Positions 1 to 37,460 of a stretch of 37,460 bases of DNA are shown here, piece after piece. Positions within the stretch are counted from its first letter, which is position 1; each line of letters begins with the position of its first letter. The stretch spans positions 63,776-101,235 of the forward strand of contig QQSB01000036.1 in the NCBI GenBank assembly GCA_003602515.1, given 5' to 3'. A model generated the notes under the pieces. It saw only the letters and a program-made list of their open reading frames with translations. It searched no databases and was not told the DNA's origin. Both the position numbers and the translations under genes were made by a program. This DNA comes from Candidatus Poseidoniales archaeon (GTDB lineage: Archaea; Thermoplasmatota; Poseidoniia; Poseidoniales; Thalassarchaeaceae).

Positions 1-1
1 T

Positions 2-346
2 CCCGAGAATGGAGGGGATTACATCGACTTCGAAGATTTCATGAAGGTCGAGATGAGGACAGGGAGGATCGTATCTGTGGAGGACCACCCCAATGCAGAC
101 AAGCTTTTCGTGATAACAATCGACGAAGGATCAGGCTCAACTAGAACAGTTTGTGCTGGTCTTAAGGGGCATTACGAGCCATCCGAGTTGGAGGGTCTGA
201 ACGTTGTTTTCGTAGCAAATCTTGAACCTAGGAAGCTGAGAGGAGTGATGTCCGAGGGAATGATCCTGGCTGCAGACGATGGCGAAGGGGGAGTCCGGGT
301 TCTTACTACCGAGGGCGACATCCTATCGGGTTCCAGGGTGAGGTAG
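2..346 (+). CDS. metG: Methionyl-tRNA synthetase C-terminal tRNA-binding domain (5' end outside window)
   Basis: The reading frame is open to the left edge, so only the last 114 residues are seen. They form an EMAP/Trbp111-type OB-fold tRNA-binding domain. Visible hallmarks are the lead-in DFEDFMKVEMRTGRI, the HPNADKL segment, VANLEPRKLRG and SEGMILAA near the end. In MetRS this domain follows the catalytic core and raises tRNA affinity; the lead-in before the in-frame ATG at 41 matches the MetRS linker, so that ATG is probably internal. A free-standing MetRS beta-like or CsaA-like protein is the alternative, since the catalytic domain lies outside the window. It converges on the lipoprotein gene, whose stop codon begins at the very next base. 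Confidence 0.82.
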   Translation, partial: PENGGDYIDFEDFMKVEMRTGRIVSVEDHPNADKLFVITIDEGSGSTRTVCAGLKGHYEPSELEGLNVVFVANLEPRKLRGVMSEGMILAADDGEGGVRVLTTEGDILSGSRVR

Positions 347-2095
347 TCACTCCGGTCTCATGCCGATGAACATTGATGAAAACAGAATGGCCGAGATTGC
401 TGCGACGAGACCGAATCCAGGGGTGAATACTCCTCCAGTTGGCATGTCTGCCCATAAGTCGTAAAACACGATCTGGAAGTCCTTACTCCTGTACTCATCA
501 TCTTCATCACAGGGATCTATGACCTTCTCGGTTCTTGAGATGCTGTATGAGTCACCTGCAGAGGTATAACCGTCATTGTCGTTGTCGGACCATGACAGTG
601 ACCATTGGTAGCACTGGTCGGTGAAAGTGGATGTTTGCTCGTTCAGTAACATTTCCGTGACTAGTGAGCCTCCACTTCCCCCTTCTTCAGAATCTCCCTC
701 ACCTGCATAGACTCGCATGACGATCTCATTCAGGCTAACTTCCTCGAAATGCTCGTCGCTTAGCTCGGCGGACCAGGTCTTGGAGCTGCCTGAATCCTCC
801 TCAATCTGATTCTCCATCTTCATAGACATCGATGTTCTTGGTAGTTCAGTGTCAATAGCCATCTCAAAAAGCGATGGATCCAGGATTTCTATGGAGCACC
901 TTGCCATCCCACTAAACTGCGAAACTTCGAAATGAGTAAGAAGTGGTGGATTGCCAATAAATTCGAGTTTGGCGTCTAATCCATGCGCCGCATTTCTTCC
1001 CTCGGCCATGTTAATTCCATTATCGGTTGTTATTGTCCAATTATCCGCCCAATTGAAGGAGTTAGTTCCTTCTGTGAACTCATCGCAGAGGGACTCACCC
1101 TCGTCATCTTCTGAGGTGCCGCCGCCTTGGTCCCCCTCATTATCCTCATCTGCCGGGAATGGATTCTCGTAGTGGTAGACCTCGTCTCTAGCATAGTACC
1201 AAGAACCGGAATCAGGACTGCCGATGCGGTAGTTTATCCCATCCGGACCCTGAACTGTAGTTTGCTCTATGGAAATATCCCCAACGATTCTCATGATCAT
1301 ACTTTGGTAGACGATCTCGTTTATTGGATCGTGACCCATGATTATCTCCGCTGCTGTCGTATTTGCATTGCTATCGCTTTCCATTCCTTCTTCTTCGGCA
1401 CTTTCTGTCACTTCAATTAGTCTGATGAATGAAGTAACTTCACCCAGACCATCAACTATCGATTCGAGTCCTCCTTGGTTCTCTAAGTAAGACTCCAAGT
1501 CAGCTAAAGTAAGAATGTAGGGATAATCGCACATTGTCTGGTTGCTTTCAGTGGCGCCAGCATCGTAGTTTGTCGCATTAGTATCTACACACCCTCCTGA
1601 CTCCGCCCAATCGTATACTCCGTCATCATCCTGGTCGTAGTCACAAGAGCCGTCATTGTCCGTTGAAGATGAGTTGTAGTTGTTCGCATTTACATCCGTG
1701 CAACCTAGCTCCTCGAAGTCATCTATTATGCCATCTCCGTCTCTATCGTATACGCACGTGCCATCATCTTCTGTGGCATTCATATCGTAGTTATAGGCGT
1801 CTGAGTAAGTGCACCCGGGCACTGGTTCTTCAACAACTGGGTATCTGCATGAGCCGTCATCCTCAGTTGCCGATGGGTTGTAATTCAGAGCTTGTTGGTA
1901 CATGCACCCCAATATTGGGATAGTGGGTTCCGGATAGATGCAGGAGCCATCGTCTATGGCTGCTGTGACATTATAGTTTAACGCATCCGAATATGTGCAA
2001 CCTAGGGCCTGCTCGGCTTCCTCCAAATCTGCATCGGTGCATCCAGCCATAATGCACGATATCAGCATAATTGCCACAAGGGCTTCCTTCTTCAT
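347..2095 (-). CDS. Secreted lipoprotein with five Cys/Asn-Tyr-Asn repeats and PGF-CTERM-like tail
   Basis: About 582 residues. The start at 2095 is chosen because the residues that follow form a signal peptide ending in a lipobox (IMAGC, lipid Cys at residue 19); an upstream in-frame start at 2137 would place charged and Cys-rich residues before it and overlap folA. Residues about 32-192 hold five repeats of the form GCT-x5-NYN-x6-DDGSCxY, the third and fourth followed by Asp-rich stretches (DRDGDGIIDD, DQDDDGVYD) that look like calcium-binding loops. A large acidic domain of unknown function follows. The C-terminus carries TPGFG, a hydrophobic stretch and a short charged tail, resembling PGF-CTERM anchors processed by archaeosortase. 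It is probably cell-surface. It is the last gene of the plsC-thyA-folA run. Function unknown. Confidence 0.8.
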   Translation of the reverse strand: MKKEALVAIMLISCIMAGCTDADLEEAEQALGCTYSDALNYNVTAAIDDGSCIYPEPTIPILGCMYQQALNYNPSATEDDGSCRYPVVEEPVPGCTYSDAYNYDMNATEDDGTCVYDRDGDGIIDDFEELGCTDVNANNYNSSSTDNDGSCDYDQDDDGVYDWAESGGCVDTNATNYDAGATESNQTMCDYPYILTLADLESYLENQGGLESIVDGLGEVTSFIRLIEVTESAEEEGMESDSNANTTAAEIIMGHDPINEIVYQSMIMRIVGDISIEQTTVQGPDGINYRIGSPDSGSWYYARDEVYHYENPFPADEDNEGDQGGGTSEDDEGESLCDEFTEGTNSFNWADNWTITTDNGINMAEGRNAAHGLDAKLEFIGNPPLLTHFEVSQFSGMARCSIEILDPSLFEMAIDTELPRTSMSMKMENQIEEDSGSSKTWSAELSDEHFEEVSLNEIVMRVYAGEGDSEEGGSGGSLVTEMLLNEQTSTFTDQCYQWSLSWSDNDNDGYTSAGDSYSISRTEKVIDPCDEDDEYRSKDFQIVFYDLWADMPTGGVFTPGFGLVAAISAILFSSMFIGMRPE

Positions 2096-2121
2096 GAAGA
2101 CAAGGCGACAAATAGGGCAAA

Positions 2122-2631
2122 TCAACTCTTTGTCCATATCGAGTAGGTTGTCGCATGATCATTGTCCTCATCCGCGATTGTTTGCTCGATTACATTCTCA
2201 GACCAATCCGATCTGTCCCATTGGGGGAATGTAATGTTCCCGCTACTGCTGACGTGGACAGTAGTGACGTGAATCTCATCCACCCTGTCCAGGAACATCT
2301 CGTAAATCTGCGATCCTCCAATGATCCAGCACTCTTCACTGCCCTCTGCAAATGCAATCTCAATAGCCCTGCCCACGTAAAGGGCCGTATCGGCACCATC
2401 TGCATTCCAGTTTGTATCCCTAGACATCACTATATTGGCTCGCTCGGGGAGTGGCTTGAACTCATCAGGGAGCGAGTCCCAGGTTTTTCTTCCCATTATT
2501 ACTGAATTATATCCGTCTCCTTCAGTGAGTGTCTTGAATCTCAGCATATCGCTCCTTAATCTCCAGGGGAGTTCCCCTGAGGAACCTATGTTCCCATCCT
2601 CGTCCATTGCGACGATCATCGCTATCTTCAT
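2122..2631 (-). CDS. folA: Dihydrofolate reductase
   Basis: This encodes about 169 residues, close to the usual bacterial DHFR length, and reduces dihydrofolate to tetrahydrofolate with NADPH. The start at 2631 is chosen because MKIAMIVAMDEDGNIG is the classical first strand and loop. PWRLRSDMLRF follows with Asp28 at the catalytic acid position, then VIMGRKTWDSLP, the nucleotide-binding IIGGSQIYEMFL, and a C-terminal strand pair. It begins 7 nt after the thyA stop, so the two are almost certainly co-transcribed. This makes functional sense, since ThyA releases dihydrofolate that DHFR recycles. Many archaea lack this pair and use other thymidylate routes, so a bacterial origin by transfer is likely (inference). 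Confidence 0.96.
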   Translation of the reverse strand: MKIAMIVAMDEDGNIGSSGELPWRLRSDMLRFKTLTEGDGYNSVIMGRKTWDSLPDEFKPLPERANIVMSRDTNWNADGADTALYVGRAIEIAFAEGSEECWIIGGSQIYEMFLDRVDEIHVTTVHVSSSGNITFPQWDRSDWSENVIEQTIADEDNDHATTYSIWTKS

Positions 2632-2638
2632 TGTATCA

Positions 2639-3433
2639 CTACACGGAAATGGGTGCTGATATGTGAGGGTGGTGGTCGTAACCTTCGATAGTGATGTGCT
2701 CGTACCTGAATTCATCAATGCTCATAATCGATGGTTCCAGTTGTAAAGTTGGAAGTTCAAGTGGCTCCCTCTGTATCTGAATCTTCGCCTGCTCCATATG
2801 ATTGAGATAGAGGTGACAGTCACCTCCGGTCCAAACGAACTCACCCGGATCCAGCCCACATACCTGAGCAATCATGCAGGTTAGGAGGCTGTACGAAGAA
2901 ATATTGAATGGTACGCCTAGAAATGCATCGGCACTCCTCTGATACAAATTACAGGAAAGCCTCCCATCATTTACATAGAACTGGAAGAATGCATGGCATG
3001 GCATCAGTGCCATTTCCTCCAATTCACCTACATTCCATGCTGATACGATGATGCGTCTGCTTTGTGGGTCGTTCTTTATCAGATCAATTGCAGCTTCGAT
3101 CTGGTCAATTACCCTACCGTCATTTGACTCCCAGAACCTCCATTGTTTGCCGTAAACGGGCCCTAAATCGCCATTTTCATCAGCCCACTCATTCCAGATT
3201 CTTACATTGTTCTCCTTCAGGTATGCGATATTTGTATCTCCTGAGAGGAACCAGAGCAACTCATGAATTACACTGGGCCAGTGGACATTCTTAGTGGTGA
3301 CAGCCGGAAAACCCTCAGATAGATCGAATCTCATTTGGTGCCCGAATACGGAAATTGTACCAGTGCCAGTCCTATCCCCTTTGGCTGCCCCTTCGTCGAG
3401 AATCCGCCTCAGTAGGTCTAGATACTGCTCCAT
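2639..3433 (-). CDS. thyA: Thymidylate synthase (ThyA type)
   Basis: 264 residues, the same length as the Escherichia coli enzyme. It methylates dUMP to dTMP using methylenetetrahydrofolate and produces dihydrofolate. The catalytic cysteine lies in [12 protein letters not shown] at residue 146. Other family marks are DRTGTGT near residue 20, the phosphate-binding RRIIVSAWN at about 126-134, [13 protein letters not shown] and the ending [10 protein letters not shown]. It starts at an ATG 40 bases after the plsC stop. The downstream folA gene starts 7 nt past its stop, forming a thymidylate cycle operon. The protein is of bacterial ThyA type rather than flavin-dependent ThyX. Confidence 0.98.
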
Positions 3434-3473
3434 TACTCTTCACTGTGCGAGCAGGTAGTCCTTCAAGAATGCG

Positions 3474-4250
3474 CTAAGGCGCACCTCTCATTTTCTGTGT
3501 CTCAATGAACTGGTCTGCGAATTTCCTGTAAAGGGACCTCATAGAATCTTGCCTTTCCTCGACTCCTAGATTAGATTTCTCGTCTACCCATTTGTCGTCT
3601 ATCCCTCCGCCTTGTTCGTGCTGCGCCCACTCGCCGAAAGTAAGGGGGTCATCGACAATTAGCTCAATCCTTTTCCATGGCTTAGGGAATTTGCTTCCGG
3701 GAGGCATGAATTCTCTTGCGCCAATAGACATCGTTACCGGAACTACGGGGACATTAGGGAACTTCGCTGCAAGCCTTGCAAAGCCGGTCTTTGCAGGCTG
3801 TAACATAGGGGGGACCTCTCTCCTGGATCTAGTCCCTTCTGGAAAAACACCCAGGCAATGACCACTATGTATTACATCAACTGCCCTAGCCAGAGCATCC
3901 CTCGCCCCATCTTTTCTGAACGTCTCGATCTGACCCGTAGAGACCATCACAAATCTGTTTGGCTGCTTTTCAAAATGACCCTCTTTAGCCATGAAATGAA
4001 TGGGCCTCTGAGATGCGAGGATCTTGATGAAAGGATCTAGATTGCCCAGATGATTCCCACAGAAAATAGCCGCTCCTTCCAATGGGACCTTGTGAGCGCC
4101 AGTAATATGCACATTTGTTACCGCCCTCAGTAGGGCAGGTACGTACTTCTCTAGAAACCTGTAGATCAAGGGTGTAGAGAAACTCTCACCAGTCCCCTCT
4201 AGTCCGACCCAATCGGAAATCTTCTCTAATGACTGCTCGGAAAGAGCCAT
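3474..4250 (-). CDS. plsC: 1-acyl-sn-glycerol-3-phosphate acyltransferase family protein
   Basis: 258 residues of the PlsC/LPLAT family, which transfers an acyl chain to the sn-2 position of lysophosphatidate. The HX4D catalytic motif is present as NHLGNLD (His67, Asp72) and the glycerophosphate-binding motif as FPEGTRSRR (about 136-144). The region VPVVPVTM fits the third conserved block. No strong signal peptide is seen; the enzyme would sit at the inner membrane face. Acyl-ester lipid enzymes are unexpected for classical archaeal membranes, but Marine Group II genomes have been reported to carry bacterial-like lipid genes. The substrate here is inferred from family only. It heads the thyA-folA run, with a palindrome just upstream. 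Confidence 0.9.
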   Translation of the reverse strand: MALSEQSLEKISDWVGLEGTGESFSTPLIYRFLEKYVPALLRAVTNVHITGAHKVPLEGAAIFCGNHLGNLDPFIKILASQRPIHFMAKEGHFEKQPNRFVMVSTGQIETFRKDGARDALARAVDVIHSGHCLGVFPEGTRSRREVPPMLQPAKTGFARLAAKFPNVPVVPVTMSIGAREFMPPGSKFPKPWKRIELIVDDPLTFGEWAQHEQGGGIDDKWVDEKSNLGVEERQDSMRSLYRKFADQFIETQKMRGAP

Positions 4251-4253
4251 GTC

Positions 4254-4263
4254 ACTCGCGAGT
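4254..4263. promoter_or_regulatory. Palindrome ACTCGCGAGT next to the plsC start
   Basis: A perfect 10-bp inverted repeat lies 3 bases upstream of the plsC ATG, in the 75-bp gap before the divergent gene at 4326. Its position would overlap the transcription or translation start of plsC, so it could be an operator. A chance palindrome of this length is possible, so this is weak. Confidence 0.25.
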
Positions 4264-4325
4264 AGTAACCAGTTTCATAGTTTGCAGTTGAATATGTTGA
4301 ATAAGCAAAGCAATCAGAGAAGGCC

Positions 4326-5507
4326 ATGGTGGGCAAATCTACTTCACTACTTGTGACGGCATTGATTTGCCTGCCCATATTAGCCCCCACAGTCGCTGCG
4401 GATTGGGGTACCGATACATGGCTATCAAGCGTTATCGCCGAAGAGCGACTGGATATCGGCGATGAGTTTGGCTGCCAAGGCTTTGAGGGCGTTGAGACAA
4501 CTGATGAGCAATGGGTAATTGAGGCATGTAGGGAATACTTGGAGGATCAGACAAATGCTTCAAGATGGGGTAAGAGCCCAATTTCGTTCGGAATTGATTC
4601 TGAGGTCATAGACGAGGTAATTGGAGATACTCTGATAAAATCTGGCTTCCAAATCGTAGGTGACATGGTGGAAGAGGCACCAGAAGGCTTGTCGATAGCA
4701 ATTAGGAATGGAGCCAGCCTAGAGAAGGGGGTAGCAGATAGGAATTTGATTGAATCTGCTGAAGAAGATTCCCTTGTCAGTATTCACTGGAGGGCTCGGA
4801 TAGGCGATTTGAGAGTCCGTGAGGACAAGGACGTAATTTCATGGATCGAGGAGCAACCGGTTTGGTTCACAACATGGGGGGAGTGGCATTTACACAGAGC
4901 CTCAGGAATCTCTACATCCGCATCAGTGGATGGGTCAACAATCACCATAGAGTCTACATCACAGCAGATCGGCTCTGATGCGTGGCAGGTACCCGGAACC
5001 GTGATGGTTGAATTCGAGCCTTCAGTTGTGGATGTGACTGACTCCGAGGGGCTCTCCATGCCATTGCTAACTGGTACTGAGCGAAATCTTGCTATTGGTT
5101 GGCGAATTGTGGATGGGGGCGTTATTGTTACTCAAAATCCCAATTCTTCAGTATATGTTGAGTTGGAAGATGCCACTAATCAAATTGAAACTACTCCTCT
5201 GTCTACATTCAACGACCTGAATTACTCGGTGACGATAGTCGGACATCACACAACCAACCTTTTCCGATGGACGCAGGATTTCTCAGGCACAGAACTAGTT
5301 TTTACATGGCTGATCGAGAGGCCAATTAATGACGAAGTGGGGTGGAAATTGCCCCTTCTCGCAATGATAATGCTAATTGCAGTTCCAATTTCTATAGTCT
5401 ACTTGCTTAGGACCGATCAATTCTCAGCATCTAATATTCAGGAGCACCGACCAAAGGTCCTACGATTTCTACTCCCTCACGAATCATTCGGTAAACTATC
5501 CTCCTAA
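4326..5507 (+). CDS. Secreted protein with C-terminal membrane anchor, unknown function
   Basis: 393 residues. The first 24 form a typical signal peptide (basic start, hydrophobic core, ending TVAA before DWG). A long acidic extracellular part follows, with a segment WRARIGDLRVRED and beta-rich sequence with few Cys. Near residues 340-362 a hydrophobic helix (LLAMIMLIAVPISIVYLL) is followed by about 30 mostly cytoplasmic residues. I do not recognise a family. The gene is divergent from plsC, and its last 77 bases overlap the 3' end of the oxidoreductase gene on the other strand. A polar C-terminal tail rich in His, Lys and Arg after the helix supports an inside orientation. Confidence 0.78.
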   Translation: MVGKSTSLLVTALICLPILAPTVAADWGTDTWLSSVIAEERLDIGDEFGCQGFEGVETTDEQWVIEACREYLEDQTNASRWGKSPISFGIDSEVIDEVIGDTLIKSGFQIVGDMVEEAPEGLSIAIRNGASLEKGVADRNLIESAEEDSLVSIHWRARIGDLRVREDKDVISWIEEQPVWFTTWGEWHLHRASGISTSASVDGSTITIESTSQQIGSDAWQVPGTVMVEFEPSVVDVTDSEGLSMPLLTGTERNLAIGWRIVDGGVIVTQNPNSSVYVELEDATNQIETTPLSTFNDLNYSVTIVGHHTTNLFRWTQDFSGTELVFTWLIERPINDEVGWKLPLLAMIMLIAVPISIVYLLRTDQFSASNIQEHRPKVLRFLLPHESFGKLSS

Positions 5508-6531
5508 CAGCATCAGAAGAAAGCGCTTCGGGAGGGTGAACCCCGGGTGGGAGCATATTGGGTTGTTTTAGCCACTCCTCAATACAGCAAAGAGTTACCA
5601 GACCAGTGGTCCTTGCCATGGAATGCCCATCATCGCCACCATGGTCCTGCACCAGCCAATTCATTTTTTGTCCATCAAGTCCCTCGGCGAAAACCTCCAT
5701 CCAAGTGAATTCAGGGATTTTTTCATTATACTCCCAATCCGATGTGAGGCTCTGAACATCTAATTTACCAGACTCTCTCTCATCAATGAACCTTTGAATG
5801 TGTCCGGGCCACCTAACAGTATACTCGGATAGTTCTACAGCAGGAATTGTGTCTAGAACGCTCCTGAGGCCATCTGTTAGGAAAGCCTCCATCTTCCCCT
5901 TCCCCGGAACCTCAATCTCGTGCCTCTCAGACAGTGCGGGCAGAGTCACTAACTCTGATTCCCTAATCACCCTAGCAGGCCTAGAGTACTCAGCTACTAC
6001 GTCAATTGGAGAAAATGGTGCCATGTAGTTCCAACCTCCCGTGGGCCGAGTTGGGTTGCCTCCTACCCTAACCTCGCCATTCTTCAAAGGGCCCATTTCC
6101 CCGTAAGCAAGTGAAAGAAGCATATTGGACAGACCCGGAGCAATGCCAGTATCCCAAAGTATGCTTGCTCCGTATTCCTTGGCCTTCTGATCATCTCTGT
6201 CTGGTGTAAACTCGCTAAAACTTAGATCAACAGTTCTCCAAGGTAATTCTGCTAGTGCTGTCGTGCTTGAATGCCCGATATCACCTGGTAGCATATTGAC
6301 TACTATGTCCAAATCCGGATCGAATGTGATGCCGTCCCCTGAGGAAATACGTTCTAACAACATTTCAATAGGGTCTTCATTGAATTCCAGACGATGGATC
6401 TCAATCCCGCGAATACCCAAGACACGATGTGGCTGGGGGTCGTATGCATGTACAGTAAAACCCGACTCTGCGAGCTTCCTGGCCACATAGGAACCTACTA
6501 GTCCAACGCCGAAGCAGTGTATTGCCGCCAT
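5431..6531 (-). CDS. Saccharopine dehydrogenase-like NAD(P)-binding oxidoreductase
   Basis: 366 residues. The N-terminus has a Rossmann fold (CFGVGLVGSYVARKLAESG, then acidic YDPQ at the end of strand two). NMLPGDIG and DLSFSEFTPDRDD match the saccharopine-dehydrogenase/Lys9 family, as does the conserved DTGIAPGLSNMLL around residues 127-139. The C-terminal domain includes GGWNYMAPFSP and a late WMEVFAEGLDGQK. Family members act in lysine or polyamine metabolism (saccharopine or carboxynorspermidine dehydrogenase) or on unknown substrates, and I cannot choose among them. It is transcribed divergently from trpS, with about 100 bp between the starts. Confidence 0.85.
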   Translation of the reverse strand: MAAIHCFGVGLVGSYVARKLAESGFTVHAYDPQPHRVLGIRGIEIHRLEFNEDPIEMLLERISSGDGITFDPDLDIVVNMLPGDIGHSSTTALAELPWRTVDLSFSEFTPDRDDQKAKEYGASILWDTGIAPGLSNMLLSLAYGEMGPLKNGEVRVGGNPTRPTGGWNYMAPFSPIDVVAEYSRPARVIRESELVTLPALSERHEIEVPGKGKMEAFLTDGLRSVLDTIPAVELSEYTVRWPGHIQRFIDERESGKLDVQSLTSDWEYNEKIPEFTWMEVFAEGLDGQKMNWLVQDHGGDDGHSMARTTGLVTLCCIEEWLKQPNMLPPGVHPPEALSSDAVRRIVYRMIREGVEIVGPLVGAPEY

Positions 6532-6630
6532 AACTACTCGGACGCGGTTGCGTTATTCGTTCTAACTGTCTGCAAGTATTCTCACAAAAAACAGCGATGC
6601 CTTGATTGGGTGCAATACATGCCGCATTGT

Positions 6631-8013
6631 ATGGATAAGGCAGCAAGGATAGATCCATGGTCATCCGAGCAATCAACTGACTATGCCCGAATTGTCAGTC
6701 AGTTCGGGCTGTCTTCAGTTGACCCTGGCTCCCTGCCTAATCCAGGGATGTTGCATCGTAGAGGCATAGTCTTCGGCCACAGAGATCTCGATGTAGTGGT
6801 TGACTGCATGAGTGTGGGTGATCCATTCGGAGTCCTTACTGGGTTGATGCCAAGTGGGAGAATGCACCTTGGACATAGCATGGTGATCGAGCAAGTTAGA
6901 TGGTTCCAGGATCAGGGTGCAGACGTAACAGTTGCCGTAGCCGATCTGGAGGCACTTGCAACGCGTGGGACTTCACTAGAGGAGGGGCGGGATACTGCCC
7001 TAAGGGAATATGTCCTAAACTACGCTGCCTTGGGACTCGATCCAGACAAAACAAATGTCTACTTTCAGAGCACTAGGCCTGCTGTTCAGAGGCTGGGTTT
7101 CACTCTTGGACAGCGAACCAACCTCTCTGAATTCGAGGCAATCTACGGTTTCAATGGAGAAACAAACCTAGCACATGTACAAGCCCCCCTAGTGCAAGTA
7201 GGGGATATCGTTCATCCACAGATGGATGAGTACGGAGGTCTGAGGCCGATTGTCGTCCCAGTCGGAGTAGATCAGGACCCTCATCTGAGATTGACCAGGG
7301 ATATTACTCAGAAGAGTAACTGGTTTAACGTTAAGCAAAGAAAGTCCGGGGGACTAACTGTGGCTCTCTCCGTACAGGATGGAAATCGCTCTCAGTTGGG
7401 TGTTTCCGAATCGGGGAAAGTCGACATGTCATCAAGAAACTCTATGATGTCAAATCTTGAGTCTTCAATCAAGAGTCTTGGATTCTCCGATGTTAAAGTA
7501 AACCCGAAACACGGTACAATAGAGATTCCCGGCGCAACATCTGCAGATAAATTCCGGATTAGAATGAAATTGCTTTCTACAGAGAGAATGATGGGTGGAA
7601 TGGGACTCTTGCCCCCATGCTCAACCTATCATAGATTCGCAGTGGGGATGACTGGCGATAAGATGTCGTCTTCTAAGCCGGAAAGTACCATTTTCATGGA
7701 CGACGATATCGAAGTAATGACGAAGAAGGTCAAGAGAGCCATTAGCGGTGGACAGACTACAGTTGAGGAACATCGTAGGCTCGGGGGCAATGTGACTAAG
7801 GACGTAGCCTTCCAATACTTGCAATTTTTCTTCGAGAAAGACGACAATGCCTTGCAAGAGGTTCAGAATGAATATGAAAGCGGCAGATTACTGGCGGGCG
7901 AGATAAAGCAACTGTGTATCGACAGTGCTACAGAATGGTTGGGGGAACTCGCAGAGAAGAGAGGACAGTGGGAGGATAGAGTGGACGAATTCCTAGCGCC
8001 TGATGCACTCTAG
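6631..8013 (+). CDS. trpS: Tryptophanyl-tRNA synthetase, archaeal type, with large insertion
   Basis: About 460 residues from the ATG at 6631, chosen because IDPWSSEQSTDYARIVSQFG matches the archaeal/eukaryotic TrpRS N-terminus; the frame is open further upstream but that part looks non-coding. Class I signatures are clear: PSGRMHLGH (HIGH, residues about 74-82) and GDKMSSSKPES (KMSKS, about 343-353). Substrate-side residues in YGFNGETNLAHVQAP and VGVDQDPHLRLTRDI fit TrpRS. Between that block and the YHRF segment before KMSSS there are roughly 90 residues (about 234-324) where I expect only 10-20. The gene ends in a 4-nt convergent overlap with zpr1. Confidence 0.95.
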   Translation: MDKAARIDPWSSEQSTDYARIVSQFGLSSVDPGSLPNPGMLHRRGIVFGHRDLDVVVDCMSVGDPFGVLTGLMPSGRMHLGHSMVIEQVRWFQDQGADVTVAVADLEALATRGTSLEEGRDTALREYVLNYAALGLDPDKTNVYFQSTRPAVQRLGFTLGQRTNLSEFEAIYGFNGETNLAHVQAPLVQVGDIVHPQMDEYGGLRPIVVPVGVDQDPHLRLTRDITQKSNWFNVKQRKSGGLTVALSVQDGNRSQLGVSESGKVDMSSRNSMMSNLESSIKSLGFSDVKVNPKHGTIEIPGATSADKFRIRMKLLSTERMMGGMGLLPPCSTYHRFAVGMTGDKMSSSKPESTIFMDDDIEVMTKKVKRAISGGQTTVEEHRRLGGNVTKDVAFQYLQFFFEKDDNALQEVQNEYESGRLLAGEIKQLCIDSATEWLGELAEKRGQWEDRVDEFLAPDAL

Positions 8014-8585
8014 CCTAGGTCGAAAACCGGAATCTCTGGCCCCGACTCCAGAAGCTCTTTCTCGTCATCTTCCAATTGCCTTGATATTGCATCAGGATGG
8101 ATAATCTGGCTCCTTCCACGAGGATCTAGCAACTCTAAGCTGACCCCTTCCTTGCCATCCTTAACAATTTGCAATCTTTCCAAGATTTTCTCTGCAGTTT
8201 CTCTAACCTCGCCCTCTTCGCCCCTGATCACCGTCTCGATTGCATTTTCAAACCGATTAATCACACCCTCTATGTTTGTCACATATCCACTAGATGAGCC
8301 CCCGGGTGAAACTTCCAAGTCTAACTCGGGAATCCTGATGGTGCAGGATGAAGATCTCACAACTCTAGCCATCGTCTTGTCGCTCTCATCGACAAATAGT
8401 GAAGAAAAGCCGGGCTTTTCCCCATCCGAGGGGATGAAATCTGTATGCTTCCAACCGCAAGAGGCGCACAATACTGTGATTTGGGTATGTTCACCGAAGT
8501 ATGGAATCTCTGAATTCATCGCAAGCATTGACAAAGAGCTACTATCCGCACATTGGGGGCATGGCGCATCTACCTTGCTCTGCAT
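8010..8585 (-). CDS. ZPR1 zinc-finger domain protein
   Basis: 191 residues. The N-terminal ZPR1 zinc finger is complete: CPQC at residues 9-12, IPYFGEHTQITVLCASCGWK with Cys40 and Cys43. The downstream DLEVSPGGSSSGYVTNIEGVI corresponds to the ZPR1 beta-domain that follows the finger. Eukaryotic ZPR1 binds translation elongation factor eEF1A and has been linked to its folding; archaeal members have a single module, as here. The long coiled-coil-like acidic C-terminus is typical of the short archaeal form. It starts 4 nt after the sepF stop, so the two are co-transcribed. Confidence 0.88.
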   Translation of the reverse strand: MQSKVDAPCPQCADSSSLSMLAMNSEIPYFGEHTQITVLCASCGWKHTDFIPSDGEKPGFSSLFVDESDKTMARVVRSSSCTIRIPELDLEVSPGGSSSGYVTNIEGVINRFENAIETVIRGEEGEVRETAEKILERLQIVKDGKEGVSLELLDPRGRSQIIHPDAISRQLEDDEKELLESGPEIPVFDLG

Positions 8586-8589
8586 GTAT

Positions 8590-9081
8590 TCAATTCACCC
8601 TCGCACTTTCGAAAGTTGGAGGAAGTAGCAGGAGTCTTGAGTTGCCCAGGCGTACCAACTGCCCGCGTATGTCCCCTTCAACAAATTCCTGGATTCTTGC
8701 TACTGCCAATTGCAATTCCATGTCCCTAGACATCAAACCGGCCATTTCTACAATCACAATATCCCCATCTGATATCCAATCCATTAGTTGGGCTATTCCT
8801 GTGACGTCCTCTAGTAATGCTCTGTGGACTATCACATCCCCCTGCTTCCTCGGGACAGGAGCGTGAGGGAATTTCATACCTAGATCGTGATATGGCTCAC
8901 CGGGGCCTATGGAGCCGATATTTTGATCGGAAATACTGGGCATTTCAACCCATTTGGGACCACCGTCTTCCGAACGCACATATTTTGCACATTCATTTGA
9001 CGCTTCATACCTTCTGCTCTGGCAGAATATTTCTGCACATTGTAATAGAATTCTCGCTGTCCCACCTCCCGTCGCATTCAT
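8590..9081 (-). CDS. sepF: SepF-like cell division protein
   Basis: Up to 163 residues. The C-terminal 90 match the SepF core: GDIVIVEMAGLMSRDMELQLAV, then a helix, then RIQEFVEGDIRGQLVRLGNSRLLLLPP. In archaea SepF anchors FtsZ to the membrane at mid-cell. The expected amphipathic membrane-targeting helix at the N-terminus is not obvious; the present N-terminus (ATGGGTARILLQCAEIF) is short and hydrophobic, followed by Cys residues. An internal ATG (MPSISDQ, near 8943) would give a 117-residue protein of more typical size, so the start is uncertain. It is divergent from psmB and followed closely by zpr1. Confidence 0.83.
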   Translation of the reverse strand: MNATGGGTARILLQCAEIFCQSRRYEASNECAKYVRSEDGGPKWVEMPSISDQNIGSIGPGEPYHDLGMKFPHAPVPRKQGDVIVHRALLEDVTGIAQLMDWISDGDIVIVEMAGLMSRDMELQLAVARIQEFVEGDIRGQLVRLGNSRLLLLPPTFESARVN

Positions 9082-9130
9082 AAGGGGTCGATTTTAGTCA
9101 ATATCACTGGCAACTCCGCCGGTGATTACT

Positions 9131-9757
9131 ATGGACGCAACATCTACCGCAATCAAGACTGGCACCAGCACTGTAGGCATAACTTACGATGGAGGGGTGG
9201 TTGTCGGTGCGGATCATAGGGCAACCATGGGTCACTTCATCGCAAATAAGTCCGTTCAGAAACTATTCAGGATTTCAGATAACATAGCACTTACCACGGC
9301 TGGCCTAGTTGGCCACGCTCAGTCTCTTTCCAGAGTTCTTGCAGCCGAATTGAAGTTGTACGAGCTGAAGAGGGACACCCCCATGACCGTTAAGGGAGCA
9401 GCGACATTCACCGCCAACATCCTTTCTGGTAGACCTCACTACGTGCAATTGCTAATCGTTGGTGTGGATCCTTCCGGTTCAAGCGTCTACAGCATCGACT
9501 CTGCTGGAGGGTCCATTCCCGATGTATACTGCGCTACCGGCTCAGGGAGCCCATACATGTATGGCGTTCTGGAGGACCAATTCAAGGAAGGCATGTCCAG
9601 ACAGCAGGCTTTGGCAGTAGCTGCGAAGTCACTACTCGCTTCCGCTCAGAGGGATGCAGCAAGTGGCAATGGCATGGATCTGGCCTATATTACCAATGAT
9701 GACGGATTCACCCAACTATCCGAAGAGGAAGTCAGCGAGCTTCTCTCTTCGCTTTGA
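9131..9757 (+). CDS. psmB: Proteasome beta subunit
   Basis: About 208 residues. The start at 9131 is preferred over the GTG at 9122 because GGTGAT, an archaeal Shine-Dalgarno match, sits at 9121-9126. A short propeptide (11 residues) ends in Gly before the Thr nucleophile in TGTSTVGITYDGG, as in archaeal 20S beta subunits that self-cleave at Gly-Thr. GADHRATMG with catalytic Asp, the Lys in NKSVQKLF and GSGSPYMYGVLE are conserved. It assembles with alpha subunits into the 20S protease; no alpha gene is in the window. aCPSF1 follows after 59 bases in the same direction. Confidence 0.97.
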   Translation: MDATSTAIKTGTSTVGITYDGGVVVGADHRATMGHFIANKSVQKLFRISDNIALTTAGLVGHAQSLSRVLAAELKLYELKRDTPMTVKGAATFTANILSGRPHYVQLLIVGVDPSGSSVYSIDSAGGSIPDVYCATGSGSPYMYGVLEDQFKEGMSRQQALAVAAKSLLASAQRDAASGNGMDLAYITNDDGFTQLSEEEVSELLSSL

Positions 9758-9816
9758 ACACATTCCCGGCCTGGTGCCGATTTGGCCTACTTGCCTGAGG
9801 ATAAGAGGAGAATATA

Positions 9817-11733
9817 ATGAGACTAACACTGCCTGAGATTAAGAGGAAGATTTCCAAACTGATACCCGATGACATTGATTCAGATGTAACCTTGGAAGCT
9901 GGCTCAATAGCAATAATTACTAAGCAACCAGGGCGATTTTCAGGCGGTTCCGATAGTCTGACTGTTCGTATTGCAAAGAATATCAAAAGAAGAGTAGTTG
10001 TAAGGCCGCATCCAGACATTCTTGCCGATGAAGCTGAGGTCTATGATGCTGTTAATCGAATCATACCTCCTGAGGCAATGGTGAGGAACACGTGGCTGGA
10101 TCCGGCATTATCCGAGGTCATTTTGGAATGTGATGACCCTTCTTCGGCTGTGGGTCCCAAGGGCTCTCATATCAATGCCCTTAGGGACGAGATTGGTTGG
10201 CTGGTTAAGGTGGAGCGTGCCCCTGCTAGGGAAAGTCGCACCCAACATGATATCCGACGGTATCGAAAGGAGCTTGCAGATGAGAGGAAGTCACTCCTGA
10301 AGAAATTTGGAACTAGGATTTACCGACCCCAACGTCCCGGTGAGCCCTGGGTACGTGTGTCTGCCCTTGGCTCTTACAGGGAGGTTGGCAGGGCAATGCA
10401 TCTTGTTACTACGAATGAGTCGAAGGTTCTTGTTGATGTTGGGGCCAAGCCTACCAATAACCAAAGCGAGGTTCAGCCATTCTTTGCAGCGCCAGAGCTT
10501 CTTCCTTTGGACAATTTAGATGCCGTAGTCATAACCCATGCACATGTTGATCATATCGGTATGCTGCCAGTTCTATTCAGGTATGGCTACAAGGGCCCGG
10601 TATACTGCACCCCTCCTACTCGAGATCTGATGACTCTTCTGCAGATTGATTACATCAAAGTCTCCCAGGCAGAGGGGAACGAAGCCCCTTATTCCAAGGC
10701 AGATATTCAAGAGTGCATTAAGCACGTAGTTGACGTAAACTGGGGCGACAAGACCGACATTGCGCCAGATGTAAAGATGACAATGGAGAACGCCGGGCAT
10801 ATCCTCGGCTCTTCCAGCGTTTATATGCAGATTGGAGAGGGGAAATCAGAGCATAGATTGCTGTTCTCTGGCGATATAAAGTATGAGAAATCTTGGTTGT
10901 TCGATGCAGCCACTGTCCGCTTCCCCAAGGTAGACACACTGGTTATCGAATCCACATATGGTAGTCCTCAGAGCATCCAACCTACTAGACAGCAGGCTAG
11001 CCAGGAGTTACAGGACTTGGTCACGGACACATTGAACCGGAAGGGGAAGATATTCTGTCCAGTTTTCGCTGTTGGTCGATCTCAAGAGGTTATGCTGGCT
11101 ATTGACGAGCTCTTCAAGTCCGGCAAAGTCCCTCCGGTAACCGTTTGGCTTGATGGAATGATCACCGAAGCTAGCGCAATCCACTCCAGTCACCCCAATT
11201 TCTTGAACAGGGAACTCAAGAAGAGCATGCTCAGGGGAGGTGATCAGAACCCATTCAACTCATCCTGGTTCAAGCAAGTGGACTCCCGTCAGTTGCGCGA
11301 GTCGATTCTGCTTGACCCAAGTCCATGCATAGTGCTAGCCACTAGCGGTATGATGACGGGAGGGCCTATTATCGAGTATCTGAAGCACTGGGCGCCCGAG
11401 CCGGGGAATACACTTTGCTTCGTTGGCTACCAGGCTTCCGGCACACTGGGGCGGAGGCTCCAGGAGGGGCACTCCCATGTTCCATTGATGGACAAGGGCC
11501 AGACATTGATGCTGGATGTGAATTGCAACATGGTTATCATTGACGGATTCAGCGGCCACTCGGACAGGAACCAATTGATGGATTACGTCTCCGCGTTGAA
11601 TCCGACCCCGAGAAAGATAATCTGCCATCATGGCGATCCGCAGACCTGCAATGCCTTCAGGATGGGGCTACGAGAGAGGTTCAAGGTCCAGACCTATGCC
11701 CCTGCAAATCTGGAGACTCTACGACTTTCGTGA
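9817..11733 (+). CDS. fttA: Archaeal CPSF1 / FttA transcription termination nuclease
   Basis: 638 residues. The order is two N-terminal KH-type RNA-binding modules (about 1-140, with GPKG at 113-116), then a metallo-beta-lactamase domain with HAHVDH at 241-246, HILGSSS, FSGDIKYE, and a beta-CASP insertion with TSGMMTGGP and the late motif GFSGHSDRNQL. This is the classical aCPSF1 architecture. In other archaea the protein is a 5'-3' exonuclease/endonuclease that cleaves transcripts and terminates RNA polymerase. ATG at 9817 gives the standard beginning. Length is as usual for the family (about 635). It is probably co-expressed with psmB. Confidence 0.97.
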   Translation: MRLTLPEIKRKISKLIPDDIDSDVTLEAGSIAIITKQPGRFSGGSDSLTVRIAKNIKRRVVVRPHPDILADEAEVYDAVNRIIPPEAMVRNTWLDPALSEVILECDDPSSAVGPKGSHINALRDEIGWLVKVERAPARESRTQHDIRRYRKELADERKSLLKKFGTRIYRPQRPGEPWVRVSALGSYREVGRAMHLVTTNESKVLVDVGAKPTNNQSEVQPFFAAPELLPLDNLDAVVITHAHVDHIGMLPVLFRYGYKGPVYCTPPTRDLMTLLQIDYIKVSQAEGNEAPYSKADIQECIKHVVDVNWGDKTDIAPDVKMTMENAGHILGSSSVYMQIGEGKSEHRLLFSGDIKYEKSWLFDAATVRFPKVDTLVIESTYGSPQSIQPTRQQASQELQDLVTDTLNRKGKIFCPVFAVGRSQEVMLAIDELFKSGKVPPVTVWLDGMITEASAIHSSHPNFLNRELKKSMLRGGDQNPFNSSWFKQVDSRQLRESILLDPSPCIVLATSGMMTGGPIIEYLKHWAPEPGNTLCFVGYQASGTLGRRLQEGHSHVPLMDKGQTLMLDVNCNMVIIDGFSGHSDRNQLMDYVSALNPTPRKIICHHGDPQTCNAFRMGLRERFKVQTYAPANLETLRLS

Positions 11734-12003
11734 TTACAGCACCGGGACGTCGAATCCAGCTTCCGACGGGTCACCCACCGATTTCTCACTATCAAAGTCA
11801 GATTCATCTGCCCACTCGATAACCTCATCGGAATCTGTTTCGAGGTCATTCCCGGTTGTCAGGGCAAAACCCGCTGGAACGGGGGCTAGCAGCAGCATTG
11901 CCCATACCTCGGCAGTAATCGTTCGCTCTGCAATCATGATCGCTAATGAGATTAGAACAAGCATCGTGGAAAATCCCAACGCTACCAATCTAAGGCCCCT
12001 CAT
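11734..12003 (-). CDS. Small membrane protein, two transmembrane helices
   Basis: About 89 residues. The ATG at 12003 is preferred to the GTG at 12009 because AGGTG lies 5 bases ahead of it. Two hydrophobic helices (LVALGFSTMLVLISLAIMI and VWAMLLLAPVPAGFALTTG) are joined by a short loop, then an acidic cytoplasmic or outer tail rich in Asp, Glu and Ser follows. No family recognised. It ends exactly where aCPSF1 ends (the stop codons are adjacent) and is divergent from the zinc-ribbon gene at 12018, with only 14 bp between the starts. Confidence 0.7.
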   Translation of the reverse strand: MRGLRLVALGFSTMLVLISLAIMIAERTITAEVWAMLLLAPVPAGFALTTGNDLETDSDEVIEWADESDFDSEKSVGDPSEAGFDVPVL

Positions 12004-12017
12004 GCCCACACCTTAGA

Positions 12018-12518
12018 GTGTGTAGAAGTTCATCTTTGCCACGACAAAGTGATGAACCTGCATTATTGGCGGATTATGTGAGTGATGAGTGGCAATTGCG
12101 TAGATGCGTTTGCGGACATTCATTCGGCTGTAGGGCCGATACCTCGCCATCTTGTACTAAATGCGGCTCCTCAGACTCCAAAACAATCTCCATTTATGGC
12201 GATTCACGTCAGCTTGCCACGGCAGTTTCTGATGCAAATATGCCACGGGAAATTGCCAAAGACATTCACAAAAGAATCCAGATAAAGGACAAAAAAAATG
12301 CCGTATATATGGCCAGTAATACTGGTAATAATCACTCGAGAGGTATTCAAGCTATGCGAGATGCCACAGATCACACAGGAATACTGACCATCGAGTCACT
12401 TGAGAAGGAGCTCGCCAAGATGGATATTTATGAAACCAAATCGCATCACCTGATTGGACAGGCCGAAATAGAGGGAATTCTAATCAGAAGTGGCCCTGAA
12501 ACGTGGTCATGGCTCTAG
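12018..12518 (+). CDS. Zinc-ribbon protein with C-terminal winged-helix-like region
   Basis: 166 residues if the GTG at 12018 is the start; TTG at 12036 or GTG at 12078 are alternatives and I cannot decide. A zinc ribbon is formed by RRCVCGHSFGC and SPSCTKCG (Cys30, Cys32, Cys46, Cys49). It resembles small archaeal conserved proteins with a ribbon followed by a repeat-like strand (ISIYGDSRQLATAV). The last 45 residues, IESLEKELAKMDIYETKSHHLIG then IEGILIRSGPETWSWL, look like a winged-helix motif. It may bind nucleic acid, an inference from domain types only. A tRNA gene follows after 39 bases. Confidence 0.72.
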   Translation: MCRSSSLPRQSDEPALLADYVSDEWQLRRCVCGHSFGCRADTSPSCTKCGSSDSKTISIYGDSRQLATAVSDANMPREIAKDIHKRIQIKDKKNAVYMASNTGNNHSRGIQAMRDATDHTGILTIESLEKELAKMDIYETKSHHLIGQAEIEGILIRSGPETWSWL

Positions 12519-12557
12519 CAAAGTTCATGACGATTCGTCAACCGCATTCATTACTAG

Positions 12558-12635
12558 GGGCCTGTGGGTTAGTCTGGTCTATGCTTGTTGCTTTGGGAGC
12601 AATAGACCCTGGTTCGAATCCAGGCAGGCCCACCA
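12558..12635 (+). tRNA. tRNA-Pro (anticodon UGG)
   Basis: A complete cloverleaf. Acceptor strands GGGCCTG (12558-12564) and CAGGCCC (12625-12631), discriminator A at 12632, and a genome-encoded CCA at 12633-12635. The T arm is CCTGG-TTCGAAT-CCAGG. The anticodon stem GTTGC/GCAAT encloses loop TTTGGGA, giving anticodon TGG for proline. The D loop has AGTCTGG as in archaeal tRNA-Pro. The D stem is weak (G-U and T-T pairs), as is also seen in other archaeal tRNA-Pro sequences. No intron is present. Confidence 0.95.
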
Positions 12636-12667
12636 CTATTTATGCAGGAGGCCGTGCTTCAGCCGGC

Positions 12668-13447
12668 TTATTCTAAATGGGTATTTATTGCGTCAATATC
12701 GAATTCTGATACTGCTGCTCTAATGGCCTCTTCTTTGGTAAACCATCTGGCTTCTTCAATTTCATCATCCTTGGGAGAGATTTCTTGACCCTCCAAATCT
12801 GCCTTACACTTGTAAGTGAAAGATACCCAATTTATCCCTTCATCATTGAAGATTTTTGCCTGTACAATTGCTCCATCTTCGCCCTCAGTCTTTTTCTCTA
12901 GACTATTCAATGGATCAGGTATTTCTATCACAACTCCCAGTTCTTCGAGGGCCTCCCTGACAGCTGCTTCACGAGGATGCTCGCCATAGTCAACGAATCC
13001 TCCTGGTAGGGTCCAACAACCTGTGAAGAAACCCCTGGAAACCTTTGCCATCAGTACCTCCCCTCTGGAATTTATGATGACTACTTTGCTCACTACCCTG
13101 TGAATAGTCCGATAGACAGACTCCCTGGCCAATGGATCCACGGCGCTATCGCTTATCACCGAGTCTTTCCAAGCCCAATTCTCGGGCCAGGGTATTTCTG
13201 GAATCCCATAATTGACAATGTAATCTTCAGAGTCTAGCCTTATTCTATTCACTCTTCTTAGTTCCCATGTTATCCCCATCGAAGATACTTCTTTATCGGT
13301 TGGAAGCCTAATAATGAAACCATTTTCAGATGAACTCCGGCCCATTTTCGGAATTGCTGGCCCATTTCCATCTAAATCGACCAGGAGTAATTTCCCATCG
13401 TGTTCAAGATGAATAAACTGATGATCCACGTTTTCATCCCATCTCAC
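12668..13447 (-). CDS. Nudix hydrolase with extra N-terminal domain
   Basis: 259 residues from a GTG start that shares one base with the mdh stop (TAGTG), a sign of translational coupling. The Nudix box GX5EX7REUXEEXGU is complete: Gly150, Glu156, Arg164, Glu165, Glu168, Glu169, Gly171. It lies in a C-terminal domain of about 140 residues. The N-terminal 115 residues are beta-rich with WELRRVNRIR and are not recognised. Nudix enzymes hydrolyse nucleoside diphosphates linked to another group; the substrate cannot be read from the sequence. Coupling with mdh hints at NAD(H)-derived substrates, but this is speculation. Confidence 0.9.
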   Translation of the reverse strand: MRWDENVDHQFIHLEHDGKLLLVDLDGNGPAIPKMGRSSSENGFIIRLPTDKEVSSMGITWELRRVNRIRLDSEDYIVNYGIPEIPWPENWAWKDSVISDSAVDPLARESVYRTIHRVVSKVVIINSRGEVLMAKVSRGFFTGCWTLPGGFVDYGEHPREAAVREALEELGVVIEIPDPLNSLEKKTEGEDGAIVQAKIFNDEGINWVSFTYKCKADLEGQEISPKDDEIEEARWFTKEEAIRAAVSEFDIDAINTHLE

Positions 13448-14385
13448 TAATATCCCAGAATGGATCCCAACTGCTCTTTGTAAAATGAGCCTGAATCTTG
13501 TAGACTTTCCAGCTCGTGGGACTCTAACTCAAGCTCTATTATCCTCTCCACGCCATCTTTGCCCAAGACGACGGGAACTCCGATGTAGATGTCTTCCATG
13601 CCATACTCCCCATTGAGATACGTGCTGCAAGGGAGCACTCTCTTCCTATCTCCGAGAATAGCCTCAGCCATTATTGCAGCAGCACTTCCCGGAGCGTAGA
13701 AGGCACTTCCCTTCTCAAGCAACTTCACGATTTCTCCACCACCGCTTGCCGTTCTTTCGCAAATGGCATTAACTTCCGATTCACTAAGGAGCTGGGTTAC
13801 GGGAATTCCATTCACCGTAGTGTATCTGGGAAGCGGTACCATCGTATCTCCGTGCCCCCCCAGAACCATTGCCTGAACGTCCTCATTACTGCAGCCGACA
13901 GCCTCAGAGATGAAATGGGTCATTCTAGCGCTATCCAATATTCCAGCCTGTCCCACAACGCGGTTGTGCTCGAACCCTGTGATCTTCTGCATGTGGTATG
14001 TCATTAGGTCTAGTGGATTTGTAACCATGACAATCACTGAATCGGGAGCATGCTCCCTGATCCCCTCACCTACCTGTGAAACGATATCTGCATTTTTCCC
14101 TATCAGATCCTCTCTACTCATACCGGGTTGTCGTGGAAATCCCGAAGTTACTACTACCACATCAGAACCAGCTATATCGGCATAATCTTTGGTTCCGGTG
14201 ACACTACCATCGTAATTCAGCACCCTTCCACCTTGGCTCATGTCCAGTGCCTTGCCCTTCGCAAAGCCCTCGTATATGTCTAGAAGTACGACTTGACCGA
14301 TGTTTCTTTCAGCCAATACGAATGCGCATGTTGCACCGACATTACCAGCCCCGATTACTGCTACCTTTCTTGCTCCTGTTGTCAT
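13447..14385 (-). CDS. mdh: Malate dehydrogenase, LDH-like NAD-dependent type
   Basis: 312 residues. It interconverts malate and oxaloacetate. The Rossmann motif GAGNVGA is at 12-18, and Asp36 at the end of strand two points to NAD rather than NADP. Arg85 in GFPRQPGMSR replaces the Gln of lactate dehydrogenase, so malate is the expected substrate. Catalytic residues are in TNPLDLMTY, Asp151 with Arg154 in ILDSARM, and GGHGD with His178. Length matches the family. The downstream Nudix gene overlaps its stop. It is divergent from the CPBP-family gene. Confidence 0.96.
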   Translation of the reverse strand: MTTGARKVAVIGAGNVGATCAFVLAERNIGQVVLLDIYEGFAKGKALDMSQGGRVLNYDGSVTGTKDYADIAGSDVVVVTSGFPRQPGMSREDLIGKNADIVSQVGEGIREHAPDSVIVMVTNPLDLMTYHMQKITGFEHNRVVGQAGILDSARMTHFISEAVGCSNEDVQAMVLGGHGDTMVPLPRYTTVNGIPVTQLLSESEVNAICERTASGGGEIVKLLEKGSAFYAPGSAAAIMAEAILGDRKRVLPCSTYLNGEYGMEDIYIGVPVVLGKDGVERIIELELESHELESLQDSGSFYKEQLGSILGY

Positions 14386-14486
14386 GTTCTTTCGCCGATG
14401 GCTCCAGTCTTAGCACTTTGCTGAGGAAACTTTCCAGTGACGTAGGAAGAATATTCAACAGGTGAGGCTACCCTTAGGCTGGACAA

Positions 14487-15164
14487 ATGAATCGACATCT
14501 AGTAGCAATCAGCTTGGTAGCCTTCATTCCTACTCTTTCTATACTATTCACTTTGAACTATAATGATGATGAGTTGACATCTCAGATATTCTTCATGGCC
14601 TGTAAATTGTGGCTACTCGTTGCTCCCGCATACTGGTATTTACGAGTTGAGGGGAATGCAATCTCTCGTTCGCCGGCTGACAAAGAGGGACTCATTATGG
14701 CTGCAATAACAGGAATTCTAATGTCAGTAATAATCGTCCTAATGTGGCTTATGTTTGGAGACACCATAGATACGGCCTCAATGCTAGCCGAGATGGAAAC
14801 TACTGGATTAACTGATATCCGAATATACATTGCTGGGATGATATACTGGATTTTCTTGAATAGCCTACTTGAGGAATATGTTTTCAGATGGTTTGTTACT
14901 ACCAAGGGGATAGATTTGCTTGGCAGCGAATTGGCGGCGATAATTCTGTCCGCTGGCCTATTCACTCTTCACCATGCAATTGCATTGCATTACTTCGGTT
15001 TCGTTTGGTGGCAAACGATTATGGCTTGCTTTGGTCTACTTTCAGCTGCAGCGATTTGGTCTTGGTTGTACGTTCGCTACAAATCAATATGGGTCTGTTG
15101 GCTTTCCCATGCTATTTGCGATATCGCAGTTTTCGGAATTGGATATATCATAATTTTCGGCTGA
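14487..15164 (+). CDS. CPBP-family intramembrane protein (CAAX protease/Abi-like)
   Basis: 225 residues with about six hydrophobic helices. Motif 1 EExxxR is present (LLEEYVFRW: Glu129, Glu130, Arg134), motif 2 as FTLHHAIALH (His162, His163) and motif 3 as WLSHAICD (His208). These are the metal-ligand positions of the Rce1/CPBP protease family. Archaeal members have been assigned to prenyl-protein processing or other membrane proteolysis, but most are uncharacterised. It stands alone between mdh and the transhydrogenase operon, 79 bases before pntA. Confidence 0.9.
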   Translation: MNRHLVAISLVAFIPTLSILFTLNYNDDELTSQIFFMACKLWLLVAPAYWYLRVEGNAISRSPADKEGLIMAAITGILMSVIIVLMWLMFGDTIDTASMLAEMETTGLTDIRIYIAGMIYWIFLNSLLEEYVFRWFVTTKGIDLLGSELAAIILSAGLFTLHHAIALHYFGFVWWQTIMACFGLLSAAAIWSWLYVRYKSIWVCWLSHAICDIAVFGIGYIIIFG

Positions 15165-15243
15165 GATCTACGTGAAATTTCCAAGCCGACGGTTTCAATA
15201 ACGGCGTTCAATTGGATTCAAATTAATTCAGATAGGTGGTACG

Positions 15244-16413
15244 ATGAGATTAGGCGTGTTGAAGGAAATTGAGGGGGAGAATAGGGTTTCAATTGTGCCT
15301 GGGTCGTTAAAGAAATTGAAGAAAATGGGTTTTGAAGTAGTTGTGGAGGCCGGTGCAGGCACCATATCGCACAATAGTGATTCAGATTACGAGAATTCTG
15401 GCGGTATTGTATCCAGCAGGGAAGATGCCATGTCCTGTGATGTAGTCGTATCAATTTCAATTCCTGACACTTCCAATATTAAGCAGGGCCAGATTATTGC
15501 CTGCGTATCAGATCCATTCAGGAATCCGATCAATGTGAAGAAATGCGCAGATGCGGGAATTACCTTGATTAGCATGGATATGATTCCTAGACGCCTGTCA
15601 CGGGCACAGGCGATGGATGTGAATTCAAGCCAAGACAACCTCGCGGGATACAAAGCGGTATTACTAGGCGCAGCACACGTTCCAAGGGGAATCCCAATGA
15701 TGACTACCAGCGCTGGAACCGTTCGGCCTTCAAAGTTCGTCATCATGGGTTCCGGTGTTGCCGGACTACAAGCAATAGCAACCGCAAAGAGACTCGGAGC
15801 AGTTGTATTCGCATCTGATGTTCGTAAATCTGCAGCTGAGCAAATCGAATCTGTTGGAGGGCGCTTCATCGAAGTTGATGGTATGGATGACTTCGAGGAT
15901 GATTCGGGGTATGCCAAACCGCTAACTCCTGAATTTATCCAGAAAGTTAACGATACTGTATGCGAAGTTGCAAGCGATGCCGATGTAATCGTGACAACGG
16001 CCCGAATCTTCGGAAGACCTGCACCAATTACCGTTCCTAGCACTGCTATTTCGACTTTCAAACCGGGTTCAGTTGTGATAGACATGAATGCCGATGTTGG
16101 TGGAAACTGCGAGATGACAGTTCCCGGGGAAGTTGTGACAACAGAGAACGGGATTACAATTGTTGGAACCAAGAATCTGGCTGGTGAGTTGGCTTCAACA
16201 GCTAGTATGCTATTCTCGAACAATATGACGACTTTCCTGTCTACACTAGTTGATGAAAATTCTCTCAGAATCAATATGGATGACGCGATCCTTGTGGGTG
16301 CTCCAGAGGGTGACGACTTCTATGTCGCTGGCATGGGTGGGGTTCTCCTGTGTCACGAAGGAGAAATACACCCTAAGCAGACGAGACTTGCGGAGGTCGT
16401 AGCCAAATGTTGA
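15244..16413 (+). CDS. pntA: NAD(P) transhydrogenase alpha subunit 1 (NAD-binding domain I)
   Basis: 389 residues. This is the soluble NAD(H)-binding component of proton-translocating transhydrogenase, in the split form with alpha1, alpha2 and beta as separate genes. MRLGVLKEIEGENRVSIVPG is the family start, with GGTGGT at 15235-15240 as a Shine-Dalgarno site before the ATG. RAQAMDVNSSQDNLAGY contains the RQD-loop-type region, and the NAD fold GSGVAGLQAIA is at 169-179. Alanine dehydrogenase shares this fold, but the two following genes decide the call. It ends in a 7-nt overlap with the next gene. Confidence 0.96.
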   Translation: MRLGVLKEIEGENRVSIVPGSLKKLKKMGFEVVVEAGAGTISHNSDSDYENSGGIVSSREDAMSCDVVVSISIPDTSNIKQGQIIACVSDPFRNPINVKKCADAGITLISMDMIPRRLSRAQAMDVNSSQDNLAGYKAVLLGAAHVPRGIPMMTTSAGTVRPSKFVIMGSGVAGLQAIATAKRLGAVVFASDVRKSAAEQIESVGGRFIEVDGMDDFEDDSGYAKPLTPEFIQKVNDTVCEVASDADVIVTTARIFGRPAPITVPSTAISTFKPGSVVIDMNADVGGNCEMTVPGEVVTTENGITIVGTKNLAGELASTASMLFSNNMTTFLSTLVDENSLRINMDDAILVGAPEGDDFYVAGMGGVLLCHEGEIHPKQTRLAEVVAKC

Positions 16414-16724
16414 CAATGACCACACTTGTTGCCAGCATCACCGTCTTCGTATTGGCTATTTTCCTTGGTTTTGAGTTGATTAGTAAGGTCCCGCCCACAC
16501 TGCATACACCTCTAATGTCAGGAGCGAATGCAATTTCTGGAATCACAATTGTAGGAGCCCTCATACTTTCTAATGCTGAATTCAATAATGGCGATCCGGG
16601 CACTGCATCCTGGCTCGCATTCATTGCATTGATAATGGCGACAATCAATGTTGTTGGTGGTTTTATGGTTACTAACAAGATGCTTGAGATGATAGCTGGT
16701 AAGAAGCGCAGAGGTGGAAACTGA
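16407..16724 (+). CDS. pntAB: NAD(P) transhydrogenase alpha subunit 2 (membrane domain II part)
   Basis: 105 residues with three transmembrane helices, the first starting near residue 7 and the others in IVGALILSNAEF and WLAFIALIMATINVVGGFMVT. The segment VPPTLHTPLMSGANAISGI is the strongly conserved proton-channel loop of alpha2 subunits. The helix ends TNKMLEM, then a short basic tail. Its start overlaps pntA by 7 nt, and its stop overlaps the pntB start by one base (TGATG). The three products should therefore be made in linked amounts. Confidence 0.96.
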   Translation: MLTMTTLVASITVFVLAIFLGFELISKVPPTLHTPLMSGANAISGITIVGALILSNAEFNNGDPGTASWLAFIALIMATINVVGGFMVTNKMLEMIAGKKRRGGN

Positions 16725-18169
16725 TGGTGGACTCGGTTGTTTGGGATATAGGATACTTGGTTTCTGCAGCACTGTTTATACTAGGTATAAAGCGCCTATC
16801 GAGTCCTAGAACTGCTCCCCAAGGCAACATGCTCGGGGCTTATGGGATGCTCCTTGCTGTCCTCGTAACACTCGTGAAGATGTATACTGAGGAAGTGATT
16901 GGATATGAGTTGATCATAGGGGGACTAGTGATTGGATCGACGATTGGCTACGTCATGGCAACTCGAGTTGAAATGACTGAGATGCCAGAATTAGTAGCCC
17001 TATTCAATGGATTCGGGGGAGGGGCTTCGGCACTCGTAGGCTTGTCAGAGGTTCTCAGTAGGCTCCGGGATTCAAATGTCCCAGAACCCGGTGTAGAGCT
17101 ATACGCCACATGGGTTGCAATCGGGCTGTCTGGAATAGTTGGATGGGTCACATTGACTGGAAGCCTCATGGCAATGGGCAAGTTAAGAGGCGGATTCTAC
17201 ATCCCATTTTCAAAGAAGGACGACCGTGGCAGAAGGAAGTGGATTAATTTCCCAACATGGGGCCCGCCTTGGCTAAACTTTGTCAAGGGAGCCGTACTTC
17301 TAGCATGCCTTTCACTAATCGGTCTTACAATACAGGATCCGCATAACTACGACTACGTGTATGCTCTAGTCTCACTCTCTTGTTTGCTTGGCGTGCTCTT
17401 TGTGATTCCAATTGGCGGTGCAGATATGCCAGTTGTAGTCAGTCTGCTAAATTCGATGTCAGGAATAGCTGCAGCATTCACGGGTTTCGTAATCGGTAAC
17501 AATGTGCTAATCATCGCTGGATCTATGGTGGGGGCAGCGGGGCTGATTCTCACATTCATCATGTGCAAGGCGATGAATAGAACACTTACCGCTGTTCTCT
17601 TCAAGTCCTTTGGTGGCGGAGGCAGGGAATCAGTAACCCGCACAAAGGTTGGTAGCGACCCTGAAGAGGTTGCGATGGTCTGTGATGGAATTAGCAAATG
17701 CGTTATCATACCCGGTTATGGGATGGCTGTCAGCCAGGCGCAACATGCCGTGAAAGAATTTGCAGACCTGCTTGAAGCCCAGGGTGTAGAAGTATCCTAT
17801 GGTATTCACCCAGTAGCAGGAAGGATGCCCGGACACATGAACGTCCTATTGGCCGAAGCAAGCGTTCCTTATGAGCAACTAATCGAGATGGATGACATTA
17901 ACTCAGAACTCCCAGAAACCGATGTAGCACTTGTCATCGGAGCAAACGACACAGTAAACCCAGTCGCTAGGACAGGGGAAGGTCCACTGGGCGGGATGCC
18001 CATTATCGATGCCGACAAGGCCAGGGTCGTAGTGATCATCAAGCGTAGCCTTTCCGTAGGATACGCAGGTGTGGACAACGACCTATTTTTCGAAGATAAG
18101 ACCATGATGTTATTTGGTGATGGGAAGAAAATGATGAACGAACTAAATGCGGCTATCAAGGAATTCTGA
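16724..18169 (+). CDS. pntB: NAD(P) transhydrogenase beta subunit (domains II and III)
   Basis: 481 residues, the usual PntB length. The N-terminal two thirds have about nine membrane helices; the first conserved block is MLLAVLVTL and the channel region includes FNGFGGGASALVG with the beta-type GxxxG pattern. The C-terminal NADP(H) domain III carries IIPGYGMAVSQAQHAV, IHPVAGRMPGHMNVLLAEA and VIGANDTVNP, all diagnostic. The complex uses the proton gradient to reduce NADP with NADH. High conservation with bacterial versions suggests acquisition by transfer, an inference. It is the last gene of the operon. Confidence 0.98.
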   Translation: MVDSVVWDIGYLVSAALFILGIKRLSSPRTAPQGNMLGAYGMLLAVLVTLVKMYTEEVIGYELIIGGLVIGSTIGYVMATRVEMTEMPELVALFNGFGGGASALVGLSEVLSRLRDSNVPEPGVELYATWVAIGLSGIVGWVTLTGSLMAMGKLRGGFYIPFSKKDDRGRRKWINFPTWGPPWLNFVKGAVLLACLSLIGLTIQDPHNYDYVYALVSLSCLLGVLFVIPIGGADMPVVVSLLNSMSGIAAAFTGFVIGNNVLIIAGSMVGAAGLILTFIMCKAMNRTLTAVLFKSFGGGGRESVTRTKVGSDPEEVAMVCDGISKCVIIPGYGMAVSQAQHAVKEFADLLEAQGVEVSYGIHPVAGRMPGHMNVLLAEASVPYEQLIEMDDINSELPETDVALVIGANDTVNPVARTGEGPLGGMPIIDADKARVVVIIKRSLSVGYAGVDNDLFFEDKTMMLFGDGKKMMNELNAAIKEF

Positions 18170-18226
18170 GGACTACCTCCCCCAACCGTTATTTGAGATC
18201 GACTCCGAGAAAGGTACAGTGATAAT

Positions 18227-19249
18227 GTGCGAGTGAGTACTAGAAGGCTATTGGTTTGCATGGCAATAGTGGCCGCGCTATCGCTCCCGGCACTGGGTAT
18301 GAGCAGTGGCCCAGGGGCATACAATTCAAACGACGAGTTGACAGTGAAGTATGGGTGCTCTTGTCACAATAATGGCGCTCCTTCTGATCGCGCCGTTGTA
18401 ATGGTCACCGGAGTCCCACTAATGTACGAACCCTCGGAAATGTATCAACTCACAATACGTGTCGCTGACTCATTAACTCTCTCGGGAGGAGAAGGCAACA
18501 CGCATGCAGGATTTTTACTCTCTTCCGACGCGATAGGTAACTTTTCTTGGTCTGAAGATCAGGAGATTCGCTATGCTGACGGACGGTCTGATGATGCCTC
18601 CCATTCTGAGACTAGTACAGATGGGGTCTGGCTAATCAGTTGGCTTGCACCAAGCGAAGATGTCGGCTCGGTGCAGTTCTGGCTCGCTGGAAACTCTGTC
18701 GATGGAGCAGGCATACCAGACGACATGGACTATTGGAATATACTCTCTTTTACAATCAACTCTCCTGGAACAATTACCACCGAAGAGAGCGGTGCTACTC
18801 TCGAGACCAGAACAATATCTGTAGGAACTTACGATTCTCTTTTCCTAATTGAGGTATCAGAAGAACAGCTGGAGAAAGAACGCCAGGATGCGTTAGCTGA
18901 TCGTGTTTTCTCACAGGGAAATCTCTTCTACTGGACAAGCCTAACTGCCCTAATAATCGGCGCTGTTCTTCAAAAAGAGATACTTGAGAGGAAATATGAT
19001 GATGGCCCTGATTTCTTGGCCAGTGAGTTAGCATACCCACAGGCATTCCGCAGATCCGTAACATCCGTAGTATCATTCTACTTGGCCATCAGCTGGGCCA
19101 ATACGGATTCTCCTTTAGTATTCCAAGGAGTCGATTTCACTGACTTCGCTTCTGGAACGGCTTTCCTCATCAGTGCATGGGCAGCATATGGCGTCTACAG
19201 GACTATTCTGGCAGCAAGGACAGAACCCAAAGTGAAGGATGTATTGTGA
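18227..19249 (+). CDS. Reeler-like (choice-of-anchor V type) secreted membrane protein with possible Tat signal
   Basis: 340 residues from GTG at 18227 (GTG at 18233 is an alternative). The N-terminus STRRLLV followed by a hydrophobic core and PALGMSSG resembles a twin-arginine signal peptide, though the motif is not perfect. The exported part begins with YGCSCHNNGAP (Cys44, Cys46, His47) and then THAGFLLSSD, DGVWLISWLAPSEDVGSV and FWLAGNSVDGAG. This order of blocks is like the bacterial Reeler-type domain that normally starts with CxxCH; here the spacing is CxCH, so a canonical c-type heme site is absent. The C-terminal third has about three membrane helices. It ends inside the tatC start (GTGA overlap), so expression is coupled. 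Confidence 0.78.
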   Translation: MRVSTRRLLVCMAIVAALSLPALGMSSGPGAYNSNDELTVKYGCSCHNNGAPSDRAVVMVTGVPLMYEPSEMYQLTIRVADSLTLSGGEGNTHAGFLLSSDAIGNFSWSEDQEIRYADGRSDDASHSETSTDGVWLISWLAPSEDVGSVQFWLAGNSVDGAGIPDDMDYWNILSFTINSPGTITTEESGATLETRTISVGTYDSLFLIEVSEEQLEKERQDALADRVFSQGNLFYWTSLTALIIGAVLQKEILERKYDDGPDFLASELAYPQAFRRSVTSVVSFYLAISWANTDSPLVFQGVDFTDFASGTAFLISAWAAYGVYRTILAARTEPKVKDVL

Positions 19250-20019
19250 GCGCAAACCAGTATCATAATCTCGGTAATTTGAATCATTCAGAACACTTCG
19301 TCGAGATTCACTTGATTGCAAGGAAATCTGCATTCTTGTTTATATTAATCTCCGTAATCTGGTCTTTTCTGTGTGACCAAGCTATCTCTATCTGGCTCGA
19401 AAAATCTCCACTTCCTGCAGGTCCAAACAATGAGAATCTAGCTATTTTCGCTCCATTCGACTGGATCCAGATACGTTGGAGCGTTGTGATGCTGCTTTCA
19501 ATTGTTACAATACTGCCTCTAATTTCCATAATGTCATACAAATTTGCAAAACCCGGCCTTTATCCCAGGGAGAGGAAATGGCTAATTGCCGTTCTGTTAC
19601 TAACTACGGCGATAGTTCCAGCTTCTATAATGCTAATTTGGGTATTTGGACTCCCAACTCTTTTCGACCTTTCAATATCAAATGGGTATCCTGACGGCGT
19701 ACTAATCAGGTATGATGCTGCTTCGATATTCTCACTCGGTTTAGGGGCTACATGGGTACTGGTGGTTTGGTCGGTAACAACGACCACACTATCGCTTTCA
19801 AGAATTTTCGGAATGATACATTCTGGTAGGACACGATTCAGGAATAGATTACTTGCAATATCTTCTGGAATCATTATCCTCACTCTTCCAGTTGAATACG
19901 ATGGATTGAAAATAGTAATCGCGCTTCTGATGGCGCTCTCTGCCGAGATGTTATCGCAATCGGCACCAGTAAAAATGGAAGTTTGGGACTCCCATACGAA
20001 TACTGAATTAACTAACTAG
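19246..20019 (+). CDS. tatC: TatC-family twin-arginine translocase subunit, divergent
   Basis: About 257 residues. The GTG at 19246 is chosen because it overlaps the upstream stop as GTGA; an earlier in-frame ATG would run deep into that gene. Six hydrophobic segments are seen. TatC marks are HFVEIHLIARK at the start (like the HLIELR motif), IFAPFDWIQIRW after the first loop, MSYKFAKPGLYPRERK in the second loop, and late FRNRLLAISSGIIILTLPV followed by a helix. TatC is the receptor for folded precursors carrying a twin-arginine signal. No tatA gene is nearby. The sequence is strongly diverged, and the usual conserved charged residues after the first loop are only partly retained. Confidence 0.83.
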   Translation: MSANQYHNLGNLNHSEHFVEIHLIARKSAFLFILISVIWSFLCDQAISIWLEKSPLPAGPNNENLAIFAPFDWIQIRWSVVMLLSIVTILPLISIMSYKFAKPGLYPRERKWLIAVLLLTTAIVPASIMLIWVFGLPTLFDLSISNGYPDGVLIRYDAASIFSLGLGATWVLVVWSVTTTTLSLSRIFGMIHSGRTRFRNRLLAISSGIIILTLPVEYDGLKIVIALLMALSAEMLSQSAPVKMEVWDSHTNTELTN

Positions 20020-20063
20020 CAGTTTGCCATTGGTTTGAAAGGCTGCACTATTGGGCTAGGGAC

Positions 20064-22028
20064 ATGGGCAAACTAGGGTCGTTACGATTTTTTAGAATTG
20101 TAGCTGTATCTTTCCTGATCGTTTCTTCTGTTTTAGTTAACATATTCTCAGACTCTGTAAACGAATCGATTACCTCTACTGTAAGTGAGAGTCAAAATCA
20201 GAATGATTACGAGATGGCCGGCCTTTCAAATGAAGAGAAATGGCCGGTACTTCGAATTAGCTTTCCTGGAAAGGAATTCCCGAATTCTCTTTTGGGAGAG
20301 ATTTTTGATGGCGATCTTTCGGCTCAGAGGTATATTTCTGAAATGAGTGGGGGCGAATCACAATTGATTCCCACAATAGTCGAAGGCGTATGGGAATCAC
20401 CCTACGATGATTCCCACTGGGGAGCAGATTCTGACCTTGAGAGAGATTCAGGTAGCGGGTCCGGAGGAGTCAGAGAACTGGCAACTCAAGCAATAGTTAG
20501 TTTGCTCCAAGGACAGGATCTTTCGGTATGGGACCTGAATGGTGATTACGTCATCGACCGGATTCTGATTTTGCATTCTGGACAGCCACAAGAGGAGGGT
20601 GGTCCATCCAGTACAATTTGGAGTCACTTCTCCACGTTTCAAGACCCATTTCAGATAGGTGATTACAGATTTGAGCACTACACAATGGCCTCGGTCCATG
20701 GTGGTCTTGGAGTTACTATTCACGAGATGCTGCATCAAATGGGGGCTGTTGATCTATATGACGTACACAGCGAATCACCTACAAAGTCCTGGTTTGGGCT
20801 CGGAGACTGGGACATAATGGCTAGTGGAAATTGGATCGGCGATGGGGACATGCCTTCACTCCCTTCTTCTTCTACATTGGAGTTAATTGGTGCAATGGAT
20901 CCCATCGCCTCAGATATCCATCTAGATGGTAACTTCACCTTACAGCCAATATCCCAAGGCGGGGCTCCACTGAAGATTGGAATTGCTCCAGGTGAGTTCA
21001 TTTGGTTAACTCTGAGATCGAATATTGGTTTTGATAGGGGCCTTCCTGGCCATGGCATATTGGTTGAACAGCAAGATCTGGCATTCGGAGATTTTGAATC
21101 TAATCTCGTTAATACCGATCCAACGAAACCTTGGGTAAAGATTGTTGAAGCAGACGGGGACGATGCTTTACTTAGAGCTAGGGATTACGGCTCGTCAGGC
21201 GATACTTTCACTGCGGGGGATCGTTTTGGGCATACAGGAAATCAAATCTGGGACAACAGGGGAAGACTAGTTCCGTGGACTATTACTGTGACTTCACATA
21301 CTGATGAGTCTGCCACAATAGAGTATGATTTTGTGGGGGACGCGGATTCAACAATCACCTTTCCACGTGACCCGGTTATATTGCTTCCAGATGAGGCTGC
21401 CCATGCTGAGGTCCTCGTTGATCTCGATTGCGAGCTTGTTACGGATTTGTCCAACAAGGCTGAAGTGCGTTCACAATCAGATAACGTATACATTGTGGAG
21501 TTTCTCAACTTGTCTCAAACATCTTCTGAGGAAGGTACGATTACAGGTACAATTGGTTGCTTAGATAGGCCAATGACACACGTATCACTGAATTGGAGGA
21601 TGGTAAAACACAGATTACAGACCGAAACGTTGGAGGCAACTGTTGCCTGGAACGAGCCATCTACAGTTGAGTTGTATCCAGATGCTGTAGGAGATGGCCC
21701 CAGGGTTTACACAATTTCTGTAGACGGTCCTGCAGGAAGAGTCTCCGACTCGATAACTACTGGTACATACTATCCAGGGGACCCAATTGTCCTGGCTATT
21801 GAGCCGGTTGGATTGCTCGAACCCAGGATGATAGCCCGTGGAGAGCTCGTAATAGTTGACTCCGACAATATCGAGCAAAGAATCCCTATTGTCCTTAACT
21901 CTGAGGGAGAGCTTCCCTTCGGCCCATTAAACTGGCTCGCAATTCCTTCCAACGCCATCTCAACGGTTTTTGCTCTCCTAGCCTTCTCAATAGCCACAGG
22001 TAGTAGAAAATTGTCTGATGATGTATAG
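20064..22028 (+). CDS. M6-like secreted metalloprotease with C-terminal anchor
   Basis: 654 residues. An N-terminal hydrophobic stretch (residues 8-28) is a signal peptide or anchor. The zinc site HEMLHQMGAVDLYD is at 220-233 (His220, Glu221, His224), and a Met-turn-like segment GLGDWDIMASGNW follows near 245-257, as in the immune inhibitor A/M6 family. ILILHSGQPQEEGG and WSHFST before it also match M6 enzymes. A beta-rich C-terminal part ends in one membrane helix (about 630-645). It is likely a surface-attached extracellular protease for protein breakdown. It follows tatC by 44 bases in the same direction. Confidence 0.88.
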   Translation: MGKLGSLRFFRIVAVSFLIVSSVLVNIFSDSVNESITSTVSESQNQNDYEMAGLSNEEKWPVLRISFPGKEFPNSLLGEIFDGDLSAQRYISEMSGGESQLIPTIVEGVWESPYDDSHWGADSDLERDSGSGSGGVRELATQAIVSLLQGQDLSVWDLNGDYVIDRILILHSGQPQEEGGPSSTIWSHFSTFQDPFQIGDYRFEHYTMASVHGGLGVTIHEMLHQMGAVDLYDVHSESPTKSWFGLGDWDIMASGNWIGDGDMPSLPSSSTLELIGAMDPIASDIHLDGNFTLQPISQGGAPLKIGIAPGEFIWLTLRSNIGFDRGLPGHGILVEQQDLAFGDFESNLVNTDPTKPWVKIVEADGDDALLRARDYGSSGDTFTAGDRFGHTGNQIWDNRGRLVPWTITVTSHTDESATIEYDFVGDADSTITFPRDPVILLPDEAAHAEVLVDLDCELVTDLSNKAEVRSQSDNVYIVEFLNLSQTSSEEGTITGTIGCLDRPMTHVSLNWRMVKHRLQTETLEATVAWNEPSTVELYPDAVGDGPRVYTISVDGPAGRVSDSITTGTYYPGDPIVLAIEPVGLLEPRMIARGELVIVDSDNIEQRIPIVLNSEGELPFGPLNWLAIPSNAISTVFALLAFSIATGSRKLSDDV

Positions 22029-22067
22029 GAAGCATTAATTTTCAGATTGGAAGATCGAAAATAACCC

Positions 22068-23129
22068 TCAAATTCTCCTCGGATTGCTCCAACGTGAGTC
22101 TGAAGGAGGCCTGGATATCTGCAGATACCTCCATCCGCTATTATCCAATATAGGGTATAGCCAGTGTTTATTCACGCCTGAAGCAAGCCTGGAAGAAAGA
22201 CATGCTTCAGCCCAGTTTTCAGGTCCCTCGCTGGTTGGATCGACGACGAGCCATGGAGCATGGGCATCGCCTACACTACCAGAATAGCACCTCCATGTAC
22301 TGCCATACTTGAATCCTGATCTGGTATTCAAACCCCTCATCCATAAGTCAAGGAGAATATCTGCAGATGTCGAATGTTCACCTTCGAAATATGAAGTGAT
22401 TACCTCAGCCTCAATATGATCTAATTGACGGCCCCCTTGGAGTGGTATTCCAATAGAATCGAGTGGCCATTTAGATACCGAGGGAAAGAATATCCTATTT
22501 CCGCTTATTCTCGTTTTTTCCATTTCTGATATTTCATCAATAATTTCCTTTGCTGGCTTTTCCATTACACCTGTAGGATTACACTCACTAAGCCTATATG
22601 TTACAACCGACTGTTCTTCGTCGATAATGAGAACTTCCGGTATTCTCCCCATTTCCTCTACTTCCACACACCAGTATAGTAGATCTTTCAGCATGCTTTC
22701 GCCACTCTCTACTTTTCCGTTCAGTAGATCTTTTGATTCGAACCACAAAATCTCAGATACAGGCGCTCCCTTTTTCGGGTGCCCATCTGATGACCACCTC
22801 ATTGCCCATGAACGACTCTTACCGAGATTCAATGAATCGAAATTTTCTGATAATACTACTTTGTTACCAGGCACTCTTAATGCTTCGAGGATCGCCGTCT
22901 CTAGAAGTAAATTCTGATTCACTTCGATCCTATCTGTGAGCCACGATGAATACGACCCATGGTCATTTAAACCATTGAATTCTACACCACGATGCTCCCT
23001 GCAGAAAATTACCTCCGAGTCTGTTAGTAGTAATCCGGGCCCATCGGCAAGTATACCGATTGCTGACTTCTCCCATAGCCTGCTGTAAGAAGAACCGTCG
23101 TATAGAATCCTATTTTCACGGTACTCCAT
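22068..23129 (-). CDS. endA: tRNA-splicing endonuclease, bridged two-domain type
   Basis: 353 residues, the size of the alpha2 type in which two endonuclease units are fused. The C-terminal half has FKYGSTWRCY (Tyr282), GDAHAPWLVV (His290) and ASGVNKHWLYPI (Lys321), the Tyr-His-Lys catalytic triad that cuts bulge-helix-bulge introns. The N-terminal half repeats the layout (WAMRWSSDGHPKKGAPVSEI and LKDLLYWCVEVEEMGRIP) but lacks the full triad, as expected for the structural unit. The single tRNA in this window has no intron. It is convergent with the M6 protease gene and divergent from the PfkB-type gene. Confidence 0.92.
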   Translation of the reverse strand: MEYRENRILYDGSSYSRLWEKSAIGILADGPGLLLTDSEVIFCREHRGVEFNGLNDHGSYSSWLTDRIEVNQNLLLETAILEALRVPGNKVVLSENFDSLNLGKSRSWAMRWSSDGHPKKGAPVSEILWFESKDLLNGKVESGESMLKDLLYWCVEVEEMGRIPEVLIIDEEQSVVTYRLSECNPTGVMEKPAKEIIDEISEMEKTRISGNRIFFPSVSKWPLDSIGIPLQGGRQLDHIEAEVITSYFEGEHSTSADILLDLWMRGLNTRSGFKYGSTWRCYSGSVGDAHAPWLVVDPTSEGPENWAEACLSSRLASGVNKHWLYPILDNSGWRYLQISRPPSDSRWSNPRRI

Positions 23130-23201
23130 AGTTGCATCGAAGAGGCTAGTAAATTAGACGCTATCCCCAAATATCATCTGTGTAGCCATCCTCGGTGATA
23201 T

Positions 23202-24254
23202 ATGGACGACGACTCAGAAACTCTGAGGCAGGATAGCCTAGCAAGACTAATTTCACTATTAGAATCAATAGATGGCTCCAAGGTAACTCTGATTGGTGAT
23301 ACTATGCTAGACAGATATCATCACGGCTTTGCAAATAATCTCAATTCCACAGCACCCGTTCCAGTACTGAAGATTATAGATTCAGATGAGTCACCCGGGG
23401 CCTCTGCCCATATTGCCATCGGATTAACATCATTCGGAATGGATGTATCATTCCACACAGCAGTGGGTGATGATGCCGAGGCTTCTTCGATTACGACCTC
23501 ACTAAAATCGAAAGATATCAGGATAGAAAATATAATTCGCGTAAAAGATCGTCCAACTTTGACTAAAATTCGATTCTTTGCTAGCAGAGAAAGTCTACTA
23601 GATAGGAGGCAAATCCTACTGCAGGCAGACAGGGGACCCAATGAAACTCTAGACGAAAGTATAGCATCTTCACTTACAGACTCCGCACTGACAAATATTC
23701 CAGATAGTTGTGCATTAGTGATATCTGACTATGACAAGGGCGTGGTTACAAAGGATGGAGCCCAGATTTTGATTGAGGCAGCGAAGAATTCAGGAATACC
23801 TGCAATTGTAGATCCGAAACTTACTGGATTGGAAAAGAGTAGAGGCGCTACAGTTGTGATATTCGAGAAGAGGGGGATGTCACTATTGGCCAGAAGAATT
23901 GGCTTAAGTGACGACGATGCAGCAAAATATCTCTTGGATGAGTACTCATGGCAAGGTATCCTAGTACTAGGTGGAATTCATGGTATGTACCTTCATCAAA
24001 ACGACCAAGACAGCGTATTCATGCCTTGTATGGCTCCAACAGCAGAACAGCAGATTGGCATGCATGACGCTGCCGCAGCATCACTTGCAGCGGCATTAGG
24101 TTCAGGATTGTCTCTTTATGACGCTGCATTATTGGCATCTGCTGCATGTGACTGCGTACTCTCGGCGACCTCTGGGCGAGACTACATTGATAGAGCAACT
24201 CTAGGCTTATGGTTAGATGAATTGTCCTGGCAGATGCGAATCTCCGACAGATAG
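23202..24254 (+). CDS. PfkB/HldE-type sugar kinase homologue with altered catalytic loop
   Basis: 350 residues. The N-terminus KVTLIGDTMLDRYHHG is typical of the heptose-7-phosphate kinase domain of HldE/RfaE. SPGASAHIA, VGDDAEA, ISDYDKGVVT and AIVDPKLTG follow in the expected order. In the ATP site the GAGD anion-hole motif is replaced by IGMHD, keeping the Asp but not the glycines, and the usual PNxxE motif near 225 is replaced by FEKRG. It may be a weak kinase, use an unusual substrate, or be a binding protein. GGTGAT lies just before the ATG. Heptose is not usual in archaea, so the natural substrate is unclear. Confidence 0.8.
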   Translation: MDDDSETLRQDSLARLISLLESIDGSKVTLIGDTMLDRYHHGFANNLNSTAPVPVLKIIDSDESPGASAHIAIGLTSFGMDVSFHTAVGDDAEASSITTSLKSKDIRIENIIRVKDRPTLTKIRFFASRESLLDRRQILLQADRGPNETLDESIASSLTDSALTNIPDSCALVISDYDKGVVTKDGAQILIEAAKNSGIPAIVDPKLTGLEKSRGATVVIFEKRGMSLLARRIGLSDDDAAKYLLDEYSWQGILVLGGIHGMYLHQNDQDSVFMPCMAPTAEQQIGMHDAAAASLAAALGSGLSLYDAALLASAACDCVLSATSGRDYIDRATLGLWLDELSWQMRISDR

Positions 24255-24300
24255 AGCAGTTGCCAATGGCATTGAATAGTGTTGGTATAGGGCGACTATT

Positions 24301-25794
24301 ATGAATCGGGCGAATAATCAGGTATTATTGCCCCTGGTAACCGCCTCTATATTCGTAGTATCATTATTCCAACCTCTGTCTCTTGCGGAGAATTCGGACC
24401 ACAGTTACCCAGCTAATATTCTGGTAGATTTGGAAAATGGCGACGTTATTACTGAGAGTTCGATTTTTTCGATTTCGATACAGAATGAGGAATCGCCAAC
24501 TTATGCAACATGGGAACTTCTGGATACTAGTGGGACTAGATTCTATATTGATTTTACAGAGGATTTAGAAATATATTCTGAATCAGATAGTTGGAAGGAA
24601 TGGTCTTTCGGCGTAGAGGTGAACCCCGCTACTATAGGCCACTGTTCTTGCATAGCCAAAATTACCGTCCAAGAAGAGGATGGTAACACAGTATCACTAA
24701 TTAGAACCTTATTCATCTCGCCCGATTCTCCAGCTAATTACCAGTTTCCCCCTATTATCCACCTCATAACTGGCACTGAATCTCAGTGGTCCAGGAATAC
24801 TCAAATCTTGCAATTGATAACTATGGATAAATATGTAGAAAATCCTAACTTATCATACTTGATCACTGATTCAACGAATGTGAAGTGCTCAAACGCGTAT
24901 ATCGGAGTTCCCGAGGAATCAATAGATTTCATACCATCAGCGAACACTGCTACGGATGGATTGTTTTCATACGAAATTATGATAGAAAATCTGTCTGATG
25001 GTTGGTACGATCTGAGTGTTTTTGCGATTAACCCTGCAAATCAACAGTTCTCATATGACTGTATCAGCATCATGGTTGATAATAGCCCACCAGTAGTTAT
25101 TATTCAGGGTCAAAACTCCGTTACTGAGGGTTCTGGATATGCAATTTTCGATGGTTCTTCTTCATTTGATGAAACATGGGGGATTCAAGGGCTCACTTAT
25201 GTCTGGTCCGTTGTGAATACAGACGTATCAACTGATAATGATACTGTTATTTTAGCAGGATTGGACGAGCGCACTCTTTCTGTTAGTACAGAAGATGCAG
25301 GGACATTTGAAATCAAACTAACAATATCAGATAAAGCTGGAAATATAGCTACTTCAGTCAATTATCTGGAAGTGCAAAATATCCCCCCCCTAGTTAAACT
25401 AACTATAGATGGTGAGCCTATAGAAAATAATGGTCAGTTCACTCTTCTTCGCGAAGGATCATGCATAATTGATGCATCTGGTTCAACTGATACTCAAAAT
25501 GATGCCGATAATCTCAGATACGTTTGGCGTGTAAATAACATTCCTACATACGAGGGTGAAGTCAGAGATTTTTCCTGGCCGGAAGGGGTTGATGGCGATT
25601 TCATCCTCACCATTGAAGTAATTGACGACGACTCAGAATCTTCACAGATTTCTGTATTGGTAAAAGATGGCTCTACTGAGTCTGTGTTGCCACTATCGAT
25701 AATTGTGCTCATTCTATCTGTAATGTTCTTTTCATATTCTGTTGTAAACATGCGCAAACGGACAAACGAGTCCGACATACCAAAATGGTCCTAG
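24301..25794 (+). CDS. Secreted PKD-like repeat protein with C-terminal membrane helix
   Basis: 497 residues. The signal peptide is residues 1-29, ending SLAEN. The extracellular part is acidic and beta-rich, with two Ig/PKD-like units: PPVVIIQGQNSVTEGSGYAIFDGSSS type sequence near 262-350, and PPLVKLTIDGEP to about 460. SFDETWGIQGLTYVW is a PKD hallmark (Asp-Gly-Ser then Tyr-x-Trp). A single membrane helix (LPLSIIVLILSVMFFSYSV, about 463-482) with a basic tail follows. Such modules act as spacers or adhesive domains on surface proteins; no catalytic domain is seen. It is 46 bases after the PfkB-type gene. Confidence 0.82.
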   Translation: MNRANNQVLLPLVTASIFVVSLFQPLSLAENSDHSYPANILVDLENGDVITESSIFSISIQNEESPTYATWELLDTSGTRFYIDFTEDLEIYSESDSWKEWSFGVEVNPATIGHCSCIAKITVQEEDGNTVSLIRTLFISPDSPANYQFPPIIHLITGTESQWSRNTQILQLITMDKYVENPNLSYLITDSTNVKCSNAYIGVPEESIDFIPSANTATDGLFSYEIMIENLSDGWYDLSVFAINPANQQFSYDCISIMVDNSPPVVIIQGQNSVTEGSGYAIFDGSSSFDETWGIQGLTYVWSVVNTDVSTDNDTVILAGLDERTLSVSTEDAGTFEIKLTISDKAGNIATSVNYLEVQNIPPLVKLTIDGEPIENNGQFTLLREGSCIIDASGSTDTQNDADNLRYVWRVNNIPTYEGEVRDFSWPEGVDGDFILTIEVIDDDSESSQISVLVKDGSTESVLPLSIIVLILSVMFFSYSVVNMRKRTNESDIPKWS

Positions 25795-25831
25795 TACACA
25801 AGTCCAAAAGGAAGAAACATTAGGGCTGCAT

Positions 25832-27133
25832 GTGGACTTACCTTTCGAAACATCCGAGTATTACGATAGGCAAGAGATGCTATTTTCTCAATTGCCTTCG
25901 TCAAGTATCGTGATTATTCCCACTAACGAGAGGAAAACGCGATCTAATGATGTTGGATACCCCTTCAGGCCGAACTCCTACATGCTTTATTTGTGTGGAT
26001 GGAAAGAGGATGAGGGTTTTTTCATGGCCCATAACAGAAATGGTACTCTCGAGTCTAAATTATTCGTACCACCTAGAGATACAAGTAAAGAAATTTGGGA
26101 GGGTATCCGGATAGGGGTAGAAGGCGCTGAATCATGGCCCGTAGACACTACTTCATCGGTAGAAAATTTTGAGTCAGAGATAACACAAATGATCGGGCAA
26201 TTCGAGAACGTGTACGCTATCTTGGGTATTTCAGAGGAATTAGATAAAATTTGCAACGATATTGAAGGCTTATCCGATCCAAGGACATTCCTCGACCCTA
26301 TGCGGAGAGTCAAATCTAAGGTAGAGATCAAGCATATGCAAGAAGCGGCTACTATTGCATCTAATGCACACAAATTAGCTATGGAGAATTCTACTCCGGG
26401 TATGGGCGAATGGGAAATACAGTCCTATGTCGAAGGACACTTCATGAGATCAAAAAGTACATGGAGTTTCCCATCGATTGTAGGCGGTGGTAGTAATGCC
26501 ACAATTCTTCATTACAAGGCCAATGATTGCACGATCATTAGTGGCGATTTAGTACTGGTGGATGCGGGCTGCGAAATCAATGGGTATGCCTCAGATATAA
26601 CCAGGACATGGCCGATTAACGGAAGGTTCACCGAGGCCCAGAAGGAGATCTATGAGTTGGTACTGAAAGCTGAGAAGGCAGGAATTGATGCATGCCGTGT
26701 GGGCACACCTTGGTCAGCGATGCATCGCGTTGTATCCGAGGTAATCGCCCAGGGACTAATTGACTTGGGAATTCTCGAGTGCGGCCTGGATGAAGCTCTT
26801 GGTGACGAAGTAAAGCTGGATGGTCCTTTCAGGGATTTCTTCATGCATGGGACGGGTCACTTCCTAGGTCTAGATGTTCATGACGTGGGTGGGGGTCGCC
26901 AGGGCGATCCAGGCAACCCTGATTCATTGGAGCCAGGAATGGTGCTTACTATTGAGCCCGGACTCTACTTTGCAGACTGGAGAGGAGATATAGAAATCCC
27001 CGCGAAGTATTCTGGTATTGGGATCAGGATAGAAGATGATATTCTTGTTACCGAGGATGGTCCGGTTGTCCTTTCATCTTCATGCCCTAAGGAGATTGAT
27101 GAAATCGAGTCGATTGTAGGTTCTGGTGTTTGA
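25832..27133 (+). CDS. M24 metallopeptidase (Xaa-Pro aminopeptidase type)
   Basis: 433 residues from a GTG. The N-terminal part (FETSEYYDRQEML, RPNSYMLYLCGW) is the creatinase/prolidase N-domain of PepP. The pita-bread catalytic domain has all five metal ligands: Asp244 (VDAGCE), Asp255 (SDITRTW), His343 (HGTGHFLGLDVH), Glu375 (TIEPGLY) and Glu401 (IRIEDDILV). It removes an N-terminal residue next to proline from peptides, consistent with peptide use by this organism. No signal peptide, so it is cytoplasmic. mqnC begins 1-2 bases after its stop. Prolidase is an alternative within the same family. Confidence 0.93.
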   Translation: MDLPFETSEYYDRQEMLFSQLPSSSIVIIPTNERKTRSNDVGYPFRPNSYMLYLCGWKEDEGFFMAHNRNGTLESKLFVPPRDTSKEIWEGIRIGVEGAESWPVDTTSSVENFESEITQMIGQFENVYAILGISEELDKICNDIEGLSDPRTFLDPMRRVKSKVEIKHMQEAATIASNAHKLAMENSTPGMGEWEIQSYVEGHFMRSKSTWSFPSIVGGGSNATILHYKANDCTIISGDLVLVDAGCEINGYASDITRTWPINGRFTEAQKEIYELVLKAEKAGIDACRVGTPWSAMHRVVSEVIAQGLIDLGILECGLDEALGDEVKLDGPFRDFFMHGTGHFLGLDVHDVGGGRQGDPGNPDSLEPGMVLTIEPGLYFADWRGDIEIPAKYSGIGIRIEDDILVTEDGPVVLSSSCPKEIDEIESIVGSGV

Positions 27134-27134
27134 T

Positions 27135-28286
27135 ATGTCAGAATGGAGAGAAATTCTTGAAGCTCAAATACAAATGGACTCGCCGGTGTTGTCAGTTGAT
27201 GATGCCGCAGAAATATACTCCAATGCACCGCTAAATGAGTTGATGTTCGTAGCAAATGAGAGGAGGAAGTTCCAGGTTCCCGGTAATTATGTCACTTACC
27301 TTATTGACAGGAACATCAACTACACTAATGTATGCACCATTAACTGCCATTTCTGCTCATTTTATCGGTCACCTGGGCACAAAGATAGCTACACGCAGAC
27401 AGTTGATCAGATTAGCGAACGTATCGTGGAATTGGAAAGTGTTGGCGGCAGCAGGATACTGATGCAGGGTGGAGTCAATCCCTCCTTGCCATTTGAATGG
27501 TATACTGCCCTTCTGGAAGAATTGTCTAGAAGGCATCCAAAAATTTCTCTAGATTGTTTCTCGCCAATAGAGATTGAGGGGATTTCTGAAGTTTCGGGAC
27601 TTTCTACAATGGAGGTTCTCTCTAGATTCCGGGACTCTGGATTGCACGGCCTTCCAGGTGGAGGAGCAGAGATGCTTGTTGATAATGTTAGAAGTGGGAT
27701 CTCACCTCGTAAGGGATCCTCAGATAACTGGCTTAGGGTGATGAGAGAGGCTCAAACCCTTGGTCTGATTACTTCTGCAACCAATGTTTTCGGATTCGGG
27801 GAGAGCCATGTAGAACGAGTTGAACACATGGAAAAGATCAGATCACTTCAGAGTGAGACGGTTGCACAAGGTAATCCCGGTTTCACTTCATTCATTTCCT
27901 GGCCAGTAATGCTAGAGAACAATGCATTTGGCAAGTTGGGCCTACGTAGGAACTCTACTGGTCTAGGTGCTGGTGCAGTTGAATATCTCAGACATGTATC
28001 CGTGTCTAGAATTTTCATGAATAATATCGATCACATTCAATCATCATGGCCCACAATGGGTCTAGAGGTTGCTCAGATAGCATTGTCAGGCGGAGCTGAT
28101 GATATAGGTTCTACGATGATGGAGGAAAACGTCGTTTCTGCTTCGGGTACTACGAAGACGATGGCATCAGTGGATGAGCTGGAGAGGGCGATTTTGCAAA
28201 GTGGTTTTGTTCCCGCTGTGAGAGATTCTGAATATAATATTCTGAATGTTCTTCAGCAGGACCTAACTACTCTAAAAGTTGGATAG
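27135..28286 (+). CDS. mqnC: Dehypoxanthine futalosine cyclase (radical SAM)
   Basis: 383 residues from the ATG at 27135, the base pair after the pepP-like stop. The radical-SAM cluster motif CTINCHFC (CX3CX2C) is at about 67-74. RNINYTNVC, ILMQGGVNPSLPFEWY, LPGGGAEMLVDNVRSGISP and STMMEENVVSASG identify the family, and RDSEYNIL at the end matches MqnC. The GGGAE motif favours MqnC over CofH, which has GTAAE. MqnC acts in the futalosine route to menaquinone. No other mqn gene is seen in this window. Its last 15 bases overlap the 3' end of the membrane protein gene on the other strand. Confidence 0.9.
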   Translation: MSEWREILEAQIQMDSPVLSVDDAAEIYSNAPLNELMFVANERRKFQVPGNYVTYLIDRNINYTNVCTINCHFCSFYRSPGHKDSYTQTVDQISERIVELESVGGSRILMQGGVNPSLPFEWYTALLEELSRRHPKISLDCFSPIEIEGISEVSGLSTMEVLSRFRDSGLHGLPGGGAEMLVDNVRSGISPRKGSSDNWLRVMREAQTLGLITSATNVFGFGESHVERVEHMEKIRSLQSETVAQGNPGFTSFISWPVMLENNAFGKLGLRRNSTGLGAGAVEYLRHVSVSRIFMNNIDHIQSSWPTMGLEVAQIALSGGADDIGSTMMEENVVSASGTTKTMASVDELERAILQSGFVPAVRDSEYNILNVLQQDLTTLKVG

Positions 28287-29357
28287 CTCGGCTCTACCAC
28301 TTATTACTGGTGCTTCTGGAATCTTCGTAGCAACATCAGACTGCGGAATAATTACCGGCGATACCCAGGAGATTCTCTTGCCGTCTTTTTGTTCAAACTC
28401 AATCACTATCTCCCAGTGTATGGCAATAAGTGATGAGTATATTGTGCCGGGCCAACTTTCTTCGGGCATGTTTAGTTTGAAGCTGGTGCCTACAGATATA
28501 TCAGAAACCCATTCTGAGCGTCTCATTATTCTCAGTGGTTCTAGGATAACCGGCTTCTTTGTGGCGGATTGCATCGGAGTAGCCTCACCAACTCCGGAGC
28601 CGACCTCGTCACCAGAGGACACTCTTTTTTCGGGAAGAATTGTGGACATGCCGGGAGATGGTTGCCCAAATTCATCCCTACCTAGTGAAGCCAGAACTGT
28701 GCTTCTCTCTGGACTAGCTACGCCAACCTGAATCCTAGATCTCTTAAGGGAGATTTCACTATCGGACTCGATTATCAGTATCTCTGGAGAATCCCTACTT
28801 TCAACTATAGAAAACGTAGGGTCCTTGTACGGTTTCGCGTTTATCATCGATTGCCTAGACATATCGCGGAAATTTGCTATTGTTCGAAATACAAGAGGCA
28901 AAAGAAAAAGTGGGAATGTATAGAATAGCAATCTGGGATATTCCAATGGCCCGATAGATACAGAGCCAGCAATAACTCCACCTATGAGTCCGAGATCGAC
29001 TAGTCCCGGCTCTATTGCGTGGATGAATAATGACACTATGAGAAGTATCACAGTTGGCATAATTAATCTTCTAGAGATATTGTGAAGCGGGTCTGGATCT
29101 ATGAACCAACCATGTCTAGTACGTGTGAGGAATGTTGGCGGATCGAAACCTATTTCGCATTGCAATTGAAATTTTTGTGAGTCATCGTCGTTAGAATCTA
29201 CCCATTCAACAAACCAACTATCTTCTGAACCAATGGAGAAATTAGTTGCAACATTTTCACCAACTTCTACTTCTACCTCGGAAATTGGAACTTCTGACGG
29301 TTCCATGTGTCCTAGTTCGAAAGGGGGATACCTGATTCTCTGAATTGTACGACGCAT
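28272..29357 (-). CDS. Membrane protein of unknown function
   Basis: About 361 residues. The ATG at 29357 is preferred over 29369 because GGAG sits 7 bases ahead of it, inside the end of the upstream reductase gene. An N-terminal beta-rich soluble part (about 1-95) is followed by two or three membrane helices (MPTVILLIVSLFIHAI and PRLLFYTFPLFLLPLVF), then a C-terminal part of about 190 residues with a Ser/Gly/Glu-rich linker. The last segment, LNMPEESWPGTIYSSLIAIH followed by WEIVIEF, vaguely resembles arrestin-like beta domains. I do not recognise the family. Coupling with the geranylgeranyl reductase suggests a membrane role. Confidence 0.75.
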   Translation of the reverse strand: MRRTIQRIRYPPFELGHMEPSEVPISEVEVEVGENVATNFSIGSEDSWFVEWVDSNDDDSQKFQLQCEIGFDPPTFLTRTRHGWFIDPDPLHNISRRLIMPTVILLIVSLFIHAIEPGLVDLGLIGGVIAGSVSIGPLEYPRLLFYTFPLFLLPLVFRTIANFRDMSRQSMINAKPYKDPTFSIVESRDSPEILIIESDSEISLKRSRIQVGVASPERSTVLASLGRDEFGQPSPGMSTILPEKRVSSGDEVGSGVGEATPMQSATKKPVILEPLRIMRRSEWVSDISVGTSFKLNMPEESWPGTIYSSLIAIHWEIVIEFEQKDGKRISWVSPVIIPQSDVATKIPEAPVISGRAELSNF

Positions 29358-29359
29358 CG

Positions 29360-30565
29360 TTAGCTCCATAGAATGGCCTTTGCAGCCCTACCTGCCAGCC
29401 TCCTAAATTCTGGGACTTCTCTCAGCATCTTAACTCCTAGTGGGATAGGATTCTCAATATCACCGAATTCATTGATTATATCCGTGACTTCAGGCCTAGC
29501 CCAAACTGAAAACACCTCCTCTAGTTCACTGTCATTCATCTCGGTAAGAAAAGCATCCCTCAAAGCCCTCTTTTTTCTCTGATCTCTCTTCATTTGTTTT
29601 AATTTTGATGAGAGTGCTTTCATCCGAACCTCACTCAAGTCATTCTCAGAAATGGCATTGCTTAGTAGTGGCACTAGCATGTCAACTTGTTTGAATCCAG
29701 GTCCAATGCCCCCACCTGTAGTAGGTTTGCAAATGCCAGCTGCATCTCCGAATAGTGCAACTCGCTCGCGCATTGGTCTTCGGACAATACCACTCGGCAC
29801 AGGTCCACAGAATCGAGCTACTTCGGAGCAACCAGTGAATCGTGAATTAAGATTTTTATCTTCCATCAAACGACTCATGAATTCCTCACTTGAAGTGCCG
29901 CCCATCAGATTCGCCTTAGTCCAGGTCCCTAGCCTTGTTGTCTGACCTGTTGGGATAGCCCAACTGAAGAACCCCGGAGCAATGGATGCCCCAGTGTACA
30001 TATCCAGCATCCCGTCATCACCTGAATACCCCGTTACTTCAATCTGAAAACCAATCATAGTTTCTGTGGGGTTGCCCATTCTAAATTTACGACGGACCCA
30101 AGAATGGGCCCCATCGGCACCGCACAGAAGCTTGCAGCGTACCGTCTCTGAACCGTTGGGCCCATCGATATTGACTTCGACGTATTCATTCTCGATTGAT
30201 GCCGAGACAGGTTTTGTGGATAGCATAATTTCTGTTCCCGTGGCTATTGATTGCATGACAACAGCTTCGTCGAAAATCTTCCTGCATACTGAAAAGGTAC
30301 GAGGTACTTTTGGATCCCCTATTGATACTCTTTTCCCATTAGGGCTGTGAATATTAGCACCCCAAATTGAAGTCAGAATTGAAGATTCCAGGCCTATCGT
30401 CTCCATTGCAGCGGGATTTACTAGTCCGGCGCACTGGAATGGCCGTCCGATTTCATCATGTTCTTCGAGTAGTAGAACACTGTGCCCATTATCATTCAAT
30501 TTCTTCGACAGGTACCCTCCAATTGGGCCGGCCCCTACCACAATAGAGTCGAAAAATCTGATCAT
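29360..30565 (-). CDS. Geranylgeranyl reductase-family FAD-dependent oxidoreductase
   Basis: 401 residues. The FAD Rossmann motif VVGAGPIGGYLSKKL is at 9-23 with an acidic strand end (LEEHDEIGRP). PFQCAGLVN matches the family CxG segment. FGDAAGICKPTTGGGIGPGF near 272-291 is the second FAD-binding motif of geranylgeranyl reductases. Family members saturate isoprenoid chains of archaeal ether lipids, or of menaquinone or chlorophyll side chains. Either substrate is possible here, and MqnC encoded nearby makes the menaquinone tail a real alternative. It is followed by the unknown membrane protein, likely as one operon, and starts 15 bases downstream of topA's stop. Confidence 0.9.
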   Translation of the reverse strand: MIRFFDSIVVGAGPIGGYLSKKLNDNGHSVLLLEEHDEIGRPFQCAGLVNPAAMETIGLESSILTSIWGANIHSPNGKRVSIGDPKVPRTFSVCRKIFDEAVVMQSIATGTEIMLSTKPVSASIENEYVEVNIDGPNGSETVRCKLLCGADGAHSWVRRKFRMGNPTETMIGFQIEVTGYSGDDGMLDMYTGASIAPGFFSWAIPTGQTTRLGTWTKANLMGGTSSEEFMSRLMEDKNLNSRFTGCSEVARFCGPVPSGIVRRPMRERVALFGDAAGICKPTTGGGIGPGFKQVDMLVPLLSNAISENDLSEVRMKALSSKLKQMKRDQRKKRALRDAFLTEMNDSELEEVFSVWARPEVTDIINEFGDIENPIPLGVKMLREVPEFRRLAGRAAKAILWS

Positions 30566-30580
30566 TCCAACCGCCGCATG

Positions 30581-32836
30581 CTACTTTTTGCCTCTACGCT
30601 TTGAATTAATGGTTTTCTTTAGATTACCAATTAAAACGCTAGCATCTGACTTAGATATTGTTTCGATAGACTCTGTTTTAACAGCAGCCATAGCATCTTC
30701 GATGGGCATCTCCAGAGAATCTGCCATAGAGATAATTGTAGCCACCTGCTTCTCTGTTGCTGGAGAGTTCTTATCCAACTCAATCAGTGCTCCGATGGCA
30801 TTACTTGCGGTACCGCCTCTTCCGCCTGTCAACTCATTAATATCGGACTCCCCCATATCCTTCAAGAATTGTTCCAAATCAATTTTCATTCTATCTACTA
30901 ATTTCAGTATAGTAGCAATTTGCTTTTCACTTGGAGGGATATTTGACTGGGCCGATTCACCTAGACCGTCAATTATATTCCGTACTTGTTCGCCACTCAG
31001 TTCTTCGACTAAACTATCTCCAACTAAGTCCATCTTTTCTTGTTCTGTCATTCTATTGAGAATTGCTTGGAGATACTGGATCTGCCTTAATGTAGGCTTT
31101 TCTCGACGCTTCTCAAGTGCAATGTTGTGCATATCTCTGAATGTATCTACAAAATGCGCCCAGTGTTCGGGGGCACCGGCTTCTCCTGCCTCTATTAGGT
31201 CTAACTTTTCTTCCATCGTTGAAGTGAAACCATATGTAAAAAGGCCCTGATCATAAACATCAGTTTGATTGTAAAAAGGGGTTACTTCTACCCACAGAGT
31301 CCTCCCCTCGGAGGTAGGAATAAGAGAGCTAGAGTCCTTTTCCACGTATTTCCTATCTACTAGTTTAGATACTGTGGAAACATAAGTCGAAGGCCTCCCT
31401 ATGCCGTCCTTCTTCATCTGCTGTATAATCGAGCTTTCGGTAAACCTCCTGGGTGGTTTGGTGAAATCTATAGTTAGTATGGCATCTTCATCGATTGACC
31501 ATATTGAACCTGCATTAAATCCAATTTCAGGAGGTTGGGTCTGTACATTTTTGTATGACCATGAGAATACTTCCTCCCATCCTGCGTGAGTTCTCCAAGT
31601 CGACGCTCCATTCAAAGGAACGTCTAATCCATCACAGGAAAATGATAAACTGCGCCTCTCCCTAATGGAGTTGGACATCTGACTGGATGCGAATCGAGAC
31701 CAAATTAGTCTGTATAGTGCCTTTTCATCATGATCTTCTCCAGCGACCTCTGCCGAGGGGTTGGTCGGTCTAATGGCCTCATGTGCATCCTGCACATTGT
31801 CCTTTGTTTTACCAGATTCACCTACGCCGTCACCAAGAAAGTCCTGTCCGAAATTTGACTCAATATAGTTCCTGATATCGTCCCTAGCATTCGCGTTTGT
31901 CCTGGTTGAGTCTGTTCTGATGTAAGTTATGTGTCCTGACTGGTAAAGGGTTGATGCTATCTTACTGGTCTTGGCAATTGACCAACCCAATGTGGAGCTT
32001 GAGGTTTGTAGCATTGTATCAGTAGTAAATGGGGCCTTGGGCTTCCTACTTACTGTACCCTCTTTTATCGATTCAAGCTTTAGTGAGCGTTTGGAATTAA
32101 TCAAGTCGAATGCTGACCTCGCAAAGTCAGTATCGGACGTCCTAGCAGGGAAATGCTTCCCATCATCATCTGTCCAGGCTTCTGGGTCGTTAGATTCATG
32201 GAATCTGACCTTCAAGTCCACCCCATTAGATACGGCCTCTACAGAATTGTACTCCTTTGGCACATGTGCCTCCCTCTCTATCTCCTTCTCAACAATATAA
32301 CCTAATGTGGGCGTTTGCACCCTCCCCATAGATTTCAATTTCCATGATCGACAGAATTTAGAGCAACGAAAACCTACTAGTCTGTCCATCAACCTTCTGA
32401 CAATAGCTGCATCAACTAGATCCATATCCAATTCTTGAGGATTTGATATTGCTGAAGTTACAGCATCCTTGGTGATTTCATTAAATGAAACCCTTTTCAC
32501 AGAATCAAAATTTGATAGTATCGAATCGAGCCTCCAAGCAATAAATTCGCCCTCCCTATCTGGATCAGTTGCAATAAAAACTTCATCGACACCGGCCTTT
32601 TCTGCCTTGGATATGATTTTTGTCATTATCCTCTCGGCCCTATCTGTCCATGACCATGGTGGTTTGGGCAGTTCACCGGGCTTCGAGGACCACATTGCCT
32701 TGGAACTATCCTTATTCTTTCGATTAGATGGTAGATCCTGCACATGGCCATTGCATGCATCAACAATCCAACCCTTTCCCAGATATTTTTTGATAGTACG
32801 TGCCTTGGCCCCCGACTCAAGAATTACTAGTTTCAT
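30581..32836 (-). CDS. topA: DNA topoisomerase I (bacterial TopA type) with non-zinc C-terminus
   Basis: About 751 residues. The ATG at 32836 begins MKLVILESGAKARTIKKYLG, the Toprim start, and GAGGAGACC lies just upstream as a strong ribosome site; the longer frame to 32905 is not needed. Acidic triad ATDPDREGEFIAW is at about 89-101; the active tyrosine is in HITYIRTDSTR (Tyr305). MGRVQTPTLG and KDGIGRPSTY are also present. It relaxes negative supercoils by single-strand passage. The usual C-terminal zinc fingers are absent; instead three degenerate repeats with SEKQIATI / TEKQVATI cores and helical tails fill the last 150 residues. It is divergent from pyrD. Confidence 0.96.
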   Translation of the reverse strand: MKLVILESGAKARTIKKYLGKGWIVDACNGHVQDLPSNRKNKDSSKAMWSSKPGELPKPPWSWTDRAERIMTKIISKAEKAGVDEVFIATDPDREGEFIAWRLDSILSNFDSVKRVSFNEITKDAVTSAISNPQELDMDLVDAAIVRRLMDRLVGFRCSKFCRSWKLKSMGRVQTPTLGYIVEKEIEREAHVPKEYNSVEAVSNGVDLKVRFHESNDPEAWTDDDGKHFPARTSDTDFARSAFDLINSKRSLKLESIKEGTVSRKPKAPFTTDTMLQTSSSTLGWSIAKTSKIASTLYQSGHITYIRTDSTRTNANARDDIRNYIESNFGQDFLGDGVGESGKTKDNVQDAHEAIRPTNPSAEVAGEDHDEKALYRLIWSRFASSQMSNSIRERRSLSFSCDGLDVPLNGASTWRTHAGWEEVFSWSYKNVQTQPPEIGFNAGSIWSIDEDAILTIDFTKPPRRFTESSIIQQMKKDGIGRPSTYVSTVSKLVDRKYVEKDSSSLIPTSEGRTLWVEVTPFYNQTDVYDQGLFTYGFTSTMEEKLDLIEAGEAGAPEHWAHFVDTFRDMHNIALEKRREKPTLRQIQYLQAILNRMTEQEKMDLVGDSLVEELSGEQVRNIIDGLGESAQSNIPPSEKQIATILKLVDRMKIDLEQFLKDMGESDINELTGGRGGTASNAIGALIELDKNSPATEKQVATIISMADSLEMPIEDAMAAVKTESIETISKSDASVLIGNLKKTINSKRRGKK

Positions 32837-32874
32837 GAGGTCTCCTCGGATTTGAGTTGCCGATACAAGACCTG

Positions 32875-32880
32875 TATAAA
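32875..32880 (-). promoter_or_regulatory. Possible TATA box of topA
   Basis: On the minus strand the bases read TTTATA, about 39 bases upstream of the topA ATG. An archaeal TATA box this far would place the transcript start near 32850, giving a short leader that carries the GAGGAG ribosome site. No BRE match was confirmed, so this is only a candidate. Confidence 0.35.
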
Positions 32881-32904
32881 CATGAGTGCTCGAATGAAGT
32901 GTCA

Positions 32905-32934
32905 ACGCGCGCGCTCACGCGCTTACGCGCGTAA
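32905..32934. repeat. CGCG-rich repeat block between topA and pyrD
   Basis: Three ACGCGC hexamers start at 32905, 32917 and 32925. The last is inside a perfect 12-bp palindrome, TTACGCGCGTAA (32923-32934). The surrounding DNA is AT-rich, so this short block stands out strongly in base composition. It lies about 70 bases upstream of topA and 80 bases upstream of pyrD. It may be a regulator or replication-protein site; the sequence alone does not say which. Confidence 0.6.
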
Positions 32935-32982
32935 CCGGGTCTTTCAATGATGAAATATTCAGTTAGAGGTCAAAACATGCGT

Positions 32983-33000
32983 AACTATTGAAGAATAGTT
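32983..33000. promoter_or_regulatory. Inverted repeat (AACTATT-GAAG-AATAGTT) upstream of pyrD
   Basis: Two perfect 7-base arms flank a 4-base loop, ending 15 bases before the pyrD ATG. The position fits an operator over the promoter or a hairpin in the leader RNA controlling pyrD. No T run follows, so it is unlikely to be a terminator. Confidence 0.45.
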
Positions 33001-33015
33001 TCGATTGGCAATATT

Positions 33016-34119
33016 ATGGGAGCAGCATGGACACTATTTGGGAATCCTGCCTTGCGTCTTATTGATTCCGAACGTGCACATTCCCTTTCTATGCGGGCAC
33101 TGAAATCTATTGGGGAGTCGAATGTTGGACAATCAGTTCTAAATTCCTTATACAAGGCCCCAGAAGTACCTATTGAGGTGTTTGGGAAATTATTCCACCA
33201 CCCGCTTGGACTAGCAGCGGGTTTCGACAAGGGAGCTGAGGCTTTGTTGGCATGGTCGGCAATGGGTTTCTCTTGGTGCGAATATGGAGGAGTAACTAGG
33301 TTCCCACAAGAAGGAAACCCCAAACCTCGAATGTTCAGGGCTAACAAACACCGGGCACTTGTGAATAGGATGGGTTTCAATAACCCTGGAGCATCCGAAA
33401 TTCGGAAAAGATTAGCGGATAGGAAATCCTCGAACCTTTGGCCAAATAATCCAGTCGCTGCAAATATTGGCCGATCGAAGAAAGTTCCCAATGAGCATGC
33501 TGGAGATGATTATGCCTCTACAATCGATTTACTATGGGACCATGCAGATATGTTTGTCTTGAATATCTCTTCCCCCAATACCCCCGGACTTCGTGACCTC
33601 CAGGATCGTGATTACCTGGAATCTATACTAAAATCATGTAATAGTGTACGTTCGAAGAAAGGCGACGAAAAACCATACCTGCTGAAGCTTTCCCCTGACG
33701 CCCTTGATGATGAGATAAGAGGTACAATCTCAATCGCACAGAGATTGGGTATTGATGGCATAGTTGCGACAAATACTACAATAAAAAGACCAATTCCCCT
33801 CACAACTCAATCTCGTAAGGCATTCTCTAGTGAGGGCGGTCTTTCCGGGCGTCCACTACAGTCAAGGTCACTGGAAGTGATCAACACTGCATACGATGAA
33901 ACAAATGGAAAAATTCCCATTGTCGGAGTTGGAGGCATTGATTCGAAAGACTCTGCTTGGGAGGCGATCATATCTGGAGCATCTCTACTCCAATTATATT
34001 CAGCTCTTGTCTTCAATGGCCCAACAATAGTTTCATCCATAGTTAAGGGTCTAAAAGGCCGAGTTCGTGAATCTGGTTTTTCCTCTATTAGCGAAGCAGT
34101 GGGATACAAACACATTTAG
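33016..34119 (+). CDS. pyrD: Dihydroorotate dehydrogenase, class 2 (quinone-linked)
   Basis: 367 residues. It oxidises dihydroorotate to orotate in pyrimidine synthesis and passes electrons to a membrane quinone. Class 2 is shown by the N-terminal extension (about 1-50), GLAAGFDKGAEAL, GGVTRFPQEGNPKPRMFR and the catalytic serine in NISSPNTPGLRDLQ (Ser186), where class 1 enzymes have Cys. FMN binding is seen in GVGGIDSKDSAWEAIISGAS. Many archaea use class 1B, so this is of bacterial type. A hairpin lies just before the start. ccmE follows 22 bases after its stop. Confidence 0.97.
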   Translation: MGAAWTLFGNPALRLIDSERAHSLSMRALKSIGESNVGQSVLNSLYKAPEVPIEVFGKLFHHPLGLAAGFDKGAEALLAWSAMGFSWCEYGGVTRFPQEGNPKPRMFRANKHRALVNRMGFNNPGASEIRKRLADRKSSNLWPNNPVAANIGRSKKVPNEHAGDDYASTIDLLWDHADMFVLNISSPNTPGLRDLQDRDYLESILKSCNSVRSKKGDEKPYLLKLSPDALDDEIRGTISIAQRLGIDGIVATNTTIKRPIPLTTQSRKAFSSEGGLSGRPLQSRSLEVINTAYDETNGKIPIVGVGGIDSKDSAWEAIISGASLLQLYSALVFNGPTIVSSIVKGLKGRVRESGFSSISEAVGYKHI

Positions 34120-34141
34120 CAAGGGCCCATCAGAATCACTC

Positions 34142-34522
34142 ATGGCGCTAACAAGGATCTCAAGGCTTGCGATAGTTTTCGGTGCCTCGATAGCAGTACT
34201 TGGATTGATGATGGCAAGCGTCGATCCAGAGATTCAATATTCAGTAGATGAGATTATGGAGGAGCCTGAAAGATTCCAAGATGGTCAGATATTTGTAAGA
34301 GGCGTCGTTTCAATTGATTCAATGGATTATGATGAAATGCGATTCATCCTTGAAGGAGTAAATGGCGAAATATTCGTTGATTTCGTTGATTCACCAATAC
34401 CCGATGGTTTCGATGAAGGGAGGACAATTGCTGTACGGGGTGACTTGGTAGAGCAAAATGGAATTTGGCTTATCGACTCATTTGAGATTCAAACCGGATG
34501 TCCTTCAAAATACGAGTCATGA
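34142..34522 (+). CDS. ccmE: CcmE-like cytochrome c heme chaperone, Cys variant
   Basis: 126 residues from the ATG at 34142; the frame runs further upstream but there it lies inside pyrD. One N-terminal membrane helix (about 8-26) anchors an OB-fold domain outside: YSVDEIMEEPERFQDGQIFVRG then FVDFVDSPIPDGF and IAVRGDLVEQNGIWL. The C-terminus ends CPSKYES. In classical CcmE the heme-binding residue is His in HxxxY; in a variant described from archaea and sulfate reducers it is Cys in CxxxY, as here (Cys120, Tyr124). It takes heme from CcmC/D to the CcmF ligase. No other ccm gene is in the window. Confidence 0.85.
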   Translation: MALTRISRLAIVFGASIAVLGLMMASVDPEIQYSVDEIMEEPERFQDGQIFVRGVVSIDSMDYDEMRFILEGVNGEIFVDFVDSPIPDGFDEGRTIAVRGDLVEQNGIWLIDSFEIQTGCPSKYES

Positions 34523-34562
34523 ACTGTCATGTTCATACGTTACCTCTATTCGCCAAATATGG

Positions 34563-34873
34563 GCTAGGGGGGGAGTTGACGTGCTCTATTATTCACAAAT
34601 CGTCGAAAATGGTGACCCGAAGTCCGAGGGCGGCGCAAACGAACCACTGAGATTACCCCAGTTGACTGCGATGTCTCGCCCCCAAGAGATCCAGGTTGGC
34701 AGGAGGGGAACCCGGAGGGGTTCGCCGAATGTCTTACGCCCGGGAACCAGGTCAGGCGCGGAAGCGAGCAGCCCGACCGGGGATGCTGGATGCCTTGGGA
34801 CTTCGGGACGGAGAAGACTGGGGTGCAAGTCTCTTTGATGACGAGCGTCCACCGAGGACGTGCCCACCGACTA
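34563..34873 (+). ncRNA. Signal recognition particle (7S) RNA, archaeal type
   Basis: The helix 8 core is exact in form: GTCAGGCGCGGAAGCGAGCA at 34751-34770 with GGAA tetraloop (34760-34763) closed by CGC/GCG. Helix 6 is GAACCC-GGAG-GGGTTC (34708-34723) with the GGAG loop bound by SRP19. A long helix-5 pair is CCCGAAGTCC at 34616-34625 with GGACTTCGGG at 34798-34807. Length near 300 nt is as usual for archaeal SRP RNA. The exact ends are estimated. The G-rich 5' end and the C-rich 3' end can partly pair as helix 1. The 3' end reaches the stop codon of the DUF1028 gene on the other strand. Confidence 0.92.
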
Positions 34874-35737
34874 ATCATCTTGTTTGGTGTGTAGCAACGC
34901 TCTAATTGTATCTTTAGTAACTCCAGCCAGACCATTTTTCGCACACCTAAGAAGAAGTTCCTCCCAACCACTATTTTCTTCAAATGCAATCAAGGCTAAC
35001 TCCCTGGCCTCACTTATTTGGCCCGATTGTACCAACCCGATTGACTTCCAAAACGCAATCTCGGGATTTCCTGAATTCATAGTCTGTGAAATTGATTTCT
35101 CGTCTAAGCTATTGATGTTCACATATTCATTATGCATTTTCAGTAGCCTATCGAGTTCCTCTAATGGCTCACGATGATCATCTACACGTATATCCACAAT
35201 TGTCCCTTCCCAGGGATATTGCTGAATATCCGAATCTACTACAAGTAAGCGCGCTGATTGCTTCCCCCTAATGTCTCCCTGTTCGGCCTCTGCTGCAAAT
35301 AGAGCAGCGAGCATTCGGCTCGATAGATCTCCCTCAGAACCAACAAATGCATCAGCCATGCACCCCCAAACTGTAGAATTCCACATCATATTCGCTTGAC
35401 AGGAGAAACCATCTCCAACAAAATGTCCCGATTCAGGGATGGTATCAGATCCAGTATGGGCGGATATTCTAGATTTATAGTCGATCATGGCCACTTGCCT
35501 AATTTCAGGAGATTTATCCAATGAAAGTCTTCTCTTCATAGCTTCATGAGGTTGCGCTCCGTCCTCCAATAACTCAATCCCAAGAGGTCCATGGTCAATT
35601 AATGCCATAGCCTGGGTCGCAACTGCACCAATACCTGCTTTGGCCCAGCAAACTACTCCAGCGGCAAACCAATGGGACTGGACGGCTACCCCGATTTGAC
35701 CTGTGTCCGGACACGTTGCAACAATAGAATAAGTCAC
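34871..35737 (-). CDS. DUF1028 family protein (Ntn-hydrolase-like)
   Basis: 288 residues from a GTG at 35737, chosen because TYSIVATCPDTGQIGVAV is the usual family start; the frame upstream overlaps the EVE gene. SHWFAAGVVCWAKAGIGAVATQ and DHGPLGIELLEDG match DUF1028, whose members share the Ntn-hydrolase fold and have Thr right after the initiator Met. The C-terminal 100 residues are helical (LEELDRLLKMHNEYV and a TPR-like end) and may mediate binding. The substrate is unknown. It starts 8 bases after the EVE gene stop, so the two are likely one unit. The 3' end meets the SRP RNA. Confidence 0.85.
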   Translation of the reverse strand: MTYSIVATCPDTGQIGVAVQSHWFAAGVVCWAKAGIGAVATQAMALIDHGPLGIELLEDGAQPHEAMKRRLSLDKSPEIRQVAMIDYKSRISAHTGSDTIPESGHFVGDGFSCQANMMWNSTVWGCMADAFVGSEGDLSSRMLAALFAAEAEQGDIRGKQSARLLVVDSDIQQYPWEGTIVDIRVDDHREPLEELDRLLKMHNEYVNINSLDEKSISQTMNSGNPEIAFWKSIGLVQSGQISEARELALIAFEENSGWEELLLRCAKNGLAGVTKDTIRALLHTKQDD

Positions 35738-35745
35738 AGAATCGC

Positions 35746-36219
35746 CTAATCTTCTAAATTTTCTAGCCCGCCCATTGCACATACTATCCTGAAGTGTGGT
35801 TCGGAAACAGGTTGTACGGATAGCCTCTGACCTCTTTGTAGCAAAGGCATACCTTCCAAATCACCATTTGCACGTAAATCTGGCAACTCTACCGGTTCTA
35901 GTTGTGAAACTGGCTCGATATCCACCATTATCCAGCGTGGATTATCGGGAGTCGCCTTAGGATCGAAATATTTTGAATTGCTATCTTGGGCTGTGAAGTC
36001 AGGATACCCCTCCTTGCAGACCTTTGCGACGCCAGCTATATGCGGCGGTTTGCAATTTGAGTGGTAGAAAAGAACATAGTCGCCAACGGACATATCATCC
36101 CTCATGATATTCCGGGCCTGATAGTTCCTTACGCCATCCCAGTGTGTTGACCCGTCTGCGACCAATTGTTCCCAGGGGTATACGTGGGGCTCGCTCTTCA
36201 TTAACCAGTAATTCACCAT
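35746..36219 (-). CDS. EVE-domain (PUA-like) protein
   Basis: About 157 residues from the ATG at 36219; the longer frame would overlap the upstream membrane protein gene. YWLMKSEPHVYPWEQL is the classical EVE start, followed by WDGVRNYQARNIM, VGDYVLFYHSNCKPPHIAGVAKV, then FDPKAT and RWIMVDIEPV. EVE domains bind modified bases in DNA or RNA, and related PUA-like proteins recognise methylated nucleotides. The human homologue is thymocyte nuclear protein 1. No restriction or modification gene is nearby to give the specific role. It lies between the MMPL-type gene and the DUF1028 gene, same strand. Confidence 0.92.
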   Translation of the reverse strand: MVNYWLMKSEPHVYPWEQLVADGSTHWDGVRNYQARNIMRDDMSVGDYVLFYHSNCKPPHIAGVAKVCKEGYPDFTAQDSNSKYFDPKATPDNPRWIMVDIEPVSQLEPVELPDLRANGDLEGMPLLQRGQRLSVQPVSEPHFRIVCAMGGLENLED

Positions 36220-36257
36220 GGCTATCCTACATATAGGAGAGAAATCAAGGTTGTCGT

Positions 36258-37460
36258 TCACCAAGCGTCTTTTGCAAAGTCCGAAGTAATCTCTGTAGAG
36301 TCTATTCTTCCGGAACTATCTCTCTTGGACAATACTTGAGAGAGTCCTGAGGACTGGATCATTGCTGAAGCCCCCCCAGTGAGGCCTAGGTTGGATGTGA
36401 CCATAAAAGAGTAAATTGCAGGCAATAGGAGTAAAGCGGAGAGTGCTGCAATAATCAGAAGTATGATTATGACTGTAACGAATGGTGTGATTGCTTCTAT
36501 TGGGATACCGTAAGCACATGTCAATCCTGCAGCAGTAACCGTTGTTGCTTCGAATAAACTCATTCCAGTACTTGCGCAGGCGGTACGAATAGCATCTAAG
36601 GAACCGCCCAATTCCTTCACCCTATTAGCAATGTGAATAGAGAAGTCTATTCCGACCCCTACAAGTATCGATCCAATCATTACAGTAACTAGTGATAGGG
36701 ATACTCCGCCAGAATCCATTACAAGCCACTGCATAGCAACAGTAAATCCAACAGGAACTGTAGTGAGTAAAGCGTATCTGATGTCCCTGAAGACAAGTGC
36801 AAGAGTGACTATCGTGAAACCCAATGCGAATGCCAAAGAGGTCCATTGAGAATCTACAATCAGGTTATTGACTTCAATTGTTATCGATGCTACGCCAATG
36901 AGGGTGTCTCCTAGTACCGATATTGGATTCTCAGAATCTCCTGCGGCCTTTGCCCATAGGTTGATTTGCTCTGCCGTAGCAGCAGTGGCTTTAACGTCCA
37001 TGAATGGCATATCGATGTAAATCAGTGTCCGTTGATAGTCTGGAGAGATGAATAGCTCTCTCATTTCCTCAGTCATGCTATTGTAGAATACGTAAAGCAA
37101 GAAATTCTGTACTTGTCTACCACCATCGTCTTCCTGGGCATCCAATGTGTCCAGAATTGACCAGAATGAGACGTTACCAGCCTGACCACGGTCGAAAATC
37201 AGTTCAGCGACCTCTTTAATCGGATCTGGCAAGGGCGTATCTTCAATTAAATCATTAATGGGTGATCCAGAGACATTGACTCCAACAGCAATGGCTTTCA
37301 TGAGGAATACAATCGATACAGCAGTGGCATTTTCCACATCATTGCATTTCGCTTCGAGATTCTCTATTCCTTCGAGATTTGCATAGGGGTGATCGGCGGT
37401 AATTGAGCCAAGTCCCAATTCAGGGTCTGCCCTAATATCTGCTTCGACCAACAGGAATCC
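36258..37460 (-). CDS. MMPL/RND-type membrane protein (5' end outside window)
   Basis: About 400 residues are seen; the frame is open to the right edge. An extracytoplasmic part of about 200 residues is followed by five membrane helices: near WTSLAFALGFTIVTLALVF, LLTTVPVGFTVAMQWLVM, VTVMIGSILVGVGIDFSIHI, FEATTVTAAGLTCAYGI and the last hydrophobic run. GVGIDFSIHIANRVKE is the RND/SSD core motif (Asp in helix 4). Family members move lipids, hopanoids or drugs using the proton gradient, or, in the SecDF branch, assist secretion. This looks more like the MMPL/HpnN branch. A short polar tail ends the protein. The EVE gene follows 38 bases later. Confidence 0.88.
   Translation of the reverse strand, partial: GFLLVEADIRADPELGLGSITADHPYANLEGIENLEAKCNDVENATAVSIVFLMKAIAVGVNVSGSPINDLIEDTPLPDPIKEVAELIFDRGQAGNVSFWSILDTLDAQEDDGGRQVQNFLLYVFYNSMTEEMRELFISPDYQRTLIYIDMPFMDVKATAATAEQINLWAKAAGDSENPISVLGDTLIGVASITIEVNNLIVDSQWTSLAFALGFTIVTLALVFRDIRYALLTTVPVGFTVAMQWLVMDSGGVSLSLVTVMIGSILVGVGIDFSIHIANRVKELGGSLDAIRTACASTGMSLFEATTVTAAGLTCAYGIPIEAITPFVTVIIILLIIAALSALLLLPAIYSFMVTSNLGLTGGASAMIQSSGLSQVLSKRDSSGRIDSTEITSDFAKDAW

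Follow-up and report, generated by a model that had tools for sequence, protein, structure and literature searches.

TatC does several jobs within one protein, and it has been hard to assign these jobs to individual protomers of the complex. In haloarchaea TatCt is a tandem TatC fusion, and in Bacillus subtilis the phoD-tatAd-tatCd operon ties a cargo to its TatC. In the E. coli core complex, TatBC units form a trimer. Cryo-EM shows that both arginines of a bound signal contact one and the same TatC protomer, at E15/F94 and at E103, and that the consensus phenylalanine of the signal packs on F94 and H12; the helix of TatB or TatA docks between protomers, against TM5 and the TM5-6 loop of one TatC and against TM1 of its neighbor (PMC13323110). 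The F94A/E103A substitutions block signal binding, a step in which E170 is not involved, while with E170A TatA still assembles and transport stops (PMC10092561). Bacillus has two tatC paralogues, in TatAdCd and TatAyCy, each TatC being described as directing its own substrates (PMC3827258).

Here we describe a TatC paralogue encoded beside a Reeler-fold protein (gene A) in a Marine Group II archaeon, and a second TatC encoded elsewhere in the same genome. Signal binding and core function apparently lie on separate genes across a class of abundant marine archaea, the Poseidoniia. We regard this arrangement as a variation on the Tat system already known, and a literature search, limited to open papers, returned no description of such a split TatC pair. 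The reading that we favor, with a probability of about 60%, is a Tat system in which signal recognition and core function are divided between the two TatC paralogues, with gene A as a partner. If both TatC proteins cooperate, each step becomes testable one gene at a time.

Gene order and the Reeler-fold protein

The window, by which we mean the whole 37,460-nucleotide stretch that was analyzed, belongs to contig C30 of a 1.36 Mb assembly that is 76% complete and that its closest named relatives place in Candidatus Thalassarchaeaceae. Gene A starts with a GTG codon, its protein begins MRVSTRRLLV, and its TGA stop (19247-19249) overlaps the GTG start of tatC (19246) in the sequence GTGA, as the earlier note had described. 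The observation that this tatC has no tatA beside it also holds: profile searches of the contigs found one TatA in this genome, of the ordinary type, on contig C57. Coordinates of the gene pair, its motifs and its neighbors are given in Table 1.

Table 1. Positions within the window of gene A, tatC, their sequence features and adjacent genes.
Feature	Position	Strand	Remarks	Evidence
Gene A, Reeler-fold (choice-of-anchor V), 340 aa	18227..19249	+	N-terminal signal sequence; C-terminal three-helix membrane tail	NF041895, AF2 model, orthologues
Gene A N-terminal signal sequence MRVSTRRLLVCMAIVAALSLPALG	18227..18298	+	RR lineage-specific here; apparently Sec-like elsewhere	Orthologue alignment
GCSCH motif, gene A residues 43-47	18353..18367	+	GCxCH invariant throughout the order; may bind a metal or heme	
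Gene A predicted helices, residues 212-330	18860..19216	+	Invariant QxExxER..GP..L...LA.P and YRT	AF2 secondary structure, invariant columns
Receptor-type TatC paralogue, 257 aa	19246..20019	+	GTG start	PF00902 above cut-off; tree
TatC H17..E20, equivalent to E. coli TatC H12 and E15	19294..19305	+	RR-signal contacts	Alignment; contacts PMC13323110
TatC F100AKPGLYPRE109, equivalent to E. coli F94...E103	19543..19572	+	Twin-arginine binding loop, intact	Alignment; PMC13323110
TatC TM4	19726..19788	+	Conserved F-E/Q-x-P (E170, P172) lost	Alignment
tatC stop	20017..20019	+	In 36/83 relatives the frame runs on into a putative HdrA-like cytosolic Cys4 domain; absent here	
M6-type metalloprotease, downstream	20064..22028	+	Usually the next gene in relatives; third of the A-tatC set	PF05547; synteny
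pnt transhydrogenase genes, upstream	15244..18169	+	Syntenic in most, not all, relatives	PF05222/PF01262/PF02233

The gene pair is conserved throughout the order. Of 60 Poseidoniales relatives, 56 yielded a gene A orthologue, and these 56 are also the ones in which the divergent TatC was found; in every one of them tatC lies directly downstream of gene A on the same strand; the other four relatives match gene A through paralogues only. Since the same genomes carry both genes, adjoining every time, their adjacency is not due to chance, and the two apparently form one operon. They commonly sit in a larger mdh-pnt-A-tatC-M6 block that is syntenic in most relatives, and the adjacency might be a mere part of this block with no functional link, which would remove gene A from the proposed system and leave the TatC split in place. 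We think this unlikely, given that at two loci (L143 and L154) pnt is not upstream and yet A, tatC and M6 remain together, that at a third (L170) A and tatC are kept where M6 is not directly next, and that each of the 83 distinct loci has A and tatC overlapping or almost abutting, with the TatC frame opening between -128 and +39 bases relative to the end of gene A.

Gene A has no Pfam match, and it passes the NCBIfam choice-of-anchor V family NF041895 (63.5 bits against a cut-off of 42). Its AlphaFold model has a mean pLDDT of 60, with most of the beta sheet at 73-87, and the eight best PDB matches (Foldseek) are all to the Reeler domain of F-spondin, at E values of 2e-6 to 2e-5. Because that domain fills the top eight structure matches, the earlier designation of gene A as Reeler-like stands. 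It resembles the F-spondin and reelin Reeler domains in fold, and differs from them by the GCxCH motif and by a conserved three-helix membrane tail. The CxCH motif noticed previously is present in the window as C-S-C-H, and all 83 gene A orthologues that cover the site have GC[STN]CH; the motif is a possible metal or heme ligand.

Complementary residue losses in two TatC types

The window TatC scores 49.4 bits against PF00902 (cut-off 25.1) and falls far below the cut-off of the canonical NCBIfam equivalog TIGR00945 (37.2 vs 132.7 bits), for which reason the term divergent, used in the earlier note, is apt. A count of tatC copies, which that note had proposed, turned up a second, higher-scoring tatC on contig C67 of the same genome.

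The two types were compared at two sets of sites in E. coli numbering: a receptor set (H12, E/D15, F94, L/M99 and E103), taken from the E. coli cryo-EM structure independently of the present data, and a core set (E/Q170, P172, P209, D211 and E227), partly picked from sites conserved in the second copy. All 83 window-type rows have four or five of the five receptor residues and at most one of the five core residues (5/5 and 0/5 in the window protein itself), and all 30 second-type rows have at most one receptor residue and all five core residues; no row of either type mixes the sets beyond one residue. By site, the window type (n=83) has H12 in 82, E/D15 in 81, P85 in 83, F94 in 82, L99 in 81 (M in 2) and E103 in 83, and its alignment with E. 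coli TatC reveals the loss of E170, P172, P209, D211 and E227. The second type keeps Q170, P172, P209, P210, D211, S214 and E227 in 30/30 rows, and none of the 30 has a recognizable RR-binding loop or the TM1 residues. The near-invariant sites that match E. coli TatC are largely different in the two types (12, 71, 85, 94, 99, 103 and 193 in the window type; 71, 121, 131, 137, 157, 169, 172, 193, 209, 210, 211, 214, 217, 221 and 227 in the second). In these alignments the losses of the two types are complementary, and the two copies therefore probably work together. The division is not total, as T208 is retained as T or S in both.

Single-copy TatC proteins of other Thermoplasmatota served as a control, and the 33 sequences keep both surfaces (F94 in 32, and E103, E/Q170 and P172 in all 33). 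The receptor and TM4 sites are thus constrained together in the normal protein; D211 and E227, which this outgroup does not generally share, weigh less. The earlier note had considered that the genome might hold a standard second tatC alongside a window copy lacking the receptor residues; the situation is inverted, with the second copy lacking these residues and the window copy keeping them. A degenerate window TatC without E15 was also considered and discarded, as HFVE falls in register when the alignment is computed.

In E. coli TatABC one TatC does both jobs, together with TatB, whereas in these archaea the recognition residues H12, E15, F94, L99 and E103 are kept in the window TatC, the TM4 and TM5/6 residues in the second TatC, and one TatA-type protein was found. 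Haloarchaeal TatCt likewise has two TatC units, in a fused chain there and in separate genes here. Two tatC genes per genome are also a feature of Bacillus, a precedent for two parallel Tat routes in which each TatC would take different cargo (PMC3827258). Such an arrangement is improbable here: only one TatA was found (in a genome 76% complete), the second TatC lacks a recognizable signal-binding surface in every row, the losses are complementary rather than independent, and neither archaeal copy carries all of the conserved residues.

Two tatC copies are present in nearly every well-covered Poseidoniales genome, and the single-contig genome G037 has exactly one TatC of each type. In the sister order of the same class, genome G062 has both types (L213 and L214) and G127 has the core type (L215); other genomes, of genus g21, have the receptor type. 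The tree separates the window type plus the same-class receptor type from the rest with support of 99/95, and the second type plus the same-class core type with 99/97, apart from the single-copy TatC proteins (row OUT_L201, on a broken long branch, is to be disregarded). The simplest reading is that one tatC duplication occurred before the orders of the Poseidoniia split. Core-type profile matches were found in 294 of 340 genomes of the class and in 35 of the 38 of good quality, leaving three high-quality genomes with no core-type match, and four g21 genomes (G138, G197, G203 and G311, 86-92% complete) yield the receptor type alone when the Pfam threshold is applied. These four reflect either loss of the core type or assembly gaps, and in view of them and of the three high-quality genomes the pair may not be obligate in every lineage.

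At three sister-order loci (L213, L218 and L219) the receptor-type tatC is not preceded by gene A and is followed by an overlapping membrane-protein-like gene containing WGSDSGEYL.

Twin-arginine signals and a candidate cargo

The earlier note had proposed that gene A and its TatC form a dedicated substrate-translocase pair, on the strength of a twin-arginine-like signal (STRRLLV) in gene A, and had named poor conservation of the RR pair as evidence against this. The adjacency of the two genes in all relatives would suit the proposal, as would an RR at the same position in four close relatives, the only orthologues to share it. By alignment, however, only 12 of the 83 gene A orthologues have an RR pair in the signal n-region, and only 3 show a Tat-like motif. 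Gene A signals read SVSRAF or SIGRSL in sister species of the same genus and MLSRNTRLL or INSKALVV in other groups, and their h-regions, with ALG or ALA at the end, resemble those of Sec signals. Gene A thus fails to show the conserved twin-arginine signal of a Tat substrate, and was ruled out as Tat cargo. As the window TatC also has neither core residues nor its own tatA, and a different protein has an invariant RR (see below), we regard a dedicated pair as very improbable. Gene A is probably a Sec-type membrane-anchored Reeler protein and a conserved partner, not a cargo, beside the window TatC; it is the gene order that points to a partner role.

A better candidate for cargo is encoded away from the window. 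A Rieske-type protein on contig C45 has a twin-arginine signal that is conserved in 24/24 genomes, as [ND]RRxF in the 22/22 Poseidoniales read and as TRRxFLK in two sister-order genomes. The label Rieske-type refers to its CxHLCC and CxCHSS boxes and its cytochrome b neighbor; the protein has no match to the Pfam Rieske family PF00355, and the proteins of this genome that do match Pfam Rieske models belong to types that have no RR signal. A scan for Tat cargo with Pfam TAT_signal and RRxFLK at the DNA level gave one clear signal, in G062. Tat export of Rieske proteins is established (for example PMC3623810), and the pattern of conservation makes the Rieske-type protein a consistent, if predicted, Tat cargo. 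Since its RR is selected in genomes whose second TatC lacks any known RR-binding surface, the window-type TatC is the obvious reader.

The operon that encodes this protein (L173:4197-10001, contig C45 of genome G000) comprises a Reeler protein with GCTCH, a DUF7318-like protein, the Rieske-type protein with its RR signal, cytochrome b, and a large protein (931 aa) that has CCG and 4Fe-4S domains. It reads as a cytochrome b complex of unusual make-up, in which iron-sulfur parts are Hdr-like. Its Reeler protein is a shorter GCxCH paralogue of gene A.

We propose that a single duplication in the Poseidoniia ancestor gave rise to the two TatC paralogues. The window TatC kept the twin-arginine surface (TM1 and the TM2-TM3 loop) and lost the conserved TM4 and TM5/6 residues, and the contig C67 TatC lost the signal-binding surface and kept the remainder. 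Both would then most likely join the single TatA that was found in a mixed TatC complex, in which the window TatC would catch the RR signal and the other TatC would supply the core functions, namely the TM5/6 docking region for the TatA helix and the TM4 residue that a later step of transport requires. The Rieske-type iron-sulfur protein would be a cargo, and gene A would act as a partner beside the window TatC. We infer this joint assembly, the division of labor and the role of gene A from the residue losses, the gene order and the signals described above. A strict 1:1 mix of the TatC proteins would misfit a trimer of the E. coli TatBC kind unless the stoichiometry differs. Under this scheme these archaea would have a Tat cargo in the Rieske-type protein, and gene A would be a new candidate for a membrane protein associated with Tat.

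A cysteine-rich extension of TatC

In 36 of the 83 relatives the window-type TatC extends past TM6 by ~100-180 residues with an invariant CxC...C...GC pattern (for example at L053:7803-8177, L146, L149 and L162). This Cys4 extension is present in 20 of 22 Poseidoniaceae, one of the remaining two being cut by a contig end, and is patchy within the Thalassarchaeaceae. The window TatC does not have it, and searches gave no convincing match elsewhere in this genome, nor any match to it in Pfam, NCBIfam or PDB sequences. The five best PDB fold matches of its AlphaFold model (pLDDT 75) are all HdrA chains, with probabilities of 0.97-0.99 and weak E values of about 0.02. The best of these is to the HdrA N-terminal domain (PDB 5odi, 7bkb, 5odc) and is weak (E 0.018, TM 0.56); the extension differs from HdrA in having no sequence match to it and no HdrA flavin domain. 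A reasonable guess from the model is that the extension may be a cytosolic iron-sulfur or redox domain carried on the signal-reading TatC.

Two further readings take in the extension. The window TatC may have left the Tat system and now scaffold the Reeler protein in the membrane, along with the Cys4 domain where that is present, perhaps serving electron transfer or envelope redox chemistry. The lost core residues, the strict pairing with gene A, the HdrA-like cytosolic domain in these 36 relatives and the GCxCH Reeler paralogue in the Rieske/cytochrome b operon would all be compatible with such a change. Nevertheless, the near-invariant residues of this otherwise fast-changing TatC are the contacts of the RR signal, which is hard to explain without signal binding, and a cargo with RR exists that the other TatC cannot bind in the known way; on balance we doubt this reading. 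The second goes beyond the divided Tat system that we favor, and supposes that the Poseidoniia Tat core is an obligate mixed-TatC machine, in which one TatC does nothing but read the signal and the other is confined to core function. Gene A would then be an additional subunit of the core, and the HdrA-like Cys4 domain would sense iron-sulfur or redox state and gate export of the cofactor-loaded Rieske protein. We offer this fuller version tentatively, as a rather unlikely one.

Archaeal paralogues of gene A carry CxCH in the same GCxCH form. The motif is common to the Reeler/choice-of-anchor V proteins observed in these archaea (window positions 18353-18367, and loci L173 and L229-L239), some of which are at least 670 aa long.
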